Below are positions 1 to 64,000 of a DNA stretch of 64,000 nt, piece after piece (within the stretch, counting starts at the first letter, position 1; every line of letters starts with the position of its first letter). Source of the DNA: Rufibacter immobilis. GTDB taxonomy: Bacteria > Bacteroidota > Bacteroidia > Cytophagales > Hymenobacteraceae. The stretch is from positions 1,240,934 to 1,304,933 of the forward strand of contig NZ_RJJE01000009.1 in assembly GCF_003721565.1 (NCBI RefSeq). Direction: 5' to 3'. The notes below the pieces were generated by a model that did not search any database, was not told where the DNA came from, and saw nothing but the letters and a program-made list of their open reading frames with translations. The position numbers were made by a program, and so were the translations under genes.

Positions 1-2
1 GG

Positions 3-527
3 TGGGCTCAGGCTTTCCCGCGTAAATATGTGAGAGAAGGATTAGTACTGGTAGCCATGGTTTTGGCGTTCTGGTGGAACCTGAGCACCTTAGGCAAAAC
101 GTACTTACAGGTACCAGAGCGCCTGCACTGGGCCACGCTGGTGCCCAGGCTGGACCAAAACTGGAGCATGTTCGCGCCCAATGTTTTCAAAGACGATGGC
201 TGGTATGTGCTGGAAGGATCAACCAATTCCAATAAAAAAGTGGACCTGAACCAGCAGGGCAAAGAGCCCGACACCACCAAACCTGCCTCTGTCATGAGCC
301 TCTTCAAAAATGACCGCTGGCGCAAATACTCAGAGAACTATCTGTTTACCCCTAATGAGTACATGCGGCCTTACTACTGCTTTTACCTGCTGCGCCGCTG
401 GAATGAGTCTCACCCGCCCGAGGAACAGATTCACGAGCTGTCTGTCATTTACATGAAGGAGTTCTCTTTACCAGACTACAAAACCGCTCCCATTCAGCGC
501 GAAGTACTCTGCCACTGCAAACCATAG
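3..527 (+). CDS. HTTM-type membrane protein, C-terminal part (gene enters from outside the window)
   Basis: The reading frame is open from the first bases, so this is the 3' end of a longer gene; a GTG at position 30 is an internal codon or a false start. About 174 residues are visible. They start with a hydrophobic stretch (VLVAMVLAFWW), followed by a conserved-looking QNWSMFAPNV segment and a soluble tail with aromatic-rich YMRPYYCFYLLRRWN and a closing CHC. The WSMFAP motif after a membrane segment is what I associate with HTTM proteins (horizontally transferred transmembrane domain, related to vitamin K-dependent gamma-carboxylase). The N-terminal four-helix core that would confirm this lies outside the window. 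The substrate is unknown. Confidence 0.6.
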   Translation, partial: WAQAFPRKYVREGLVLVAMVLAFWWNLSTLGKTYLQVPERLHWATLVPRLDQNWSMFAPNVFKDDGWYVLEGSTNSNKKVDLNQQGKEPDTTKPASVMSLFKNDRWRKYSENYLFTPNEYMRPYYCFYLLRRWNESHPPEEQIHELSVIYMKEFSLPDYKTAPIQREVLCHCKP

Positions 528-589
528 CGCCTGTTTTCTGCCAGATACGTAAAAGCAGTATGTTTCACCTTAACCCGAAAGGAGACAAG

Positions 590-769
590 ATGCCACAAGG
601 AGATAAATCTGCCTACACAGACAAACAGAAACGGCAGGCCCAACACATAGAAGAAAGCTACGAGAAAAAAGGCCTAAGCGAGGAAGAAGCCGAGAAACGG
701 GCCTGGGCCACCGTGAACAAGCAAGACGGCGGCGGCAAGAAAAGTGGCTCGGGCCGCAAGCACTCGTAA
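590..769 (+). CDS. small basic protein of the 'plasmid stabilization protein' type
   Basis: A 59-residue, highly charged protein opening MPQGDKSAYTDKQKRQAQHI and ending in a Gly/Lys/Ser-rich basic tail. I chose ATG 590 over the upstream ATG 560 because AAAGGAG at 578-584 sits 5 bases before it, one of the few clear Shine-Dalgarno sites here, and because the family usually opens MPxGDKSAYTDKQKRQA. Databases call such proteins plasmid stabilization proteins, but no toxin-antitoxin partner is adjacent and I know of no demonstrated function. The acidic helix with EEEAEKRAWATVN is the conserved core. It is followed by a long palindrome that probably ends its transcript. Confidence 0.7.
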   Translation: MPQGDKSAYTDKQKRQAQHIEESYEKKGLSEEEAEKRAWATVNKQDGGGKKSGSGRKHS

Positions 770-791
770 TTTGCAGCTCTACTGAAATGAC

Positions 792-855
792 AAAACACAG
801 GATCCGTTTAGGGGCTGTTTTTGGAAAAACAGCCCCTAAACGGATCCTGTGTTTT
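792..855. repeat. 38-bp palindrome family, copy with 13-nt mirrored flanks (core 805-842)
   Basis: The core 805-842 is the family consensus: CGTTTAGGGGCTGTTTTT, central GG, then the exact mirror. The palindrome continues perfectly for 13 more bases per side into copy-specific sequence: AAAACACAGGATC on the left, GATCCTGTGTTTT on the right. It lies between convergent genes and has an A-run outside one arm and a T-run outside the other, so it should work as a terminator on both strands. Confidence 0.95.
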
Positions 856-874
856 ACGCCAAGGATTCTGTTAA

Positions 875-1378
875 TTACCTCTTCACCTTCCGCAGCCACT
901 TGGCCACACCACCGGCTACCACACCCGCTAAAAGATAATACCCAATGGTAAGGGCCTGAGTCTGCTTGGTCCGGTTGCTGGGAGCGGTACCCAAGCCCAT
1001 AGGTCCGGGCAAGGCCACTCCGCCCACTCCCGCCAAAGCGCCCAGAATAGTGCCGCGCCAGATGGCTTTTTTACCACCGCCGGTTAAACTGTAGTACAAC
1101 CCATTGGAGATAATGTCGCCTACCAGTGACCAGGTATGCAATTGGTCTCTAGGAGGCGGAGTCTGGCCGACGTAGCGCAAGCCTTTGGCAATGGCGCGCA
1201 TGCCCAGAATATCCATGCGGGGAGCATTGGGGTAAAAGCGGCGTACGCTTTCATGTACCAAAGTCACGGCCACTGCCCCCGCCAAACCGCTCAGCCCAAT
1301 CCTGAGCCATTTGTTCAAGCGCTTTTTAGAGGCCTTCTTGGTGGTTTTATGTCGTTTCTTGTCTTTCTTGGATCCCAT
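875..1378 (-). CDS. hypothetical membrane protein, 167 aa
   Basis: I do not recognise the family. The N-terminus is strongly basic (a KKDKKRHKTTKKASKKR run, residues 4-20), suggesting a cytoplasmic, possibly RNA- or lipid-facing end. It is followed by hydrophobic segments around residues 28-42 (IGLSGLAGAVAVTLV), 105-130 (Gly/Leu-rich) and 143-158 (IGYYLLAGVVAGGVA). The middle contains a polar region with GQTPPPRDQLHTWSLVGD. Three membrane segments and short loops are the most that can be said. It is transcribed alone, convergent with the small basic gene at 590-769 and divergent from the RhlE helicase. Confidence 0.7.
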   Translation of the reverse strand: MGSKKDKKRHKTTKKASKKRLNKWLRIGLSGLAGAVAVTLVHESVRRFYPNAPRMDILGMRAIAKGLRYVGQTPPPRDQLHTWSLVGDIISNGLYYSLTGGGKKAIWRGTILGALAGVGGVALPGPMGLGTAPSNRTKQTQALTIGYYLLAGVVAGGVAKWLRKVKR

Positions 1379-1495
1379 AGCGTCTACGTTCTTTAGCTTC
1401 GTATTAATACTGAAGGCCTTCAGCCCTCCAAAGAATTTTAACCGATTTCAGCCATAAAAGTTGTCTTAGGCTCAGCCCTGTTCCCTTACAAGTGG

Positions 1496-1533
1496 CGTTT
1501 AGGAGCCGTTTTTGCCAAAACTGCCCCAAAACA
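1496..1533. repeat. 38-bp palindrome family, degenerate copy
   Basis: The left half is CGTTTAGGAGCCGTTTTT. The right half has drifted (AAAACTGCCCCAAAACAG), so the stem is imperfect. It lies in the divergent gap upstream of the helicase -7 box, where a strong terminator would not be useful. Confidence 0.7.
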
Positions 1534-1552
1534 GAGACTGAATCTTTTTACC

Positions 1553-1560
1553 TATCTTTG
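1553..1560 (+). promoter_or_regulatory. -7 promoter box TATCTTTG for the RhlE helicase
   Basis: It matches the Bacteroidota primary sigma -7 consensus TAnnTTTG exactly and continues GCG as at other sites in this window. It leaves a leader of about 70 bases before ATG 1637. No convincing -33 TTTG was assigned. Confidence 0.65.
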
Positions 1561-1636
1561 CGTCTTCTTAGTAGCGGACCACAGTATTCCGCTTTTTTTC
1601 ATGCGTGGCCATCACTTACGGCCGTTACCATTCATA

Positions 1637-2983
1637 ATGACATTTTCAGAACTAAACTTAATAGAACCCCTGCTGCAGGCCCTGCAGGAAGAGGGGTACA
1701 CCTCCCCTACCCCTATCCAGGAACAAGCCATTCCGCCCGTGCTCAACGGAGACGATATCTTGGGTTGTGCCCAAACGGGGACCGGGAAAACCGCAGCCTT
1801 CAGCTTACCGTTGCTGCAACGCTTGCATGAGGCAGGTCCTTCGCACCCGGCCAAAGCCATTAGAGCATTGATCTTAACTCCTACCCGGGAACTTGCCCTG
1901 CAAATTGGCGACAGCATCAAGGCTTACGGCCGTTATACCAACATCAAGCACACCGTGGTTTTTGGCGGCGTGGGTCAGGTACCGCAGGTAGAGCAGATTA
2001 GAAGGGGCGTAGACATTCTGGTGGCTACCCCGGGCCGCTTGCTGGACCTCATGAACCAAGGTCTGCTTTCGCTCAAATACATTGAGACCTTTATTCTGGA
2101 CGAGGCCGACCGTATGTTGGACATGGGCTTCATCCATGACGTACGCAAAGTAATCGCGCAGATTCCGGCTAATCGGCAAACGTTGCTGTTTTCCGCTACC
2201 ATGCCCCAGGAAATCCAGAAACTTTCTGCCAGCATTTTGCGGGAGCCCGTATATGTGGAAGTAACTCCCGTTTCCAGCACCGCTGAGAAGATTGCCCAGA
2301 AAGTATTCTTCGTGGAGAAAACCTATAAGCGGGCCCTGCTCAAGCACCTGCTCAAAGGCGATGACATTGAACGCGCCTTAGTCTTCTCCCGCACCAAACA
2401 CGGCGCAGACCGCATTGCCAAAGAACTGTCTAAGGCAGGCATCTCGGCGCAGTCTATCCACGGCGACAAAGCCCAGAGCACCCGCGTGAAAGCGCTCACT
2501 CAGTTCAAGAACAACGAGTTGAAAGCCTTGGTAGCCACTGACATTGCCGCCCGCGGTATTGACGTAGATGACCTCACGCACGTGATCAACGTAGACCTGC
2601 CCAATGAACCAGAAACTTATGTGCACCGCATAGGCAGAACCGGCCGCGCCGGCGCCGAAGGCATGGCCCTCTCTTTCTGCGATGACACTGAGCTTCCTTA
2701 CCTGCGCGACATAGAACGCCTCACCAAGCAGACCATTCCGGTAGAAGAAGAGCAACCGTACCATGCAGAGTACTCTAAACTTCCTTTGGGCGGCGGAAAA
2801 GCAACGGATAAAATAAACCGCTCCGGCGGTGGCGGACAGAACCGCGGCCCGAGAAATGCAGGCCAGGGCGGTGGCGGCAACAGAAGACCGAACCAGCGCC
2901 CCGCCGGCAGCCAGAGCAAAGACAATTCTCCAGCAGGAAGCAGCAACAACCGCAACTCCTCCAGAAACCGAGGCAGAAGATAA
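1637..2983 (+). CDS. rhlE: DEAD-box RNA helicase, RhlE type
   Basis: An ATP-dependent RNA helicase of 448 residues, expected to remodel RNA structure in mRNA decay or ribosome assembly. Motifs appear in order: Q motif TPIQEQAIP (about 25-33), Walker A AQTGTGKT (45-52), PTRELA (82-87), TPGR (131-134), DEAD (155-158), SAT (186-188), [10 protein letters not shown] (300-309) and HRIGRTGR (330-337). After about residue 390 comes a disordered Gly/Arg/Asn/Ser tail typical of RhlE-like proteins that bind RNA non-specifically. ATG 1637 is preferred to the in-frame ATG 1601 because the family starts about five residues before FxELNL. A symmetric hairpin directly downstream terminates it. Confidence 0.93.
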
Positions 2984-2993
2984 TCAGCCTTTT

Positions 2994-3043
2994 CACACAT
3001 AAAAAAGCCGGCCCCTGTACAGAGGCCGGCTTTTTTATGTGTG
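2994..3043. terminator. bidirectional intrinsic terminator with fully mirrored tails
   Basis: The stem GCCGGCC/GGCCGGC with loop CCTGTACAGA is flanked by AAAAAA on the left and TTTTTT on the right. The mirror symmetry continues outward (CACACAT on the left, ATGTGTG on the right), giving a 20-bp arm. It lies between the convergent helicase and the 112-aa gene. It is the only spaced convergent junction here that uses an ordinary hairpin without a 38-bp palindrome core. Confidence 0.9.
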
Positions 3044-3116
3044 GGAACTACCCAAGATCAGCCTTAAAAGAAAAAATCAATTAGCTGAAAGGGCCATTCT
3101 TGTCACAGGTTCTGCC

Positions 3117-3455
3117 TTAAGAATGCTGCGTGTTAGAGGCTTTCCCTTTTATAGCCGATTTGGCTTGTCCAATCCAACCTTGGTTGTTGGCTACCAGGTA
3201 AGATGCGCCTAAAGCAAGTGCGGCACCGCCAATCACTTTTTGGGTAGTGCTCAGGCTATTGTAAGAACGGGCGCAGGTGGCACCAAAGTCTTTCACCGCC
3301 TGTGGCATCTGAATGTTGTTCAGGCCGCTGGTCAGATTGTTCAACATGCCTCCTTGTCCTGCATTTTGGCTGTTTGCTCCAGTACTGTTCTGGGCTGAAT
3401 CTTGAGTGTAAGACACTGCGTCTTGAGCTGCGGGCTGGTTTACTTGGTTTTCCAT
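3117..3455 (-). CDS. hypothetical protein, 112 aa, Gln/Asn-rich with one membrane-like segment
   Basis: I do not recognise the family. The N-terminal 45 residues are low-complexity and rich in Gln, Asn, Ser and Ala (for example QNSTGANSQNAGQGG). They are followed by an amphipathic stretch and one hydrophobic segment (VIGGAALALGASYLVA, about residues 75-90), then a short basic tail. The shape suggests a small single-pass or peripheral membrane protein, perhaps stress-related; that is only a guess. It has its own terminator side on the shared hairpin at 2994-3043. No clear -7 box was found in the 218-base divergent gap 3456-3673, in which I see nothing else. Confidence 0.6.
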   Translation of the reverse strand: MENQVNQPAAQDAVSYTQDSAQNSTGANSQNAGQGGMLNNLTSGLNNIQMPQAVKDFGATCARSYNSLSTTQKVIGGAALALGASYLVANNQGWIGQAKSAIKGKASNTQHS

Positions 3456-3673
3456 AGTTGTAAAAAATAATTTAAGATGATAGATCTTTTCTCAGCGCCA
3501 GAACAAGTGCCCGGCGCACCGTCTTTTCCTAGATCGGCGAATCCATTTTATCGCAATTGGGTCTGAATAGTTGCGTTGGCTTCTGTTTTTTCTACTATTT
3601 TTTCAAATCATCCCCCTTAAGGCCAGTTGGGGAGGATTCAGCCAAATATGAGTCTGATAATATATAGCGATTT

Positions 3674-4864
3674 ATGCCCTCTTTACGTAAAAGAGTTCAT
3701 AAACAGATTTCTAGACTCTCCTTCGCCTATATGAAAAGCGTTCTTCCTCCTTCCCCTAAGTACCCAGACAACTCCCCGTCGTTTCTTCGCAAAGTATTAA
3801 TCGTGGCGTTGTTAGCAACGGTTTTATTTCTGCTCTACACGTTGGTCAAGCTAGCCTTTGAGGTATTTCTGGTCATCTTTGCCGCCGTGCTGTTCGGGAT
3901 TCTGCTGCACGGCCTCAGCAGCTTCCTGCAACGGCACACTAAGTTGCCGTACAAGGGAGCCTTGGCGGTGGTCTGTCTGGTGCTGGTGGCCTTAGCGGTT
4001 GGCTTCTTCCTGTACCTGGGCCCCAGCCTGTCTGAACAGGGCACTCAGTTGCAGAAAACGTTACCTTCTGTACTGGAAAAACTGAAGGCGCAGATCTCTT
4101 CCCTGCCGTACGGGGAGCAACTGCTCAAGCAGATTCCAGAGCCAAGTCAGTTGCTCAAGGGCCAGAGCTCAGGCGCGGCCATGCAAAAAGCCTTTACGCT
4201 GTTCTCTTCCACGTTTGGGGCGCTGGCCAATCTGCTCATTGTGCTGGTGGTAGGTATTTATCTGGCTACTGCCCCGCAGGAAACCGCCAACGGGCTGGTA
4301 CGGCTCGTTCCCAAAGCCCGTAGGTCAAGGGCCCGTGAGGTCATTCATGTGTTGCGGTACACGCTCTGGGGCTGGCTGAAGGGAACCTTGCTGGCCATGG
4401 CGGTCATTGGTACCCTCACCACCCTTGGCCTCTGGATCATTGGCGTACCTCTGCCGTTGCTTCTGGGGGTATTTGCCGGGCTCATGGAGTTTATCCCTAA
4501 CATTGGTCCCTTTGTGGCCGGATTGCCCGCGGTGGCGCTGGCCGTGGTACAAGATCCAAACAAAGCCCTTACGGTGGTGGCTTTCTTTGTGGCGCTGCAA
4601 AGTCTGGAAGGCTATGTGCTTACCCCGCTTGTGCAGAAAAAAATCATTGACCTCCCTCCCGTGCTTACCATTGTGGGACAGGTGTTGCTGGGACTTATTG
4701 CCGGTTTCTGGGGCTTACTCCTGGCGGTTCCGCTGGTGGCGGTGGTCATGGTGCTGGTGAAAATGCTCTACATAGAAGACGTGCTGGGCGACTACGGCGT
4801 GGAAGTGAAAGGCGAGGACGAAGCCATTGCCAAAGAGGAGAAACACCAGGAACCAGCAGAGTAG
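3674..4864 (+). CDS. AI-2E family transporter (PerM/YdiK-like permease)
   Basis: A 396-residue polytopic inner-membrane protein of the AI-2E transporter family, which exports or exchanges small solutes; the actual substrate is rarely known. Two or three helices lie near residues 40-75 and 95-115, followed by a long polar periplasmic-type loop (about 118-170) and a C-terminal bundle. The bundle carries the family-typical segment GVFAGLMEFIPNIGPFVAGLP around residue 265-285 and a following LEGYVLTPLVQKKIIDLPPV region. The acidic tail (EDEAIAKEEKHQEPAE) is cytoplasmic. An in-frame ATG at 3731 is an alternative start that would remove 19 basic residues. Confidence 0.85.
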   Translation: MPSLRKRVHKQISRLSFAYMKSVLPPSPKYPDNSPSFLRKVLIVALLATVLFLLYTLVKLAFEVFLVIFAAVLFGILLHGLSSFLQRHTKLPYKGALAVVCLVLVALAVGFFLYLGPSLSEQGTQLQKTLPSVLEKLKAQISSLPYGEQLLKQIPEPSQLLKGQSSGAAMQKAFTLFSSTFGALANLLIVLVVGIYLATAPQETANGLVRLVPKARRSRAREVIHVLRYTLWGWLKGTLLAMAVIGTLTTLGLWIIGVPLPLLLGVFAGLMEFIPNIGPFVAGLPAVALAVVQDPNKALTVVAFFVALQSLEGYVLTPLVQKKIIDLPPVLTIVGQVLLGLIAGFWGLLLAVPLVAVVMVLVKMLYIEDVLGDYGVEVKGEDEAIAKEEKHQEPAE

Positions 4865-4882
4865 CACCACACCTCCGGTTTC

Positions 4883-4920
4883 CGTTTAGGGGCTCTTTTT
4901 CCAAAAACAGCCCCTAAACG
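4883..4920. repeat. 38-bp palindrome family, CC-orientation copy
   Basis: The core has central CC (reverse orientation relative to the GG copies). The left arm reads GGGGCTCTTTTT and the right AAAAACAGCCCC, so one internal C·C mismatch remains. The flanks are not mirrored. It starts 18 bases after the permease stop codon. The rest of the gap to 5082 shows nothing recognisable. Confidence 0.92.
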
Positions 4921-5082
4921 CCTGCCGCGCTGCCAAGCAGTCTTCCCGTCCAATAACAAATTTCCCATCCATCCTTTATCTCTTCGGCGGCCACTGTAAG
5001 AAATATGCCCGAAAAATGACTAATATGCAGTGCTTCTCAGAAGCCGGTATGTTATCCTAAAGCCCCTATTGAAATTTTAAAC

Positions 5083-6375
5083 ATGATCCTGAAAAGAACC
5101 CTTACCGTCTGCCTCTCCCTACTTCCGCTGGCCGGAGTGTATGCCCAGAAAGATATTCAGCAGAAAGACGTGGAGCGCATTGTCCGCACCCTGGCCGCCG
5201 ATGACATGATGGGACGCAGCACCTTTACCCCGGGCATTGAGAAAGCCGCCACGTTCATCGCCAATGAATTCAAAACCATCGGCCTCCAACCCCTCACCGG
5301 CGACACTGATTTCAAGCAGGAGTTTAAGATGTACAGCCTCAAGATTGAGAAAGCCGATATTGAAATCAACGGGGAGCGCGTGGGTGATGAGGCCTTTTTC
5401 GTGAGCACGGTGCACCGCAAGGTAGAATGGGAAGAGAAAGCGCCGCAGCCCGTTTTCATTGGCGAGAAAGATGACTTCCGGCAGGTCATGAACAAAGTGC
5501 GCCGCGCCGAGAAAGACGCTCTGGTCATGGTGCACCCCAAACATGAGCAGATGTTTAACCGCTACGCCAGCTACTTTAAGCAACCTAACCCGGTCATGGA
5601 ATTAGGCAAGGGCCATACGCTGGTCTTTGTGCTCTCTCCGCTCACCGAAGTACGTTCTTTTGACGCCGAAATCAAAAACGCCGTCACTGAAATGCCTTTG
5701 GCCAACGTGGCAGGCATGATCCCGGGCAAACGGACTAAGGAATACGTGGTGTTCTCGGGTCATTATGACCACATTGGTATTCAGAAGCCGGTGGAGGGAG
5801 ACTCTATTGCCAACGGAGCCGATGATGACGCCTCGGGCACTACCGCGGTCATCAGCCTGGCCAAACACTTCAAGAAACAGGGCAAGCCGGAGCGCACGCT
5901 TATCTTCGTGGCCTTCACGGCCGAGGAAATTGGCGGTTACGGTTCCCAATACTTCTCCAAGCAACTGAACCCAGACGAGATTGTGGCCATGTTCAACATT
6001 GAGATGATTGGCAAAGGCTCTAAGTTTGGCCCCAACAGCGCCTACATTACGGGGTTTGAGAAATCAGATTTCGGGACGCTGCTGCAGCAGGCGGTGAAGG
6101 GAACGGCGTACAGTTTCCACCCAGACCCGTACCCCTCGCAGAACCTGTTCTACCGCTCAGACAACGCCACCCTGGCCCGTTTGGGCGTTCCGGCCCACAC
6201 CATTTCCTCAGTACAGATTGACCAGGACAAACTTTACCACTCCGTGAACGATGAGGTAGAAAGCCTGGACATGGCCCACATGACCAACATGATCAAGGCC
6301 ATCGCGCTGGGCGCGAAGGACTTTGTGCAGGGCAAGAAAACGCCTAAGCGCGTAGACAAAACCCAGGTGCAGTAA
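5083..6375 (+). CDS. secreted M28 family zinc aminopeptidase
   Basis: A 430-residue exported metallopeptidase predicted to trim amino acids from peptides in the periplasm or outside the cell. A signal peptide (about residues 1-21, ending VYAQ) is followed by a PA-like insert and the M28 catalytic core. Zinc ligands are visible in SGHYDHIG (His227), GADDDASGT (Asp247/248) and AFTAEEIGGYGS (Glu281/282, catalytic base plus ligand), then NIEMIG and a late YHSVNDE histidine. The order and spacing fit M28 peptidases such as aminopeptidases S and Y. The substrate is inferred only at family level. It is followed 64 bases later by a small secreted protein in the same direction. Confidence 0.9.
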   Translation: MILKRTLTVCLSLLPLAGVYAQKDIQQKDVERIVRTLAADDMMGRSTFTPGIEKAATFIANEFKTIGLQPLTGDTDFKQEFKMYSLKIEKADIEINGERVGDEAFFVSTVHRKVEWEEKAPQPVFIGEKDDFRQVMNKVRRAEKDALVMVHPKHEQMFNRYASYFKQPNPVMELGKGHTLVFVLSPLTEVRSFDAEIKNAVTEMPLANVAGMIPGKRTKEYVVFSGHYDHIGIQKPVEGDSIANGADDDASGTTAVISLAKHFKKQGKPERTLIFVAFTAEEIGGYGSQYFSKQLNPDEIVAMFNIEMIGKGSKFGPNSAYITGFEKSDFGTLLQQAVKGTAYSFHPDPYPSQNLFYRSDNATLARLGVPAHTISSVQIDQDKLYHSVNDEVESLDMAHMTNMIKAIALGAKDFVQGKKTPKRVDKTQVQ

Positions 6376-6439
6376 AAGCCTGCCCTCACCTGATTCATTC
6401 CTGCGTAAGCAGACAGTTCAAAATGTAACCAGCTCTTTT

Positions 6440-6874
6440 ATGGCCAGAGGCTTTCTTTCCTGTTTCTTCGTATTGGTCTCTATTTTAGGCGCCGGTTCTG
6501 CTGCGGCCCAGCAGAATGGAACGCCCAACCCCATTGACGTACGCATGGCGCAATGCCTTGACAAAAAAGAAAACCAGACCACTGCGGGCATGTGCGATTG
6601 CGTTTACACCGCGCTGGCCGCTTGGGACAAGAAACTGAACACTGACTACAAATCGCTCTTAGCCCAGCTGCCACCAGCGGCTAAAGGGAAACTGATAGCC
6701 GCGCAAAGGCAATGGCTGGCGTTTAAAGAAAAGGAACTGGAACTGATTGGCGCTACCTATGGCAATGCTCAAGGCACTATGTGGCAACCCGTGCGCGCCA
6801 ACAAAATAATGGATCTCACCAAGCAAAGAGCTCTGGAACTGGAAGAACTCCTGGTTACCCTGAAAGAATTTTAG
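6440..6874 (+). CDS. LprI-like (DUF1311) secreted protein
   Basis: A 144-residue protein with a signal peptide (MARGFLSCFFVLVSILGAGSAAAQ) and a single compact domain. That domain has the LprI/DUF1311 pattern: an early Cys (MAQCLDKKENQT), a C-x-C pair (GMCDCVYTALAAWDKKLN), a Tyr-containing helix and the sequence AQRQWLAFKEKELELIG. The family includes the mycobacterial lysozyme inhibitor LprI, but most members are uncharacterised. The cysteines probably form disulfides in the periplasm. A periplasmic role near peptidoglycan would fit this neighbourhood, but that is inference. Confidence 0.75.
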   Translation: MARGFLSCFFVLVSILGAGSAAAQQNGTPNPIDVRMAQCLDKKENQTTAGMCDCVYTALAAWDKKLNTDYKSLLAQLPPAAKGKLIAAQRQWLAFKEKELELIGATYGNAQGTMWQPVRANKIMDLTKQRALELEELLVTLKEF

Positions 6875-6908
6875 CGAAAGCTCCACTGCTGTTCCGGCAA
6901 TTGGAGAG

Positions 6909-6980
6909 TAAAAACAAGAGTCTTCCGTTTAGGGGCTGTTTTTGGAAAAACAGCCCCTAAACGGAAGACTCTTGTTTTTA
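6909..6980. repeat. 38-bp palindrome family, copy with 17-nt mirrored flanks (core 6926-6963)
   Basis: A consensus core with central GG. Both flanks mirror each other for 17 bases (AAAAACAAGAGTCTTC left of the core, GAAGACTCTTGTTTTT right, plus a further T/A pair), making a 72-bp near-perfect palindrome. It lies between convergent genes, with an A-run and a T-run at the outer ends as expected of a bidirectional terminator. Confidence 0.96.
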
Positions 6981-6988
6981 TGCGTTTA

Positions 6989-9397
6989 TTAAAAATTCCC
7001 TCTAAGCGTCAGGGAGAAATTACGGCCGGGAGCACTTACCCCAGAGGCATACACGCGATAGAACTGGTCTAGCAGGTTCTCCAAAGCGGCCTGTACCTGC
7101 ACGCGGGGGTGCAACTGATAGGCTGTTCTCAGGTTAAGCGTGTACCAGGCGGGCAGCCCTTCGGGAGTGGCGTACTGCAAGTTATCCTCGCCCACGGGGT
7201 TGTAGTCTTTCAGGCGTTTCCAGCCGTTGTACTGCACAAAGAACTCAGACCGGAACTTAGGCAACGTCAGGAATAGGCTGGTTTTCCCGAACACCGGCGG
7301 AATATGGTCCAAAGGAATCTCTGCGGCCTCTCCCTTGATGCGCCCGTAGGTGTAGGTGAGCGTAGAGGCAAGCTGGAAAGCCTGCGTGATGTCTGCCTTC
7401 AGAGAGCCGCTGAACCCGTACACGTAGGCTTTGTTTGCATTCACGTTCGCCACCACCCGGCTCAGGGCACCGTTGTATTCCAGTTGGGTCTGGCCCTGGA
7501 AGGTGAAGGGTTGCGTGGTGATGGCGTCTTTGTACCAGGTGTAAAACCCCACTCCCTCTACCCGCACGCTTCGCGCGATGGTTTTGCCAATGGAAAGCTC
7601 AGCGTTGTAGGTGTACTCCGGCTTCAGGCCAGGGTTGGGTACTATCAGTTGGCCCTGCACAGATTCAAACACTTTGCCCAGATCATCTACATTGGGTGCC
7701 CTAAAGCCCGAGGAAGCCACGGCGGCAAACCGCCATTCCTGCCCCGGCTGAAAAACCAGCCCCACATTTCCGTTCACCGCAGTGTTTTTCTGAGCCACGT
7801 CATTGAACGGGAAAGGGAAGAAACTCTTGTCTTTGGAGAAATCGGCGTTCAGCGCTACCCGGCTCAAACGGATACCATCTGACAGAATCCAGCGCGGCGA
7901 TATTTCCCAGGTATGCGTGAAGTAGGCGGCGGCGGTACGCATGTCTGCACCGCTGCCGGGGTAACGGGTATCCAGGGGGGTGCGTTCACTGGTAACCAAG
8001 TTTGAGCCGTACGCCCGCGAAGACACGTCATTGTAGGTTCCCTCCAACCCGTAGCGCAGCTCATGCTCTCCCAAGAGGCGGCTGGCGTCGGCGTTGAGGG
8101 TGTAGATATCTACGTGCTCAAAGCGGTTCTGCAACACGTTGCGGCTAAACCTCCGGTTATGGCGGCTTTCTTTCACGCGCTGGTAAGCTGCCGTCACCCG
8201 CAGGTTCTCCAGCCAGCCACGGCCCTTAGTGGTAAAAGTGTACGCCGCCAGCCATCGTTCCTGCGGCCCGTAGTACCACTCGCCGTGGTTGAGGGTTCCC
8301 TGTGCGTCCACTTCGGTGAGCCGGTCATACCGCGGAATATCAGAAGAGGTGGAGAACTGTACGTTCAACAGGTGCGAGGTTTTCACGGACGGCTGAAACA
8401 GAACCTTCTGCAATACATCATACTGCCGGTAGCCCGTGAACTTCTGCACGTTCACCTTCTCATTAGGCACCATCACGTCTTTGCCGTCTCTCCACTCCTG
8501 GTAGTATGGCCGGAGCCCCCAGGTGCCGTAGAACGGATTGCGGTTTTTGCCCTGCCGGAGGTCTCCAAAGTCTGAGTACGTGAAGCTGGTGAAACTGCCC
8601 CATTTACGCCCACCCACAGAAACATCTACGTGCCCCGTTTTCTCCTGATTGGCGGTGGCATAGCGCATGAAGGCTCCGCCAGTAACACGGGTGCCGCCGG
8701 TGCTGTCGGTCAGCAGAGGGTTCTTGGTGTAGAAGTGCATGACCCCGCCCAGCGCATCTGAGCCATAGACCACAGAACCCGGCCCAAAGACAATCTCCAC
8801 CTTCTCCAGCGTGGCATTGTCAACGGTGATCACGTTTTGCAGGTGACCGCCCCGGTAAATGGCGTTATTCAGGCGCACGCCATCTATGACCATGAGTACT
8901 TTATTCGCCTCAAACCCACGTAGAATGGGACTGCCGCCCCCAGCCTGACTTTTCTGCACCAGCACCTGCCCAGTCTGCTGCAGCACATCGGCGGTGGTTT
9001 GGTTGCTCTGGAAAGCCAGTTCGCGGGCTTTGAGCACCTGAATCTGCTGGGGCACATCGGCGCGTTTTTCTTCAAACTTGCTGGCAGAAACCACAACTTC
9101 GTCCAGTGAATAACTTTTCTCTACTAGCAGTACCCTGTACTGCATGGCTTTCAGTTGGCTGATGGCCAAAATGCGGGGTTGGTAATCTGCCCGTTCAAAC
9201 CGCAGGCTATCGCTTTCCCCCAATGTGGTCAGGCTGAACCTTCCCCGCAGATCTGTAAGCACACTGCCGCTGCCTTGCACGGGCACCACCCGTACGTTGG
9301 CCAGCGGCTGAAGGCTAGCGCGGTCCTGCACCGTAACGCTCTGCGCCCAGGCTAGGCACGGCAACACCAGCAGCAACAGAAAGAAGAATGGCTTCAT
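6989..9397 (-). CDS. TonB-dependent receptor, hemoglobin/heme type
   Basis: An 802-residue outer-membrane receptor. The signal peptide (to AWAQ, about 19) is followed by a CarboxypepD_reg-like domain (about 20-95), a TonB-box-like EVVVSAS stretch and a plug domain. The plug contains LRGFEANKVLMVIDGVRLNNA and GPGSVVYGSDALGGVMHF, hallmarks of the TonB hemoglobin/transferrin/lactoferrin receptor family. A 22-strand barrel then ends in a C-terminal aromatic (LTLRGNF). It should import an iron- or heme-containing ligand using TonB energy. The ligand cannot be read from sequence. A GNAT gene lies 35 bases upstream in the same direction, so the two are probably cotranscribed. I see no Fur-like box. 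Confidence 0.9.
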   Translation of the reverse strand: MKPFFFLLLLVLPCLAWAQSVTVQDRASLQPLANVRVVPVQGSGSVLTDLRGRFSLTTLGESDSLRFERADYQPRILAISQLKAMQYRVLLVEKSYSLDEVVVSASKFEEKRADVPQQIQVLKARELAFQSNQTTADVLQQTGQVLVQKSQAGGGSPILRGFEANKVLMVIDGVRLNNAIYRGGHLQNVITVDNATLEKVEIVFGPGSVVYGSDALGGVMHFYTKNPLLTDSTGGTRVTGGAFMRYATANQEKTGHVDVSVGGRKWGSFTSFTYSDFGDLRQGKNRNPFYGTWGLRPYYQEWRDGKDVMVPNEKVNVQKFTGYRQYDVLQKVLFQPSVKTSHLLNVQFSTSSDIPRYDRLTEVDAQGTLNHGEWYYGPQERWLAAYTFTTKGRGWLENLRVTAAYQRVKESRHNRRFSRNVLQNRFEHVDIYTLNADASRLLGEHELRYGLEGTYNDVSSRAYGSNLVTSERTPLDTRYPGSGADMRTAAAYFTHTWEISPRWILSDGIRLSRVALNADFSKDKSFFPFPFNDVAQKNTAVNGNVGLVFQPGQEWRFAAVASSGFRAPNVDDLGKVFESVQGQLIVPNPGLKPEYTYNAELSIGKTIARSVRVEGVGFYTWYKDAITTQPFTFQGQTQLEYNGALSRVVANVNANKAYVYGFSGSLKADITQAFQLASTLTYTYGRIKGEAAEIPLDHIPPVFGKTSLFLTLPKFRSEFFVQYNGWKRLKDYNPVGEDNLQYATPEGLPAWYTLNLRTAYQLHPRVQVQAALENLLDQFYRVYASGVSAPGRNFSLTLRGNF

Positions 9398-9432
9398 AAT
9401 AAGGAGGAAGTCTAAAGAGGAGAAAAGGAGGT

Positions 9433-9912
9433 TCAGAGCGCCAGCTCCATCTTGATGTCGGCGCGTTTGTATTCTTTCAGTTCATCGGGCACCTCCACAA
9501 AGCCCAGTTTGTGGTAGAGGTGCAGCGCCGTCTCCAGCTTGCGGTTAGACAGCAGCATGAGAGTTTGGGCACCCAGTTCCCGGGCTTTTTGGATGGCCGC
9601 TTCGCCCAGGCGTTTCCCAATTTTGAGGCCCTGGGCTTTGTCTGTCACGGCCATCTTGGCCAGTTCATAGGTGGTAGCGTCCACTTTGATGAGCGCGCAG
9701 GTGCCCACTATCTCTCCCTGGTACTCGGCCATGAAAATGAACCCGCCCTTGGCGATGATGTAGCCGTCTGGGTCGCCCAATGATTTGTGGTCCAGTTCTT
9801 CCATCTCAAAGTAGCGTTCAATCCAGGCTTGGTTCAACTCTCTGAAACGGGCAGCGTGGGCCGGGGTGTAGTCAATAATGGAAACCGAAGGAGTAGCGGA
9901 TGCAGTAGTCAT
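9433..9912 (-). CDS. GNAT family N-acetyltransferase
   Basis: A 159-residue acetyl-CoA-dependent transferase. The acetyl-CoA loop (motif A) appears as ELAKMAVTDKAQGLKIGKRLGEAAIQ, about residues 83-108, with Q/KGxGxG-like KIGKRLG. It is followed by LMLLSNRKLETALHLYHKLGFVEVP, a typical motif-B segment. The acceptor could be an amino acid, polyamine or protein N-terminus; nothing here decides. The TATCTTTG box 20 bases upstream probably drives this gene and the TonB receptor. Confidence 0.85.
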   Translation of the reverse strand: MTTASATPSVSIIDYTPAHAARFRELNQAWIERYFEMEELDHKSLGDPDGYIIAKGGFIFMAEYQGEIVGTCALIKVDATTYELAKMAVTDKAQGLKIGKRLGEAAIQKARELGAQTLMLLSNRKLETALHLYHKLGFVEVPDELKEYKRADIKMELAL

Positions 9913-9931
9913 AAAGCTTTTTACTAATGCC

Positions 9932-9939
9932 CAAAGATA
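9932..9939 (-). promoter_or_regulatory. -7 promoter box (TATCTTTG on minus strand) for GNAT and TonB genes
   Basis: CAAAGATA on the plus strand is an exact TAnnTTTG box for leftward transcription, 20 bases before the GNAT start. It lies 15 bases from the palindrome at 9954-9991. Confidence 0.65.
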
Positions 9940-9953
9940 GGCAAAGGCTGGTG

Positions 9954-9991
9954 CGTTTAGGGGCAGTTTTTGGAAAAACAGCCCCTAAACG
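9954..9991. repeat. 38-bp palindrome family copy in a divergent gap
   Basis: Nearly consensus, central GG; a single left-arm change (GGGGCAG for GGGGCTG) breaks one pair. The flanks are not mirrored. It is one of the few copies between divergent genes and lies just upstream of the GNAT promoter. Confidence 0.93.
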
Positions 9992-10095
9992 GCAACGCGG
10001 CTGCGCTGTGAGCAAAGGCTAGCTGAACGGTTATAGCTTTAGGGCTGTTCTGAAATGGAAGAATTTGCCTATTTTGCCTCCAATACCCCGCATAT

Positions 10096-11292
10096 ATGAA
10101 AAAGACCCCTTATTTTCTTTTCCTGCTAAGCTTTCTGGCCGCCTGCTCCAGCAGTAAACCGGCCCCCGACACGCCCTCGGCGCAGGCTAACGTGGCTCCT
10201 TCGCCCTTTACCGCCCACATAGACGCCGTTCGGCAACAATTTGCCCCAGACAAGCGGGTGGTTCTTTTCAATGTGTCTTCCAACGGCACGGTGCTCACCG
10301 GCGAGACGAACAACCCAGCCGCCAAAGCCGCCTTGCTGGAGCGCCTGCGCACCGCCGGGGTTTCTTTCCAGGACAGCATTCAGGTACTGCCAGACGCCGC
10401 TTTAAATGGCAAACACCTGGCGGTAGTCACGCTTTCCGTCGCTAATCTGCGCTCTGAACCCAAACACCCCGCCGAACTGGCCACCCAGGCCACCATGGGC
10501 ACGCCCCTGCGCGTCTGGAAACAGAAAAGCGGCTGGTATCTGGTGCAGACCCCCGACCAATACCTGGCCTGGGTAGACGGCAGCGGCATTCAGCTCATGG
10601 ACCAAAACGCCTTCACCAACTGGCAACAGGGCGAAAAACTGCTGTATACCCATCCTTACGGCTTCGCTTACGCCACCCCAGACACCAAAGGCGCCACCGT
10701 CTCTGACCTGGTGTATGGCGATATGATGGTCCTGAAAGGCCAGAACAAAGGCTTTTATGAAGTTTCCTTCCCAGATGGCCGTACCGCGTTTGTCTCAATT
10801 CCGGAGGTGGAGAAATACAGCAAATGGACGGCGAGCCGCCAACCCACCGAGCAAAACCTGGTGGAGACCTCCAAGCGCCTGCTGGGCCTGCCTTACCTGT
10901 GGGGCGGTACTTCCTTTAAAGGCGTGGATTGCAGCGGTTTCACCAAGACGGTATATTTCATGAACGGTCTGGTGCTGCCCCGCGATGCCTCCCAGCAAGT
11001 ACACGTAGGCGACCTGATTGACACCCAGAACGGCTTCCAGAACCTGCGTCCCGGCGATTTGCTCTTCTTCGGGTCACCGGCCAGAGACGGGAAGCCGGAA
11101 CGCGTGGTGCACGTAGGCATGTGGATCGGGAACAACGAGTTCATCCACTCCGCGGGGCGGGTGCGCATCAACAGCATGGACCCCGCCGCGCCCAATCATG
11201 ACGCATCTGAGCTCAAACGCTTCCTGCGCGCCAAACGGGTATCGCCGCAGGCTACTTTGATTGATCTGCGCACGGCTTCTCTTTTCCAGTAG
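10096..11292 (+). CDS. NlpC/P60 (C40) peptidoglycan hydrolase, lipoprotein with SH3-like domains
   Basis: A 398-residue endopeptidase expected to cut D-gamma-glutamyl-mDAP bonds in peptide stems at the periplasmic face. A lipoprotein signal ends LLSFLAAC (Cys about 17). SH3b-like regions follow around residues 110-240 (for example VVTLSVANLRSEPKHPAELATQ), then the C-terminal NlpC/P60 domain. The catalytic residues are visible: Cys279 in GVDCSGFTK, His339 in RVVHVGMWIG, and His351 in FIHSAGR as the third polar residue. The domain order resembles Bacteroidota C40 enzymes with N-terminal SH3b domains, which cut muropeptides with free N-termini. It is the first of several peptidoglycan enzymes in this region. 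Confidence 0.92.
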   Translation: MKKTPYFLFLLSFLAACSSSKPAPDTPSAQANVAPSPFTAHIDAVRQQFAPDKRVVLFNVSSNGTVLTGETNNPAAKAALLERLRTAGVSFQDSIQVLPDAALNGKHLAVVTLSVANLRSEPKHPAELATQATMGTPLRVWKQKSGWYLVQTPDQYLAWVDGSGIQLMDQNAFTNWQQGEKLLYTHPYGFAYATPDTKGATVSDLVYGDMMVLKGQNKGFYEVSFPDGRTAFVSIPEVEKYSKWTASRQPTEQNLVETSKRLLGLPYLWGGTSFKGVDCSGFTKTVYFMNGLVLPRDASQQVHVGDLIDTQNGFQNLRPGDLLFFGSPARDGKPERVVHVGMWIGNNEFIHSAGRVRINSMDPAAPNHDASELKRFLRAKRVSPQATLIDLRTASLFQ

Positions 11293-11304
11293 AAGCATAA
11301 AAAA

Positions 11305-11360
11305 AGGTTTTGGCGTTTAGGGGCTGTTTTTGGAAAAACAGCCCCTAAACGCCAAAACCT
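11305..11360. repeat. 38-bp palindrome family, copy with 9-nt mirrored flanks (core 11314-11351)
   Basis: A consensus core with GG centre. AGGTTTTGG on the left mirrors CCAAAACCT on the right. Beyond one mismatch come an A-run to the left and T-rich sequence to the right, so both flanking convergent genes could terminate here. Confidence 0.95.
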
Positions 11361-11405
11361 CTTTATAATCAGATCATCTTCTCAGCACCGTAAATCTCAG
11401 CGTCG

Positions 11406-13961
11406 CTAAACGGGCTGTTTCCGGAGCTGGATGATGAAGGTGGTTCCTTCCCCCACGTTGCTTTCCACGGCAATGCTTCCGCCCATGGCTTTCACCTGGG
11501 CCTGGGTCATGAAAAGTCCCATGCCTTTGCTGTTCTCGTACTTATGGAACCGCTGGTATAGCCCAAAGATCCTTTCCCCAAACCGGCGCAAGTCAATTCC
11601 TAAACCGTTGTCTGAGAAGCGCAACTCTATAAATCCGGCGGTTGCCTTTGTGGTAAGCTGAATCTGTAGGAGTCTTTCCGGGGACCGGTACTTGAGAGCG
11701 TTGGAGAACAGATTAAGCAAAATACTGTACAGGTAGCTGGGATTGGCATACACCGTTTCCCCGGCAGAAAAATCAGTGCGCACGGTGGCATTGCTTTCCC
11801 TGATCTGGTCATCAACGGACAGGAGCACTTTCTGCAGGCTGTTGCCAATGGAGACCTGCTCGGCCTTGAGCCCGCTGTGGTTTCTGATGAGCAGCACATC
11901 TAACAGGTCTTCCAGCGTGCTGCTCAGTTTCAGCGTGGCTTCCTTGAACTTGTGCACCAGGGTGCGGTTCATGTCATCTGAGATGGCCTCTGGGTTAAGC
12001 AACCGTATAATGCCCAGCAGGTTGGCCAATGGTGCCCGCAGGTTATGCGAGGTGATGTACGAAAACTGCTTCAGGTCTGAGTTATTCTGTTTCAGCTCCT
12101 CAATCAGCAACTCTCTTTCCAGTTCATATTCCTTGGTGCCTGAGATATCGCGCATGGCGCCTACCATCCGCACCGCCTGCTGCTGCTCATCCCGCACAAT
12201 GTGGGCCCGGTCCAATACATAGGTGAAAGTACCGTTCTTGCGCATATAGCGGTATTCCATCTGCCAGAGGTGGGCGGCGGGGTCTTCCAGGGCTTCCTCA
12301 AAGGAACGCAGCACCCGCTCTCTGTCTTCTGGATGGATGCGGCCGTGCCGGTCTTCCACTATTTCGTATTCCTGGAACTCGTACCCGAAGACTTTCTCAT
12401 ACACCGCGCCGCTGTACACCTTATTGGTAGTAATTTCCCACTCCCAGATAGCGTCATTGGTGGCCGAAGTGGCCAGATTGTACCGTTGGTTGCTTTGCCG
12501 CAGCGCATTTTCAATGGCTTTGTGCTCCAACAGCATCTGGAGCAGGTTTCTGGAGCTCTCCACAGAATGTATTTCTCCAGGGGTAGGCTCACGCATCTCC
12601 TGATAGTAAATCCCGAAGGTACCCAACACGCGTTGCGTTGAGCTGAAGATGGGGGAAGACCAGCAGGCTTTGAGATTGGCGTCTAAGGCTGTTTGCCGGT
12701 AGTTGGCCCATTTAGGGTCATGCGCAATGCTCTGAGAGAAAACCGGTTTTCCCGTGAACGCCGCCGCGCCGCAGCAGCCTACCTCTGGCTCCACCGCCAA
12801 TCCGTTAATGGCCTGCACGTAGAACGCAGGTAGGCTGGGAGCCGATAAAATGTTGAGCTTCGCATTCTCCAGCAGCATCACGGAGCAAAGCATGTCTGGG
12901 TGAATGCGCTCCAGCCCTTTCAGGTAATAGGTCACTATGTCTTCCAGCTTGCTGTCTGACCGAGTGTTCAGTTCCAGCACTTTCTTGCCCAGGTGCTCCA
13001 GCTCTTCGGCGTGCCGCTGTTTGGTTATATCTTTGAAGTACACAGAGAGCCCATCTTCTGAAGGATAAGCACTTATGGTAAGCCAGGCGTTAAATAAGGA
13101 ATAGTAACTGGTAAAGCTTACTGGCTGGTGTCTGCTCACGGCCACGTGCAGCTTGCGGTAAAGTGAATGGAGCCGCTGGTCCCCAAATGCCTCTCTGATA
13201 TCACGCATGAGGAGCTCACCCCTCTTTCTCCCTGTGATACGCTCCGCTTCCTGGTTCCAATACGTTACTTCCCAATTATGGCCAATGGTGAAGAAACCGT
13301 CTGTGATACTTTCCAGAATGGTATTGATCTGCTCGCGGCTTTTCCTTTGCTCAGCTTCCAGTTTGGCCTCATGCAGATAGGCATTGTCTATAGCGATGGC
13401 CGCCTGGGAGGCGATATTCTGCACCAGCACTTCCTCGTTCTGGGTGAACACGCCGGGTTCAGAGTGCCCAAACAACGCACCACCCAGCACTTTCCCGCTT
13501 TTGGAGATCACCGGAACCGCCATATAGCTTTTTACCGGTAAGTGTCCGCGCGGCATGCCGTGGTGGGGCCGGTTTTGGCCGTACCGTGGGTCTAAGGTGA
13601 TGTTTTCTGACCGCAGAATGCCTTCTCCCCGAAAGGTGGGAGTAAAAACAGCGGTCTTGCGGGGCATAGGGAAACGGCCAAAGTCTTCCTGTTTAGCCCC
13701 TGCCAGGGCATACAGTTCATATACCTCTCCGTTCTTGTCTGTTTTATTGTAGAAAAAGGCCCCAAATTCAGCTTTGCTGATCTTGGTGGCAATGTTAATC
13801 ACTTTCTGCACTACCTTGTCAAGCTCCAGTTCAGAGTTCAGCATTCCCCCTACCTGGTTGACAAGATCTAACTGCCGTTCTTTCTCTTTCAATTCACGCT
13901 CCAAGCGCTCAATGGTTACGAATAACCCCTGCTGGCTAACCTCCTCCTGCGCCAAATCCAT
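11406..13961 (-). CDS. multi-sensor GAF/PAS histidine kinase
   Basis: An 851-residue soluble histidine kinase with no membrane segment. Order: short N-terminal coiled coil (residues 15-35), GAF domain (about 40-205), linker coil, PAS (about 210-325), second GAF (about 345-495), PAS with PAC (about 500-625), HisKA with phospho-acceptor His639 in SYITSHNLRAPL, then HATPase_c with LNLFSNALKYRSP (N box), FSDNGLGIDL (G1) and GMGLFMTQAQVKAMGG (G2). It probably senses a cytoplasmic small molecule or redox state. No response regulator is adjacent and no receiver domain is fused, so its partner lies elsewhere. It is a single-gene transcript from the -7 box at 13999-14006. Confidence 0.93.
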   Translation of the reverse strand: MDLAQEEVSQQGLFVTIERLERELKEKERQLDLVNQVGGMLNSELELDKVVQKVINIATKISKAEFGAFFYNKTDKNGEVYELYALAGAKQEDFGRFPMPRKTAVFTPTFRGEGILRSENITLDPRYGQNRPHHGMPRGHLPVKSYMAVPVISKSGKVLGGALFGHSEPGVFTQNEEVLVQNIASQAAIAIDNAYLHEAKLEAEQRKSREQINTILESITDGFFTIGHNWEVTYWNQEAERITGRKRGELLMRDIREAFGDQRLHSLYRKLHVAVSRHQPVSFTSYYSLFNAWLTISAYPSEDGLSVYFKDITKQRHAEELEHLGKKVLELNTRSDSKLEDIVTYYLKGLERIHPDMLCSVMLLENAKLNILSAPSLPAFYVQAINGLAVEPEVGCCGAAAFTGKPVFSQSIAHDPKWANYRQTALDANLKACWSSPIFSSTQRVLGTFGIYYQEMREPTPGEIHSVESSRNLLQMLLEHKAIENALRQSNQRYNLATSATNDAIWEWEITTNKVYSGAVYEKVFGYEFQEYEIVEDRHGRIHPEDRERVLRSFEEALEDPAAHLWQMEYRYMRKNGTFTYVLDRAHIVRDEQQQAVRMVGAMRDISGTKEYELERELLIEELKQNNSDLKQFSYITSHNLRAPLANLLGIIRLLNPEAISDDMNRTLVHKFKEATLKLSSTLEDLLDVLLIRNHSGLKAEQVSIGNSLQKVLLSVDDQIRESNATVRTDFSAGETVYANPSYLYSILLNLFSNALKYRSPERLLQIQLTTKATAGFIELRFSDNGLGIDLRRFGERIFGLYQRFHKYENSKGMGLFMTQAQVKAMGGSIAVESNVGEGTTFIIQLRKQPV

Positions 13962-13998
13962 CCGTTGCGACTATTTGGAATAATACAATTTTAAATCA

Positions 13999-14006
13999 CA
14001 AAGATA
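13999..14006 (-). promoter_or_regulatory. -7 promoter box (TATCTTTG on minus strand) for the GAF/PAS kinase
   Basis: Plus strand CAAAGATA lies 38 bases before the kinase start codon. The surrounding 13962-14110 is very AT-rich. The rest of the 352-base gap up to 14313 holds only the palindrome at 14249-14286; I see no gene in it. Confidence 0.65.
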
Positions 14007-14240
14007 CTAAAATTAACTATTCTTCAAGGCCTCTTATATAGCAATTCTATATATAAATCTTGGAGTTATCTAAAAAGTACCAGTGAAGCCGCTATTTGGC
14101 ACAAGCGTCTCTAAAAACATTGTCTTCTAATTATCCCGCACCATCAGTACCTGGCAAGAAACAAGCAAGAAGATGTTTACTGAGGAGGCTTTGGCAGAAG
14201 TACCGGTCTCCGCACCTAATCGCTTGCACATTTAAATAAG

Positions 14241-14294
14241 CCAAAAGCCGTTTAGGGGCTCTTTTTGGAAAAAGAGCCCCTAAACGGCTTTTGG
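14241..14294. repeat. 38-bp palindrome family, compensated variant with 8-nt mirrored flanks (core 14249-14286)
   Basis: The core has CTCTTTTTGGAAAAAGAG in its middle: the usual G-C pair next to the T-run is swapped to C-G on both sides, preserving the stem. The flanks CCAAAAGC and GCTTTTGG mirror each other. Confidence 0.95.
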
Positions 14295-14313
14295 TTACGA
14301 GAATAAAAGGTGA

Positions 14314-15681
14314 TTAATATTTCTCGTGCACCTCCGTCATGATGCGCACCATCTCATTCCGAATGTCACCGGAGGGAACCCTGAAGTTGTTGTTCATAAA
14401 GCTGTAGAGCAACAGCTTGCCGCTCTTGGTCATGATGTAGCCGCTCTGGTTGTGCACGTGGGCCAGCGTCCCAGACTTGCCAAAGACAAACGGAGGCTCC
14501 GCTTTGTAGATGCTCCGGAAGGTGCCGGGCCGCCCGCCAGTGGCCATGAGTGGCAGCAGACGGTCACTGGGGCGTTCCTGCTGTAGTTTCTGAAGCAGGG
14601 CAATGATGCTGCGGGGCGTAAACATGTTCATGCTGGAAAGGCCAGATCCGTCTACCCATACCGGCGCATCTGGCAAATCTGACAAATGGTTCTTGACCAC
14701 GTACCGGATAGCCCGCTCCACCGACAGTGTGTCTGACAGCGTACCGGAGCAGAGGGCCATCAACTGTTCCGCGAAGAGGTTGTCACTTACCTGCAACATG
14801 CGCTTGTACACGGTGTCTGAAGGCAATCCGTAGAAAGTTTTTGCCCCCTGCGGCAGCGCCCGGTTCTTGAGCAGCGTCACTTTCCGTTTCAGGGTATCGG
14901 CTAGTAGTTTTACCGTCATGTCCGGCGACGGAATAAAGGGCACTTCCACGGCGAAATCTGGGGAGGCGTGTTTAGGGTAGTAGGTGAGTTCATTGGTGCG
15001 CCAGGCCCGCACAAAGGCATCGCCGTGGGCGTAACGGGCGGTATCTGTCTTGATGCCGGGTTTGAAGATGGCCGGGGTAGTGGTATACAGCTGGGCAGGA
15101 CCACCTTTCCGCGCGAACTTCACCACATTGCCATGAATGGGAAACACGCTCCGCTCCGGTTGGTAATAATAGTTGTAGTCATCCCAGCCCCAGTTGGTGG
15201 CGAAGGGCGTGCTGGTGTAAGGCGCTTCCAGGTAGTAGAGTTTCTCTTTCCGGTTCTTCAGGAAGTCATAGGCCACGGTGTTCTTGAGGTCCATGTGGGC
15301 GAAGGTAGGGTCGCCGGTGCCCCAGAAGATAAGGGAATCGCCGCGCACCACGTATTTGAGCGCCGGAATAGAATCGCCTAGCATCTTGAGGCAGGCGTAG
15401 AACGTGAACAGCTTGGTGTTGGAGGCGGGCACAAAATACTTGTCGGCGTTATGTTCCACCACCATCTTGCCCAGGGCAGGGTCATAGAGCGCGAAACCCA
15501 CAAACCGGTTCTTGCCCACCTCAGACTCCAGCACCCGCTGCCTGATCACCTCTGGCCCGTACGGCGGCGGCGCTGGCTCAGAGGCCACCGGGGTTTGCTT
15601 GGCGGTGCCACAGCCCAGCAGTAAGAGCATCAAAAGACAAGGGAACAGGTGCCAGTAGCGGCCAGAGAAGGAAAGGTGCAT
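14314..15681 (-). CDS. dacB: D-alanyl-D-alanine carboxypeptidase/endopeptidase, PBP4 (S13) type
   Basis: A 455-residue penicillin-binding protein that removes the terminal D-Ala or cuts D-Ala-mDAP cross-links in peptidoglycan. The N-terminal lipobox LLLLGC (Cys24) suggests a lipid anchor. The three serine-acyltransferase motifs are present: Ser87-Asn-Thr-Lys90 (PASNTKLF), SDN in VSDNLFAEQLM, and KSGT in FGKSGTLAHVHNQSGYI. Length and motif spacing, with a large insert between motifs one and two, fit the S13/DacB family. It is divergent from the LD-carboxypeptidase next to it. No clear -7 box was found. Confidence 0.9.
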   Translation of the reverse strand: MHLSFSGRYWHLFPCLLMLLLLGCGTAKQTPVASEPAPPPYGPEVIRQRVLESEVGKNRFVGFALYDPALGKMVVEHNADKYFVPASNTKLFTFYACLKMLGDSIPALKYVVRGDSLIFWGTGDPTFAHMDLKNTVAYDFLKNRKEKLYYLEAPYTSTPFATNWGWDDYNYYYQPERSVFPIHGNVVKFARKGGPAQLYTTTPAIFKPGIKTDTARYAHGDAFVRAWRTNELTYYPKHASPDFAVEVPFIPSPDMTVKLLADTLKRKVTLLKNRALPQGAKTFYGLPSDTVYKRMLQVSDNLFAEQLMALCSGTLSDTLSVERAIRYVVKNHLSDLPDAPVWVDGSGLSSMNMFTPRSIIALLQKLQQERPSDRLLPLMATGGRPGTFRSIYKAEPPFVFGKSGTLAHVHNQSGYIMTKSGKLLLYSFMNNNFRVPSGDIRNEMVRIMTEVHEKY

Positions 15682-15787
15682 AGGGTTTAGGGTTTGGACC
15701 CTTAATTAGACCAAGAATCTGGAAGGAACAAAAAAATTCTCCTATAAAAATTCAAAGCAGACCTGAGTGGGCTGACAATCTAGCACT

Positions 15788-15824
15788 GGTTTGGCTCTTA
15801 TTTTGAAAAAACGGCCACTAAACA
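15788..15824. repeat. 38-bp palindrome family, degenerate copy
   Basis: The left arm is eroded (GGTTTGGCTCTTATTTT). The right arm (AAAAAACGGCCACTAAACA) still resembles the CA-ended subfamily. It sits in the divergent gap between dacB and the S66 peptidase. Confidence 0.6.
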
Positions 15825-15892
15825 GCTGAAACAGAAACAAACTCCCTATTTTAACGCGCTCAATCTCCTGCACCTCCGTTAACTTGACAGAC

Positions 15893-16948
15893 ATGACTTT
15901 AAGATCCCGCCGCGAAATGCTGGCTTCTCTCACCGTAGCCGCCGTCACTCTCCCCCTGGCAGGTTTCACCTCGGCCACGCCCCCTGACAAAGCCCCTAAA
16001 ACGCTGCTCCCACCCCGCCTTAAACCCGGCGACACCGTGGGGCTCATCTGCCCGGCCGGGGCTGCCTTCAGCAAGGAAACCGTCCAGATCACCAAGGAAT
16101 CTCTGGAGGCGCTGGGGCTTAAAGTGAAACTGGGGAAGCATGTATTTGACCGTTTCGGGTACCTGGCCGGCACAGACCAGGCCCGGGCCGAGGACGTGAA
16201 CGCCATGTTTGCGGATAAAAGCGTACAGGGCATCTTGGCCATTCATGGGGGCTGGGGCTGCGCACGCCTGCTGCCGCTGTTAGACTACAAAACCATCCAG
16301 AAGAACCCGAAACCGCTTATTGGCTACTCAGATATTACCGCTTTGCTGCTGGCCATTCATGCCAAAACCGGCTTGGTTACTTTTCACGGCCCGGTAGGCT
16401 CCGCCACCTGGAACAAATTCTCCGTGGATTCTTTCCGGCAGGTGCTGTTTGAGTGTGCTCCGGTGCTGTACCAAAACCCCAAAGAGGTAGGCGACAACCT
16501 TACTGTAACCAAAGACCGCATTACTACCCTTACCCCCGGCACCGCCCGCGGCAAATTGGTAGGCGGCAATTTAACAGTGCTCTCTGCTCTCATGGGTTCT
16601 GATTACTTGCCCAATTTCAAAGACTGCATCCTGTTTCTGGAAGATGTGAACGAGGCCGTGTACCGGATAGACCGCATGCTCACGCAATTGAAATTGGCCG
16701 GCGTCCTGGACCAGGTGAAAGGCGTGGTGTTTGGGAAATGCTCAGAGTGCGAACCCGGCAAGGGCGGCTACGGCTCCCTTACGTTAGAAGAAGTCCTGGA
16801 ACAGCATTTACAGCCATTAAAGGTGCCCGTTTACTCAGGAGCCATGATTGGGCACATCTCCCATAAGTTCACCGTTCCGGTGGGCGCCGAGGCGGAAATG
16901 GATGCAGCAGCCGGTACTTTACGGTTAGTGGGCAGTGCTGTGGCTTAA
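15893..16948 (+). CDS. LD-carboxypeptidase, S66 family
   Basis: A 351-residue murein tetrapeptide LD-carboxypeptidase expected to remove D-Ala from L-Lys/mDAP-D-Ala stems during peptidoglycan recycling. It has a twin-arginine-like signal (RSRREMLASL, then VTLPLAGF), so it may be exported by Tat; cytoplasmic LdcA of Proteobacteria lacks this. The nucleophile elbow is GYSDITALL (Ser about 146). The partner acidic residue is probably in LFLEDVNEAVYRIDRML and the histidine in GAMIGHISHKFTVPVG, as in LdcA Ser-Glu-His triads. ATG 15893 is preferred to an in-frame TTG nine bases upstream. It is followed by the GH3 fusion in the same direction. Confidence 0.9.
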   Translation: MTLRSRREMLASLTVAAVTLPLAGFTSATPPDKAPKTLLPPRLKPGDTVGLICPAGAAFSKETVQITKESLEALGLKVKLGKHVFDRFGYLAGTDQARAEDVNAMFADKSVQGILAIHGGWGCARLLPLLDYKTIQKNPKPLIGYSDITALLLAIHAKTGLVTFHGPVGSATWNKFSVDSFRQVLFECAPVLYQNPKEVGDNLTVTKDRITTLTPGTARGKLVGGNLTVLSALMGSDYLPNFKDCILFLEDVNEAVYRIDRMLTQLKLAGVLDQVKGVVFGKCSECEPGKGGYGSLTLEEVLEQHLQPLKVPVYSGAMIGHISHKFTVPVGAEAEMDAAAGTLRLVGSAVA

Positions 16949-17045
16949 GTGCAGGAACTTTGCCCTTAAATGGCCCTGTTTTTGAGAATATTACAGTAAT
17001 TTGCGCTCTTTCTTGCGTTTACACCCCTATATTTTGCTTATTACC

Positions 17046-20000
17046 TTGAAAAAACAACGTTTCCTAGCCCTCCTTCTCCTCCTTATTTTCCTGGTGGGGC
17101 ATGTTCCCCTACAGGCGCAGACCCGCAGAAGCAAAGCCAAACCCGCCGCCAAGAAAACGGCTTCGGCCAAGAAAGCGGTCGCCAAAAAGCCCGCTGCCCC
17201 CGCTTTCAACCCTAAAACCGATCCGCCGTTTTTGGGCGCCAACCAGAAATGGGTAGACTCTGTGTTCAAAACTTTGACCCCGGAAGAACGCATTGCGCAG
17301 CTCATCATGATTCCGGTGTACTCCAACAAAAACCAGGCGCACATTGACTCCATCAGTCGCCTCATTACCACCTACAAAGTAGGCGGGCTCATCTTCTTCC
17401 AGGGGGGGCCGGTACGGCAGGCGCACATGACCAACCGCTACCAACGCGAAAGCAAAGTGCCGCTTATGGTTTCTATTGACGGTGAGTGGGGCCTGGCCAT
17501 GCGCCTGGACAGCACTGTGCGGTTCCCGTACCAGATGGCTCTGGGCGGTATTGAGGACGAACGCCTCATCTATGACATGGGTGCCGAGATTGCCCGCCAG
17601 TGCCGCCGCCTGGGCATTCATGTGAACTTCGCGCCGGTAATTGACGTGAACAACAACGCCAACAACCCGGTGATTGGGTTTCGCTCCTTCGGCGAAGACA
17701 AATACAATGTGACCCGCAAAGCCACCGCTTACGTGAAAGGCATGCAGGACAACAAAGTACTGGCCAACGCCAAACACTTCCCCGGCCACGGTGACACCAA
17801 CGTAGACTCGCATTACGGTTTGCCAGTGATCCATTTCTCCAAACTCCGTCTGGACTCACTTGAACTGTACCCCTTCCGGGAGCTCATGAAGAACGGACTG
17901 GGCAGCTTAATGGTGGCGCACATGAACATTCCGGTGCTGGACAACACCAAAGACCTGGCCTCTACCCTTTCTAAGCCCATTGTGAGCGGCCTGCTCAAGA
18001 AAGAAATGGGTTACAAGGGTTTAGTGTTTACAGATGCGCTTAACATGCAGGGCGTGGCTAAATTTTATCCTGCCGGCGTTGTCGATGTGAAGGCTCTTTT
18101 GGCCGGTAATGACATGCTCCTGAACACTATGGACGTAAAAACCACTATTGAGGAGGTAAAGAAAGCCATTGCCAATAAAGAAATCACGCAGGCCGAGGTA
18201 GATGCCCGCTGTAAGAAAGTACTGGCCGCCAAACAATGGATGGGTCTGGACAAATGGCAACCCATAGAAACCAAGAACCTCATCCAGGACCTGAACAACC
18301 CTACCGCCCACTACATCAACCGTCAGTTAACGGAGGCCTCGCTCACGCTGCTGCGCAACAAGAACCAGGTTCTGCCTATCAAAACATTGGATACCCTCAA
18401 GATTGCCGCTTTGGCCATGGGCACTACCCAGGAAACGGAGTATCAGCGTAGCTTGGCCAAATATGCCAAAGTAGATAATTTCTTCCTGTCGCCTACCAGT
18501 TCCATCGCTGATCTTCAGTTGTTGAAAGACCAGCTCAAAGATTATAACATGATTCTGGTAGGGGTGCACAAGTTGCAGCTGAAAGCATCTGGCAGCGGCA
18601 CGTTTGGCATCACCGCAGAGATGAACCTGTTCCTGAAAGACCTCATCAGAACCAAGCCAACGGTGGTGAGCGTATTTGGGAACGTGTACAGCCTCACCCG
18701 TTTTGAAGACATTGAGAAAGCCCACGGCGTACTGGCCGCGTACCAGGAGAATGAGTTAACCCAGGACGTAGCCGCCCAGATCGTCTTTGGCGGCGTGGGT
18801 GCCAAAGGCAAGCTGCCGGTGAATGTGTCTAACTCCTTCCGGATAAATGACGGTTTGCAGACGCAGGGCGGCTTCCGGTTGGCGTATACCCAGCCAGAGG
18901 CAGTAGGCCTGAGATCTGCTGACTTCACCAGAATTGACACCTTGGTAAACCAGGCCATCAAAGCCAAAGCCACTCCGGGCGCGCAGGTGCTGGTAGCCAA
19001 AAACGGAAAAGTGATTTACTACAAATCCTTCGGGTACCACACGTATGAAAACCAGACGCCGGTAAAGAATACAGATTTATATGACCTGGCCTCGGTAACG
19101 AAAATTACCACCGCCCTGGCCGCCTACATGAAACTGAACGGCGAAGGGAAATTTGACGTGGACAAAACCATGGGTGAGTACATTCCCATGATGCAGGGCT
19201 CCAACAAAGAGAACCTCAAGTACCGCGACATCCTTACGCACCAGGCCCGCCTGAAAGCCTGGATTCCTTTCTGGAAAGAAGAAGTGAAAAAGAACGGTGA
19301 GTTGAAGGGCAACGTGTTCAGCGCAGATTCATCGGCTAAGTTCCCTTACAGAGTAGCCAAGAACCTGTTCATCCACAAAGACCACGCGGAGGAAATCTAC
19401 AAGCAGATCAAAGAATCGCCGCTCAATGAAAAGCCGGGGTATGTGTACAGTGACCTGTCTTTCATCCTGGCCCCGCTGGTAGTGAAAAACATCACCGGCG
19501 AGGACTTTGAACCGTACCTGAAGAAGAACATTTACGGCCCGCTGGGCGCTTCTACGCTGACTTTTAACCCGTACAAGCACTACCCACTGTCCCGCATTGT
19601 GCCCACGGAGTATGACTCATTGTTCAGAAAGCAGCTGTTGCACGGCACGGTACATGACGAAGGAGCCGCCATGTTGGGCGGCATCAGTGGCCACGCCGGT
19701 CTGTTTGGCACCGCCAATGACCTGGCCAAAGTCATGCAGCTTTACCTCAATGACGGCATCTACGCAGACAAGCGCTACATTGCCAATAAGACGGTGAGCA
19801 CGTTCAGCAAATGCCAGTTCTGCCCAGACAACTACCGCGCCCTCGGGTTTGACCGTCCTTCCAAGCCCGGTTCTTTGAACGGCAATGCAGCCCCCGGCGC
19901 TTCCGCTGAGAGTTTCGGGCATACCGGCTTTACCGGCATCTACAGTTGGGTAGACCCCGTGAACCAGTTGGTGTACGTGTTCTTGTCTAACCGTGTGCAC

Positions 20001-20126
20001 CCTACCCGCGAGAACAGTATCCTGAGCAAACTGAACACCCGCACCAACGTGATGCAGGTGGTGTATGACGCTATGGAGAAAGCCAAGAAAGCCCCTAAAG
20101 CAGATAGCTTGGAAAGCAAACGGTAA
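17046..20126 (+). CDS. GH3 beta-N-acetylglucosaminidase fused to class C beta-lactamase-like serine hydrolase
   Basis: A 1026-residue exported two-enzyme protein. The signal peptide (KKQRFLALLLLLIFLVG) is followed by a Lys/Ala-rich linker. The GH3 NagZ-like domain (about 50-385) contains KHFPGHGDTNVDSH and nucleophile Asp330 in FTDALNMQGV; next comes a GH3 C-terminal domain. A beta-lactamase/PBP-like domain (about 620-1005) has SVTK (Ser683 to Lys686), YSDLSF and HTG in GHTGFTGI. The pair probably removes GlcNAc from muropeptides and acts on D-amino-acid peptides or esters in one polypeptide. TTG 17046 gives a clean signal peptide; the upstream in-frame TTG at 17001 overlaps a possible -7 element (TAATTTGC). 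Confidence 0.88.
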   Translation: MKKQRFLALLLLLIFLVGHVPLQAQTRRSKAKPAAKKTASAKKAVAKKPAAPAFNPKTDPPFLGANQKWVDSVFKTLTPEERIAQLIMIPVYSNKNQAHIDSISRLITTYKVGGLIFFQGGPVRQAHMTNRYQRESKVPLMVSIDGEWGLAMRLDSTVRFPYQMALGGIEDERLIYDMGAEIARQCRRLGIHVNFAPVIDVNNNANNPVIGFRSFGEDKYNVTRKATAYVKGMQDNKVLANAKHFPGHGDTNVDSHYGLPVIHFSKLRLDSLELYPFRELMKNGLGSLMVAHMNIPVLDNTKDLASTLSKPIVSGLLKKEMGYKGLVFTDALNMQGVAKFYPAGVVDVKALLAGNDMLLNTMDVKTTIEEVKKAIANKEITQAEVDARCKKVLAAKQWMGLDKWQPIETKNLIQDLNNPTAHYINRQLTEASLTLLRNKNQVLPIKTLDTLKIAALAMGTTQETEYQRSLAKYAKVDNFFLSPTSSIADLQLLKDQLKDYNMILVGVHKLQLKASGSGTFGITAEMNLFLKDLIRTKPTVVSVFGNVYSLTRFEDIEKAHGVLAAYQENELTQDVAAQIVFGGVGAKGKLPVNVSNSFRINDGLQTQGGFRLAYTQPEAVGLRSADFTRIDTLVNQAIKAKATPGAQVLVAKNGKVIYYKSFGYHTYENQTPVKNTDLYDLASVTKITTALAAYMKLNGEGKFDVDKTMGEYIPMMQGSNKENLKYRDILTHQARLKAWIPFWKEEVKKNGELKGNVFSADSSAKFPYRVAKNLFIHKDHAEEIYKQIKESPLNEKPGYVYSDLSFILAPLVVKNITGEDFEPYLKKNIYGPLGASTLTFNPYKHYPLSRIVPTEYDSLFRKQLLHGTVHDEGAAMLGGISGHAGLFGTANDLAKVMQLYLNDGIYADKRYIANKTVSTFSKCQFCPDNYRALGFDRPSKPGSLNGNAAPGASAESFGHTGFTGIYSWVDPVNQLVYVFLSNRVHPTRENSILSKLNTRTNVMQVVYDAMEKAKKAPKADSLESKR

Positions 20127-20147
20127 GAACATCTCCGTTCACCTCTT

Positions 20148-20190
20148 AAAAAGCCCCGCCTTGGTTTACACCAGAGCGGGGCTTTTTTTA
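20148..20190 (+). terminator. intrinsic terminator of the GH3 fusion gene
   Basis: The stem AAGCCCCGC/GCGGGGCTT is preceded by an A-run and followed by TTTTTTTA, 22 bases after the stop codon. A 38-bp palindrome copy follows immediately, so this convergent junction carries two hairpins. Confidence 0.9.
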
Positions 20191-20197
20191 TGCAGTG

Positions 20198-20235
20198 CGT
20201 TTAGCGCCTGTTTTTGGAAAAAGAGCCCCTAAACG
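20198..20235. repeat. 38-bp palindrome family copy
   Basis: Left arm CGTTTAGCGCCTGTTTTT, GG centre, right arm AAAAAGAGCCCCTAAACG. The left arm has CGCC where the right still has GCCCC, leaving mismatches. It lies between convergent genes. Confidence 0.92.
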
Positions 20236-20245
20236 CAAACAGAAA

Positions 20246-21136
20246 CTAATCACTGAGCGTGAGCTGGAAGTGCGGCGTGGCCGAGGTGATGGCGTCTCCT
20301 TCGCGCTGGTTTGTGCTGCGCCAGTTGCCTTGGTGGTAAATCCAGCCGTTGGGGCTTTTCTGTTCGGGGCCGTAGCACCGGAGGCTGGGCTCATAGGAAG
20401 CGCGGCTGGGGCCTTCCGCCACACCGGTTTCGGGGTCTACCGGCTCGTGGCGGTTCCGCCGGAGAATAAGCCATTCAAACCCGATGAACAGGCCCTGCGG
20501 CGGCATCTGGAGGTCGTGCTGGCTTACGTCTACCTTCACGCTCCTGATCCCCTTCGGCGCCTGCGCCAGCAAAGGGGCAGACAATAGCTCGCGCCCCGGC
20601 TGCCCGTTTTTATCTACCGCGTACAAATGCAGCCTGAACGTGGCGTTCCTGATGTTGCTGAGCGTGACCAGGGAGATCTCGTCTAGAAACGGGGTGGCGG
20701 CATAGGAAGGTTTGTACGGAATGTACTGCGCCACAATCCAGGGCGTGCCGTTGCTCCCGAACGAATATTGGGTGTTGCCGTCCAGTTGGTTGATGATGAA
20801 CCTGCTGCGCTTGGTACTTTTCTTCACCGTCACTTCCTTGAGGGCTACGGCAGACGGTTTTAACAGAACCCGCAGGTTCCTGTATGAAATGGCCACCTGC
20901 GCTTTCTCATACCCCAGGCAGGAAATCACCAGCGTCTTGCCCAACAGGTTGGTTTGCGCCAGCTGAAATTCGCCCTTCTCTGAGGAGGTGGCCCCTATGT
21001 TCTCGTTCTCCACCCAAATATTGGCGTAGGCCACGGGTTTGCCGGTAGTTTTGTCCAGAACGGTTCCTTTTACCTGACCTAAAGCCAAACCAACCGACAG
21101 CTGGAAAAGGAGAAGCAGCAAACATACGTTTCTCAT
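20246..21136 (-). CDS. secreted CarboxypepD_reg-like domain protein, 296 aa
   Basis: The signal peptide (to LALG, about 20) is followed by a carboxypeptidase regulatory-like beta-sandwich (about 21-100: GTVLDKTTGKPVAYANIWV, ending LKEVTVKK). An about 190-residue C-terminal part follows that I do not recognise (SFGSNGTPWIVAQYIPYKPS... RLHLYAVDKNGQPGRELL). In Bacteroidota this domain is the usual N-terminal add-on of TonB receptors and surface proteins, but no barrel follows. It is probably periplasmic or surface-exposed. A perfect -7 box lies one base before the ATG, so the mRNA may be leaderless or the real start differs. Confidence 0.75.
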   Translation of the reverse strand: MRNVCLLLLLFQLSVGLALGQVKGTVLDKTTGKPVAYANIWVENENIGATSSEKGEFQLAQTNLLGKTLVISCLGYEKAQVAISYRNLRVLLKPSAVALKEVTVKKSTKRSRFIINQLDGNTQYSFGSNGTPWIVAQYIPYKPSYAATPFLDEISLVTLSNIRNATFRLHLYAVDKNGQPGRELLSAPLLAQAPKGIRSVKVDVSQHDLQMPPQGLFIGFEWLILRRNRHEPVDPETGVAEGPSRASYEPSLRCYGPEQKSPNGWIYHQGNWRSTNQREGDAITSATPHFQLTLSD

Positions 21137-21137
21137 A

Positions 21138-21145
21138 CAAAGATA
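21138..21145 (-). promoter_or_regulatory. -7 box (TATCTTTG on minus strand) abutting the start codon of the CarboxypepD_reg gene
   Basis: Plus strand CAAAGATA ends one base before the ATG complement (21134-21136). Transcription from such a box would begin at or just inside the start codon. Confidence 0.5.
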
Positions 21146-21171
21146 TTGCGTACACAGACAAAGGGGAGAAG

Positions 21172-21209
21172 CGTTTAGGGGCCGTTTTTCTAAAAACAGC
21201 CCCTAAACA
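21172..21209. repeat. 38-bp palindrome family, CA-ended copy
   Basis: Left arm CGTTTAGGGGCCGTTTTT, centre CT, right arm AAAAACAGCCCCTAAACA. The last base is A instead of G and is followed by GAAAAG, as in several other copies. Confidence 0.92.
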
Positions 21210-21289
21210 GAAAAGCATTGAAGAGAAGAATCTTCTGGGTAACGCGCCGCGGGCGAAGTTATTTAGACAGGCCGGTAAATAATTGTAAG

Positions 21290-22396
21290 CTAAGACGGGA
21301 GCCGGTATACATCGGCCGCCACGGCATCTTCCTCTACTTTACGGGCATGGGTGGGGCTGTCATACACTACCAGCAGGTGCTCATCGTCATAGATCCCCAG
21401 GCCTTCGGCTTTGTCCTGGCCCGAGGTGGGGCCGCTACCGTGGGGCACGTCAAACAGATGCTCCAGCTCCTTGCGGTGCACCATCTGTTCGCCTTCCAGC
21501 GTCTGCGCCATGGCCTTGGGCCAGCGGTACACGGCAATGGTACCGTCCAGGTCCATGGTGGGGCCTGCCAGAATGTACAGGTCTTCGTTTTTGATGCGCA
21601 GTTCCCGTATGCCTTTGCCCACCAGGTGCAGAAAGTGCTTTTTGTACAGCGTGCCGTCTGCATTGGCTTTGAGTTGCAGATAGCCTTCTTCTTCGGTATC
21701 TTCCAGTTGCAGCTCCAGCACCATGGCCCAGCCCCGCAGCACCGGGCCGCGCAGCCCCACAAAAAGGCGGTGATCCTGGATGTCCAGCCCTTCAATGTCG
21801 AACCCGTTGTCTTTGCCCGGAATGGGCAGGAAATCTTTGAGGTGCGGGTCATCCTGGATGGCCTGCATGAGCTGGTTTTCTGTGCCTGCCCCTATGAGCT
21901 GCGCGGCCCGCAAGGTTTTGGAAGGATCTTTCAGGTCTGTGCATTCCTTACAGAGCGTGTACTCGCCGGTGGTTACATCCTGCACCAACGGAATGCGGGC
22001 CAGCAGGTAACGGTTGGCCTCTGACTGCACTTTGGCCAATCGTTTCATCTGCTTCTGCACAGATTCTTCCTTGCGCGGTTTCTTCCGCTTGAGGCTATGC
22101 GAGCCTACTAACCACAGATAGCCGCCGCTGGCCCCCATACCCTCAATGTCTATCTCAGAATTGGTGCCGTCTGGCAAATCAAGGTACTGGGTCAGGTCAA
22201 AGTGCACGTGTTCGCCAAAGGTGTTTTCGCCGGTTTTCTTGAGGCGTTCCAGGGTGGTTTGTTCATCGCAGCTGAGCCAGAGATAGTCGCCGGTACGCAG
22301 CACGGTGGAAAGCCCGTCCCGGACGTGCTTGCCCGTGGCGGTGAAACTATGCGTGGAGTCAAAATGCAGATGAACGGTGGCGGAAGTTTCTTTCAT
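21290..22396 (-). CDS. DUF3616 domain protein
   Basis: A 368-residue protein of the DUF3616 family, whose function is unknown. The sequence repeatedly alternates WLSCDEQTTLERL, YLWLVGSHSLKRKKPR, NGFDIEGLDIQDHRLFVGLRGPVLRG and IRELRIKNEDLYILAGPTMDLDG, which suggests a beta-propeller of phytase or SdiA-like type; that fold is my inference. No signal peptide is evident, so a cytoplasmic location is likely. A long open frame on the opposite strand (21218-22024) is a compositional shadow. The gene stands between two palindromes and is probably monocistronic. Confidence 0.85.
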   Translation of the reverse strand: MKETSATVHLHFDSTHSFTATGKHVRDGLSTVLRTGDYLWLSCDEQTTLERLKKTGENTFGEHVHFDLTQYLDLPDGTNSEIDIEGMGASGGYLWLVGSHSLKRKKPRKEESVQKQMKRLAKVQSEANRYLLARIPLVQDVTTGEYTLCKECTDLKDPSKTLRAAQLIGAGTENQLMQAIQDDPHLKDFLPIPGKDNGFDIEGLDIQDHRLFVGLRGPVLRGWAMVLELQLEDTEEEGYLQLKANADGTLYKKHFLHLVGKGIRELRIKNEDLYILAGPTMDLDGTIAVYRWPKAMAQTLEGEQMVHRKELEHLFDVPHGSGPTSGQDKAEGLGIYDDEHLLVVYDSPTHARKVEEDAVAADVYRLPS

Positions 22397-22428
22397 AAGG
22401 AATTTTCAAAGGGGTTTCTACTGCCGGG

Positions 22429-22466
22429 TGTTTAGCGGCTCTTTTTCTTAAAACGGCTCCTAAACA
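22429..22466. repeat. 38-bp palindrome family, diverged CA-ended copy
   Basis: TGTTTAGCGGCTCTTTTT then CT then TAAAACGGCTCCTAAACA. Several pairs are lost but the 38-base length is kept. Confidence 0.85.
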
Positions 22467-22591
22467 GAACGCGGCAACTGGTACGGGAGTTGTCAAAGGG
22501 GTAAGTTAAGAGAACTTTACCTCCATCCTGACACACGGCCGGGGCTCAGAACAGGTGCATTGACCGCTTCATCATCAAGATACTAACATAA

Positions 22592-22621
22592 GAAAGGCCG
22601 CCCCACATCTGGAGCGGCCTT
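22592..22621 (-). terminator. intrinsic terminator of the 289-aa lipoprotein gene
   Basis: Stem AAGGCCGC/GCGGCCTT. Read leftward it is followed by TTTCTTATG, 25 bases after the lipoprotein stop codon. Confidence 0.8.
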
Positions 22622-22645
22622 GGTGAAAGGGCTGAAGGTCTGTGA

Positions 22646-23515
22646 CTATTGCTTCAGGGTGATTTTTCTTTCTACGGTGTTGTACGGCCCCGGAATTACC
22701 TGGCCCTGGTTGTTGATGAGCTCCAGCTTGAAGGTATTCTCGCCCATAGGCAAACCTTCCACCAGGTACGGCAACCACTGGTCTAAGATAAACTCATTGC
22801 CATTGATGGTGGCGCGCACCTTGTTGCCGTCTTTGGCCAGAGTGGTGTTCACCAGATAGAAATCCAACATCACTTTCTTGGTGTCGGCTCCTTTGTATTC
22901 CCCTTTGGGGCGGCTGTAGAACAGGTGCTGGCCGTCTTCATCAAATTTAGCAGCTTTGCTGGCGGTGTTGCCCACATTAATCACGCGCAGGTCATAGGCG
23001 CTCTCATGCTTGATGCTCTCATGGTAAGACCGTGACAGGAAAGACAGCACCACGTGCTGGCCTGGCTCAATGGCTTTCTTGAACGTTGGTTTGTAGTGTG
23101 CGGTGTAAGGCTCATTGTCTACAATGTTATGGATGTGCTGGCCTTCTTTGGAGTTGGCGTGCTCATGCGTACCGGCGTCTGGGGTCTGCTGGCTCAGCTG
23201 GAAATCCTTCACCTCGTATTCAAAAGCAGTGGAATCTCCGGTTACTTTGCCGTTCTTCTCCGGTTTGTTCAGAGTCAGCTTCGCGTCTGGGTAATCTACA
23301 GAGTTGCTGTACGAATACACTTTGAGGCCCCCTTTCTCCATAGGTGTGCCCATAGAGCCTTGGTGCTGTACCCCGGCAGAGTCATGCTCCATGCCAGAAT
23401 GGTCGGCGGTGGCGGTACTGTCTGTTTCTGTAGTGGCCGTAGAGCGGTTGCCCTCACAGGCCGAAGCAATTAACATGGCGGCTATCGCCAGGAAAGACAA
23501 GTGTTTCTTTTTCAT
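22646..23515 (-). CDS. hypothetical lipoprotein with His/Met-rich N-terminal linker, 289 aa
   Basis: Starts MKKKHLSFLAIAAMLIASAC, a lipoprotein signal with Cys at residue 20, followed by a Thr/Asp/His/Met-rich linker (TADHSGMEHDSAGVQHQGSMG). Two beta-rich parts follow: one around VDYPDAKLTLNKPEKNG and HEHANSKEGQHIHNIVDNEPYTAHY, and a C-terminal part resembling an immunoglobulin-like module (LDFYLVNTTLAKDGNKVRATINGNEFILDQWLPYLVEGLPMGENTF). The His clusters could bind metal. I do not recognise a functional family with certainty. ATG 23515 is chosen over an in-frame ATG 39 bases upstream because of the signal peptide; a -7 box sits 37 bases before it. Confidence 0.75.
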   Translation of the reverse strand: MKKKHLSFLAIAAMLIASACEGNRSTATTETDSTATADHSGMEHDSAGVQHQGSMGTPMEKGGLKVYSYSNSVDYPDAKLTLNKPEKNGKVTGDSTAFEYEVKDFQLSQQTPDAGTHEHANSKEGQHIHNIVDNEPYTAHYKPTFKKAIEPGQHVVLSFLSRSYHESIKHESAYDLRVINVGNTASKAAKFDEDGQHLFYSRPKGEYKGADTKKVMLDFYLVNTTLAKDGNKVRATINGNEFILDQWLPYLVEGLPMGENTFKLELINNQGQVIPGPYNTVERKITLKQ

Positions 23516-23551
23516 AGTGCTTAGGTTTTCGTATAAATACGCAGAATGTTT

Positions 23552-23559
23552 CAAAGATA
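23552..23559 (-). promoter_or_regulatory. -7 promoter box (TATCTTTG on minus strand) for the lipoprotein gene
   Basis: Plus strand CAAAGATA gives a leader of about 30 bases before ATG 23515. It lies inside the longer open frame, which supports the shorter start. Confidence 0.65.
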
Positions 23560-23620
23560 GAAATTTTGTAACTTGCTGCCCTTATTAGGCTCCACTAAGA
23601 AGACGTTAAAACAAGACATC

Positions 23621-24592
23621 ATGACCGATAAATTATTAGAGGAGATCCCTTCCTTAGACTTAGCCGATTTCACGTCTGGCGACCCCACCCGTAAGGCTGC
23701 CTTTGTGCAGGCCATGGGTGATGCGCACCAGAATATTGGGTTTGTGGCCCTTAAAAACCATGGTTTGAGCGATGAATTAACGGATCAGCTCTATGCCGCT
23801 ATCAAGAAGTTCTTCGCGTTGCCAGATGAAGTGAAGCAGAAATACGAGATTCCGGGTTTGGCGGGCCAGCGCGGGTACGTGGGCAAAGGGAAAGAGTCTG
23901 CCAAAGGTCGCAACACCGGCGACCTGAAGGAGTTCTACCACGTGGGCCAGGAAGTAACCGACAATGATCCCATCAAAGAAGAATACCCAGACAACGTTTG
24001 GCCAGTGGAAGTACCTGAGTTCAAAGAAGTGGCTCTGGAGGCGTACCAGCGCCTGGAAGCCTCCGGGAAACAGGTGCTGAAAGCGTTGGCTATCTACCTG
24101 GGTCTGTCTGAAGATTACTTTGATGCCAAAGTGCACAACGGGAACAGCATTCTGCGCCCCATCCACTACTTCCCTATTGAGAACCCAGACGCCGTTCCGG
24201 CCGATGCCGTACGTGCCGCCGAGCACGGTGACATTAACCTTATCACGCTGCTGATGGGCGCCTCCGCCGATGGCCTTCAGGTACTCCGCCGCGACGGAAA
24301 GTGGATTCCCATCACGGCTCTGCCCGAGCAGATCATCGTGAACGTGGGCGATATGCTGTCTCGCCACACTAACAACAAGCTGAAGTCTACCATCCACCGT
24401 GTGGTAAATCCGTCGCGGGAAATGATGAATACTTCGCGCTACTCTATTCCGTTCTTCATGCACCCCCGTTCAGAAATGGACTTAACCTGCCTGGAGAGCT
24501 GCATTGATGCCCAGAACCCTAAACAGTTCCCAGACACCACTGCCGGCGAATTCCTGAACGAGCGCCTGGTAGAACTTGGACTGAAGAAATAA
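23621..24592 (+). CDS. isopenicillin N synthase-like 2OG-Fe(II) oxygenase
   Basis: A 323-residue non-heme iron oxygenase of the isopenicillin N synthase/gibberellin oxidase superfamily. The DIOX_N region (PSLDLADFTSGDPTRKAAFVQ, NIGFVALKNHG) is followed by a jelly-roll core with the iron triad H-x-D in EHGDINLITLL and a distal His in STIHRVVNP. The 2-oxoglutarate-binding R-x-S appears in SRYSIPFFM. The substrate is unknown; bacterial relatives often act on small metabolites. ATG 23621 starts MTDKLLEEIPSLDL, in line with relatives. An intrinsic terminator follows the stop. Confidence 0.88.
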   Translation: MTDKLLEEIPSLDLADFTSGDPTRKAAFVQAMGDAHQNIGFVALKNHGLSDELTDQLYAAIKKFFALPDEVKQKYEIPGLAGQRGYVGKGKESAKGRNTGDLKEFYHVGQEVTDNDPIKEEYPDNVWPVEVPEFKEVALEAYQRLEASGKQVLKALAIYLGLSEDYFDAKVHNGNSILRPIHYFPIENPDAVPADAVRAAEHGDINLITLLMGASADGLQVLRRDGKWIPITALPEQIIVNVGDMLSRHTNNKLKSTIHRVVNPSREMMNTSRYSIPFFMHPRSEMDLTCLESCIDAQNPKQFPDTTAGEFLNERLVELGLKK

Positions 24593-24610
24593 ACTTTATC
24601 ACAGATTTAG

Positions 24611-24641
24611 AAAGGAGCTCTACGGCTCCTTTCTTTTTTAT
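24611..24641 (+). terminator. intrinsic terminator of the 2OG oxygenase gene
   Basis: Stem AAAGGAGC/GCTCCTTT with a six-base loop, followed by CTTTTTTAT. It begins 19 bases after the stop codon. Confidence 0.88.
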
Positions 24642-24685
24642 GCCTATTTTTAAAACCGGCTTTAAAGTTTTTCAACGCCCCCATT

Positions 24686-25864
24686 TTGCGCCCTCGTAAT
24701 TACCTTTTCCTCAAAGACGTTGCAGCCCTCTCGCTTACCGCGTTTGGGGGGCCACAGGCACATATTGCCATGATGCTGCGTCTGCTGGTAGAGAAAAGGC
24801 GTTACATCACAGAAAAAGAATTGTTGGAGCTGAACGCGCTCTGCCAAATCTTGCCTGGCCCCTCCTCCACCCAAACCGTCACGGCCATTGGGTTCAAAGT
24901 AGGCGGACCCAACCTGGCCTACCTCACCTTACTGGTCTGGATTGCCCCCGCCGCCGTGATCATGATTGCCGCCGGCTTGCTCATTACCTTTCTACAGGGC
25001 AAAGGAGCGCCCCTGGGCTTTACCCGCTTCATTCAGCCTATGGCCGTGGGCTTTGTGGCCTTTGCCGCCTGGCGGATCAGCTCTAAAGTGGTGCACACCA
25101 AGGGAGGCATCGTGATCATGGTCATTTCGGCTATTCTTTCTTATTTCTTCCGGTCACCGTGGGTATTTCCGGCGCTACTGCTGCTGGGAGGCAGCCTGAC
25201 GGCCCTGCGGTTCCAGGCGCAACCTGTGCTGGAGAAAAAGCCGATGCGGGTAGAATGGGCAAATTTTATTCTTTTTTTAGGCGTCCTGATTGCCGCCGCC
25301 TTGCTGGGGCGTTTTACCCAACTACGGGCAGTTCTGCTGTTTGAGAACTTCTACCGCAACGGCAGCCTTATCTTTGGAGGCGGCCAGGTCCTGATTCCGC
25401 TTATGTACACAGAGTTTGTGGAATTTAAGCAGTACCTCAACTCCAAAGAATTTCTGTCTGGCTTTGCTTTGGTACAGGCGCTCCCCGGACCGGTTTTCTC
25501 TTTCTGCTCCTACATTGGCACCCTTTCTATGCGCCCGTACGGGTGGGGCGGGCAGATCATTGGGGGCGTAGTCTCTACCATCGCTATCTTTCTCCCGGGT
25601 ACATTCCTGATTTTCTTTGTGATTAGGTTTTGGGAAGAACTCCGGAAATACCGGGTTATTCAAGCTTCACTGGAGGGAATTAACGCAGTTGGTTGCGGCA
25701 TGGTCTGCGCGGCGGCCATTATGCTGTACCACCCCATTGAGAACACGCCCTATAATTTTGGATTGGTAGTAGCCACCTTTGCGCTGCTTCAGTGGACCAA
25801 GATTCCGGCTCCCGTCCTGATTTTGATTGGTTTGGTGGTGGGGTTGATGTTCCCGGGCAATTAG
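24686..25864 (+). CDS. chrA: chromate transporter ChrA, two-domain
   Basis: A 392-residue inner-membrane protein of the CHR superfamily, expected to export chromate and perhaps other anions. The two homologous halves are visible. SLTAFGGPQAHIAMM (about 16-30) is matched by IFGGGQVLIPLM (about 230), and CQILPGPSSTQTVTAIGFKVGG by VQALPGPVFSFCSYIGTL. About ten membrane segments are expected. The start is uncertain: the TTG at 24686 is in frame but lies in a -7-like ATTTTGCG stretch; no ATG occurs before the conserved FGGP. It has no chrB neighbour and is transcribed alone. Confidence 0.9.
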   Translation: MRPRNYLFLKDVAALSLTAFGGPQAHIAMMLRLLVEKRRYITEKELLELNALCQILPGPSSTQTVTAIGFKVGGPNLAYLTLLVWIAPAAVIMIAAGLLITFLQGKGAPLGFTRFIQPMAVGFVAFAAWRISSKVVHTKGGIVIMVISAILSYFFRSPWVFPALLLLGGSLTALRFQAQPVLEKKPMRVEWANFILFLGVLIAAALLGRFTQLRAVLLFENFYRNGSLIFGGGQVLIPLMYTEFVEFKQYLNSKEFLSGFALVQALPGPVFSFCSYIGTLSMRPYGWGGQIIGGVVSTIAIFLPGTFLIFFVIRFWEELRKYRVIQASLEGINAVGCGMVCAAAIMLYHPIENTPYNFGLVVATFALLQWTKIPAPVLILIGLVVGLMFPGN

Positions 25865-25868
25865 TTTG

Positions 25869-25906
25869 CGTTTAGAGCCTGTTTTTGGAAAAACGGCCCC
25901 TAAACA
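25869..25906. repeat. 38-bp palindrome family, CA-ended copy sharing its end with a terminator
   Basis: Left arm CGTTTAGAGCCTGTTTTT, GG, right arm AAAAACGGCCCCTAAACA. It begins four bases after the chrA stop codon. Its right end (AAACA) is also the base of the following hairpin. Confidence 0.93.
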
Positions 25907-25948
25907 GAAAGCCCTGCGGAGATACTTCCTCCGCAGGGCTTTCTGTTT
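25902..25948. terminator. long bidirectional hairpin between chrA and rfbA
   Basis: A 19-bp perfect stem: AAACAGAAAGCCCTGCGGA (25902-25920) pairs with 25930-25948 over a 9-base loop. The hairpin overlaps the last five bases of the 38-bp palindrome, so the two structures are mutually exclusive at their base. Confidence 0.85.
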
Positions 25949-26005
25949 GCATATGAAGCGCTACTGCTTCTTTCTCTCTCATAAGGCAGCAGTAGCTGCT
26001 CACTT

Positions 26006-26872
26006 TTACTGTTCCTTCAGGATGCTCAGCAGGTAATCTCCGTAGCCGCTCTTGCGCAAAGGTTCTGCCACCCGTTGCAGCTGCTCTGCGTTGATAAAGC
26101 CCATGCGGTACGCTACCTCTTCAATGGCTCCAATCTTGAGGCCCTGGCGCTCTTCAATTACCTGCACAAACGTAGCGGCCTGCATCAAAGACTGAATGGT
26201 ACCGGTGTCTAACCAGGCGGTACCCCGGTCCAGAATGCCTACTTTTAATTTGCCGCGGCGCAGGTACTCTTTGTTCACATCCGTGATTTCATACTCGCCT
26301 CTGGCGCTGGGCTGTAAGTTCTTGGCAATGTCTACTACTTCATTGTCATAGAAGTACAGGCCGGGCACCGCGTAATTAGATTTGGGTTGCGCAGGCTTTT
26401 CTTCAATGGAGATGGCTTTTTTGTTTTCGTCAAACTCCACCACGCCGTAGCGTTCCGGGTCCTGCACATGGTACGCATAGACCACGCCACCTTCTGGATC
26501 ATTATTGGCCTGCAACAATTTGCTCATGCCTGAGCCGTAGAAAATGTTGTCCCCTAAGATAAGGGCCGCTTTGTCATGGCCTATAAAGTCTGCCCCCAAC
26601 ACGAAAGCCTGGGCCAGACCGTTGGGAACCTCCTGCACCTGATAACTGAAGTTACAGCCAATCTGGCTGCCATCGCCCAGCAAGCGCTCAAACATGGGGA
26701 GGTCATGCGGGGTGGAGATGATCAGAATATCCTTGATTCCCGCCAGCATGAGCGTAGACAGCGGGTAGTAAATCATGGGCTTATCGTACACCGGCATTAA
26801 CTGCTTGCTGACAGCTAAAGTAAGTGGGTGCAATCTTGTTCCTGAGCCACCGGCTAAGACAATTCCTTTCAT
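26006..26872 (-). CDS. rfbA: glucose-1-phosphate thymidylyltransferase RmlA
   Basis: A 288-residue nucleotidyltransferase that makes dTDP-glucose from dTTP and glucose-1-phosphate, the first step to dTDP-4-keto-6-deoxyglucose. The signature [32 protein letters not shown] occupies residues 8-40. EKP ([25 protein letters not shown]), GEYEITDVN and GTAWLDTGT follow in normal order, and the length is standard for the family. It is the last gene of a six-gene operon, four bases after the WbpP-like epimerase. The next enzyme, RmlB, is two genes upstream, but rmlC and rmlD are not in the window. Confidence 0.95.
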
Positions 26873-26876
26873 GATT

Positions 26877-27884
26877 CTATTTTTGATTGTAGATAAAGTC
26901 TTGGTTATCTCTGAACCAGGCTAGCGTTCTTTGCAGGCCCTCCTGAATTCTGATCTGCGGGTTGTAACCCAGCAGGCGTTGTGCTTTAGAGATATCGGCC
27001 AGGCTGTCTCTGATGTCTCCGGCCCGTTCTGGGCCGTATTCTGCCTGCACGTCTACCCCGGCTTCCTCCTTCAGGATATTGAACAAATCGTTCAAAGAGG
27101 TTCTGTCGCCCACGGCAATGTTATACACCTGGTTGATCGCCTCGGGGTTTTCCACCAGCGCGGCTCTGATGTTGGCTTCCACGCAATTCTCCACAAAGGT
27201 GAAGTCACGGGTCTGTTCGCCGTCGCCGTTCATTCTGGGGCCTCTGTTGTTCAGCACGGCATCAATAAACAAAGGGATTACTGCCGCATACGCTCCATTA
27301 GGATCTTGGCGCGGCCCGAAGATATTGAAATACCGCAGCCCGATGATCTCCATACCGTAGGTTTTGCCGAACACATCGGCATATAACTCATTGGCATATT
27401 TGGTTACGGCGTACGGCGAAAGCGGACGGCCAATCACGTCTTCTACTTTAGGCAACGATTTGCTGTCGCCGTAGGTAGAGGACGAGGCGGCGTACACAAA
27501 CCGCTTCACGCCCTGCTCTTTCGTGGCCATGAGCATGTTCACGAAACCGCCCACATTTACTTCATTGGAGGTAACGGGGTCTTTTACGCTTCTGGGCACC
27601 GAGCCTAGCGCCGCCTGGTGCAGCACCACGTCCATTCCCTCGCAAGCCTTCATGCACGTCTCCAGATTCCTAATATCGCCTTCCAGTACTTCCAGTGCTT
27701 CATTGCCCTGGAAAGCCTTCAGGTTTTTGTGGAAACCGTTGGAGTAGTTATCCAGCACCCGTACTTTTTTGGCGTTGTACTTTAGGAGATACTCCACCAG
27801 ATTAGAACCAATAAACCCAGCACCGCCGGTTACTAAAAAGGAAGTTTGCTCCAAAGAGCCACTGTGAAATGGATGATCGTACAC
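26877..27884 (-). CDS. NAD-dependent UDP-GlcNAc 4-epimerase, WbpP/CapI-like
   Basis: A 335-residue extended SDR enzyme. The Rossmann motif [17 protein letters not shown] (about 18-34), catalytic SSSTYGDS and [15 protein letters not shown], and [24 protein letters not shown] place it with the UDP-N-acetylhexosamine 4-epimerases (WbpP group) rather than GalE. It probably interconverts UDP-GlcNAc and UDP-GalNAc (or the uronic acids) for surface polysaccharide. It partners logically with the UDP-sugar dehydrogenase in the same operon. The 196 bases upstream hold two oppositely oriented palindromes, so it may be partly uncoupled from rfbB. Confidence 0.88.
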
Positions 27885-27919
27885 GGTAATAACTTTGAAA
27901 TTTAACTTGGGCTTGCAAT

Positions 27920-27957
27920 CGTTTAGGGGCTTATTTCAGAAAAACGGCCGCTAAACA
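27920..27957. repeat. 38-bp palindrome family, CA-ended copy (left member of an inverted pair)
   Basis: CGTTTAGGGGCTTATTTC, AG, AAAAACGGCCGCTAAACA. Its left arm equals the reverse complement of the right arm of the copy at 28033-28070, so the two are sister copies in opposite orientation 75 bases apart. Confidence 0.92.
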
Positions 27958-28032
27958 GAATTCTTTCCTTTAAGAGAGTAACAACCTTTTACCAGGTCAC
28001 CGATATCATAAAGGAAGCTGAAACAGGAAGTG

Positions 28033-28070
28033 CGTTTAGGGGCTATTTTTCTGAAATAAGCCCCTAAACG
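28033..28070. repeat. 38-bp palindrome family, right member of an inverted pair
   Basis: CGTTTAGGGGCTATTTTT, CT, GAAATAAGCCCCTAAACG, with 3-nt mirrored flanks (GTG and CAC). It lies 10 bases after the rfbB stop on the minus strand. Confidence 0.93.
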
Positions 28071-28080
28071 CACGAGAATC

Positions 28081-29127
28081 TTAGCGGTTGTATTGCTCCT
28101 GGTAATACTCCTGGTAGTGCCCGGAGGTGACATTTTGCAGCCATTCCTCGTTCTCCAGGTACCAGTCTACGGTTTTCTCCAGACCTTCCTCAAAAGTGAC
28201 AGAGGGTTTCCAGCCCAGTTCATGCATGATTTTGGAGGAATCAATGGCATACCGAAGGTCATGCCCGGCTCTGTCTGTCACAAAGGTGATCAGTTGCTGC
28301 GAAGTGCCTGGTTCCCTACCTAATTTGCGGTCCATGATGTCGCAGAGCAGGCGGATCAGGTCAATATTACGCCATTCGTTTACGCCGCCAATGTTATAGG
28401 TATCGCCTAATTTGCCGCTATGGAACACCTCATCAATGGCGCGGGCGTGGTCAATCACGTATAACCAATCCCGAATGTTCTCGCCTTTACCATACACCGG
28501 CACAGGCTTGTTGTTCTTGATGTTGTTCAGAGCCAACGGAATCAGCTTCTCCGGGAAGTGGTTGGGGCCGTAGTTATTGGAGCAGTTAGACACCTTCACG
28601 GGCATGCCATAGGTATGGTAGTATGCCCGCACAAAATGATCTGAACTGGCTTTGGAAGCGGAATAAGGAGACCGAGGATCATATTTGGTCTCTTCGGTGA
28701 ACATTCCTTCCTCTCCCAGAGAGCCATAGACTTCATCTGTGGAGATATGGTAGAAGAGTTTCCCGCTGTAGTCATTCTTCCAGAGCTCTTTGGCCGCGTG
28801 CAGCAAATTGCAGGTACCGTTCACGTTGGTCCGCACAAAGGCCATAGGATCTGTGATAGACCGGTCTACATGCGATTCTGCCGCCAGGTGGATGACAGCA
28901 TCAAACTGCTGCTCCTGAAACAGGCTATTTATAAAATCCTGATCTGTGATGTCTCCCTTAATGAAGGTATAGTTAGGGGCATTTTCAATGTCTGTTAAAT
29001 TCTGTAGGTTACCCGCATAGGTAAGCTTATCCAGATTTATGATCTGATAGGCTGGATATTTGGTAACGAACAGGCGTACCACATGAGATCCAATAAATCC
29101 GGCACCACCGGTTATCAATATTTTCAT
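28081..29127 (-). CDS. rfbB: dTDP-glucose 4,6-dehydratase RmlB
   Basis: A 348-residue SDR dehydratase converting dTDP-glucose to dTDP-4-keto-6-deoxyglucose. [13 protein letters not shown] (residues 4-16) binds NAD. The dehydratase-specific STDEVYGSLGE contains the Thr-Asp-Glu catalytic set, and YSASKASSDHFVRAYYHTYG the Tyr-x3-Lys pair; NNYGPNHFPEKLIPL is also typical. It starts one base after galE ends, so the two are translationally linked. The usual follow-on genes rmlC and rmlD are missing here. Confidence 0.95.
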   Translation of the reverse strand: MKILITGGAGFIGSHVVRLFVTKYPAYQIINLDKLTYAGNLQNLTDIENAPNYTFIKGDITDQDFINSLFQEQQFDAVIHLAAESHVDRSITDPMAFVRTNVNGTCNLLHAAKELWKNDYSGKLFYHISTDEVYGSLGEEGMFTEETKYDPRSPYSASKASSDHFVRAYYHTYGMPVKVSNCSNNYGPNHFPEKLIPLALNNIKNNKPVPVYGKGENIRDWLYVIDHARAIDEVFHSGKLGDTYNIGGVNEWRNIDLIRLLCDIMDRKLGREPGTSQQLITFVTDRAGHDLRYAIDSSKIMHELGWKPSVTFEEGLEKTVDWYLENEEWLQNVTSGHYQEYYQEQYNR

Positions 29128-29128
29128 C

Positions 29129-30160
29129 TTATTTATTAGAAGTATCCGTCATTAATTTCTGTTGCCAAGCCCAGGAACTACCCAGACTATCTTTCAGAGA
29201 CAGAGAGGTCTTAAAGCCCAATTCTTGGGTGGCCTTGGTCACATCAGCGTAAATAGCGGGCACATCGCCGGGGCGGCGGGGTCCGGTTTTGAAATTGAAC
29301 TTCTGCCCTGTAGCTTGCTCAAAGGCATGAATCACCTCCAACACGCTGCTGCCCTGCCCTGTGCCAATGTTAAATACCTCGTAGGGAACAGCCTCCGCTT
29401 TTTCCAGCCTCCTGATTGCCGCCACGTGCGCCTTCGCTAAGTCCACAACATGTACATAATCCCTGATGCAGCTGCCGTCTGGAGTGTCATAGTCTGTCCC
29501 AAACACCGTAAGGCTTTCTCTGATTCCGGCGGCGGTCTGCGTAATGAAAGGCACCAGGTTACTGGGCACGCCCAGCGGCAACTCACCTATCAGCGCCGAC
29601 TCATGCGCTCCAATTGGATTAAAATAACGTAGAGCGATGGTTCTGAGTGAACTGCCACTAGCTGCTACATCGCGCAGAATCTCTTCGTCAATTTTCTTGG
29701 TGTTGCCATAAGGAGAATTGGCTTTCTGCGTAGGTGTTTCCTCCGTTACCGGAAGTTTTTCAGGCACGCCATACACAGTGCAGGAAGAGGAGAATACCAA
29801 GCGGGCAACCTGGTTCGCCTCCATTACCTGTAGCAGTGCCACTAAGCCGGCCACGTTGTTGTGGTAGTACTTTAGCGGCTCTGCCACAGATTCACCCACT
29901 GCTTTGAACGCAGCAAAGTGGATCACTCCTTCTATATTTTCTTCTTTAGAGAAAACTTCTTGTAAAGCAGCGGTATTTGTGCAGTCTACCTTATAGCAGA
30001 TAACCTCTTTCCCTAAAATTTGGGATAGCCCCAGTAATACCCGTTCTTCAGAATTACTGAAGTTGTCCACTACAATGGGGGTATAGCCGGCTTCTGCCAG
30101 CTCTACCACAGTATGGGAGCCAATGTAGCCTGCCCCGCCGGTTACAAGAATTTTACTCAT
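29129..30160 (-). CDS. galE: UDP-glucose 4-epimerase GalE
   Basis: A 343-residue SDR epimerase interconverting UDP-glucose and UDP-galactose. VTGGAGYIGSHTVVELAEAG (6-25), HFAAFKAVGESV, SSSCTVYG, SPYGNTKKIDEEIL (Tyr-x3-Lys), RYFNPIGAHESALIGE and RDYVHVVDLAKAH are all GalE hallmarks. It provides UDP-Gal for surface glycans and the Leloir pathway. It sits between the dehydrogenase gene (9 bases upstream) and rfbB (1 base downstream). Confidence 0.95.
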   Translation of the reverse strand: MSKILVTGGAGYIGSHTVVELAEAGYTPIVVDNFSNSEERVLLGLSQILGKEVICYKVDCTNTAALQEVFSKEENIEGVIHFAAFKAVGESVAEPLKYYHNNVAGLVALLQVMEANQVARLVFSSSCTVYGVPEKLPVTEETPTQKANSPYGNTKKIDEEILRDVAASGSSLRTIALRYFNPIGAHESALIGELPLGVPSNLVPFITQTAAGIRESLTVFGTDYDTPDGSCIRDYVHVVDLAKAHVAAIRRLEKAEAVPYEVFNIGTGQGSSVLEVIHAFEQATGQKFNFKTGPRRPGDVPAIYADVTKATQELGFKTSLSLKDSLGSSWAWQQKLMTDTSNK

Positions 30161-30169
30161 AGAAGTACA

Positions 30170-31459
30170 TTATAAGCTCCAGTAAGCTAAATTGTTAATC
30201 TTTCCGCGGTAAATCCCTTTCAGGTCTATCACAATAGGTTGATCATGTGAGATGCCTTTGAAATATTCCTCATCAAGCCCAAGGTAATCCTTATGGTTAA
30301 CGGCTACAACCACTGCATCATAGTCATTGCTGGGGTTTTCAGTTAACGCAAATCCATACTCATGCTCCAGTTCTTCTGAAGAAGCATAAGGATCCACCAC
30401 GTCTACCTGCACGCCAAAGCTCTTCAGCTCATTGATTACGTCTGCCACCTTAGAGTTACGGATATCCTCTACGTTCTCCTTAAATGTGGCACCCATTACC
30501 AGAACTTTGGCTTTAGAGATTGCCTTCCCTTCTTTGATCATCATCTTGATAGCCTTACTGGCCACATAGGCACCCATACCGTCATTGATGGTACGGCCGC
30601 TCAGGATGATCTTTGAATCATAGCCCAGAGCTTTTGCTTTGTACGTGAGGTAATAAGGATCTACGCCAATGCAGTGACCACCTACCAAGCCAGGGAAGAA
30701 TTTCAGGAAATTCCATTTGGTACCCGCCGCTTCCAATACCTCAAATGTGTTGATGTTCATGCGGTCAAAAATGATCGACAGCTCGTTCATCAAGGCTATG
30801 TTCACATCGCGCTGGGTGTTTTCAATGATTTTGGCGGCCTCCGCTACTTTAATGGAGGAAGCACGATGCACGCCGGCTTCCACTACCAACTCGTACACTT
30901 TGGCAATGATGTCTAAGGATTCTGCATCGCAGCCAGAGACCACTTTCACAATTTTGGTGAGGGTATGCTCTTTATCTCCGGGATTAATGCGTTCAGGAGA
31001 GTAACCTACTTTAAAATCTGTTGGGAACTTCAACCCTGACTCTCGCTCTAATACCGGAATACAATCTTCTTCAGTACATCCTGGATATACTGTAGACTCA
31101 TACACCACAAAATCACCTTCTTTCAAAACTTTACCTACCGTGTTAGAAGCCCCCAATAAGGGTTTCAGATCGGGCAAAGCGTGGTTGTCAATAGGAGTTG
31201 GCACCGCCACAATGAAGAAGCGAGCTTCCTTCAGCACCTCCAGATCATGGGTAAAGGTGATATCACACCCTTCAAACGCAGATGATTCTAACTCACCACT
31301 AGGGTCTATGTTATTCTGCATCATTTCTACCCGTTTGGCATTGATGTCAAACCCTATCACACTTATCTTTTTGGCGAACTCTAAGGCAATCGGAAGTCCT
31401 ACATATCCTAATCCGATAACGGCCAGCTTGGCTTCTTTGTTGAGGAGTTGTTGATACAC
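30170..31459 (-). CDS. UDP-N-acetylhexosamine dehydrogenase (WbpO/TviB-like)
   Basis: A 429-residue UDP-sugar 6-dehydrogenase making a UDP-N-acetylhexosaminuronic acid with two NAD+ oxidations. The Rossmann motif GLGYVGLPIALEFAKK (about 17-32) is followed by VPTPID, YESTVYPGCTEE and GYSPERINPGDKEHT. The catalytic Cys lies in GGHCIGVDPYYLTYKA, and a C-terminal domain with LVMGATFKENVEDIRNSK completes it. The YSPERINPGD wording favours the WbpO/TviB group (UDP-GalNAc or UDP-GlcNAc) over UDP-glucose dehydrogenase. It has the WbpD-like gene 2 bases upstream. Confidence 0.9.
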   Translation of the reverse strand: MYQQLLNKEAKLAVIGLGYVGLPIALEFAKKISVIGFDINAKRVEMMQNNIDPSGELESSAFEGCDITFTHDLEVLKEARFFIVAVPTPIDNHALPDLKPLLGASNTVGKVLKEGDFVVYESTVYPGCTEEDCIPVLERESGLKFPTDFKVGYSPERINPGDKEHTLTKIVKVVSGCDAESLDIIAKVYELVVEAGVHRASSIKVAEAAKIIENTQRDVNIALMNELSIIFDRMNINTFEVLEAAGTKWNFLKFFPGLVGGHCIGVDPYYLTYKAKALGYDSKIILSGRTINDGMGAYVASKAIKMMIKEGKAISKAKVLVMGATFKENVEDIRNSKVADVINELKSFGVQVDVVDPYASSEELEHEYGFALTENPSNDYDAVVVAVNHKDYLGLDEEYFKGISHDQPIVIDLKGIYRGKINNLAYWSL

Positions 31460-31461
31460 GG

Positions 31462-32061
31462 TTAATCTATTTGAATGGAAGATTTAGTTACTACGTTATT
31501 TTCTAAACTGTACTTTTCACCTGTTTCTGGGCAAATTGCTTCATGATGCTCGTTAAAGGATAAAGTATGCCCTGCTTCGCTTACCCAACCATGCTGCCGT
31601 GAAGGATTGCCGTACACCAGGGCATAAGGAGGTACGTCTTTCGTGACAACAGCCCCAGCTCCTACAAGGGCGTAGGCCCCAATGGTATGACCGCACACCA
31701 CAGTCGCATTCGCCCCTATGCTGGCTCCCTTCTGCACCAAGGTCTTCTGATACTCTCCCCGCCGGTTAAAGGCGCTTCTGGGGTTCAATACATTAGTAAA
31801 TACCATGGAAGGCCCCAAAAAGACATCATCTTCGCACTCTACCCCAGTGTAGACCGACACATTGTTTTGGATTTTCACGTTCTCTCCTAAAATCACTTGA
31901 GGAGAGATGACCACATTCTGACCAATGTTGCAGCGCTTACCAATGATGCAACCAGACATAATATGAGAAAAATGCCATATTTTGGTACCCTCTCCAATTT
32001 GACAGCCCTCATCAATGACAGCAGTCTCATGGGCACTATACAGGGGGGCAGAATGAGTCAT
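31462..32061 (-). CDS. WbpD-like UDP-sugar N-acetyltransferase (left-handed beta helix)
   Basis: A 199-residue hexapeptide-repeat acyltransferase. The hexapeptide coils run from [19 protein letters not shown] through [20 protein letters not shown] to [28 protein letters not shown], about residues 20-150. [14 protein letters not shown] and a short tail follow. This matches WbpD, which N-acetylates UDP-3-amino-GlcNAcA. The aminotransferase (WbpE) and oxidase (WbpB) expected in that route are not in the window, so the acceptor sugar here is uncertain. As the first gene of the operon it follows the -7 box at 32136-32143; ATG 32061 is preferred to a GTG two codons upstream. Confidence 0.88.
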
Positions 32062-32116
32062 GGACACAGCAATTGTTCAAAGAGTCGGGCTCTTTACGAA
32101 TAACCCGGCACTTAGG

Positions 32117-32144
32117 ATACCTTTATTTTGCATTACAAAGGTAT
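32117..32144 (-). promoter_or_regulatory. -7 box (TACCTTTG, minus strand, 32136-32143) inside an 8-bp inverted repeat; sugar-operon promoter
   Basis: ATACCTTT (32117-32124) mirrors AAAGGTAT (32137-32144) across 12 bases, and the right arm overlaps the -7 box driving the six-gene nucleotide-sugar operon. The arrangement could be an operator, or the symmetry could be fortuitous. Confidence 0.5.
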
Positions 32145-32189
32145 AAGTTTTTACAATAGGTTTAGATAACCAAATTGTTTCTGTATTAC

Positions 32190-33059
32190 TTAGGCCGCGG
32201 AACCCTCCCACATTGCCTCCACCATCCGGTCCTTTCCGCGCAGGTCTTGGTAGGTTTTTATACTCTTATATTCCATCTGAGCCAACATGCTTTGGGTTTG
32301 GCTGGCAAACTGTTCGTTTATTTCAAAAAACAACCTTCCCCCGGCTTTTAATAGTTGCTGTGCCACTTGGGCAATACGCCGGTAGAACAACAGCGGATCT
32401 TCATTGGGCACAAACAGCGCCAGCGCCGGTTCATATTGGAGCACATTAGGCCGCATGAGCTCCCTTTCTGCTTCCAGCACATACGGTGGGTTACTGATCA
32501 CGGCGTCCAGACTTTGGGGTTCTACTGCTGGTATCTCCTGTAAAATATCTTGCTGTAGCCAGTTTATAGTTTGCCCTAATTTTGCTGCGTTTGTTTTGGC
32601 CACTGCCAAGGCCTCTACGGAAACGTCAAGCCCCCACACTTGCGCGCCAGGTAGCTCAGCGGCTAATGTGACAGGAATGCAGCCGCTCCCGGTGCCAATG
32701 TCCAGAAGCTTCACCCCAGACTGGTTTTGGTAAATTTTGATTACTTTTTGCACCAGTTCCTCGGTCTCCGGACGGGGAATGAGCACCGCCGGAGAAACCA
32801 TGAAGTCACGGCCGTAGAAGTGTGCTTCCCCTAACACGTACTGTACCGGCTCCTGGCGAAGCAGACGCGCCTGGTATTGCTGCACTGCCGCCTGCAACCC
32901 GTCTGGGGCATTCTCACGGCGGCGGCTCAGCAACTCAAAGCGATTCACCTTCAGCACATGCTGCAAAACCCATTCGGCCATGGTGCGGGCTTCGGGTTCT
33001 TCGTACACCGCCTGCAGTTCGCGCGCCAGGTCCTCTAAAATCTCTTCAATGGTTCGCAT
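32190..33059 (-). CDS. prmC: peptide chain release factor N5-glutamine methyltransferase
   Basis: A 289-residue SAM-dependent enzyme that methylates the GGQ glutamine of release factors RF1/RF2 to speed termination. A helical N-terminal domain (about 1-90) precedes the Rossmann core with LLDIGTGSGCIPVTLAAELPG (motif I) and the catalytic NPPY in VISNPPYVLEAERELM. The open frame continues 33 codons upstream, but starting at ATG 33059 gives the family's usual N-terminus (MRTIEEILEDLARELQ) and leaves a 78-base divergent gap to ribD. No -7 box was identified. Confidence 0.93.
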   Translation of the reverse strand: MRTIEEILEDLARELQAVYEEPEARTMAEWVLQHVLKVNRFELLSRRRENAPDGLQAAVQQYQARLLRQEPVQYVLGEAHFYGRDFMVSPAVLIPRPETEELVQKVIKIYQNQSGVKLLDIGTGSGCIPVTLAAELPGAQVWGLDVSVEALAVAKTNAAKLGQTINWLQQDILQEIPAVEPQSLDAVISNPPYVLEAERELMRPNVLQYEPALALFVPNEDPLLFYRRIAQVAQQLLKAGGRLFFEINEQFASQTQSMLAQMEYKSIKTYQDLRGKDRMVEAMWEGSAA

Positions 33060-33137
33060 ATTTCCAGTTTTGGGCAATTTCTGAAAAAACACCCGATATT
33101 CGGGCAAAGAAACTGACGGGCGCGTATAGACAAGGCA

Positions 33138-34175
33138 ATGAACACAGAACATAAACACATGCGCCGGGCGCTGGACTTGGCGGCGCTAGGTACCGGCGGA
33201 GCCCGTCCTAACCCCATTGTGGGCTGCGTAGTGGTGCATGAAGGCAAGATTATAGGCGAAGGCTGGCACCAGCAGTACGGCGGCCCGCATGCCGAAGTCA
33301 ATGCCATCAACAGCGTTCAGAACAAAAGCCTGCTGCCGGAGAGCCAAGTATATGTCACGCTGGAGCCTTGCTCCCACTACGGTAAAACCCCTCCCTGCGC
33401 CGATTTCCTGCTCCAGCACGGTGTACGTGATGTGGTGATTTGCAACACAGACCCAAACCCATTGGTGGCCGGCAAAGGCATCCAGAAATTGATAGACGCC
33501 GGTTGCAAAGTCCATATTGGGGTGTTGGAGCAGGAAGGCCTGGAGCGGAACCGCCGTTTCTTCACGTTCCAGACCAAGAAGCGGCCTTACTTAGTCCTGA
33601 AGTGGGCCCAGTCCGCCGATGGTTTCATTGCCTTGCCCAACTGCCAGCCTTGCCAGATTTCCGGTCCTTTGGCCAAGCAGCTGGTGCACAAATGGCGCAC
33701 CGAGGAACAGGCCATTCTGGTAGGCACCCGTACCGCCCTCTTTGACAATCCGCAGCTGAATGTACGCCACTGGCCCGGACCAGCTCCCCTGCGGATAGCC
33801 ATTGACAAGCAGCTACAGGTCCCGGCTTCGCACCACCTCCTGGACGACAGCCACCCCACCCTTGTCTATACCTTGCAAGAAAAAGCACCAACCGCTCAGA
33901 CAGAGTTCATTTCCCTCTCCCCAGATGCTGATTTCCTGGAACAGTTGCTAACGGATCTGTACAAACGCAACGTACAGTCTGTGCTAGTGGAAGGCGGCAC
34001 CGTGCTGCTGGAGGCACTGCTGCAAACAAACCATTGGGACGAGATTAGGATATTCAAAAGCCCAACGCTCTTACAGGATGGAGTTAGAGCCCCACGCCTG
34101 CCTTATCTCCCGTTTGTCTCCCGCTCTACGGTAGGGGCAGACGAGTTAACCATCTACCGGAACAGGCAGTCTTAA
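33138..34175 (+). CDS. ribD: bifunctional riboflavin biosynthesis deaminase/reductase RibD
   Basis: A 345-residue enzyme performing two steps of riboflavin synthesis. The N-terminal zinc deaminase (residues 1-145) has HAE in GPHAEVNAINSV and the second zinc site TLEPCSHYGKTPPCADFL. The C-terminal reductase (150-345) has LKWAQSADGFIA, VGTRTALFDNPQLNVR and LVEGGTVLLEALL. Length and order are those of standard RibD. The other rib genes are not nearby, and no FMN riboswitch-like structure is visible in the short 5' region. Confidence 0.94.
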   Translation: MNTEHKHMRRALDLAALGTGGARPNPIVGCVVVHEGKIIGEGWHQQYGGPHAEVNAINSVQNKSLLPESQVYVTLEPCSHYGKTPPCADFLLQHGVRDVVICNTDPNPLVAGKGIQKLIDAGCKVHIGVLEQEGLERNRRFFTFQTKKRPYLVLKWAQSADGFIALPNCQPCQISGPLAKQLVHKWRTEEQAILVGTRTALFDNPQLNVRHWPGPAPLRIAIDKQLQVPASHHLLDDSHPTLVYTLQEKAPTAQTEFISLSPDADFLEQLLTDLYKRNVQSVLVEGGTVLLEALLQTNHWDEIRIFKSPTLLQDGVRAPRLPYLPFVSRSTVGADELTIYRNRQS

Positions 34176-34188
34176 AAAGTAGATGTTG

Positions 34189-34226
34189 CGTTTAGCGGCT
34201 CTTTTTCCAAAATCGGCGTTAAACCA
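34189..34226. repeat. 38-bp palindrome family, diverged copy after ribD
   Basis: CGTTTAGCGGCTCTTTTT, CC, AAAATCGGCGTTAAACCA. It begins 13 bases after the ribD stop. Several stem pairs are lost. Confidence 0.82.
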
Positions 34227-34296
34227 GAAACTCCAGAACGGAGCACTGAACTCTGGTCGCGCAGCGGAGGAAGTTGTACCTGCCAACTCCGTCCGC

Positions 34297-34304
34297 TACC
34301 TTTG
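34297..34304 (+). promoter_or_regulatory. -7 promoter box TACCTTTG for the fRMsr gene
   Basis: A TAnnTTTG match 71 bases before ATG 34375. A TTG at 34274-34276 sits about 20 bases upstream at a plausible -33 position. Confidence 0.65.
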
Positions 34305-34374
34305 TATTACAAAGAGCTGCTCTGCGTGAGCTACCCGCTCCAGGGGCAGCCCAATACCTAGATCTTGATTTACC

Positions 34375-34857
34375 ATGGCTGAAAACCTGTTTATAGACAA
34401 TACGCTTTCTAAAGAAGAGAAATACAAGGCCCTCCTGCCCCAGATAGAGGCGTTGGTGGCCCCGGAAACCGACCTTATCGCGAACCTTTCCAACGTGATG
34501 GCTGCCCTGAAACAAGGCTTCGGCTTTTTCTGGGTGGGCGCTTATCTGGTGAAGGAAGACCAATTGGTGCTGGGGCCTTTCCAGGGACCGGTGGCCTGCA
34601 CCCGCATCCCGTTCCACAAAGGCGTTTGCGGCGCCTGCTACACCCGCCGGGAAACCATCTTAGTTCCAGATGTGGAAGCGTTCCCGGGGCATATTGCCTG
34701 CAGCAGCGAGTCTAAGTCTGAGATTGTGGTTCCGGTGCTCAAGAACGGCGAAGTGAAAATGGTGCTGGACGTAGACAGCGACCGCCTCAATGACTTTGAC
34801 GAAGTTGACCAGAAATACCTGGAGCAACTGATGAAACTGGCCGAGAACTGGTTCTAA
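34375..34857 (+). CDS. msrC: free methionine-(R)-sulfoxide reductase (GAF domain)
   Basis: A 160-residue single GAF-domain enzyme reducing free methionine-R-sulfoxide with thioredoxin. The family cysteines are visible in GPVACTRIPFHKGVCGACYTRRE and HIACSSESKSEIVVPV, matching the resolving and catalytic positions of fRMsr/YebR. VLDVDSDRLNDFDEVDQKYLEQLM is the usual C-terminal end. The gene belongs to cytosolic oxidative damage repair. It is monocistronic, with its own -7 box and a hairpin pair downstream. Confidence 0.92.
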   Translation: MAENLFIDNTLSKEEKYKALLPQIEALVAPETDLIANLSNVMAALKQGFGFFWVGAYLVKEDQLVLGPFQGPVACTRIPFHKGVCGACYTRRETILVPDVEAFPGHIACSSESKSEIVVPVLKNGEVKMVLDVDSDRLNDFDEVDQKYLEQLMKLAENWF

Positions 34858-34875
34858 CACATTCTGCGTTCCGGC

Positions 34876-34919
34876 TTGCGTTTAGGGGCTGTTTTTCCAA
34901 AAACAGCCCCTAAACGCAA
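34876..34919. repeat. 38-bp palindrome family, CC-orientation copy with 3-nt mirrored flanks (core 34879-34916)
   Basis: The exact reverse orientation of the consensus (centre CC). TTG on the left mirrors CAA on the right. It lies between convergent genes and is immediately followed by an ordinary hairpin. Confidence 0.95.
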
Positions 34920-34950
34920 AAGCCTCTCCCTTACGGGCGAGGCTTTTTTA
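34918..34950. terminator. intrinsic terminator between fRMsr and psd genes
   Basis: AAAAGCCTC pairs with GAGGCTTTT, with inner CCC/GGG extending the stem, followed by T-run and ATG. It overlaps the right flank of the palindrome copy. Confidence 0.88.
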
Positions 34951-35018
34951 TGCTCATATCCTGAACGATCAGGGAAATTTAATTTAGCTGCTACTGCTTA
35001 CGGGCGGTATGCCTTCTG

Positions 35019-35687
35019 CTATACCGTTGTCTTCAACTGCGCAATAACAGTCTGCCCGCCTTTGGTCTTCTGGCCTAATTGCACCTTCACCTCGGTGTCT
35101 ACTGGCACAAAGATATCCACCCTTGATCCGAACTTGATAAACCCGAACTCCTCGCCCTGGTTTACTTCATCGCCTTCGGTCACATACCACACAATGCGGC
35201 GGGCCATGGCTCCGGCAATCTGGCGGAACAGCACCTGCGGCCCGGCCAATGATTCTACCACCACCGTGGTACGCTCATTCTTGGTGCTTGACTTGGGGTG
35301 CCACGCCACAAAATAGTTGCCCGGGTGGTATTTAAAATACTTCACAATGCCAGAAACGGGGTTACGCGTAATGTGCACGTTAATGGGCGACATGAAAATG
35401 GAGATCTGCTTGCGGGTGTCTTTGAAATATTCCGGTTCTTCCACGTTCTCTATCACCACCACTTTGCCGTCTGCGGGAGCCACCACCAGGTCCTCATGCA
35501 GGAGCAGGTTGCGGTAAGGGCTCCGGAAAAACTGCAGAATGAGCAGGAATACAATGAAGGAAATGCCGGAGAAGATACGGTTGAACGTGAGGTGTTCACT
35601 GTTAAAATAGTAAAGCAACATGTTCACCACTAACAGGCCTAACAGCGTAAAAAACAGAATCTTTCGTCCTTCTTTATGAATTTTCAT
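35019..35687 (-). CDS. psd: phosphatidylserine decarboxylase-family protein
   Basis: A 222-residue PSD-A type (short) enzyme producing phosphatidylethanolamine at the inner membrane. Two membrane segments lie near residues 11-31 and 35-50. The core includes VVAPADGKVVVIENV, ISIFMSPINVHITRNPVSG, YHPGNYFVAWHPKSSTKNERT and the self-cleavage site Gly-Ser in FIKFGSRVDIFVP, where the pyruvoyl group forms. ATG 35687 is chosen because AAGGAG precedes it by six bases, a clear Shine-Dalgarno, whereas the upstream in-frame ATG has none. Confidence 0.92.
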   Translation of the reverse strand: MKIHKEGRKILFFTLLGLLVVNMLLYYFNSEHLTFNRIFSGISFIVFLLILQFFRSPYRNLLLHEDLVVAPADGKVVVIENVEEPEYFKDTRKQISIFMSPINVHITRNPVSGIVKYFKYHPGNYFVAWHPKSSTKNERTTVVVESLAGPQVLFRQIAGAMARRIVWYVTEGDEVNQGEEFGFIKFGSRVDIFVPVDTEVKVQLGQKTKGGQTVIAQLKTTV

Positions 35688-35711
35688 TAGATACTCCTTG
35701 GGCTTATGAAG

Positions 35712-35719
35712 CAAAAATA
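35712..35719 (-). promoter_or_regulatory. -7 promoter box (TATTTTTG on minus strand) for psd
   Basis: Plus strand CAAAAATA, 25 bases before the psd start and directly next to the U-tract of the gdhA terminator. Confidence 0.6.
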
Positions 35720-35720
35720 T

Positions 35721-35761
35721 AAAAAAAACCGCCTCCTGTCTAAAAAAAAGACAGGAGGCGG
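35721..35761 (-). terminator. strong gdhA terminator with a homopolymer loop
   Basis: A 13-bp perfect stem: CCGCCTCCTGTCT (35729-35741) pairs with AGACAGGAGGCGG (35749-35761) over a loop of seven A (seven U in the minus transcript). Leftward it is followed by eight U. It lies 40 bases after the gdhA stop. Confidence 0.92.
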
Positions 35762-35801
35762 CAATAATGTGTAATTTCAGGCGCTTTCAGCCGTTGCCCG
35801 C

Positions 35802-37109
35802 TTAGAAGCCCCCCCGGAATTTATAGGTTTGGGCTACCTTGTCAATGGCCACAATGTAAGCCGCAATCCGCATAGGTACGTTGTACTTCTGCGAGGTGGC
35901 GTACACTTTGTTGAAGGCTTCGGTCATGATCCGGTCAGAGCGCTCCGTCACCATGTCCAGGCTCCACTTGTAGCCTAAACGGTTCTGCACCCACTCAAAG
36001 TAAGACACGGTTACCCCACCGGAGTTGGCCAGAATGTCTGGCACTACCATAATGCCTTTCTCGTTGATGATCTTATCGGCGTTGGCCGAGGTTGGGCCGT
36101 TGGCTCCTTCCACAATAAGTCTGGCCTGGATCTGGTCTGCGTTACGGGCCGTGATCACGTCTTCTACCGCGGCGGGCACCAGCACATCTACTTTAGAGGT
36201 CAACAGCTCATCGTTGCTGATCACCTGGGCACCAGCATATCCCTCCAAACGACCGCTGTGGGCGTTTTTGTAAGCAATGGCTTCCTCAATGTTGATTCCG
36301 TTGTCGTTCCAGTAGGCTCCACTCACGTCGCTTACGCCCAAAATTTTGACTCCGCGCTCGGCTAAAAGTTTAGCAGCCCAGGAACCTACGTTCCCAAAGC
36401 CTTGCACCGCTGCGGTAGACTGCGTTGGGCTCATTCCCAGCACTTCCATGGCCGCCATGGCAGAAACCATCACGCCACGTCCTGTAGCCTCCACGCGGCC
36501 CAGTGAACCACCTAATACCAGCGGCTTACCGGTTACCACAGAGTTTACGGTCATGCCTTTGGTTTTGGAGTACTCATCCATGAGCCAAGCCATTTCTCTG
36601 GGACCGGTTCCCATGTCTGGGGCTGGAATATCCTGGTCTGGGCCGAAGGTATCAATCAACGCCACGGTATAAGCACGGGTAAGACGCTCTATCTCGCCGG
36701 CAGACATGGTGGTAGGGTCACAGACAATGCCGCCTTTGGCACCACCGTAAGGAATATCTACTACCGCACATTTCCAGGTCATCCAAGCAGCCAAGGCTTT
36801 CACTTCATCCAGGAACACGCCTTTGTCATAGCGGATACCTCCTTTGGAAGGGCCTAGGATGTTAGAGTGCACCACCCTGAAGCCTTCAAACACTTTGACG
36901 CTGCCATCATCCATGGTTACGGGCAAGTTCACAATCACTTGGCGGGTAGGCGATTTCAGAACTTCATACGTCTCATCATCCAAACCCAGCACCTCCGCCG
37001 CAATGTTGAAGCGGGACATCATAGACTCAAACGGGTTCTCTTTGTCTTTGATAGGCGCAGGCTCTTTATAAGCCATCTTGCTTTGGACCACTGCCTTATA
37101 TGCTGCCAT
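35802..37109 (-). CDS. gdhA: glutamate dehydrogenase (Glu/Leu/Phe/Val dehydrogenase family)
   Basis: A 435-residue dehydrogenase converting glutamate to 2-oxoglutarate plus ammonia. The N-terminal dimerisation domain contains FRVVHSNILGPSKGGIRYD and the signature PYGGAKGGIVCDP with the catalytic Lys; DMGTGPREMAWLMDEYSK follows. The Rossmann motif is GFGNVGSWAA (about 240-250), then PAAVEDVITARNADQI and VPDILANSGGVTVSYFEWVQN. It is about the length of the hexameric NAD-type enzymes. A second, more distant family member is at 52924-54150. The -7 box is at 37149-37156. Confidence 0.94.
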   Translation of the reverse strand: MAAYKAVVQSKMAYKEPAPIKDKENPFESMMSRFNIAAEVLGLDDETYEVLKSPTRQVIVNLPVTMDDGSVKVFEGFRVVHSNILGPSKGGIRYDKGVFLDEVKALAAWMTWKCAVVDIPYGGAKGGIVCDPTTMSAGEIERLTRAYTVALIDTFGPDQDIPAPDMGTGPREMAWLMDEYSKTKGMTVNSVVTGKPLVLGGSLGRVEATGRGVMVSAMAAMEVLGMSPTQSTAAVQGFGNVGSWAAKLLAERGVKILGVSDVSGAYWNDNGINIEEAIAYKNAHSGRLEGYAGAQVISNDELLTSKVDVLVPAAVEDVITARNADQIQARLIVEGANGPTSANADKIINEKGIMVVPDILANSGGVTVSYFEWVQNRLGYKWSLDMVTERSDRIMTEAFNKVYATSQKYNVPMRIAAYIVAIDKVAQTYKFRGGF

Positions 37110-37148
37110 AAATTATAAATTTGACAATTATCTGGTAAAATATGGGCG

Positions 37149-37156
37149 CAAAATTA
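37149..37156 (-). promoter_or_regulatory. -7 promoter box (TAATTTTG on minus strand) for gdhA
   Basis: Plus strand CAAAATTA, 40 bases before ATG 37109, in an AT-rich stretch. Confidence 0.55.
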
Positions 37157-37201
37157 CCAAATATATAATACCAAACTAACTTTAGTCTCTCTATTTAGAG
37201 A

Positions 37202-38038
37202 TTACGGCAATAATGCCAGAAAGGCTACCAAGAAGGGAATTACTAGAAGTAAGCTATCGAACCGGTCCAGAATACCTCCGTGCCCGGGGATGAGTGTGCC
37301 GGAGTCTTTCACCTCCAGGCTACGCTTTAGCATAGACTCCACTAAATCGCCCAGCACGCCGAACACAGACACCAAGACGGCCACGCCCAGCCACTGGAAC
37401 AGGGTTAAATCTGCGTAGAATTGGGCAAGCAGCCACGCCACCGCCAAAGACAAAACCACGCCTCCGGCCCAGCCCTCCCAGGTTTTGCCGGGCGAAATAC
37501 GCGGAAATAATTTATTTTTCCCAAAGGTTTTCCCGGCTGCATAAGCACCGGTATCTGAAGACCAGATCAGAAACATCACCCCCAGAATAATCTGCCAACT
37601 GTATCTGTCTGGCAGAAAAGCCAGTACGTGTAACAGCGTGAACGGGGCCGCTATATATAAAACCCCCAACAGCGTAAGCGCTACATTGGTGAAAGGATTT
37701 TCCTTCTTACGGTACAGCTCAGCCACCAGCGTCAGGAACACTACGGGCGGAAGCAGGAACAGCCAGTCGCTGGAAAGGGCACCTCGCTGCACGGCAAAGC
37801 CGGCCACATACAAACCAGCTCCTAGTACTACGCCTAGAACTCTGTTAGGCTGAAACCCTCTGGAAGAAAGCAAGCGGTAGAACTCCAGCACCCCCAGCAC
37901 CGTGAGCGCCAGAAACAGCAGGAAGAACGTCCACTCGCTCCAGTAGATAGCCCCTATAAACACTGCCCCGCCAATAATGCCCGCCAGCAGACGCTGCTGC
38001 AGGTTGTTCAGTTCTTTCTTAGGTTGATGTTGCTCCAT
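37202..38038 (-). CDS. cdsA: phosphatidate cytidylyltransferase
   Basis: A 278-residue integral membrane enzyme forming CDP-diacylglycerol from phosphatidate and CTP, the branch point of phospholipid synthesis and upstream of phosphatidylserine. About eight helices are expected. The CDP-DAG synthase signature is complete near the C-terminus: SMLKRSLEVKDSGTLIPGHGGILDRFDSLL (about residues 235-264) with the Lys-Asp and His-Gly-Gly-x-x-Asp-Arg elements. DTGAYAAGKTFGKNKLFPRISPGKTWEG is the second conserved block. It stands near psd, another phospholipid gene, but gdhA lies between them. Confidence 0.95.
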   Translation of the reverse strand: MEQHQPKKELNNLQQRLLAGIIGGAVFIGAIYWSEWTFFLLFLALTVLGVLEFYRLLSSRGFQPNRVLGVVLGAGLYVAGFAVQRGALSSDWLFLLPPVVFLTLVAELYRKKENPFTNVALTLLGVLYIAAPFTLLHVLAFLPDRYSWQIILGVMFLIWSSDTGAYAAGKTFGKNKLFPRISPGKTWEGWAGGVVLSLAVAWLLAQFYADLTLFQWLGVAVLVSVFGVLGDLVESMLKRSLEVKDSGTLIPGHGGILDRFDSLLLVIPFLVAFLALLP

Positions 38039-38074
38039 AGATGGTGATTATACGCTCGCTACGCCAAAATTTTG

Positions 38075-38112
38075 CGTTTTAGGGCTGTTTTGGGAAAAAG
38101 AGGCTCTAAACG
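38075..38112. repeat. 38-bp palindrome family, diverged copy
   Basis: CGTTTTAGGGCTGTTTTG, GG, AAAAAGAGGCTCTAAACG. It lies between codirectional minus-strand genes, 37 bases before the cdsA start. Confidence 0.88.
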
Positions 38113-38138
38113 GGTTCTGTCTGTGTTACCTGTAACTG

Positions 38139-38861
38139 TTATTTATGTAGGAGCAAATCTATGATTGCTCCAATTGCCAAGGCCGCCACAGAAAAGGTGA
38201 GCATGCCCAGAAGGTAAGCGAACAACGCCTTGACATAGCTGGTCACTTTACGCGGGCCAAAGAATTGGCCAATGGCGAAGATGATGTACACAAGCCCAAG
38301 TACCATCCCGTTCTTCAGGAAGCTGAAATGGGTTAACCCTTCGGCAACCCCGAAGGCAGCAAAGATCAACATGCCCATGCCCATGACAAAGCACAGCAGA
38401 ATCAGTATCTCAAACAGGTTGTAAGGGCTCTTCCTGAAAAACAGTTTAATCCAGAGAGCTATGAACACGCTCATGATGATGTTGGCATAGCCGTAGTGCC
38501 CTTGCACCCACGCAAAAATAGCGCTGATGGCAGATTTGTGATCGCCTTGGTAAGTCATGTAGCGGTCTTCCAGGTGGAAGAAGCTGTTGCAGACTGAATA
38601 GATAAGCGAAGTGACAATGATGAAGATGATGGGCTTGACCAGCCGGCTCCGGTTCTCTGAAATGTAGTTCCTCACGTTTCGGCCCGGGCTGGTGATGAGT
38701 TCCCTGATGGTGTAGAGAATTCCGCGCTCAAAATGTAGAACATGTTCAATTTCATGCCATATATAATGCCCGTCAATCCTCTTCAGCTTGGCAGGATGGC
38801 CACAGCTGGGGCAATAGTTGAGCGTTACTTCTCCGTTGCAATTCTTACAGGTTGCCATCAT
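38139..38861 (-). CDS. DUF3667 membrane protein with N-terminal zinc ribbon
   Basis: A 240-residue protein typical of Bacteroidota. It starts with a four-Cys zinc ribbon (CKNCNGEVTLNYCPSCGHP, residues 5-23), followed by the DUF3667 segment IDGHYIWHEIEHVLHFERGILYTIRELITSPGRNVRNYI. Four to five membrane helices follow (about 77-95, 125-140, 150-175, 183-200, 210-235). The function is unknown. It follows the 85-aa gene by four bases, so the two form an operon. Confidence 0.85.
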   Translation of the reverse strand: MMATCKNCNGEVTLNYCPSCGHPAKLKRIDGHYIWHEIEHVLHFERGILYTIRELITSPGRNVRNYISENRSRLVKPIIFIIVTSLIYSVCNSFFHLEDRYMTYQGDHKSAISAIFAWVQGHYGYANIIMSVFIALWIKLFFRKSPYNLFEILILLCFVMGMGMLIFAAFGVAEGLTHFSFLKNGMVLGLVYIIFAIGQFFGPRKVTSYVKALFAYLLGMLTFSVAALAIGAIIDLLLHK

Positions 38862-38865
38862 GATT

Positions 38866-39123
38866 CTATCTCAAGCCCCGCTCCTTCAAAAGAACGTCTA
38901 CTTCTTTTGTATTGTACTTAGAGTTCTTCATTAACTTATATGCTAAAAACAGAGGAAGCAGGGTGACCAACCCGTAGGCGTTGCTCAGCACGCTGAACAA
39001 GAGAATCCCTACCAGAAACCCGATGAAGACGGCATTGATGATAGCAGCTGTTTTCAGCTTCTTTGCTTCTGCCAACAGTTCCTGATCCGTTAATTCTGAT
39101 AAGGTTTTAGGGGTAGCTTCCAT
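38866..39123 (-). CDS. small two-helix membrane protein, 85 aa
   Basis: A short N-terminal helix (LSELTDQELLAEAKKLKTAAI) is followed by two hydrophobic segments (INAVFIGFLVGILLFSVL and GLVTLLPLFLAYKL) and a charged tail KNSKYNTKEVDVLLKERGLR. It resembles small Bacteroidota proteins sometimes labelled FUSC-like, a label I do not think carries functional meaning. It precedes the DUF3667 gene by four bases and is probably cotranscribed with it. Confidence 0.7.
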   Translation of the reverse strand: MEATPKTLSELTDQELLAEAKKLKTAAIINAVFIGFLVGILLFSVLSNAYGLVTLLPLFLAYKLMKNSKYNTKEVDVLLKERGLR

Positions 39124-39210
39124 TATGCGCTATGGTTAAAATTTGAGCGTGAAATATAACCCCCAAACTGGAGGAATTTGATTTGCGGGGGAACCTGACA
39201 GGAATAAACT

Positions 39211-40164
39211 TTAAAAACGGGAATTGCCTTCGCCTTCATGCACCGCCGCCGGAAGGCTTTTGAAGCCGCGGTACAATGCATACAGTAACCCTATGGTCAA
39301 GGCCAGTGAAACCAGGGAAATGGGCCACGGCGAGGCTTGGGTAGATTCAACGTCCAGCTCAATCTGCCCACGCTGCTGCAAGAACATCATCAAAACCATG
39401 AAGCCGTTGTTAATGAAGTGCCCCACTATAGGAACCCAAATGTTGCCAGACCACCAGTACAGATACCCAAACACCACTCCCAGCATAATGCGCGGTATTA
39501 CCCCATAGAACTGCATATGGATGATACCGAAGACGATGGCCGATACCCAGATAGCCAAATGAGGGTTCTTCCACCAGCGCTGCAACTCCTGCTGCACAAT
39601 ACCTCTAAAGGCCAGCTCCTCGCCAATGGCGGGCAGCACGGCAAACACAACTAAGCCCAGGATCAGCTGCGGCACGGTAGAGATTTTGGTCAGCTCCAGG
39701 GTGAGTTCACGCAGTGTGTCTTCCTTGGCTCTGGCCCATTGCTCAAAGGCATCCAGAAAAGGCGGAAAATCTACGTTGGCGTTCCAGTGCACAATCCAGG
39801 AGGAGGCCGGCATGATCACCAGTAACAGCACCGCCGCCCCTAATAACAAGTAAAACGGCACCGCGGCGCGCGGAGAAAGAAATATACCCGGCTTTTGCAC
39901 CGTGGTGCGCAGGTACACCAAAGAAGCAACGGTAAAGCCCAACAGGTGCACCACCCCCTGGAAAAGCACCAGCGCACTGCGGCTCTCGGGGTAATCTGCG
40001 GGCCGGGCCAGCATGTTGGCTGTTTCGTTTATCCCGTAGCCCCAGATGGTTTTGATGAGCACCATGGCCAGAAAGTTTCCAATGAACAGGCCCGCCATCG
40101 CAAACAAGGTAAACAGCAAAAGCGACTTAAAAGGATGCGACAACGGCGAGATGAAACCTTTCAT
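39211..40164 (-). CDS. CPBP family intramembrane metalloprotease
   Basis: A 317-residue polytopic protein of the CPBP/Rce1-like family (ABI). The diagnostic membrane-embedded motifs are present: Glu182-Glu183-x3-Arg187 in GEELAFRGIVQQEL, His216 in FGIIHMQFYG, and His249 in VGHFINNGFM, which together form the glutamate-type active site. Bacterial relatives are implicated in peptide processing or prenyl-protein-like cleavage; the substrate here is unknown. It is divergent from dusB across a 56-base gap. Confidence 0.9.
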   Translation of the reverse strand: MKGFISPLSHPFKSLLLFTLFAMAGLFIGNFLAMVLIKTIWGYGINETANMLARPADYPESRSALVLFQGVVHLLGFTVASLVYLRTTVQKPGIFLSPRAAVPFYLLLGAAVLLLVIMPASSWIVHWNANVDFPPFLDAFEQWARAKEDTLRELTLELTKISTVPQLILGLVVFAVLPAIGEELAFRGIVQQELQRWWKNPHLAIWVSAIVFGIIHMQFYGVIPRIMLGVVFGYLYWWSGNIWVPIVGHFINNGFMVLMMFLQQRGQIELDVESTQASPWPISLVSLALTIGLLYALYRGFKSLPAAVHEGEGNSRF

Positions 40165-40220
40165 ATAGGCGGTGTGGTTTTAATGAGGTAAATTTACGCG
40201 AAATATTTAAACTCAATCAC

Positions 40221-41225
40221 GTGGTAAAAATAGGTCAGATAGAGCTTCCGGACTTCCCGCTGCTGCTGGCGCCCATGGAAGACGTCAGTGATCCTCCATT
40301 CCGGGCAGTGTGCAAGGCCAACGGCGCTGATTTAATGTATACGGAGTTCATCTCCTCAGAGGGCCTTATCAGAGACGCGGCCAAGAGCCGCCAGAAACTG
40401 GATATCTTTGACTACGAGCGCCCCATCGGGATCCAGATCTTTGGGTCAGACATTGACTCCATGCGCGAATCGGCGGTGATCTCGGCGCAGGTGGGCCCAG
40501 ACCTCATTGACATCAACTACGGCTGCCCTGTGAAAAATGTGGCCTGCAAAGGCGCGGGCGCGGCGCTTCTGCGCGATATTCCCAAAATGGTGGCGATGAC
40601 CTCAGCCATTGTGCAGGCGGTGGAGCCTTTCGGGTTGCCAGTGACCGTGAAGACGCGCCTGGGCTGGGACGATTCCACCAAAAACGTAGAGGAAGTAGCC
40701 GAGCGCTTGCAGGACATCGGGATCAAAGCTTTGACGGTACACGGCCGCACCCGTGTGCAGATGTACAAAGGCGAGGCCGATTGGACGCTCATCCGGAAGA
40801 TCAAAGAGAACCCGCGCATCCAGATCCCCATCTTCGGGAACGGCGACATTGACACGCCGCAGAAAGCCGTGGAGTACAAGAACAAATATGGCGTGGACGG
40901 GGTCATGATTGGCCGGGCTTCCATTGGTTACCCCTGGATTTTCAGGGAGATCAAACATTATATACAGACTGGCGAACTGCTGGCCCCGCCTACCATTCAG
41001 GAGCGCATTGACATGTGCAAGATGCACTTTGACAAGAGCCTGGAGTGGAAAGGCCTGCGCCTGGGCATTTTTGAGATGCGCCGCCACTATGCCAATTATT
41101 TCCGGGGCTTGCCCAACGTGAAGAGCTACCGCATGCGCCTGGTCCAGACCGAAGACCCGCAGGAGATTTACGCCATCTTAGATGAGATTGCCAACTCTAT
41201 GGAGTATGCCGCTCTTGCGGAATAG
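40221..41225 (+). CDS. dusB: tRNA-dihydrouridine synthase, DusB-like
   Basis: A 334-residue FMN enzyme reducing specific uridines in tRNA D-loops with NADPH. The TIM-barrel motifs are APMEDVSDPPFRAVCKANGADLMYTEFIS (18-46) and INYGCPVKNVACKGAGAALLRD with the proton-donor Cys (about 95-116). TVKTRLGWD, TVHGRTRVQMYKGEADW and IFGNGDIDTPQKA with the phosphate-binding loop GVDGVMIGRASIG follow. The start is GTG 40221, directly before VKIGQIELP; no ATG fits. The gap to CPBP is too short to see a clear promoter. Confidence 0.93.
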   Translation: MVKIGQIELPDFPLLLAPMEDVSDPPFRAVCKANGADLMYTEFISSEGLIRDAAKSRQKLDIFDYERPIGIQIFGSDIDSMRESAVISAQVGPDLIDINYGCPVKNVACKGAGAALLRDIPKMVAMTSAIVQAVEPFGLPVTVKTRLGWDDSTKNVEEVAERLQDIGIKALTVHGRTRVQMYKGEADWTLIRKIKENPRIQIPIFGNGDIDTPQKAVEYKNKYGVDGVMIGRASIGYPWIFREIKHYIQTGELLAPPTIQERIDMCKMHFDKSLEWKGLRLGIFEMRRHYANYFRGLPNVKSYRMRLVQTEDPQEIYAILDEIANSMEYAALAE

Positions 41226-41245
41226 CTTTCTGAGTTTCTTTAAGT

Positions 41246-41293
41246 AAATGCGTTTAGGGGCTGTTTTTGGAAAAAGAGCCTCTAAACGCATTT
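41246..41293. repeat. 38-bp palindrome family copy with 5-nt mirrored flanks (core 41251-41288)
   Basis: CGTTTAGGGGCTGTTTTT, GG, AAAAAGAGCCTCTAAACG. The flanks AAATG and CATTT mirror each other and the right side runs into a T-run, making it a likely dusB terminator. It is the left neighbour of the 215-bp repeat. Confidence 0.93.
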
Positions 41294-41307
41294 TTTTTGT
41301 AGAGTGG

Positions 41308-41522
41308 TTTGGCTGATGCCATTGGCTGGGCCGCTTGCCTAGAGCCTTAAGTGCTGTGTGTTTCATCTTTGGCGGTAAGCGCTCACGGCCGCGAGGCCCC
41401 GTCTTTCCCTCTCGCACTGCCCTTGCGGCCATGTAATGCAGTTTTCTCTTAGTTTCTTTCTTGCTTGGCCACAAGCGAGGCGCTCTAGGGAAAGACTGGA
41501 ATAGGTGCGGGTGGTAATGGCT
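41308..41522 (+). repeat. 215-bp dispersed repeat, copy A
   Basis: It matches the reverse complement of 52581-52797 end to end, with roughly three quarters identity overall and near identity over a central block of about 70 bases (GCGGTAAGCGCTCACGGCC and onward to GCGGCCAT). It lies between dusB and the EamA transporter, in a 607-base gap without a supported gene, and is preceded by a palindrome. The copy-to-copy relation is direct evidence of mobility or recombination; the nature of the element is unknown. Confidence 0.85.
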
Positions 41523-41580
41523 TCTCTAGTTTGAAACCAATCCAGTTTCTGTTTTAGGACACTTTAAACAAAAGGCTGCT

Positions 41581-41633
41581 GGCGCGAGTCTTCTGACTCG
41601 TGCCTTTGGATAATGGGGAGTCTCCAGACTACC
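41581..41633. repeat. two tandem small hairpins
   Basis: GGCGCGAGTC pairs with GACTCGTGCC over TTCT (41581-41604), then GGGGAGTCT with AGACTACCC over CC (about 41615-41633). No T-run follows, so they do not look like terminators. The rest of 41523-41692 shows nothing recognisable. Confidence 0.6.
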
Positions 41634-41692
41634 CGCGCTGCCACGCAGTGAAACCGGGACGACTGAAGAGCATGAAGAGAAACCTGCTTTTG

Positions 41693-41730
41693 CGTTTAGG
41701 GGCTCTTTTTCCAGAATTAGCCTCTAAACG
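41693..41730. repeat. 38-bp palindrome family, CC-orientation diverged copy
   Basis: CGTTTAGGGGCTCTTTTT, CC, AGAATTAGCCTCTAAACG. It is in the opposite orientation to the copy at 41251-41288, with the 215-bp repeat between them, and 13 bases upstream of the EamA -7 box. Confidence 0.9.
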
Positions 41731-41743
41731 GTTTGGCAACTGT

Positions 41744-41751
41744 TATCTTTG
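41744..41751 (+). promoter_or_regulatory. -7 promoter box TATCTTTG for the EamA transporter
   Basis: An exact consensus box followed by CGCC. An in-frame TTG (41749) lies inside the box and so cannot be the translation start. Confidence 0.7.
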
Positions 41752-41832
41752 CGCCTCTTAATAGCTGTTCCTGTGGCTCTCAAAACAACTTCCCCTGCCT
41801 CTATTCAAACGAATACCAATGCCACTCCCGCT

Positions 41833-42690
41833 ATGGCGTGGGTCATTCTTGCTGGCCTTTCCCTTATCTGGGGCACCTCCTTTATCTTGATCAAGAAAGG
41901 ATTGGCGGTCTTCTCCTCAGATGAGTTGGGCGCCCTGCGCATCACCATTGCCACCTTGGCGCTGCTACCGTTCGCCCTGAAAGGCTTGAAAGCGCCTGCC
42001 CCGGGCCAGTGGAAGTTCCTGTTGCTGAGCGGGCTCATCGGGAATTTGATTCCGGCTTTCCTGTTCGCGTACGCAGAAACCCAATTGGCGAGTGGGCTGG
42101 CCGGGGTCCTGAATTCTCTCACGGCGCTGTTCACGCTGATCATAGGAGCTATTTTCTTTCAGCAGAAGATCACGCTGTTACGGGTGCTGGGTATTCTGAT
42201 TGGGATTGCCGGCACAGCCGTGCTTATTTTCTCAGGCAGTGCCCAGGAGAATTCCTCCAACTCGTTCTATGGATTGTACGTGGTACTGGCCACTATCCTG
42301 TACGGCGGAAGCCTGAACGTGATCAAGCACTGCCTGGCGGGCATCAAACCATTGACCATGGCCAGCTTGGCTTTGCTCACGGTAGGCCCTCTTGCTTTTG
42401 CGTATCTATGCACCACCTCAGCTTTCGATAAATTGGCCACGCAACCCGCCGCCTGGGAGGCACTGGGGTATATAACCTTGCTGGCGGTATTCAGCACGGC
42501 CATAGGGTTGGTGTTCTACAACAAGCTCATCCACATGACCAATACTCTGTTTGCCAGCACTTCTACTTACCTCATGCCCATTGTGGCACTTATCTGGGGC
42601 GTGGCCGATGGCGAGACCATTCACCTGATGCACTACGCGGGCATGGCCATCATCCTTGGTGGAGTTCTATTGGTGAACAGAGCTAAATAG
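41833..42690 (+). CDS. EamA/DMT family transporter
   Basis: A ten-helix drug/metabolite transporter formed by two EamA repeats, 285 residues from ATG 41833. The first repeat opens ILAGLSLIWGTSFILIKKGLAVFSSDELGALRI and the second VLATILYGGSLNVIKHCL. ALLGRVLG-type loops and the ending MAIILGGVLLVNRAK are typical. The substrate is unknown; the family exports amino acids, sugars or metabolites. The frame is open back to a TTG at 41749 that lies in the -7 box; GTG 41773 is a possible start that would add 20 residues. The 3' end overlaps the convergent 144-aa gene by eight bases. Confidence 0.87.
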   Translation: MAWVILAGLSLIWGTSFILIKKGLAVFSSDELGALRITIATLALLPFALKGLKAPAPGQWKFLLLSGLIGNLIPAFLFAYAETQLASGLAGVLNSLTALFTLIIGAIFFQQKITLLRVLGILIGIAGTAVLIFSGSAQENSSNSFYGLYVVLATILYGGSLNVIKHCLAGIKPLTMASLALLTVGPLAFAYLCTTSAFDKLATQPAAWEALGYITLLAVFSTAIGLVFYNKLIHMTNTLFASTSTYLMPIVALIWGVADGETIHLMHYAGMAIILGGVLLVNRAK

Positions 42691-43117
42691 TTTGGTCCTT
42701 CTCCTCTGAGCGGCATTTGAGCAGCCAGGCAACGGCATCCTGCTCAGAAAGAAAAATGCCCAGCTTGGTAAAGTTGCCGTAATTACTCAGGAAGCTCAGG
42801 CCGATGTGCTCTTGGATATATGTATAATGCGTGGGCGTAACCAGATTAGCAAAGTAATTCTGGTACGGCAACCTCTCTTCAATACCGGGGAAATACGTCT
42901 TCAGCATCCAGGCCTCATCCTCTACTGACAGCGAACCGCGGCTACGCAAGTCAAACAGCCAGAAACGGCAATCTTCCTGCACGGCCAGCTCCAGAGCCTC
43001 CATATACCCCTGCCGCAGCTGGGCCGAGGTAGGGTACCGCAGCCACCGCAGAAACAGAATGTCCAGGTCGGGGCGGTAGGTTAACCGCAGATTGCTTTCG
43101 TTTTCATTTCTCTCCAT
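42683..43117 (-). CDS. hypothetical protein, 144 aa, STAS-like alpha/beta
   Basis: I do not recognise a named family. From ATG 43117 the sequence reads as alternating strands and helices: LRLTYRPDLDILFLRWLRYPTSAQLRQGYMEALELAVQEDCRFWLFDLRSRGSLSVEDEAWML. The pattern of a strand ending in FDLRSRG after a helix resembles the STAS/SpoIIAA-like proteins common in Hymenobacteraceae. It is soluble, with no signal peptide. The open frame extends ten codons upstream of the chosen ATG. Its stop overlaps the EamA stop, an overlap without room for a terminator. Confidence 0.65.
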   Translation of the reverse strand: MERNENESNLRLTYRPDLDILFLRWLRYPTSAQLRQGYMEALELAVQEDCRFWLFDLRSRGSLSVEDEAWMLKTYFPGIEERLPYQNYFANLVTPTHYTYIQEHIGLSFLSNYGNFTKLGIFLSEQDAVAWLLKCRSEEKDQTI

Positions 43118-43252
43118 CACTGCGGCTGCTTCTTGGTCTTGGCACACCGGGACCTCCCTTTGGCCAACGCTTAATCAAGATAAGACATCGGGCGGAAGAA
43201 AATAAAAACTTTATAACCTTTTTTTCGGCTCTGCCGTAAAGGCCGCCTTCCT

Positions 43253-44998
43253 CTACCTCACCTGCGGTTTAGAAGCCAGCTTGCTATGCTTGTAGCTGTA
43301 CCCGAAGTAGATAGCCAGGCCTATCAAGAGCCATACCGTAAACAGCAGCCAGTTATTCACGCCCAGCTGGGTCATTAAGTACAGGTTGGTGAGCAGCCCC
43401 AGCACCGGCAGCAACGACAGGCTTTTTCTGAAGGAGACATACGCCAGCAGCACGCAGGAGATCAGGAACACGAGCATAGGGATCTGGTGCCTAAACTCTT
43501 CATAGCCGCCGTTTCCGGCTACCGCGCCCCAGAACTCGTCAATGGCGGGGCGGTTGTACATCAGCACCAGTGCGCCGGCTATCACCAGCAGCAAGGGCAC
43601 CAAAAATTTACCGTTCAGGTAAGGTACTTTGAAGCGGGCATCGGAAGTGCCGTGCGGGTCAATGATGAGAATACCGCCGCACACCAGCGCAAACGCGAAA
43701 AGGGTACCAATGCTGGTAAGGTCAATCACCAGGTCCATGTTCAGGAGCAGCGCGGGCACTCCCACGAAGAAACCGGTTACCAAGGTAGAGAAGGACGGCG
43801 TTCTGAACTTAGGGTGTACTTTGGAGAACACCGGCGGCAGCAGCCCGTCGCGCGACATGGTCATCCAGATGCGCGGCTGCCCAATCTGGAACACCAACAG
43901 CACGGAGGCCATCGCGAAAATGGCACTTACGGCCACAATACCGGCCAACCAGTCTACGCCCACCTTGGTGAACACATAGGCCAACGGATCGCCTACGGCG
44001 AGTTCTTTGTACGGCACCATGCCGGTAAGCACCAGCGTAATGATCACATATAAGATAGTACAGATAATGAGCGCGTAGATCATGGCGCGGGGCAGATCGC
44101 GCTGCGGATTCTTGCATTCCTCGGCGGTGGTACTGATGGCGTCAAACCCAATGTACGCGAAGAACACCGCTGACACGCCTTTCAGGACGCCACCAATTCC
44201 GTTGGGCGCAAAGGGGCTCCAGTTGGCCGGGTTCACGTAAAAAGCGCCCACGGCAATCACCACCAACACTACAATCATCTTTAGCACCACCAACAGGTTA
44301 GAAGCATTTTTAGACTCTTTGATTCCTACGTACACCAGCGCCGTAATCACGGCATTAATCAGGAAAGCGGGCAGGTCTACCACCAGTTTCCCGCCTAAAA
44401 AGTCTGGCGCCGCCTGCCACGCATTGTAGGCTTCCAGCTGCACCGGGTCTGCCGCCGTAAGTGGTTGCCCCGCCTGCAACAGCGCCACAACCTCCTGATA
44501 CCCTTTATAAGCGCTTTGTGTGCCCATGGTAAGCCAAACCGGGATATCCAGCCCTACCCCGCTCATGAGCCCGGTAAAGTAATCGCTCCAGGAAATGGCC
44601 ACCACAATGTTTCCTACGGTATATTCCATGATGAGTGCCCAGCCAATAATCCAGGCGGCCAGCTCCCCAAATGAGGTGTAGGCGTACGTATAGGCCGAGC
44701 CGCTGGCCGGAATGGTGGCCGCAAACTGCGCGTAGCACAGCGCCGAGAACGCACAGGCAATGGCCGTGAACACAAACAGCAGAGAAACTGCCGGACCGCC
44801 GTCATGGCTCGCGTTGCCAATGGTGCTGAAGATACCGGCGCCAATGATGGCCGCAATACCCAACGAGGTAAGGTCCCTGACGGAAAGGTTACGCTCCAGC
44901 CCCTCCTCCACCGCTCCCGGGTGGGCGGCTACATCGGCGGGCGGCGTATGCAAAACAGAGGTCAGACTCTTGCGGCGGAAAAGACTTTTAAAGCTCAC
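43253..44998 (-). CDS. APC-superfamily amino acid permease
   Basis: A 581-residue cation-amino-acid-transporter-like permease. The first helix contains GIAAIIGAGIFSTIGNA (about 47-63), the substrate-binding loop of APC transporters. FIGFDAISTTAEECKNPQRDLP (about 285-306) is the helix-8 region typical of CAT/YfnA proteins, and the C-terminal part has 14-helix character. It probably imports an amino acid by proton or sodium symport; the specificity cannot be read. It is monocistronic. No clear -7 box was found in the 94-base divergent gap to the 256-aa gene. Confidence 0.9.
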   Translation of the reverse strand: MSFKSLFRRKSLTSVLHTPPADVAAHPGAVEEGLERNLSVRDLTSLGIAAIIGAGIFSTIGNASHDGGPAVSLLFVFTAIACAFSALCYAQFAATIPASGSAYTYAYTSFGELAAWIIGWALIMEYTVGNIVVAISWSDYFTGLMSGVGLDIPVWLTMGTQSAYKGYQEVVALLQAGQPLTAADPVQLEAYNAWQAAPDFLGGKLVVDLPAFLINAVITALVYVGIKESKNASNLLVVLKMIVVLVVIAVGAFYVNPANWSPFAPNGIGGVLKGVSAVFFAYIGFDAISTTAEECKNPQRDLPRAMIYALIICTILYVIITLVLTGMVPYKELAVGDPLAYVFTKVGVDWLAGIVAVSAIFAMASVLLVFQIGQPRIWMTMSRDGLLPPVFSKVHPKFRTPSFSTLVTGFFVGVPALLLNMDLVIDLTSIGTLFAFALVCGGILIIDPHGTSDARFKVPYLNGKFLVPLLLVIAGALVLMYNRPAIDEFWGAVAGNGGYEEFRHQIPMLVFLISCVLLAYVSFRKSLSLLPVLGLLTNLYLMTQLGVNNWLLFTVWLLIGLAIYFGYSYKHSKLASKPQVR

Positions 44999-45092
44999 TT
45001 GTTATAGTTGGGTGTAGAATTTCAGGGTAAAAGTTAAGGAAAATATTCTGAAAGCGTGGCGAACTGCGTATATTTAGAGAAATCTCGCCCCT

Positions 45093-45863
45093 ATGCCCGT
45101 CCGCCGCCTCACCCTCTCCGTCCCGAAACCTTGTCAGGAGAACTGGCAGGACATGACGCCCCAAAACCAGGGCCGTTTCTGCCAAAGCTGCGCCACAACT
45201 GTAGTGGATTTCAGCACGATGACCAATGCCGAGATTGTTGCTTTTCTGGGGAAAGCGAATGGGCGCGTGTGCGGCAGCTTCCACCTCCAGCAACTGGGGC
45301 AGGAATTCCTGTTGCGCACCTCCACCCAACGCAACAGGACTTGGCGAGCCGTAGCGCTGGGTATTGCCACCTGGTTAAGCACCAAACCTGTTTATGCCCA
45401 GGAAACTGTAGCGCCACCAGCCATTGAGCAGAACCCGTCTTTAGCCGCAGCCAACATTGCACCGCAATCCCAGCAGCCCGTGCCAGATAGCTTGGCAACC
45501 ATAAGGGGCAAGGTAATTTCAGGTGATGGCGCAGCCCCTATGCCCGGAGTGACGGTGATGTGGAAGGGCACTACTGATGCCTCCCCCACCAATGCGGAAG
45601 GTGTCTTCACCATCTCCATTCCACCCGACATACCAGAAGACCAACTGATTCTTTCGGTTTCGTTTATTGGCTACTCCACCCAGGAACTGCGGCTAAAAGA
45701 GATCCTGAAACAGAAAAATCTAGTTATCAGACTAAACCCTGATGCCCGTACCATAGGGGAAGTGGTGGTCATCCCGCCTTCGCTTCGGCGCTCCCAGCCA
45801 CAAACCCCGGCCACTCCTAAAAAAGCGGGGTTCTTTCAAAAGCTGAAGGGGCTGTTCCGTTAA
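45093..45863 (+). CDS. CarboxypepD_reg-like protein with N-terminal Cys motif, paralogue 1
   Basis: A 256-residue protein. Its N-terminal domain carries a four-Cys pattern: SVPKPCQENWQDMTPQNQGR, then FCQSC, VVDFSTM, and VCGSF (residues about 10-55). A hydrophobic segment (AVALGIATWLSTKPVYA, about 86-102) follows. A periplasmic-type CarboxypepD_reg beta-sandwich comes next (IRGKVISGDGAAPMPGVTVMWKG to EVVVIPPSL, about 140-235), then a basic tail. The Cys domain before the membrane segment may be cytoplasmic and metal-binding; that is inference. The next gene is a clear paralogue, 47 bases away, with a decayed palindrome between. Confidence 0.8.
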   Translation: MPVRRLTLSVPKPCQENWQDMTPQNQGRFCQSCATTVVDFSTMTNAEIVAFLGKANGRVCGSFHLQQLGQEFLLRTSTQRNRTWRAVALGIATWLSTKPVYAQETVAPPAIEQNPSLAAANIAPQSQQPVPDSLATIRGKVISGDGAAPMPGVTVMWKGTTDASPTNAEGVFTISIPPDIPEDQLILSVSFIGYSTQELRLKEILKQKNLVIRLNPDARTIGEVVVIPPSLRRSQPQTPATPKKAGFFQKLKGLFR

Positions 45864-45866
45864 TTA

Positions 45867-45904
45867 CGTATAGCGGCTCTTTTTCCAGAATCTGCCTTAA
45901 ACCA
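45867..45904. repeat. 38-bp palindrome family, decayed copy between the two paralogues
   Basis: CGTATAGCGGCTCTTTTT, CC, AGAATCTGCCTTAAACCA. It starts three bases after the stop codon of paralogue 1. The stem is partly lost, so readthrough into paralogue 2 is likely. Confidence 0.75.
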
Positions 45905-45910
45905 GAAGCG

Positions 45911-46657
45911 ATGTTCAAAAACACCCTAACCGTTACCATTCCACAGCCTTGCCGCGAGGATTGGAATACCATGACGCCGCAGCACCAGGGCCGTTTCTGC
46001 CAAAGTTGCCAGAAAACGGTAGTAGACTTTACGGCGATGTCTGATGCGGAAGTAGTGGAGTGGCTGACAAAACAACTAGAGAATGGTTGCGGGAAATTCC
46101 GCGAAGATCAACTCAACCGAGCTTTTAAGCCTGAGACTGGTTCCAAAAAGAGGTGGACTTTATCGGCTTTGGCCCTAGGTTTAGTAACATGGCTAACTGA
46201 ACGGCCCGCTGTCGCCCAGCAGATCCAACAGCGCAGCACAGAAATAGAACTCTTATCAGCACCCACAATTCCGCTTTCTCCCATTGTTCCTGTTCAGGAT
46301 AGTACCTCTATCAGCGGAAATGTTTTAGCTGGTAAATCAGCTATCGTAACCATCAGGCTGGATGACACCGTGGAAACAAAGGCAGATGCTCTAGGCAATT
46401 TCCGTCTGGCGTTTTCTAAAACAACGCCCCTGGAGCAACAATGGCTTGTTATCTCCGCAATCGGCTTTCAAACCCAACGGATTCGTCTTTCAGATTTGGG
46501 AAACCTACAAGCAATAAGGGTTGCGCTGCTACCAGACCAAGCACCACACGCTTCATTTCAGGGAGTATTGGGCGGTATTTCAGTGAGCGGGCTTCCCGTC
46601 AGAGACACTAGCTTCCCAAAAAATGTGTTCTACAGAATAGAGGATTTTCTCCGCTAA
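45911..46657 (+). CDS. CarboxypepD_reg-like protein with N-terminal Cys motif, paralogue 2
   Basis: A 248-residue tandem paralogue of the preceding gene, sharing the opening TIPQPCREDWNTMTPQHQGR, FCQSCQKTVVDFTAM and GCGKF (residues about 8-55) and the same membrane segment (LSALALGLVTWLTERPAVA, about 85-103). The C-terminal part is a less typical CarboxypepD_reg domain (SISGNVLAGKSAIVTIRLDDTVETKADALGNFRLAF). The conserved four Cys with divergent outer domains suggests the Cys part is the functional constant. The role is unknown. It ends two bases before a palindrome copy. Confidence 0.8.
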   Translation: MFKNTLTVTIPQPCREDWNTMTPQHQGRFCQSCQKTVVDFTAMSDAEVVEWLTKQLENGCGKFREDQLNRAFKPETGSKKRWTLSALALGLVTWLTERPAVAQQIQQRSTEIELLSAPTIPLSPIVPVQDSTSISGNVLAGKSAIVTIRLDDTVETKADALGNFRLAFSKTTPLEQQWLVISAIGFQTQRIRLSDLGNLQAIRVALLPDQAPHASFQGVLGGISVSGLPVRDTSFPKNVFYRIEDFLR

Positions 46658-46659
46658 TA

Positions 46660-46697
46660 CGTTTTAAGCCTCTTTTTCAAAAAAGAGCCCCTAAACG
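46660..46697. repeat. 38-bp palindrome family copy at a convergent junction
   Basis: CGTTTTAAGCCTCTTTTT, CA, AAAAAGAGCCCCTAAACG. It fills almost the whole 43-base gap between the stop codons of paralogue 2 and the histidine kinase. Confidence 0.9.
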
Positions 46698-46700
46698 CAC

Positions 46701-47888
46701 TTACTTGTTCAGCACCACCCTAAACGTAGTCCCTTTCCCCACCTCAGAGGATTTCACGTAGAGGCGGCCCTGGTGGTAATTCTCAATAATGCGCCGGGCC
46801 AGCGCAAGACCTAAACCCCAACCGCGTTTCTTGGTGGTGTACCCGGGCAAGAAAACTTCTTCCTGCTTGGTTTTAGGAATTCCCTTGCCCGTGTCCTGAA
46901 TATCCAGCGCAATGGCACCTTTGGTATTGGACTTGACCAGCCGCAGGGTAATACTGCCTTTTCCCTCCATGGCATCTACGGCATTTTTGCAAATGTTCTC
47001 AATGACCCACTCAAACAGCGGGATATTGACTTTGGCCGTGGTCTCAGGCGGAAAGTCTGACTCTACCGCAAACGCCACTTTGCTGGAGACGCGGTTGCGC
47101 AGGTAGCCAATGGCGTTTTCCACCACCCGCAGCAGCGGCTCATCTTTGAGCACGGGCACAGAGCCAATGTTAGAGAACCGCTCCGTGATGATCTCCAGCC
47201 GGCGCACGTCTTTGCCCAGTTCGTCCACAATAGGCTCATTCTCAAATCGGGGGCTGCTTTTCAGGTACTCGTACCAGGCCATGAGCGAAGACAGGGGCGT
47301 ACCCAACTGGTGCGCCGTTTCCTTGGCCAAACCCACCCAAACGCGGTTCTGCTCCGCTTTGCGCGAATAGCTGAAGGCATAGTAGGCAATGACAGAGAGA
47401 CAGGCAATGACTGTGAGCTGCACGTACGGGTAATAGCGCAGCTGGGTGAGCAACTCAGAGTCTTTGTAGAAAATGTAGTTTTTGAACTCCTGCTGGTAAG
47501 CCACCACAATGGGCTTGTGCTGGGCCTTCATCTTGGCTATCTCCCGCTTCAGGAGCGCCTTTTTCCGTTTCTCTGAAATTTTTTCGGGGATGTTGAGGTT
47601 CTTATAGGCGATGACGTTCTCCTTCTCATCGGTCTGGATCACGGGCACCGAGCGGTTGGCGTCAATGATTTCCTCCTGAATGAACACCAGGTTGTCTGAG
47701 TCTATCTCGGCGTTAATCATGTAGCGCAGCCCTTTGCCGTACAGGTCAATGAGCTGTTGCTCCCGCTCAGAGAGCTTGGCTACCAGCAGATTGGTGTAAA
47801 TGACGGTGGCTGCGCCAATGGCCAGGGCAATACCAATGATCAGGAGCTTTAACCGGGATCTTTTAGAATATATGGAGGTTGGAATCAT
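46701..47888 (-). CDS. membrane sensor histidine kinase
   Basis: A 395-residue kinase. A helix near residues 14-33 and a second near 158-178 bracket a periplasmic or extracytoplasmic sensor region of about 120 residues. HisKA follows with His193 in KETAHQLGTPLSSLMAWYEYL, then HATPase_c with VIENICKNAVDAMEG (N box), DIQDTGKGIP (G1) and KKRGWGLGLALARRIIENYHQG (G2). The HQLGTPL wording is typical of a Bacteroidota kinase subgroup. No response regulator is adjacent. ATG 47888 is preferred over the in-frame ATG 48023, which lies just beyond a -7-like TATCTTTC and would add a poorly structured 45-residue leader. Confidence 0.88.
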   Translation of the reverse strand: MIPTSIYSKRSRLKLLIIGIALAIGAATVIYTNLLVAKLSEREQQLIDLYGKGLRYMINAEIDSDNLVFIQEEIIDANRSVPVIQTDEKENVIAYKNLNIPEKISEKRKKALLKREIAKMKAQHKPIVVAYQQEFKNYIFYKDSELLTQLRYYPYVQLTVIACLSVIAYYAFSYSRKAEQNRVWVGLAKETAHQLGTPLSSLMAWYEYLKSSPRFENEPIVDELGKDVRRLEIITERFSNIGSVPVLKDEPLLRVVENAIGYLRNRVSSKVAFAVESDFPPETTAKVNIPLFEWVIENICKNAVDAMEGKGSITLRLVKSNTKGAIALDIQDTGKGIPKTKQEEVFLPGYTTKKRGWGLGLALARRIIENYHQGRLYVKSSEVGKGTTFRVVLNK

Positions 47889-48041
47889 GAACAAAAGCAA
47901 CGCTAGAACAGATACGCCCGTCTTAGGATTGAGTTCTCTGTTAACGAAGATAGCAGAAGAAGCGTCTATTGTTCTTAATTTGGAATGAGTATAAATAAAA
48001 GAAAGATAGTACAGGTAATTCATTTTTAAAAGATAGCAGCG

Positions 48042-48049
48042 TAATTTTG
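48042..48049 (+). promoter_or_regulatory. -7 promoter box TAATTTTG for hemA
   Basis: A TAnnTTTG match whose predicted start of transcription lies downstream of the ATG at 48051. This supports ATG 48072 as the true hemA start. Confidence 0.6.
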
Positions 48050-48071
48050 CATGCTATTTCAAAACTGCCGT

Positions 48072-49346
48072 ATGCTTAACAATTTTAGAGCCGTCAGTCT
48101 TTCCCATAAAAAAGCTCCCTTAGCTATAAGAGAGCTAATTGCCTTGGATGAGGGGTCGTGCCGACAGTTCCTGCAAACGCTCAAAAATTTCATTCAGGCA
48201 ACTGACATACTAGTTCTTTCCACGTGCAACCGCACGGAAGTGTATTATACCTCTGATGCTGACTACAGCCACGAGATCGTGAAGCTGTTGGGCATTAGCA
48301 AGGGCATAGACAATATATCCCAGTACCTAGATTATTTCACCATTGTGAACGAGCATGCAGATGCCGTGCAACACCTGTTCAACGTGGCCATGGGCCTGGA
48401 AGCGCAGGTGGTAGGTGACATGCAGATCTCCAACCAGGTAAAACAAGCCTACCAGTGGAGCGTGGACAGCGAAGCCGCCGGCCCGTTCCTGCACCGCCTG
48501 CTGCACACCATCTTCTTCACCAACAAGCGCGTGGTACAGGAAACGTCTTTCAGAGACGGCGCCGCCTCTACCTCTTACGCCGCCCTTGAACTAGTGGAAA
48601 GCCTCACGTCTGAGCTCATCAACCCGAAGGTGTTGGTGGTAGGCCTGGGCGAGATTGGCGCCGATGTGTGCCGCCACCTCAAAGACTCAGATTTCCAGAA
48701 CGTGAAAATCTCTAACCGCACCAAAGCCAAAGCCGAGATTCTGGCCGAGGAATGCGGGCTGGAGGTAGTTCCGTTTGAAGAGCTGGTAGACGCCATGAAA
48801 GAGGCCGATGTGATTATCTCCTCCGTGGCCCGTAACGAGCCGTTCTTCACCAAAGAAATGGTAAGCCGCCTGAACGTTCTCACCTACAAATTCTTCATTG
48901 ACCTGAGCGTACCGCGCAGCGTAGAGCCCGAAGTGGAGCAGATTCCGGGGGTACTGGTGTACAACATTGACACCATCCAGAACAAAGCCTCAGAAGCCCT
49001 GCAACGCCGTTTAGACGCCGTGCCGCAGGTAAAGCAGATCATCAGAGAGTCTATTGAAAGCTTCCAGGACTGGACCAAGGAGATGAACGTGTCCCCTACC
49101 ATCCAGAAACTGAAGAATGCGCTGGAGACCATCCGTCAGGAAGAAATGGCCCGGTACATGAAAAAACTTTCGCCCGCGGAGGCCAAACACATGGATGAGG
49201 TAACCAAGTCTATGATGCAGAAAATCATCAAGCTGCCGGTACTACAGCTGAAAGCCGCCTGCAAACGCGGCGAGGCCGAAACCCTCATTGACGTACTCAC
49301 AGATCTCTTTGATCTGGAGAAACAATCTGCCGAGGCGCACAGCTAA
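48072..49346 (+). CDS. hemA: glutamyl-tRNA reductase
   Basis: A 424-residue enzyme reducing glutamyl-tRNA to glutamate-1-semialdehyde, the first committed step of C5-pathway tetrapyrrole synthesis. The catalytic Cys52 is in LSTCNRTEVYY. FNVAMGLEAQVVGDMQISNQVKQAY, the NADPH motif VVGLGEIGADVCRHL, SVARNEPFF, and FIDLSVPRSVEPEVEQIPGV follow, with a C-terminal dimerisation helix region. The length is standard. ATG 48072 (MLNNFRAVSL) is chosen over ATG 48051 because of the -7 box position. A classical terminator is 29 bases after the stop. Confidence 0.93.
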   Translation: MLNNFRAVSLSHKKAPLAIRELIALDEGSCRQFLQTLKNFIQATDILVLSTCNRTEVYYTSDADYSHEIVKLLGISKGIDNISQYLDYFTIVNEHADAVQHLFNVAMGLEAQVVGDMQISNQVKQAYQWSVDSEAAGPFLHRLLHTIFFTNKRVVQETSFRDGAASTSYAALELVESLTSELINPKVLVVGLGEIGADVCRHLKDSDFQNVKISNRTKAKAEILAEECGLEVVPFEELVDAMKEADVIISSVARNEPFFTKEMVSRLNVLTYKFFIDLSVPRSVEPEVEQIPGVLVYNIDTIQNKASEALQRRLDAVPQVKQIIRESIESFQDWTKEMNVSPTIQKLKNALETIRQEEMARYMKKLSPAEAKHMDEVTKSMMQKIIKLPVLQLKAACKRGEAETLIDVLTDLFDLEKQSAEAHS

Positions 49347-49374
49347 GCCACAGCACCAATATCAGTTAATGATC

Positions 49375-49413
49375 AATCGGGATGTTCTCAACCAGAATAT
49401 CCCGATTTTTTTG
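49375..49413 (+). terminator. intrinsic terminator of hemA
   Basis: AATCGGGAT pairs with ATCCCGATT, with an inner TTCT/AGAA stem, followed by seven T. Confidence 0.92.
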
Positions 49414-49481
49414 CCCCTCTTTGCAGTCCGGCCGGCTCTTCCGTCTTGGGCAGGTATATAGTCCCTACACAATATAAAAGC

Positions 49482-49519
49482 CGTTTAGAGGCCGTTTTTC
49501 CAAAAACAGCCCCTAAACG
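49482..49519. repeat. 38-bp palindrome family, CC-orientation copy
   Basis: CGTTTAGAGGCCGTTTTT, CC, AAAAACAGCCCCTAAACG. It lies in the 267-base gap between hemA and the glycosidase gene, downstream of the hemA terminator. The rest of the gap shows no feature. Confidence 0.92.
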
Positions 49520-49613
49520 GAAACGATGGCAGTCAAGGTGCCGCCATACTCTTCCACGTATAGAATAGCGGCCGGTGTTTTCATCCTCCCGGCTTCCTTT
49601 TTATATTGGCGGC

Positions 49614-50567
49614 ATGAAAAAGCTGCTTTTTATACTCTCCGTGGCCTTTGCCTCTCTCCCGGGCATGGCGCAAGTAACCTGGTCACCGTCTCCGCAACAC
49701 CAGCAGGGGCTTCCTTCCTCCGTGAAAATCTTCACCACCTCAGACTCTCTGGATGGCAAACCTTTCAAAGCCTATTATCTGGAAGCCGACCTGAAAGACC
49801 CCAAACTGGAAGTGCTCACCCGAGTGGGCAACGGCAAGCGCTATACACCCAAGCAGTATTATGAGCAGGAAAGCGGTAATGTGCTGGCCGTGGTTAACAC
49901 CACCTTCTTCTCCTTCGCCGACAACCGAAACCTGAACCTGGTCATCAGTGACGGGAAAGTACTGGCTCCGCAGGCCACCGTAAAACGCAAGAACCCCAAA
50001 GGCACCGACACCCTCACCTATTACCCTACCACCGGCGCCATCGGCTTTTTCCGGAATCGTACCGCAGACATAGCCTGGGCCTACAACATGGGCAAGAAAA
50101 AGAAAACCATGCAACTGGCCGCCCCTTATACCATTGAAGTAAACGGCAAACCTGCCCCAGAACCCACCAAACGTACCGCCAAGGGCCTGAAGCGCTGGAA
50201 ACCCCAAACCGCCGTGGGTGGCGGCCCGGTACTAGTGCAGAATGGCAAAGTGCACATCACCGCTGAGGAAGAGATGCGCGGCGGGGCTGGTTTCAGAGGT
50301 CCCAATCCCCGCACGGTGATCGGCTACACCCCTGACCAGAAATTAATCATCCTCATGGTGGAAGGCCGCAACAAAGGCATCGCCGAAGGTGCCAGCCTAG
50401 ACCAACTGGCCAACCTGATGGTAGGTTTAGGCTGCCAGGAAGCCTTGAACTTAGACGGCGGCGGCTCCAGCGCCCTGTATGTGAAAGGGAAAGACACCAT
50501 CAAACCCTCAGACAAGGAAGGCCATAGACCGGTGCCGGCCGTTTTGGTGCTGAAGTACAAGGAATAA
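49614..50567 (+). CDS. secreted phosphodiester glycosidase family protein (NAGPA domain)
   Basis: A 317-residue exported protein. The signal peptide (KKLLFILSVAFASLPGMAQ) is followed by a single NAGPA-type domain. Diagnostic elements are VVNTTFFSFADNRNLNLVIS, GGGPVLVQNGKVHI, NPRTVIGYTPDQKLIILMVEGR and NLDGGGSSALYVKGKD with the DGGGS motif near the C-terminus. The family includes the human lysosomal uncovering enzyme and bacterial cell-wall or phage proteins that cleave GlcNAc-phosphodiesters. The substrate is probably a wall or surface glycan; that is inference. ATG 49614 is chosen for the signal peptide. Confidence 0.88.
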   Translation: MKKLLFILSVAFASLPGMAQVTWSPSPQHQQGLPSSVKIFTTSDSLDGKPFKAYYLEADLKDPKLEVLTRVGNGKRYTPKQYYEQESGNVLAVVNTTFFSFADNRNLNLVISDGKVLAPQATVKRKNPKGTDTLTYYPTTGAIGFFRNRTADIAWAYNMGKKKKTMQLAAPYTIEVNGKPAPEPTKRTAKGLKRWKPQTAVGGGPVLVQNGKVHITAEEEMRGGAGFRGPNPRTVIGYTPDQKLIILMVEGRNKGIAEGASLDQLANLMVGLGCQEALNLDGGGSSALYVKGKDTIKPSDKEGHRPVPAVLVLKYKE

Positions 50568-50588
50568 ACTCCTTGAAAAAAATAAAAC

Positions 50589-50626
50589 CGTTTCTGGCCT
50601 ACTTTTTTCAAAACAGGCTGGAAACG
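50589..50626. repeat. probable highly diverged 38-bp palindrome acting as terminator
   Basis: CGTTTCTGGCCTACTTTT, TT, CAAAACAGGCTGGAAACG: exactly 38 bases with the same CGTTT/AAACG ends, T-run and A-run, and a partly paired GC block of changed sequence. It lies at a convergent junction like the standard copies. It could be an independent hairpin. Confidence 0.5.
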
Positions 50627-50673
50627 GTTCCGGGAAATACTTACTTGATGGGGGAAGCTAAGCTGGCGGGGGA

Positions 50674-50982
50674 TTACAGATCACCGCAACACTCCTCCAG
50701 GCAGTCAATCACATCAATCAGCTTGGGGATGGAAAGGGAATAATAGATCTTGGTGCCTACCTTGAAAGACGAGAGCACGCCCTTGTCTTTCAGTGTGATC
50801 AAATGCTGTGACGCAATGGCTTGGGGCAGATCAAGGTACTGGTAGATCTCCGTCACGGTCATCTTATCTTCCTTACCCAGAAGATCTACAATGGCCAGCC
50901 GTTTGGGGTGCGCCAGTACTTTTAACATAGACGCCGCCTTATCTATCTTCTTAGACTCTACTCTGGATAATAAACTTTTCAT
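50674..50982 (-). CDS. ArsR/SmtB-type winged-helix repressor
   Basis: A 102-residue metalloregulator-like transcription factor. The winged HTH is clear: KVLAHPKRLAIVDLLGK (helices 1-2), MTVTEIYQYLDLPQAIASQHLITLKDKGVLSSFKVGTKIYYSLS (recognition helix and wing). The C-terminal CLEECC clusters three cysteines and could bind a soft metal or sense thiols, but the classical alpha3 ELCVCDL site is missing. No metal efflux gene is next to it; the divergent neighbour is anmK. Its targets are therefore unclear. Its start lies 104 bases from anmK. Confidence 0.87.
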   Translation of the reverse strand: MKSLLSRVESKKIDKAASMLKVLAHPKRLAIVDLLGKEDKMTVTEIYQYLDLPQAIASQHLITLKDKGVLSSFKVGTKIYYSLSIPKLIDVIDCLEECCGDL

Positions 50983-51086
50983 AAAGACACACTAAAACCT
51001 GTACTACATAAGCGCGCTGCCGCGCCTTTTAAACCCGCCGGGCAGTCCGTTTTGCTTACTACCTGAACATTACGTTACTTTAACGC

Positions 51087-52160
51087 ATGGCGACTTACCA
51101 TGTTATAGGTATCATGTCCGGTACTTCGTTAGACGGAGTTGACTTGGCTTATTGTAGATTTACGTATAAAGAAGATAATTGGATATATAAAATACTTAAT
51201 ACTGAAACACTTCCATATTCAAATATTTGGGAGCAGCGCCTGGCGGGCCTCGCGGAGGTAAGTGCGGCGGAACTTATTGCTACTGACCGGGCTTACGGCC
51301 GCCACTTGGGCGAGCTAGTCAGAAGCTTCGTGGACCGGCACCAGCTGGAGGTAGACTTTGTTTCTTCCCACGGGCACACGGTGTTTCACCAGCCCCAGCG
51401 GCATATTACGTTTCAGGTAGGCAGCGGTGCGTACCTGGCCGCTGCGGCAGCGTTGCCCACCGTCTGCGACTTCCGCACCCTGGACATCGCCCTGGGCGGA
51501 CAGGGAGCTCCCTTGGTGCCTATTGGGGACCGGTTGCTGTTCGCCGAGTACGATTTCTGCCTGAACCTGGGCGGCATCTCCAATATCTCGCAGGAAGACC
51601 CAGACCACCGCGTGGCCTTTGATATTTCTTGCTGTAACATGCTCCTGAACCCCTTGGCTGAGCAATTAGGGCAACCTTATGACAAAGACGGATTATTGGC
51701 CCGCTCCGGCCGGTTTCACCAGGACCTTTTTGACCAACTGAACGAACCGGCCTATTTCACGGCTCCTTTCCCCAAATCCATCGGGAAGGAATGGGCCGAC
51801 GAGCACAGTTTACGGACCATACAAGAATCCAACGCCTCCGTTCAAGACAAGTTGCATACTGCCTGCCACCACATTGGTTACCAAATTGCCCAATCGGTGC
51901 GGCAGCACGCCAACCAGAAAAGCGGGAAACTGCTCCTTACCGGCGGCGGCGCGTTCAATACGTTTCTGGTAGAGCAGATCTGGCATTATCTGGGACCTGA
52001 CTTTGAAGTGGTGGTACCCGAACCCGAACTGGTGAATTTTAAAGAAGCCCTCATTTTCGCGTTTCTGGGCGTGCTGCGGTGGCGGCAGGAGCCCAACTGC
52101 CTGCGCAGCGTGACCGGCGCCCACCACGACAACTGCGGCGGCGCCATCTACTGGAACTAA
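51087..52160 (+). CDS. anmK: anhydro-N-acetylmuramic acid kinase
   Basis: A 357-residue sugar kinase that opens and phosphorylates 1,6-anhydro-MurNAc to MurNAc-6-phosphate in peptidoglycan recycling. The family signatures are GIMSGTSLDGVDLAYC (7-22), SSHGHTVFHQP, TVCDFRTLDIALGGQGAPLVPIGD and NLGGISNIS, with a second-domain GGGAFNTFLVEQI. It completes, with NagZ-like GH3, LD-carboxypeptidase, NlpC/P60 and DacB proteins of the 10-20 kb region, a recycling set, though it is 30 kb away. Its TAA stop codon directly abuts a palindrome copy. Confidence 0.94.
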   Translation: MATYHVIGIMSGTSLDGVDLAYCRFTYKEDNWIYKILNTETLPYSNIWEQRLAGLAEVSAAELIATDRAYGRHLGELVRSFVDRHQLEVDFVSSHGHTVFHQPQRHITFQVGSGAYLAAAAALPTVCDFRTLDIALGGQGAPLVPIGDRLLFAEYDFCLNLGGISNISQEDPDHRVAFDISCCNMLLNPLAEQLGQPYDKDGLLARSGRFHQDLFDQLNEPAYFTAPFPKSIGKEWADEHSLRTIQESNASVQDKLHTACHHIGYQIAQSVRQHANQKSGKLLLTGGGAFNTFLVEQIWHYLGPDFEVVVPEPELVNFKEALIFAFLGVLRWRQEPNCLRSVTGAHHDNCGGAIYWN

Positions 52161-52198
52161 CGTTTAGGGGCTGTTTTTGGAAAAAGAGGCGCTAAATG
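52161..52198. repeat. 38-bp palindrome family copy directly abutting the anmK stop codon
   Basis: CGTTTAGGGGCTGTTTTT, GG, AAAAAGAGGCGCTAAATG. The first base of the core follows the TAA of anmK without a gap, so the hairpin would fold at the very 3' end of the coding region. Confidence 0.92.
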
Positions 52199-52201
52199 GG
52201 A

Positions 52202-52320
52202 GTTGCCGCAGGCACTCGCAGATCAGAAACAAGTCCTGAGTCTTGAGTTCTGAGTTTAGTTTTGGCTTAGTTTGGGAAGTAGGGATCAGAGGCGAGAGTT
52301 GGCGCAGACGCTCGCAGGTC
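52202..52320. repeat. 23-bp direct repeat pair
   Basis: GTTGCCGCAGGCACTCGCAG at 52202 and GTTGGCGCAGACGCTCGCAG at 52298, each continuing three more bases, agree at 19 of 23 positions, 96 bases apart. They lie in a gene-free 763-base gap (52161-52923) made almost entirely of repeats. Confidence 0.55.
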
Positions 52321-52370
52321 CTCCGGACGCTGCGAGGTCGTTTGAGTTGACGGTAACGTGGCGGGAGGCG

Positions 52371-52550
52371 GGTTGGACCCACCCCTACCCCTCCGAGGAG
52401 GAGAATTATCTGCTAGAGTGGGGAAATTGCTTAAGCAGTCCGTTCAAGCAGTAAATCTTCTGCTGCCTCTACGCCCAAATAAACAACAATGCTGTATTGC
52501 TTCCGCTATGCAATAAATTCCCCTCCTTGGAGGGGTAGGGATGGGTTTAC
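52371..52550. repeat. 180-bp MITE-like unit with long terminal inverted repeats
   Basis: The left arm 52371-52409 and right arm 52512-52550 are imperfect mirror images with few mismatches (CCCTACCCCTCC is shared). The right arm also holds an inner hairpin CCCCTCC TT GGAGGGG. About 100 bases of unique sequence lie between. No open frame is convincing; this may be a non-autonomous mobile element. Confidence 0.6.
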
Positions 52551-52580
52551 TCCTGCTGAGCTACACCCAAAACCAGCAAC

Positions 52581-52797
52581 AGCCTCTACTACCCGCACCT
52601 GTTCCAGTCTTTCCTTCGAGTGCCTCGCTTGTGGCCACAGATAGGCAGAAGCTAAGAGAAAACGACATCGGCATGGCCGCAAGGGCAGTGCGAGAGGGGA
52701 AGACGGGGCCCCGCGGCCGTGAGCGCTTACCGCCAAAGATGGAGCAGCACTGCTTATAAAGCCATAGACAAGCGGCAAGCCATGGCATTAGCCAAGA
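52581..52797 (-). repeat. 215-bp dispersed repeat, copy B (inverted)
   Basis: The reverse complement matches 41308-41522. The most conserved block is near 52675-52745. A palindrome copy lies seven bases to its right, the same relative side as for copy A. A frame reading MAARAVREGKTGPRGRERLP is shared by both copies on the same relative strand, but the frames diverge right after it. Confidence 0.85.
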
Positions 52798-52803
52798 AAA
52801 TTA

Positions 52804-52841
52804 CGTTTTGCGGCTCTTTTTCAGAAAATAGGCTTAAACTA
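52804..52841. repeat. 38-bp palindrome family, decayed copy
   Basis: CGTTTTGCGGCTCTTTTT, CA, GAAAATAGGCTTAAACTA. The stem is weak. It sits between repeat copy B and the promoter of the second dehydrogenase gene. Confidence 0.72.
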
Positions 52842-52885
52842 ATCTTCCTTTCCTCCCCTCCATTTTAACAAACGACCGTTATCTG

Positions 52886-52893
52886 TACCTTTG
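52886..52893 (+). promoter_or_regulatory. -7 promoter box TACCTTTG for the second dehydrogenase
   Basis: An exact TAnnTTTG followed by CGC, 31 bases before ATG 52924. An in-frame TTG at 52891 falls inside the box. Confidence 0.7.
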
Positions 52894-52923
52894 CGCATCA
52901 CTCACCAAACCGCACCTCCCGTC

Positions 52924-54150
52924 ATGAAAGACCTGTTAGCCAAATTTGAGAACAAACGCCCCGAGATTGTTTTTGAATGGAAAGACTCTGAGACCGAAGC
53001 CGAAGGCTGGGTAGTCATCAACTCCCTGCGCGGAGGCGCGGCCGGCGGCGGAACCCGCATGCGCAAAGGCCTGGACAAGCGCGAGGTAGAGTCGCTGGCC
53101 AAAACCATGGAAGTAAAATTCACGGTATCGGGGCCGGCCATTGGCGGCGCAAAATCGGGCATCAACTTTGACCCCGCAGATCCCAGGAAACAAGACGTGC
53201 TGGAGCGTTGGTACCGCGTGGTGTTCCCGCTGCTAAAGAACTACTACGGCACCGGCGGCGACCTGAACGTAGACGAGATCCATGAGGTGATTCCCATCAC
53301 GGAGGAATACGGCCTGTGGCACCCGCAGGAAGGCATTGTGAACGGCCACTTCAAAGCCACTGAGCCGCAGAAAATAAACAAACTGGGCCAACTGCGCCAG
53401 GGCGTGAGCAAAGTGCTGGAAGATGCCCACTATTCGCCTTCCCTCGCCCGCAAATACACCGTGGCAGACATGATCACCGGTTACGGGGTGGCCAAAGCCG
53501 TGGCGCATTATTATGAACTGTGGGGCGGCGAGCTGCCAAGCAAACGTGCCATTATCCAGGGCTGGGGCAACGTGGGCGCCGCCGCGGCTTATTATCTTTC
53601 CTCTGAAGGCGTGCAGATTGTGGGCATCATTGACCGCGCCGGCGGCCTGATCAAGCAGGAAGGCTTCACGTTTGAAGAAATCACCACTCTCTTCCTTAAC
53701 CGCGTGGGCAACACCTTGCAGGCCGAAAATCTGCTTTCTTTTGAAGAAGTGAACAACCGCATTTGGGACGTAGACGCCGAAATCTTTATTCCGGCGGCCG
53801 CCTCACGGTTGGTTTCCACTGAACAGGTGGAGCGCATGCGCCAACATGGCCTGGAAGTGATTTCCAGCGGCGCCAACGTACCGTTCAAAGATCCTGAGAT
53901 CTTCTTCGGGGCTACGGGTGAGTTCGCCGATCAGCAGGTTTCCGTGATCCCCGACTTCGTGGCCAACTGCGGCATGGCCCGCGTGTTCGCCTACCTCATG
54001 GAGCAGGACGTGGAAATCACCGACGAGGCTATTTTCACCGACATCTCCAACACCATCCGGAAGGCCCTGGAAAAGGCCCACGAGCGGAACCCGCATAAAA
54101 CCGAGATCGCCAAAACCTGCTTTGAAATTGCCCTGAGCCAGCTGCTGTAG
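52924..54150 (+). CDS. Glu/Leu/Phe/Val dehydrogenase-family protein, second copy
   Basis: A 408-residue amino-acid dehydrogenase. It keeps the catalytic GPAIGGAKSGINFDP (Lys), GGTRMRKGLDKREVESLAKTM, the Rossmann GWGNVGAAAAYYL (about 205-217) and VSVIPDFVANCGMARVFAY. It differs from gdhA in unusual inserts such as YGTGGDLNVDEIHEVIPITEEYGLWHPQEGIVNGHF. It is related to glutamate/leucine dehydrogenases, but its substrate cannot be assigned. It has its own consensus promoter, unlike an inactive duplicate. ATG 52924 is chosen because an earlier in-frame TTG lies in the -7 box. Confidence 0.87.
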   Translation: MKDLLAKFENKRPEIVFEWKDSETEAEGWVVINSLRGGAAGGGTRMRKGLDKREVESLAKTMEVKFTVSGPAIGGAKSGINFDPADPRKQDVLERWYRVVFPLLKNYYGTGGDLNVDEIHEVIPITEEYGLWHPQEGIVNGHFKATEPQKINKLGQLRQGVSKVLEDAHYSPSLARKYTVADMITGYGVAKAVAHYYELWGGELPSKRAIIQGWGNVGAAAAYYLSSEGVQIVGIIDRAGGLIKQEGFTFEEITTLFLNRVGNTLQAENLLSFEEVNNRIWDVDAEIFIPAAASRLVSTEQVERMRQHGLEVISSGANVPFKDPEIFFGATGEFADQQVSVIPDFVANCGMARVFAYLMEQDVEITDEAIFTDISNTIRKALEKAHERNPHKTEIAKTCFEIALSQLL

Positions 54151-54229
54151 TAGCCCCAAGGGAATATAGCTCACCTCAATCGCCTGTCAGCGCCCGCGTA
54201 GTTAAGCAAGAGAGCTCACAGGTACTGAT

Positions 54230-54275
54230 AAGCCGTTTAGGGGCCGTTTTTCAGAAAACGGCCCCTAAATGGCTT
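54230..54275. repeat. 38-bp palindrome family, compensated copy with 4-nt mirrored flanks (core 54234-54271)
   Basis: The core has GGGGCCG on the left and CGGCCCC on the right: a T-A pair of the consensus has become C-G on both sides. The right end reads TAAATG instead of TAAACG. The AAGC flank mirrors GCTT and is followed by a T-run. In the 483-base gap 54151-54633 nothing else but the -7 box is recognised. Confidence 0.92.
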
Positions 54276-54561
54276 TTTTATTGAAGAACCTTCTGCATTT
54301 CGCTAAACGTTACCCGTACTTAACTGCCGCCCCTGCTCTGGAATGCTGATTCTGCTGATCAGGTTTACAATCCCAATCTCTTGAGAAGCTGATTTAAGAG
54401 CTGCCCTCACCTTCTAATGTCCCACTCGTGATTACAAATCGGCCTGGCTTTCGGTTTATAAATCTGAAAGAGCATATCCGCACACTCCACCTCCCACCCG
54501 GCCTGATTTCTCCCAACGCAGCAATGCGGGGGCAAAAAGCGGGGATACCGTTTTCGTTTCA

Positions 54562-54569
54562 TAGATTTG
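54562..54569 (+). promoter_or_regulatory. -7 promoter box TAGATTTG for the MscS channel
   Basis: A match to TAnnTTTG about 65 bases before ATG 54634. Confidence 0.5.
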
Positions 54570-54633
54570 CTTTTCCTTTCCCGCAGGGCCTTTGCGGCAG
54601 CGTACGAGCCGGGGGCAGGCAGAACGTGAATCC

Positions 54634-55749
54634 ATGCAAAACCAACTTCAAGATATCCTTCAATTTGTGTTTCTGGGGAACACCGTGCAGCAGTACCTCA
54701 TGTTCATGGGGATCATGCTGGTGGGCTTCCTGTTCAAGACCGTCGTTTCTAAACTGTTTTCGGCAATTCTGTTTGGGGTGCTAGTGCAGCGCATCAACAA
54801 AGAAGTGACCAAAGAGGAATTCAGGCGCCTGCTGATCACGCCGCTGGAGTTTCTCTCGCTGCTGGTGTTTCTCTACATCGCTTTTGACCAACTCAACTAC
54901 CCGCCGGAGCTGGGTCTGCCCGCCAAAGACGAGCTGGGCCTCAAGCAGGTGTTGCAGCGCATTTTCAGCATTTTCCTCATTGTCTCGCTCACGTGGGTAA
55001 CCATGCGGCTGGTAGACTTCGTGGGCATGATCTTCTCCAAGCGGGCCGCCAAAACCCTGTCTAAGCTAGACGACCAGCTGGTGCCCTTCTTCGTGGACTT
55101 CAGCAAGGTGATCATTGCCATCATTGGGTTCTTCGTGATTCTGGGGGCGGTCTTTCAGGTGAACGTGGCGGGCCTGGTGGCCGGCCTGGGAGTGGGTGGT
55201 TTGGCGCTGGCCTTCGCGGCGAAGGAGAGCCTGGAGAACCTGCTGGCCTCTTTCACCATTTTCCTGGACCACCCGTTTGTGGTAGGCGACTTGGTGCAGG
55301 TGGGCGAGATCACAGGTACTATTGAGAAAATTGGGTTCAGGAGCACCCGCATCAGGACCATTGAGAAAAGCTACGTGACGCTGCCCAACAAAAGCATGAT
55401 AGACAAGCCGCTGGACAACCTTACCCTGCGCACGTTTAGGCGGGTGACCTTTGAACTCATGCTCACCTACCAGACCACCTCAGAGCAGATGAAGGCCATC
55501 AGTACTCAGATTCAGGCATACATAGACCAGCACCCGCGCACCAACGAAGACGGCAAGGTACGGTTCTACCGCCTGGGTCCCCACTCCAAAGACATTCTGG
55601 TGCTTTACTTCATCAACACCATTGACTGGAACGAGTACATGGAGATTAGGGAGGAAATCAACTACCGGATTGTGGAGATTGTGGAGCAGCAGCACGCTGA
55701 ATTCGCCTTCCGGACGCAGACCGTGCTGGTGCAGCGCGAGGAAGCGTAA
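54634..55749 (+). CDS. small-conductance mechanosensitive channel (MscS family)
   Basis: A 371-residue channel that opens under membrane tension to release solutes at osmotic downshock. Four helices precede the pore helix TM3: VNVAGLVAGLGVGGLALAFAAKESLENLLASFTIF (about 178-212), with the alternating Ala/Gly pattern of MscS. The beta domain starts at DHPFVVGDLVQVGEITGTIEKIGFRSTRIRT, followed by YVTLPNKSMIDKPLDNL and a C-terminal alpha/beta vestibule domain. ATG 54634 (MQNQLQDILQ) is preferred over a GTG 42 bases upstream. Confidence 0.92.
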   Translation: MQNQLQDILQFVFLGNTVQQYLMFMGIMLVGFLFKTVVSKLFSAILFGVLVQRINKEVTKEEFRRLLITPLEFLSLLVFLYIAFDQLNYPPELGLPAKDELGLKQVLQRIFSIFLIVSLTWVTMRLVDFVGMIFSKRAAKTLSKLDDQLVPFFVDFSKVIIAIIGFFVILGAVFQVNVAGLVAGLGVGGLALAFAAKESLENLLASFTIFLDHPFVVGDLVQVGEITGTIEKIGFRSTRIRTIEKSYVTLPNKSMIDKPLDNLTLRTFRRVTFELMLTYQTTSEQMKAISTQIQAYIDQHPRTNEDGKVRFYRLGPHSKDILVLYFINTIDWNEYMEIREEINYRIVEIVEQQHAEFAFRTQTVLVQREEA

Positions 55750-55788
55750 ACCTTCAGATTCCTTCGTGGCGCAGGCGATGGCGGCAAA

Positions 55789-55836
55789 TTTTCCGTTTAG
55801 GGGCTTTTTTCGGGAAAACAGCCCCTAAACGGAAAA
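55789..55836. repeat. 38-bp palindrome family copy with 5-nt mirrored flanks (core 55794-55831)
   Basis: CGTTTAGGGGCTTTTTTC, GG, GAAAACAGCCCCTAAACG. TTTTC on the left mirrors GAAAA on the right. It lies between the convergent MscS and TerB genes, ten bases from the TerB stop. Confidence 0.93.
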
Positions 55837-55841
55837 AGCTG

Positions 55842-56657
55842 CTACCAGCCGGACCCTTTTCGGCCGCCGCCCAAGATACCGCCCAGCAAGCCTCCCAGAC
55901 CGCCCGAAGCCATGCCGCCGCCGTAGCCTCTGCGCCCGCCCAGGCCACCCAGAATAGAGGCCATAGAGCCTAAGCCCCCCATTCGGCCGCTGCCGTACAT
56001 GCCGCCTCTACCCATCATGCCGCCGCCCAGCAAACCACCCAGGAGTCCGCCCAGGCCACCTCCCATGCCCATGCCGCCGCCCATCATGCTGCCACGGCGG
56101 CGGTTCATCATGCCACTGATCACAATTGGGGCCAGCACGCCCAGCATTCCGGTAACCATGCCCGGCGAGATACCCGCGTTCTTGAACATGTCGCCAAAGC
56201 CGCTTTTGCTCAGGAAGGAGTTGGAGGTGGGGTCTTCGCCGTGCTCCTGCGCCTGGTTGGCATTGTCCACGAACTGGTCCAGGATGCTGAATTGTTTCTG
56301 GTCAATGCCCAGGTACTTGCCTATCTCTGAGATGCGCTGCTGCTCCTCTGCGGTATATTCCCCGTCTGACTTGGCGAAGCTGATGATGTCTGTGACAAAC
56401 GAAAACCGGAGGGGGCTGCCCTTGAGCACGTCCAGGCAACGCTGGAGACTTATCTGGGAGGGATTCTTCGCGATGGAGACTACTTCTTCCTGCACATTCT
56501 GGGGCAGCTCAGCGGCTTCGGCCATGAGTTGCAGAAAGGTGATCTCTTCTTCAGACACATGACCATCTGCCGAGGCGATGGTGGCCAGTGCGCCCAGGTA
56601 AGCCCCTTTCTCCTGTTCTGAGTATTCTTTGAGTAAAGCGGTGGTTTCTTCAGCCAT
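55842..56657 (-). CDS. TerB-like protein with Gly/Met-rich tail
   Basis: A 271-residue protein. The first 130 residues form a TerB/DjlA-like helical domain with the repeated acidic ASADGHVSEEE and FAKSDGEYTAEEQQRISEIGKYLGI motifs that bind divalent metal in relatives. After about residue 160 there is a membrane-like segment (GMVTGMLGVLAPIVISGMM) and a 90-residue low-complexity tail of Gly, Met, Leu and Arg (GGLLGGLLGGGMMGRGG). The tellurite label is historical; these proteins probably act in stress at the membrane. The function is inferred only at domain level. Confidence 0.82.
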   Translation of the reverse strand: MAEETTALLKEYSEQEKGAYLGALATIASADGHVSEEEITFLQLMAEAAELPQNVQEEVVSIAKNPSQISLQRCLDVLKGSPLRFSFVTDIISFAKSDGEYTAEEQQRISEIGKYLGIDQKQFSILDQFVDNANQAQEHGEDPTSNSFLSKSGFGDMFKNAGISPGMVTGMLGVLAPIVISGMMNRRRGSMMGGGMGMGGGLGGLLGGLLGGGMMGRGGMYGSGRMGGLGSMASILGGLGGRRGYGGGMASGGLGGLLGGILGGGRKGSGW

Positions 56658-56709
56658 AGTTTCAATGCGTTAGTGTAGAATTAGACAAACGACGCGGCCA
56701 GAAACGAGT

Positions 56710-56753
56710 TGGCGTTTAGCGCCTGTTTTTGTAAAAACGGTCCCTAAACGCCA
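56710..56753. repeat. 38-bp palindrome family copy with 3-nt mirrored flanks (core 56713-56750)
   Basis: CGTTTAGCGCCTGTTTTT, GT, AAAAACGGTCCCTAAACG, flanked by TGG and CCA. It lies in the 292-base gap between TerB and the tRNAs, one of few copies at a divergent position. The rest of the gap shows only a weak TTTG...TATTTGC promoter-like pair near 56881-56912. Confidence 0.9.
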
Positions 56754-56949
56754 GGCCTTCCCGCCCCTGCCTTCCTTTTGCCCCGCCGCCAGAATGCGCT
56801 TGAAGAACCCGTTCCCGTTGGTGCCGTGCCAGCGCCAAACCATGCTGTGGCATATTTTTTTACTTTTTTTCAGGGCATGATTTGGTGATTAAATTTCTAC
56901 CTGCCATATTTGCATCATCAAACGGAGACAGCGGGTCTTCGGAGCCTTC

Positions 56950-57024
56950 GGGATGTTAGCTCAGCTGGTTCAGAGCATCTGCCTTACAAGCAGAGGGTCG
57001 CTGGTTCGAATCCAGCACGTCCCA
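56950..57024 (+). tRNA. tRNA-Val (anticodon TAC), copy 1
   Basis: The acceptor stem GGGATGT pairs with ACGTCCC (one T-G wobble), with discriminator A and no encoded CCA visible (ACTTAC follows). The D arm GCTC...GAGC, anticodon stem TCTGC/GCAGA with loop CTTACAA (anticodon TAC at 56985-56987), and T arm GCTGG TTCGAAT CCAGC are complete. A symmetric terminator follows within ten bases. Confidence 0.97.
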
Positions 57025-57028
57025 CTTA

Positions 57029-57066
57029 CATAAAAAAGCCTCTCCGCTTAGAGAGGCTTTTTTATG
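57029..57066. terminator. symmetric intrinsic terminator after tRNA-Val copy 1
   Basis: AAAAAAGCCTCTC pairs with GAGAGGCTTTTTT over CGCTTA. The outer CAT and ATG are also mirrored, the same fully symmetric architecture as at 2994-3043. Confidence 0.92.
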
Positions 57067-57109
57067 CGAAACTTCACTTGAAGATGATAGATCTTCTACC
57101 CCTTTTATT

Positions 57110-57184
57110 GGGATGTTAGCTCAGCTGGTTCAGAGCATCTGCCTTACAAGCAGAGGGTCGCTGGTTCGAATCCAGCACGTCCCA
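57110..57184 (+). tRNA. tRNA-Val (anticodon TAC), copy 2
   Basis: Identical over all 75 bases to the copy starting 160 bases upstream (anticodon 57145-57147). The identity extends only about eight bases downstream (CTTACAT) and a few upstream (TCGGG versus TTGGG), so the duplicated block is little more than the tRNA itself. Confidence 0.97.
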
Positions 57185-57192
57185 CTTACATG

Positions 57193-57222
57193 AAGCCTCA
57201 CCTAACCGTGAGGCTTTTGTGT
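57193..57222 (+). terminator. intrinsic terminator after tRNA-Val copy 2
   Basis: AAGCCTCAC pairs with GTGAGGCTT, followed by TTGTGTTTT. In the rest of the 429-base gap up to 57613 I see only a lone minus-strand -7-like box near 57379 and the promoter at 57586. Confidence 0.85.
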
Positions 57223-57585
57223 TTTAGTTCCAGCCCGAGTTTAAAGATTTGCCCTAGGCTCTATCCGCAGAAAAATCCTTGCCCTCTTACCTCATTGACG
57301 CAACCTGGCTGAGTTTCCCTACGCTTCCCCACAAGGCCGCATAAGTTACAGAAAAGGGTAATTCCCCAAGCCCTCGCCAAAGGTATAAACCGTGTATTGG
57401 CACTGGGCTGGCGCGCGGCAACCTCTACTCTGATTATCTCTGCGCCGGCTCTTGGTTGAAAGCGGCGTTTGTCCATTCCTATGCCTCAATGAACTGTTCT
57501 CTCCATGAGGTGTGGAAATGTAGTAAGTCACGGTACCAGACAGGGTGGTTTAAGCCCTTACTTAGCGTATCTGATGCATATTCTG

Positions 57586-57593
57586 TATTTTTG
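57586..57593 (+). promoter_or_regulatory. -7 promoter box TATTTTTG for the 393-aa gene
   Basis: A TAnnTTTG match followed by CC, 21 bases before ATG 57614. Confidence 0.65.
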
Positions 57594-57613
57594 CCTTTCT
57601 TAGCCCACCGGAT

Positions 57614-58795
57614 ATGCACTTACTTGAGGTCACAAACGCGGTCACTACCAAAGCCTTTCTTGATTTCCCTACTTCGGTTTACCAAGACCACCCTAATTGG
57701 ATCAGGCCCCTTGACAAAGACATTGAGCAAGTGTTTGACCCCGCCCAGAACCCTAACTTCCGGAACGGCACCGCCATTAGATGGATTTTGCAGAACCCGC
57801 AAGGACAAACCATTGGCCGGGTGGCTGCTTTTGTGAACAACAAGACCAAAGATGCTTCTGAGTACGTCACGGGGGGGATGGGCTTCTTTGAGTGCATCAA
57901 TGACCAGTCAGCCGCCAACGCTTTGTTTGACGCGTGCCAGAACTGGTTGGCTGCCCAGGGCATGGAAGCCATGGATGGGCCCATCAACTTTGGGGAACGG
58001 GACCGCTGGTGGGGCCTGTTGACACAAGGGTTCACGGAGCCTAACTATGGCATGTTCTACCACCCACCTTACTATCAGGAATTGTTTGAGAGTTATGGCT
58101 TTCAGGTATACTTTAAGCAGTACACCTATTACATGGACACGCACGCCCAGTTCAGCGAGAAAATACGGCAGCGGTCTAAAACGCTGGATGAGACGCCTGG
58201 CTACAGTTTTGGGCACCCCTCCAAGAAGAATCTGGAGAAACTGGCGCAGGACTTTCTGGAAGTGTATAACAAAGCTTGGTCTGGGCATGCCGGCATCAAT
58301 GAGATGACCCTGGAGAAAGCCATGAAAATGGTGGAAAGCATGAAACCGGTCATGGTGGAGCAGCTCATCAACTTCGCCTACTTTGAAGGCAAACCGATTG
58401 CTTTCTTCATCATGCTGCCAGAGCTGAACCAACTTTTCAAGCACCTCAACGGTCAATTTGATTTTCTGGCCAAACTGAAGTTCCTCTACTACCGCTGGCG
58501 CTACAACAAGCGCACTGACAAGAAAGTGTTTGGGGTGATTTTTGGCGTAGTGCCTGAATTTCAGGCCAAAGGCGTGGACTCTTACCTTATCTGCCATGCG
58601 CAAGGTCCCCTCAACGCCTACGGTGCCCGCGAGATTGAAATGAACTGGGTAGGCGACTTCAACCCCAAGATGATGCTGGTGACCAAAGGCCTGGGAGCCC
58701 GCATCTACAAAACCCACGTGACGTACCGCAAGATTTTTGATCCAACTAAGCCCTTCACGCGGTACCCAATCATCAACGTAAGGTCTGCGCAGTAA
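57614..58795 (+). CDS. GNAT-fold acyltransferase-like protein, 393 aa
   Basis: I do not recognise a named family with a known role. It resembles Bacteroidota GNAT-superfamily proteins built of two acetyltransferase-like folds. The N-terminal half has WILQNPQGQTIGRVAAFVNNKTKDASEYVTGGMGFFECINDQSAANALFDACQNWLAAQGMEAMDGPINFGERDRWWG, which reads as a GNAT core. The C-terminal half has KKVFGVIFGVVPEFQAKGVDSYLICHAQGPLNAYGAREIEMNWVGDFNPKMM, another. No signal peptide or membrane segment is present. It probably transfers an acyl or amino-acyl group; the substrate is unknown. It is transcribed alone from the -7 box 21 bases upstream. Confidence 0.78.
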   Translation: MHLLEVTNAVTTKAFLDFPTSVYQDHPNWIRPLDKDIEQVFDPAQNPNFRNGTAIRWILQNPQGQTIGRVAAFVNNKTKDASEYVTGGMGFFECINDQSAANALFDACQNWLAAQGMEAMDGPINFGERDRWWGLLTQGFTEPNYGMFYHPPYYQELFESYGFQVYFKQYTYYMDTHAQFSEKIRQRSKTLDETPGYSFGHPSKKNLEKLAQDFLEVYNKAWSGHAGINEMTLEKAMKMVESMKPVMVEQLINFAYFEGKPIAFFIMLPELNQLFKHLNGQFDFLAKLKFLYYRWRYNKRTDKKVFGVIFGVVPEFQAKGVDSYLICHAQGPLNAYGAREIEMNWVGDFNPKMMLVTKGLGARIYKTHVTYRKIFDPTKPFTRYPIINVRSAQ

Positions 58796-58885
58796 GAGGC
58801 AGCGTCGCACTGAATTCTCTGCACATCCAGAAACTGTGACTAAACAGCAAGTTTTACTGGAGGATAAGTCTTTGTAGGCAATTGC

Positions 58886-58923
58886 TACTTTGGGGCTTGT
58901 TTTGGGAAAAGAGGCTCTAAATG
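58886..58923. repeat. 38-bp palindrome family, decayed copy
   Basis: The left end is eroded (TACTTTGGGGCTTGTTTT), then GG and GAAAAGAGGCTCTAAATG. It ends one base before the coaE stop codon (minus strand), at a convergent junction. Confidence 0.78.
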
Positions 58924-58924
58924 C

Positions 58925-59521
58925 CTAATGGGCCAAGCGCAGGAAGTTCTGGTGCAGCTGCACCACTTGCGGCAACACCAGTTGGGTATCATCATTGTAA
59001 AGGACGAACTGTGCCCGCCGCACTCTTTCTTCTTCCGGCAATTGCTTATGGATGATGGCTTCCACCTCGGCCTGGTTGCGGTGCAAATCACGCTGGAGCG
59101 TGCGGGTTACTCTAATGGACAACGGCGCTGAAACCGTGAGCACATGGTCTACCTGCGTATAGGCATTGGACTCAAACATGAGCGCAGCTTCCTTTAGAAT
59201 ATAGGGGGCCTGTTGGTGCTGCTCTACCCATTTATAGAAGTCTTTGCGTACCTGCGGGTGCACCATACCGTTAAGCTTGGCCAATTCAGCTGTGTTATGG
59301 AATACTTTCTGGCTCAGGTAGGGGCGGTTCAGGTTTTGCTGGGCATCAAAGGTCTCCGGTCCAAAAGCGGAGATCAGCTGTTCGCGCAGCTCCGGGTCAT
59401 GGTTCATCACCCATTTGGCGCGGGTATCTGAATCATACACGGGTACCCCTAACAGCTGAAAGCATTTGCACACTATGCTCTTGCCAGAGCCAATGCCCCC
59501 GGTAATGCCAATTTTAAGCAT
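58925..59521 (-). CDS. coaE: dephospho-CoA kinase
   Basis: A 198-residue P-loop kinase catalysing the last step of coenzyme A synthesis. Walker A GITGGIGSGKSIVC occupies residues 5-18, followed by YDSDTRAKWVMN and a lid-like region TVSAPLSIRVTRTLQRD. The length is standard. It starts one base after the end of the YbbR-domain gene and closes a seven-gene minus-strand block (nusB, ytxH, IDH, DUF1573, yajC, YbbR, coaE). A yajC-ybbR-coaE order is typical in Bacteroidota. Confidence 0.94.
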   Translation of the reverse strand: MLKIGITGGIGSGKSIVCKCFQLLGVPVYDSDTRAKWVMNHDPELREQLISAFGPETFDAQQNLNRPYLSQKVFHNTAELAKLNGMVHPQVRKDFYKWVEQHQQAPYILKEAALMFESNAYTQVDHVLTVSAPLSIRVTRTLQRDLHRNQAEVEAIIHKQLPEEERVRRAQFVLYNDDTQLVLPQVVQLHQNFLRLAH

Positions 59522-59522
59522 G

Positions 59523-60503
59523 TCACTGCGGTATTAAAGATATCTTGACCCTGGCAGGCAGCAGGCTGATTTGTTTGGTGAGAGGTGCTTTCTGCAACAG
59601 CGTAGGCGCAATGGTGGAGTCTGCGGCGTTGAACTGCCTGAAGTCAAGTGCTACCTGAAATAGCTCGGGCTGCAGAAGTTCTCTACTCTTGGGCAGGCAA
59701 GCATACTGCACCACCAGCGGTCCGTTCATCACCCGCAGGCGGTATCCTGCCGGGAAGTTCTGCAACGTGGGCTGCACCACCACTTCTCTACGCTCTAAAG
59801 CTACTATACTGAACTCAACCTCGGCCTCGCTTACATCTGCCTGCACCAGGGAGGTATAATCATATACCAGCGGTACTTCGGCTTTGAAAGGCGCTTTTAG
59901 GCTTCGGTTAGGAACGCTTAACAGGAATGGGTTGGGAAATTGATTCAGGATCTGCTCAGGTCCGGTAAAGGTGACGGAGTCTGGGCGCACTTTCACGGGC
60001 CCTACAAATTGGAAGCCCGGGGCTGCGATTACCTGGGTGGTATCAATAGCCAGCGGGAACTTGCGGGTAAGTAGCCGATCAAAATCAAAGCTGACGGTGT
60101 CTGTGACCACAAAATTGAGCGCCAAGCCATCCAACACATTGGCGATGGCGGGCCGTAGGGCATGCCCTGGCAACCGCTTCACGTGGGGCAACCCCCTAAT
60201 GGAGAGTTCGGCGGGTTTTACGTTAAACAGCAGGTTTTTGCGGAGCAGCTTCCAGCCTTTGCCGGTCACACTAATCATGACCACTTCTGGCAGAGGCTTC
60301 ACGGGCACCAACGCCTGCGGATCATATTTGAACCGGATGGGATAGGATACCTGCGCGGTATAACTTTTATTGAGGGCGTTGAGCAGCCAGAAAGTAGCGG
60401 CCGTAAAAAAACAAAGCAACACCACCCGCCAGTACTGTTTCTGTTTGGGTGAAAACGGTCTCAGTAACCAGAGGAGGGCGTGCTTTGTCTTATTAAATGG
60501 CAA
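59523..60503 (-). CDS. YbbR/CdaR-like domain protein
   Basis: A 326-residue membrane-anchored protein with one N-terminal helix (VVLLCFFTAATFWLLNALN, about 27-45) and a long extracytoplasmic part built of YbbR-like beta repeats. These are recognised by patterns such as YPIRFKYDPQALVPVKPLPEVVMISVTGKGWKLL and PDSVTFTGPEQIL. In Firmicutes the homologue CdaR regulates the c-di-AMP cyclase, but no cdaA is adjacent here, so that role is not supported. The nine-base spacing to yajC and one-base spacing to coaE indicate cotranscription. Confidence 0.85.
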   Translation of the reverse strand: MPFNKTKHALLWLLRPFSPKQKQYWRVVLLCFFTAATFWLLNALNKSYTAQVSYPIRFKYDPQALVPVKPLPEVVMISVTGKGWKLLRKNLLFNVKPAELSIRGLPHVKRLPGHALRPAIANVLDGLALNFVVTDTVSFDFDRLLTRKFPLAIDTTQVIAAPGFQFVGPVKVRPDSVTFTGPEQILNQFPNPFLLSVPNRSLKAPFKAEVPLVYDYTSLVQADVSEAEVEFSIVALERREVVVQPTLQNFPAGYRLRVMNGPLVVQYACLPKSRELLQPELFQVALDFRQFNAADSTIAPTLLQKAPLTKQISLLPARVKISLIPQ

Positions 60504-60511
60504 GGTATTTT

Positions 60512-60844
60512 TTACGTAGTGGGTTCTGTGCTGGCATTAGCGTTGACACGGCTGGTAGGTTCCATCGCAATCGCTATTTTGTCAAATTTCAGCTTAATGC
60601 CTTTGTCTACTTCAATCCAAACGGTGTCATCATCTATGCTGAGCAGGCGGCCGTGCAGCCCACCAATGGTAACCACGTTCATTCCGCGCTTCAGTTCATC
60701 TCTGAATTTCTTCTGGTCTTTGGCCTTTTTCTGTTGCGGGCGCAGCATGAAGAAATAAAATACCAGAATAATTAAGCCAATGAACAGGAAATTAGCATAC
60801 ACATTGGTGTTCTCTGCGGAGGCTTGCAATAAAATTGTTAACAT
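60512..60844 (-). CDS. yajC: preprotein translocase subunit YajC
   Basis: A 110-residue SecDF-YajC component. A single N-terminal membrane helix (FLFIGLIILVFYFFMLRPQQKKAKDQKKF, about 19-47, with the diagnostic FFMLRPQQKK) is followed by a small cytoplasmic domain containing LKRGMNVVTIGGLHGRLLSIDDDTVWIEVDKGIKLKFDKIAI. It assists Sec-dependent export and membrane insertion. It is placed between DUF1573 and YbbR genes with 8-15 base gaps. Confidence 0.95.
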   Translation of the reverse strand: MLTILLQASAENTNVYANFLFIGLIILVFYFFMLRPQQKKAKDQKKFRDELKRGMNVVTIGGLHGRLLSIDDDTVWIEVDKGIKLKFDKIAIAMEPTSRVNANASTEPTT

Positions 60845-60859
60845 AAGGTTGTTCTAAGA

Positions 60860-61402
60860 TTATAAACGAACAGGTCCTTCTGCTCCTGCCTGCGGCACTG
60901 TGCCGGTAATGTTGGTCTTAATCACTAACTGGTTGATCTGCGGATCTGTGTTGGCGGTGATGGTGATCTGCTTAGACTGCTGGCCAGTTTTACCGGCTGG
61001 GTCAAACTCAACAGTGATCTCGCCGGTTTTGCCAGGGGCAATAGGTTCTTTTGGCCATTGCGGCACGGTACAACCGCAGGTGGCGGAGGCGCTCTCAATC
61101 ACCAGGGGCGCTTGGCCGGTGTTGGTGAAAGTAAAAGTGTGCTGCACTTTCTTGTCTGCCTTGATATTACCGAAATCATGCTCCGTTTCTTTGAACGTCA
61201 TGACGGGCTTAGGCGCGTTAGGATCCACGGCTTCCTGGCTGGCCACGTTAGGGTTGGTAGCCGGATCATTGGCTGCCGGAGCAGTCCCTTCAGAAGCGTT
61301 CTGCTCAGTGGCGGTTGCTTCTTCTGTAGTTGCTTTTTTCTCGCAGCTGGTTGTCCAGAGACCACCGGCTAAGAGCAATGCGATGACAAATTGCTTTTTC
61401 AT
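60860..61402 (-). CDS. DUF1573 lipoprotein
   Basis: A 180-residue protein with a probable lipoprotein signal (MKKQFVIALLLAGGLWTTSC, Cys 20), then a Thr/Ala/Glu/Asn-rich linker and a C-terminal Ig-like DUF1573 domain. The domain opens MTFKETEHDFGNIKADKKVQHTFTFTNTGQAPLVIESASATCGCTVPQWPKEPIAPG, about 70-127, with the family Cys-Gly-Cys. It is common in Bacteroidota next to yajC; the role is unknown, possibly envelope assembly. It probably belongs to the operon continuing through yajC. Confidence 0.9.
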   Translation of the reverse strand: MKKQFVIALLLAGGLWTTSCEKKATTEEATATEQNASEGTAPAANDPATNPNVASQEAVDPNAPKPVMTFKETEHDFGNIKADKKVQHTFTFTNTGQAPLVIESASATCGCTVPQWPKEPIAPGKTGEITVEFDPAGKTGQQSKQITITANTDPQINQLVIKTNITGTVPQAGAEGPVRL

Positions 61403-61433
61403 AAGATTCTACCTATTAAAAGAATAGGACAAG

Positions 61434-62432
61434 TTACAAATTTGAAATTATATGCTGCGTAAATTCTGAGGTAGACGCAGTACCACCTAAATCGCGGGTG
61501 CATTGCTCTTTGTTGAGCAAGGTTTTCTCCAGCGCGTTCTCAATTCTGTCTGCCTGCTCCTGCAAGCCCATGTGCTGTAGCATCATGAGGGCAGAACGCA
61601 GCAGGGCGGTTGGGTTAGCCAAGCCTTTACCGGCAATATCTGGGGCCGAGCCGTGCACGGCTTCAAAAATAGCCATATCATCGCCAATATTGGCGCCAGA
61701 CACCACACCCAGACCACCTACCAGACCGGCACACAGGTCAGAGAGAATATCTCCGAACAGGTTAGTGGTGACCACCACGTCAAACTGCTCTGGTTTGCTC
61801 ACCAGCTGCATGCACATGTTGTCAATGATCTTCTCATCCCACTGCACCTCAGGAAATTCTTTGGAAACGGCCTCAGCAGCTTCCAGCATCAGTCTACCGG
61901 CGTTTTTCAGGATGTTGGCTTTGTGCGCCACCGTCACTTTGGAACGGTTATGCTTGGCGGCAAACTGGAAAGCAGCCCGCACAATTTTATGGCAACCTTC
62001 TACCGTCACGCGCGAGATGGAATCGGCAATGCCCAGGCGCTCGTCATAGATCTCCAGCCCGGAGTACAGTCCTTCTGTGTTCTCCCGGAACAGCACCAGG
62101 TCTACGTTCTCAAACCGGGTTTTCACACCCGCCGTGGTCTTGGCCGGGCGTACGTTGGAATATAAATCGAATTTCTGGCGGAGCTGTACGTTGATGCTCT
62201 TGAAGCCTTTGCCCACCGGCGTGGTGATAGGGCCTTTGAGGGCGATTTTATTACGCTCCAGGGAAGCAATAAGGGTCTGCGGAATCAGCTCACCCATGGA
62301 CTCAAAGGTGGTTTGTCCGGCGTTTTCTTCTTCCCAAGTGATGGGCACTTGTGCGGCTGCAAAGATCGCCTTTACGGCTTCCGTGATCTCAGGACCTATC
62401 CCGTCGCCGGGAATAAGGGTAACGGTTGTCAT
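61434..62432 (-). CDS. NAD-dependent isocitrate dehydrogenase (IDH/IPMDH family)
   Basis: A 332-residue beta-decarboxylating dehydrogenase. TLIPGDGIGPEITEAVKAIF opens the protein. KGPITTPVGKGFKSINVQLRQKFDLYSNVRPAKT and the substrate-binding RENTEGLYSGLE follow, then the family signature NLFGDILSDLCAGLVGGLGVVSGANIG (about 215-241) and AVHGSAPDIAGKGLANPTA. The NxxLRxxFDLYxNVRP plus ENTEGLYSG form favours NAD-linked isocitrate dehydrogenase over isopropylmalate dehydrogenase, feeding the TCA cycle. ATG 62432 is preferred to a TTG two codons upstream. Confidence 0.88.
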   Translation of the reverse strand: MTTVTLIPGDGIGPEITEAVKAIFAAAQVPITWEEENAGQTTFESMGELIPQTLIASLERNKIALKGPITTPVGKGFKSINVQLRQKFDLYSNVRPAKTTAGVKTRFENVDLVLFRENTEGLYSGLEIYDERLGIADSISRVTVEGCHKIVRAAFQFAAKHNRSKVTVAHKANILKNAGRLMLEAAEAVSKEFPEVQWDEKIIDNMCMQLVSKPEQFDVVVTTNLFGDILSDLCAGLVGGLGVVSGANIGDDMAIFEAVHGSAPDIAGKGLANPTALLRSALMMLQHMGLQEQADRIENALEKTLLNKEQCTRDLGGTASTSEFTQHIISNL

Positions 62433-62443
62433 GGTCAAGGGGC

Positions 62444-62749
62444 TTAGATTTCCTTTCTGTTATTGATTTGATTGATGAGGGAGTCTACGTCTACCAACAG
62501 ACGCTCGGCTTTGTCGCGGGCATCTTTGATCACGCGCTGCCCCTCGGTTTTGGCGGCAGAGCCCTGCTCTTCTCTTCCGGCAATGAGGTCATTGGTGAGC
62601 TCCAGCAGACGGGCCCGGTATTTCTCTAACTGAAAGCTCAGTTTGTCACGGGTTTCACGGCCTTTCTCTGGCGCAAATAAGATTCCTAGCACCGCTCCCG
62701 TAGCGATGCCGGTAGAGAAGGCAAGGATAGCATTGGTTTTTTTGCCCAT
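62444..62749 (-). CDS. YtxH domain protein, 101 aa
   Basis: A small stress-type protein with an N-terminal Gly/Ala-rich membrane helix (ILAFSTGIATGAVLGILFAPEKGRETRDKL, about 8-37, with the YtxH-specific LFAPxxGxxTR). A long amphipathic coiled coil follows (RDKLSFQLEKYRARLLELTNDLIAG to LINQINN). Relatives are induced by stress; the mechanism is unknown. It lies 11 bases upstream of the IDH gene in the same direction and 130 bases from nusB, with a palindrome between. Confidence 0.87.
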   Translation of the reverse strand: MGKKTNAILAFSTGIATGAVLGILFAPEKGRETRDKLSFQLEKYRARLLELTNDLIAGREEQGSAAKTEGQRVIKDARDKAERLLVDVDSLINQINNRKEI

Positions 62750-62788
62750 AGTTTTAGGTAGTATTAAGGTTGTTACGCAAGAGCCTCT

Positions 62789-62836
62789 GTTTGCGTTTAG
62801 GGGCTGTTTTTGGAAAAACAGCCCCTAAACGCAAAC
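62789..62836. repeat. 38-bp palindrome family copy with 5-nt mirrored flanks (core 62794-62831)
   Basis: An exact consensus core with GG centre, flanked by GTTTG and CAAAC. It separates nusB from ytxH, both on the minus strand, and so may end the nusB transcript. Confidence 0.95.
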
Positions 62837-62879
62837 CGGCTACGTTATTGGTTTCACTGAGAACGCAAAACTGGTCTTT

Positions 62880-64000
62880 TTATTTGTTGTCTAGCAAACC
62901 TCTTCCAGATTTACGGATGGCGCCGCTGGAGAGCAGGTCCTGAGACAGCTTGTCTAACACCCCGTTCACGAACTGCTTGCTCTTAGGCGTGCTGTACACT
63001 TTAGAGATGTCAATATACTCATTGATGGTCACCTTTACCGGAATGCTCCTGAAAATATGCATCTCGCAGAGCGCCATCTTGAGGATGATCTTGTCCATGA
63101 GGGCCACCCGCTCCACGTCCCAGTTCTTCACGCTTTCTGAGATCATGGCTTCGTACTTCTCATCGTCTTTGAGGGTTTCAAAGTAGAGTTCCTCAAAGAA
63201 GGCTTTGTCGTCTTCCCAGCTGGGCGAAAGGTCTAGCAGGGCCAGGTTCTCATCGGTATCCTCCTCCAGCATCTTGATGGATTTGTTTACCAGGCTTTTC
63301 ACCACAGACTTGTTCTCCACCCAGTTCAGGTCTTTCTCCTCAAACAGGGCCTGCAGGTTCTCGTCCTTAAAGATAAGATTTTTGAAGATATGTTTGAGCA
63401 GTTCCAGATCCTGCTCATAGGTTGGCTCGGCTACCGCCAGGTACGCCAGTACTTCTTCGTCTTTTTTGAGGCTGTTGCGGTAGATTTTCTGCACTACCTC
63501 CAGGTCACCGGCCCAGCTCAGGTTTCTCCTGATCACGCGCTGCTCCAGGAATTTGTTGCCCAACAGTTTCTGCAGGGCTTTATTCTGGAGCAGTTTGCTC
63601 AAGTCTGCGTCTGTGCGCTCTGTGAAACGGGTGGCGGCTTTTTTCTCATCGCCTTCAATGAGGTGCACCAGCTCCTGCAGCACCAGCAAGGTTAACAGGT
63701 AGCGGTCATAGATTTCCTCAGCGGCGGTCAGCATCTGGTTACCGAAGAACTTAAGGTCTTTTCGGAGCGCGTTCTGGTAGAAATTAACGGCCGCCTGGGC
63801 TGCATCCAGAATTTCGCGGTCTTTCTCCTCGGTGTCAAATTTGCGGGTTTCGTACCATTCCTTGAACAGCAGCGTGGCGATCTGCTTCTGGCCTTCCAGT
63901 TTTTTACGGTCCTGCGGCTCAATGGCCATCAGGTCGGGGGCAAATCGGTCCGCGATCAAATCCAGCGCCAGTAAATAGTCTGACCCTTCTGCCTGCACGT
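62880..64000 (-). CDS. nusB: transcription antitermination factor NusB, extended Bacteroidota form (5' end outside window)
   Basis: At least 373 residues visible; the frame is open to the window edge, so the start lies beyond it. The C-terminal about 120 residues are the NusB domain: VERVALMDKIILKMALCEMHIFRSIPVKVTINEYIDISKVYSTPKSKQFVNGVLDKL, with the conserved NEYIDISKVYS and FVNGVLD. The preceding helical part is the long N-terminal extension usual in Bacteroidota. NusB with NusE supports rRNA antitermination. It is the first gene of the block that continues to coaE, though a palindrome separates it from ytxH. Confidence 0.9.
   Translation of the reverse strand, partial: VQAEGSDYLLALDLIADRFAPDLMAIEPQDRKKLEGQKQIATLLFKEWYETRKFDTEEKDREILDAAQAAVNFYQNALRKDLKFFGNQMLTAAEEIYDRYLLTLLVLQELVHLIEGDEKKAATRFTERTDADLSKLLQNKALQKLLGNKFLEQRVIRRNLSWAGDLEVVQKIYRNSLKKDEEVLAYLAVAEPTYEQDLELLKHIFKNLIFKDENLQALFEEKDLNWVENKSVVKSLVNKSIKMLEEDTDENLALLDLSPSWEDDKAFFEELYFETLKDDEKYEAMISESVKNWDVERVALMDKIILKMALCEMHIFRSIPVKVTINEYIDISKVYSTPKSKQFVNGVLDKLSQDLLSSGAIRKSGRGLLDNK

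Follow-up and report, generated by a model that had tools for sequence, protein, structure and literature searches.

The window, by which we mean the whole stretch of 64,000 nucleotides analysed here, contains 24 members of a family of short palindromes (defined by at most four mismatches over two 10-base arms), and many of them continue as paired sequence into flanks that differ from copy to copy. The plan of the family is a 36-bp palindrome, GTTT..GGCCTGTTTT....AAAACAGGCC..AAAC. At 6909-6980 the hairpin sits between converging reading frames, with an A-run on its left and a T-run on its right, and is therefore terminator-like on both strands; as RNA it is predicted to fold into a single long stem (-59.1 kcal/mol, z -13.4). 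If only uninterrupted pairing is counted, starting at the ends of the 36-bp core GTTTAG...CTAAAC, the mirrored flank (hereafter the mirror) measures at least four bases in 11 of the 24 members and falls short of this in 13; 1.4 members would be expected to reach four bases if the flanks of different copies were paired. The initial annotation had listed mirror lengths for these 11 copies, and they were borne out at every coordinate that it gave; its numbers are obtained from those in Table 1 by subtracting one C/G pair, which it had counted inside a 38-bp core.

Table 1. Family members in the window, with mirror lengths counted from the edges of the 36-bp core.
Feature	Strand	Core	Mirror (bp)	Remarks
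792-855		806-841	14	hairpin
4884-4919			1	unmirrored copy
6909-6980		6927-6962	18	hairpin; outer arms 6909-6926 and 6963-6980
9955-9990			1	unmirrored copy; divergent gap
11305-11360		11315-11350	10	hairpin
14241-14294	-	14250-14285	9	hairpin
21173-21208			0	unmirrored copy
28030-28073		28034-28069	4	hairpin
34876-34919		34880-34915	4	
41246-41293		41252-41287	6	T-run on right
54230-54275		54235-54270	5	one arm CTAAAT; T-run on right
55789-55836		55795-55830	6	
56710-56753		56714-56749	4	
62789-62836		62795-62830	6	

Converging reading frames also flank the hairpin at 11305-11360 (10096-11292 on the plus strand and 11406-13961 on the minus strand), and the hairpin at 14241-14294 lies immediately downstream of a minus-strand reading frame (14314-15681). 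Six genomes were compared: the source genome (G), R. psychrotolerans (A), Sabulibacter ruber (B), R. hautae (H), strain SYSU D00344 (Dd) and strain XAAS-G3-1 (X). Relatives are syntenic with the first 22 kb of the window, mostly at 71-82% identity. At the place orthologous to 792-855, hairpins of the same plan with other arms are present in six relatives (L072, L073, L074, L076, L077 and L088; four further relatives could not be mapped there), and the gap of the 6927 copy also holds hairpins with other arms in relatives. The 28034 locus is mirrored in all six genomes, with outer arms that have changed together (AAGTGC, AGATGC and AAAGGC types). Four of five relatives are mirrored at the 55795 locus with different arm sequences, two of four at the 62795 locus with other arms, and three at the 56714 locus (mirrors of 6, 6 and 4) with identical innermost arm bases. 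At the 34880 locus the mirror is only 0-1 in five relatives, whose right flanks begin alike with (G)AAGA, and the gap of the unmirrored copy at 4884-4919 contains, as judged by eye, decayed family members in three relatives. Just right of the 56714 copy lie tandem tRNA genes with equal scores (56950-57024 and 57110-57184); in an Rfam scan of the window only these two tRNAs reached the gathering score.

The family is not confined to the source genome. With a matrix built from sequences of this plan, 494-700 members are detected per Mb of each of the six Rufibacter-group genomes, while a resampled control (one sequence per genome) gives at most 2% of this density at score 10; the matrix was deliberately made symmetric, so that any polarity of the element is invisible to it. 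Relatives follow the same plan in different letters, with GTTT leading to a variable stretch, CTGTTTT and a small loop, after which the sequence returns as its mirror image. The 26 copies listed for R. latericius (G060), for instance, include 22 in which the variable stretch of five bases is perfectly matched, in 13 versions. Copies with exact 10-base arms number 528 in the source genome and 0 to 33 in each of 15 relatives from the genus, and none was found in the 43 searched genomes from other genera. The density in the source genome (494 per Mb) is not raised compared to the 530-700 per Mb of the relatives; its 645 members in 1.30 Mb include 81 inside predicted reading frames, the gene calls being simple long reading frames. 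Separately, the general GTTTnnnnnCTGTTTT hairpin pattern occurs in 688 copies in R. ruber (G066) compared to 8 to 204 in nine other relatives, and R. ruber is another species with a burst.

Outside the source genome, members are mostly imperfect and their two arms nearly independent. Near-perfect members (at least 14 of 16 pairs) nevertheless exceed expectation in A (22 versus 3.9), B (13 versus 2.9), H (11 versus 2.8) and Dd (14 versus 2.6), and fully paired members (16/16) do so in G (79 versus 28). Orthologous cores in H and Dd match at 28.7 of 36 positions compared to 21.2 for random pairs. The cores of G, on the other hand, resemble one another more closely (26.8) than they resemble their orthologues in A (24.8). 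G has thus homogenised its cores, and many G tips are alike (GTTTAGGGGC...) within an old set of gaps. The flanks next to the core could be aligned with the orthologue at only 4 of 28 exact-core sites, compared to 18 of 50 other G sites, and some cores may therefore have been re-made or re-inserted in the same gap rather than converted in place. A scenario that we regard as doubtful is an active process in which hundreds of old tips of G have been rewritten in place to one sequence without insertion, each conversion also copying flank onto flank, so that a whole set of terminators would change together through template switching, acting inside single loci and perhaps from one locus to another. 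As to inversion of the spacer, orthologous cores matched better when inverted (by at least 4) in only 3 of 136 cases for H-Dd and 9 of 138 for A-B.

Across the genome the mirrors are far in excess of chance. We examined 157 of the 528 exact-arm copies, i.e. those in positions 1-1304933 (1.30 Mb, minus 933 bases) of contig C1, after dropping copies near the ends of the stretch or near unread bases. The distribution has two humps, with a mirror of 0-1 in 42 copies, 2-3 in 14 and at least 4 in 101; the mirror is at least 6 in 66 and at least 8 in 39. Pairing left flanks with the right flanks of other copies predicts 16, 1.9 and 0.12 copies with mirrors of at least 4, 6 and 8, respectively. An origin of the pattern by chance or as an assembly artefact, in favour of which nothing was found, can for practical purposes be disregarded, given these numbers and the recurrence of the same pattern in other genomes.

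Family sites are old at the level of the gap between genes. A gap with a member in one species corresponds to a gap with a member in the other species in 56 of 58 cases for G-A, 31 of 34 for G-H, 69 of 73 for A-B and 68 of 69 for H-Dd; for gaps without a member the numbers are 5 of 35, 3 of 20, 4 of 38 and 2 of 45, respectively. At the level of individual copies, 145 of 152 anchored members in H are matched by a member in Dd and 109 of 120 anchored members in G by a member in A. Loci without anchors on both sides were dropped from these orthology counts and from those of alignable flanks, sister-locus arm changes, own-arm changes and bare hairpins, and for 525 of the 645 G members the examined stretch of A provided no anchoring. 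The mirrored state is inherited as well: a mirrored copy has a mirrored orthologue in 12 of 13 cases from H to Dd, 11 of 12 from A to B and 8 of 22 from G to A, compared to 2 of 108, 5 of 104 and 1 of 52 for unmirrored copies (gaps holding more than one member excluded). Taken together, the sharing of gaps across species and the inheritance of the mirrored state make the flanks look like the outer stems of old hairpins and not like insertion scars. The arms change in concert between species. At the locus at 1192742 in G, cores that differ between G, H and Dd are enclosed by the same outer arms, CCTACTCCC/GGGAGTAGG; in B the pair is changed on both sides, and hence compensated, and A is intermediate.

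In the five relatives, mirrored members are concentrated at gene ends and nearly disappear from divergent promoters. They account there for 44 of 167 members in convergent gaps, 42 of 370 in tandem gaps and 2 of 81 in divergent gaps (convergent versus divergent, p = 1e-6), and in G for 49 of 148, 87 of 337 and 13 of 79, respectively (p = 0.008). At tandem mirrored copies TTTT is found on the sense 3' side more often than on the other side (22 versus 7 in the relatives, 24 versus 6 in G), and at convergent mirrored copies it is found on both sides (17 and 18 in the relatives, 9 and 10 in G). Together, the concentration at gene ends and the sense-side T-tracts fit intrinsic terminators, and the sequence data are consistent with the mirrored family hairpins at gene ends being putative terminators or mRNA 3' ends. 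Among the exact copies TTTT lies near the stem base on either side in 41 of 101 mirrored and 11 of 42 unmirrored copies, showing that many mirrored copies are not obvious terminators. On the sense strand of tandem copies isolated G-U pairs outnumber isolated A-C pairs (145 to 106, p = 0.016); no such excess was observed at convergent copies (61 to 70).

To account for the mirrors, the initial annotation had offered insertion into the loop of a terminator hairpin already in place or the copying of one flank onto the other. For copies with a mirror of at least 6, 100 orthologous gaps were tested. A family member is already present in 97 of them, the same 6-base arms enclose an insert of core size in 25, and none contains these arms as a bare hairpin. 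The first of the two proposals, in which a mobile palindrome enters the loop of a terminator hairpin whose arms then become the mirrored flanks, consequently appears very improbable to us, even though the outer arms often resemble terminator bases with A/T runs and one locus, at 1192742, keeps its outer arms around different cores. Also pointing away from it, the pairing reaches the core in mirrored copies with no leftover loop, which is true by the counting rule; in a few other copies, such as C1 72941 and 162852, one or two unpaired bases separate the core from the flank pairing. The second proposal came with the expectation of empty sites with only one arm, and here the gaps gave no such signal: single-armed relatives were found in 23 of the 100 gaps compared to 20.3 by chance and thus are not enriched overall. 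As a source of mutations the copying of flank onto flank is nevertheless the better-supported part of what had been proposed, based on two individual loci, B105083 and A74946, and on the association of perfect arms with mirrors.

At B105083 the sister species A and B share the right flank, and their right arms differ at one position in 16, whereas their left arms differ at 7 of 16. In B, 14 of the 16 positions of the left arm are paired with the right arm, and four flank bases continue the pairing, while the mirror in A is 0. One arm, together with its flank, thus appears to have been altered so as to fit the conserved arm opposite, and this speaks for arm copying by template switching; the direction of this change rests on parsimony. 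When the linked changes are compared with the reverse complement of the unchanged arm, as expected for a template switch, they are two bases off. An orthologue was not found in the examined stretches of the other four genomes, and in the three genomes of the genus with matches to both sides, the flanking matches lie 20-38 kb apart. A74946 is a terminator beside what by eye is a family-like repeat. The beginning of that repeat recurs as its complement on the left of the terminator, whereas the counterpart in B has an unrelated left flank. In 25 of 992 tests the changes were explained by the copy's own opposite arm (score of at least 5), compared to 5.8 with the arms of random copies. Loci at which neither inner arm matched at 11 of 16 positions were dropped, and since the null could draw the locus itself this comparison is slightly conservative. 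Of the 25 tests, 21 are in A/B, and the numbers for H/Dd are 4 versus 1.9; an excess of this kind would also arise from compensatory selection.

In G, mirrors track the perfection of the inner arms more than the gene context, even at divergent gaps where no terminator is needed. Among the 157 exact copies a mirror of at least 8 is present in 24 of the 50 with perfect inner arms and in 15 of the other 107. With at least 14 of 16 inner pairs, G copies are mirrored in 42 of 64 convergent, 71 of 129 tandem and 10 of 23 divergent cases (convergent versus divergent, p = 0.08), and in divergent gaps 10 of 23 near-perfect copies are mirrored compared to 3 of 56 with imperfect arms (p = 0.0001). At 13 loci with perfect arms in one sister species and imperfect arms in the other, the change was no more lopsided than at imperfect loci, and divisions between the arms of 5/5, 7/7 and 4/5 occur.

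Combining the extension of the short palindromes into mirrored flanks with the data on inheritance, we suggest that a longer hairpin underlies each copy, which forms its tip, that the arms of this hairpin are kept matching, and that the copy-specific mirrored flanks would be its outer base-paired stem. The arms probably stay matching through DNA copying that sometimes uses one arm as template for the other. In this model, (i) the raw material would be provided by template switching during replication (quasipalindrome correction), in which the nascent strand turns back on itself at the palindrome, is extended along the opposite arm and sometimes along a few to about 17 flank bases as well, and returns, (ii) a single event of this type would turn an imperfect palindrome into a perfect one and an ordinary flank into a mirrored one, and (iii) at gene ends selection for termination or for protection of the mRNA 3' end would keep the stem paired, while elsewhere it would decay. 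That selection matters in addition to copying is indicated by the inherited outer stems, the age of the sites and the many gene-end locations with terminator features. Setting B105083, A74946 and the own-arm excess against the null results for single-armed relatives and for lopsidedness, we estimate the probability that template switching plus selection at gene ends explains the mirrored outer stems to be roughly 60%.

Because the one-arm test came out at chance, compensatory selection alone stays a serious rival; we consider it possible but not likely. According to this explanation, needed terminators or mRNA 3' ends acquire single substitutions via G-U intermediates that keep both arms and flanks paired. 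It accommodates the inherited mirrored state and its gathering at gene 3' ends in the relatives, the sense-side T-tracts, the surplus of G-U over A-C in tandem copies, the state of the 1192742 locus in R. psychrotolerans, which looks intermediate, and the lack of a general excess of one-armed relatives. It sits less well with the tendency of family terminators to have longer stems (median stem score 17, n = 160) than the remaining terminators of these genomes (11, n = 202), with the mirroring of perfect G copies at divergent gaps, and with B105083, where seven arm changes plus the flank changes fall on one side and a single change on the other. Alternatively, the mirror could be templated at insertion, if the palindrome moved as single-stranded DNA, joined one flank and primed synthesis on it, so that the insertion would be born mirrored. 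The co-occurrence of a perfect core with a long mirror, the hundreds of near-identical cores in G, the many mirrored G sites without a mirror in a relative (14 of 22 versus A), the poor conservation of adjacent flanks at exact-core sites and the presence of family members near Y1-type transposase loci are all in line with such a mechanism. We find it unlikely, however, given that the sites are old at gap level, that the density in G is not raised, that most Y1-type loci lack the family on one side or both, and that a clean recent empty site was not found. Specifically, no clean empty hairpin was present among 38 orthologues without a member, many of which are weak matches inside genes (imperfect G copies and large gaps were left out), and no empty site emerged from 10 near-perfect copies "inside genes", as most of these are found where an over-long or doubtful reading frame starts.

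Systems already described share some of the features reported here. Like the Rufibacter family, REP elements are short intergenic palindromes with hundreds to thousands of copies per genome, and with 36 bp and 528 exact-arm copies the family falls within the definition of a high-copy intergenic palindrome of 20-40 bp. The GTAG and CGTC REP families are described as short palindromes, many of them near the 3' ends of converging or unidirectional genes (PMC3733652). REP elements carry the unpaired tag GTAG/CGTC, however, whereas in the Rufibacter family the GTTT of the core is paired with AAAC and in the 157 exact copies the flank on either side mostly continues with GC or GG. Moreover, RAYT-associated REPs flank their transposase gene and are present or absent at sites between related genomes, whereas here flanking on both sides is rare, presence at gap level is conserved, and flanks are mirrored copy by copy. 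Without the tag and without a consistent two-sided transposase, we do not file the family as a RAYT-type REP, though it resembles one. Rufibacter is not named in the accessible main text of a recent REP survey (PMC12306157), and among the papers listed in literature searches none concerned this family in Rufibacter, which is no proof of absence.

The family shares with intrinsic (Rho-independent) terminators the hairpin at the 3' end of a gene and the T-tract on the sense 3' side, or on both sides if genes converge, and differs from them by its longer stems, its shared repeat tip and the many mirrored copies without a T-tract. In Neisseria, DNA uptake sequences are short genome-specific words, inverted pairs of which form terminators at gene ends. 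These words are mostly single, whereas half-sites of the Rufibacter family almost never stand alone (30 of the 31 exact 10-base half-sites in the window lie inside listed palindromes). Template switching as the origin of perfect stems is already in print. A yeast study reportedly described homogenisation of inverted-repeat arms and spacer inversion by this route, and a 2003 article is said to have dealt with quasipalindrome correction in bacterial genomes. For hairpins of RNA genes, template switching has been proposed to turn arms into perfect complements with paired changes arising together (PMC8794818). Inverted-repeat arms that become perfect complements and change in pairs are what our data share with these mutations; the difference is that a single repeat family with hundreds of hairpins between bacterial genes is concerned here, that the effect reaches into unique flanks and that the mechanism is inferred for most of them.

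With one genus offering hundreds of hairpins in matching gaps of several species, in which cores and flanks are rewritten in concert, template switching and compensatory selection become separable locus by locus as ways in which long perfect stems originate and are kept up. The data suggest how terminators could turn over genome-wide without transposition, and they caution against taking unique mirrored flanks as a sure sign of insertion into a hairpin.

A Y1-type transposase was considered as the evident mobiliser of the family and rejected, as the family lies on both sides of only 4 of 20 Y1-type loci; at 16 of 20 a member lies within 450 bp on at least one side. In G a single Y1_Tnp family hit was obtained, to which a protein search added weaker relatives and fragments, and a different palindromic repeat lies upstream of this gene. 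A repeat of the GGGA..TCCC type accompanies 8 of the 20 loci, and repeats of the GGGATT...AATCCC kind lie near the Y1-type gene of G and of closer relatives (L051 1221-1370; L052-L058, L067), where they are perhaps its real partner.

Three further observations concern individual repeats. The family member at 50590-50625 in the window (GTTTCTGGCCTAC...AGGCTGGAAAC) is, unlike most members, nearly letter-identical in A, H, Dd and X, with conserved flanks, and may be a functional RNA or a hairpin with a regulatory role. Another dispersed palindrome, of the form AGACCTCACAGGTTT-loop-AAACCTGTGAGGTCT, recurs in gaps of two relatives (L074, L072; A66781, A294503). Finally, a repeat with inverted halves like GTCATCCTGAAAGGATCTTGTG ... 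CACAAGATCTTTCCAAGATGAC recurs in relatives near the gap orthologous to 6874-6989 of the window (L072, L074, L076, L078).
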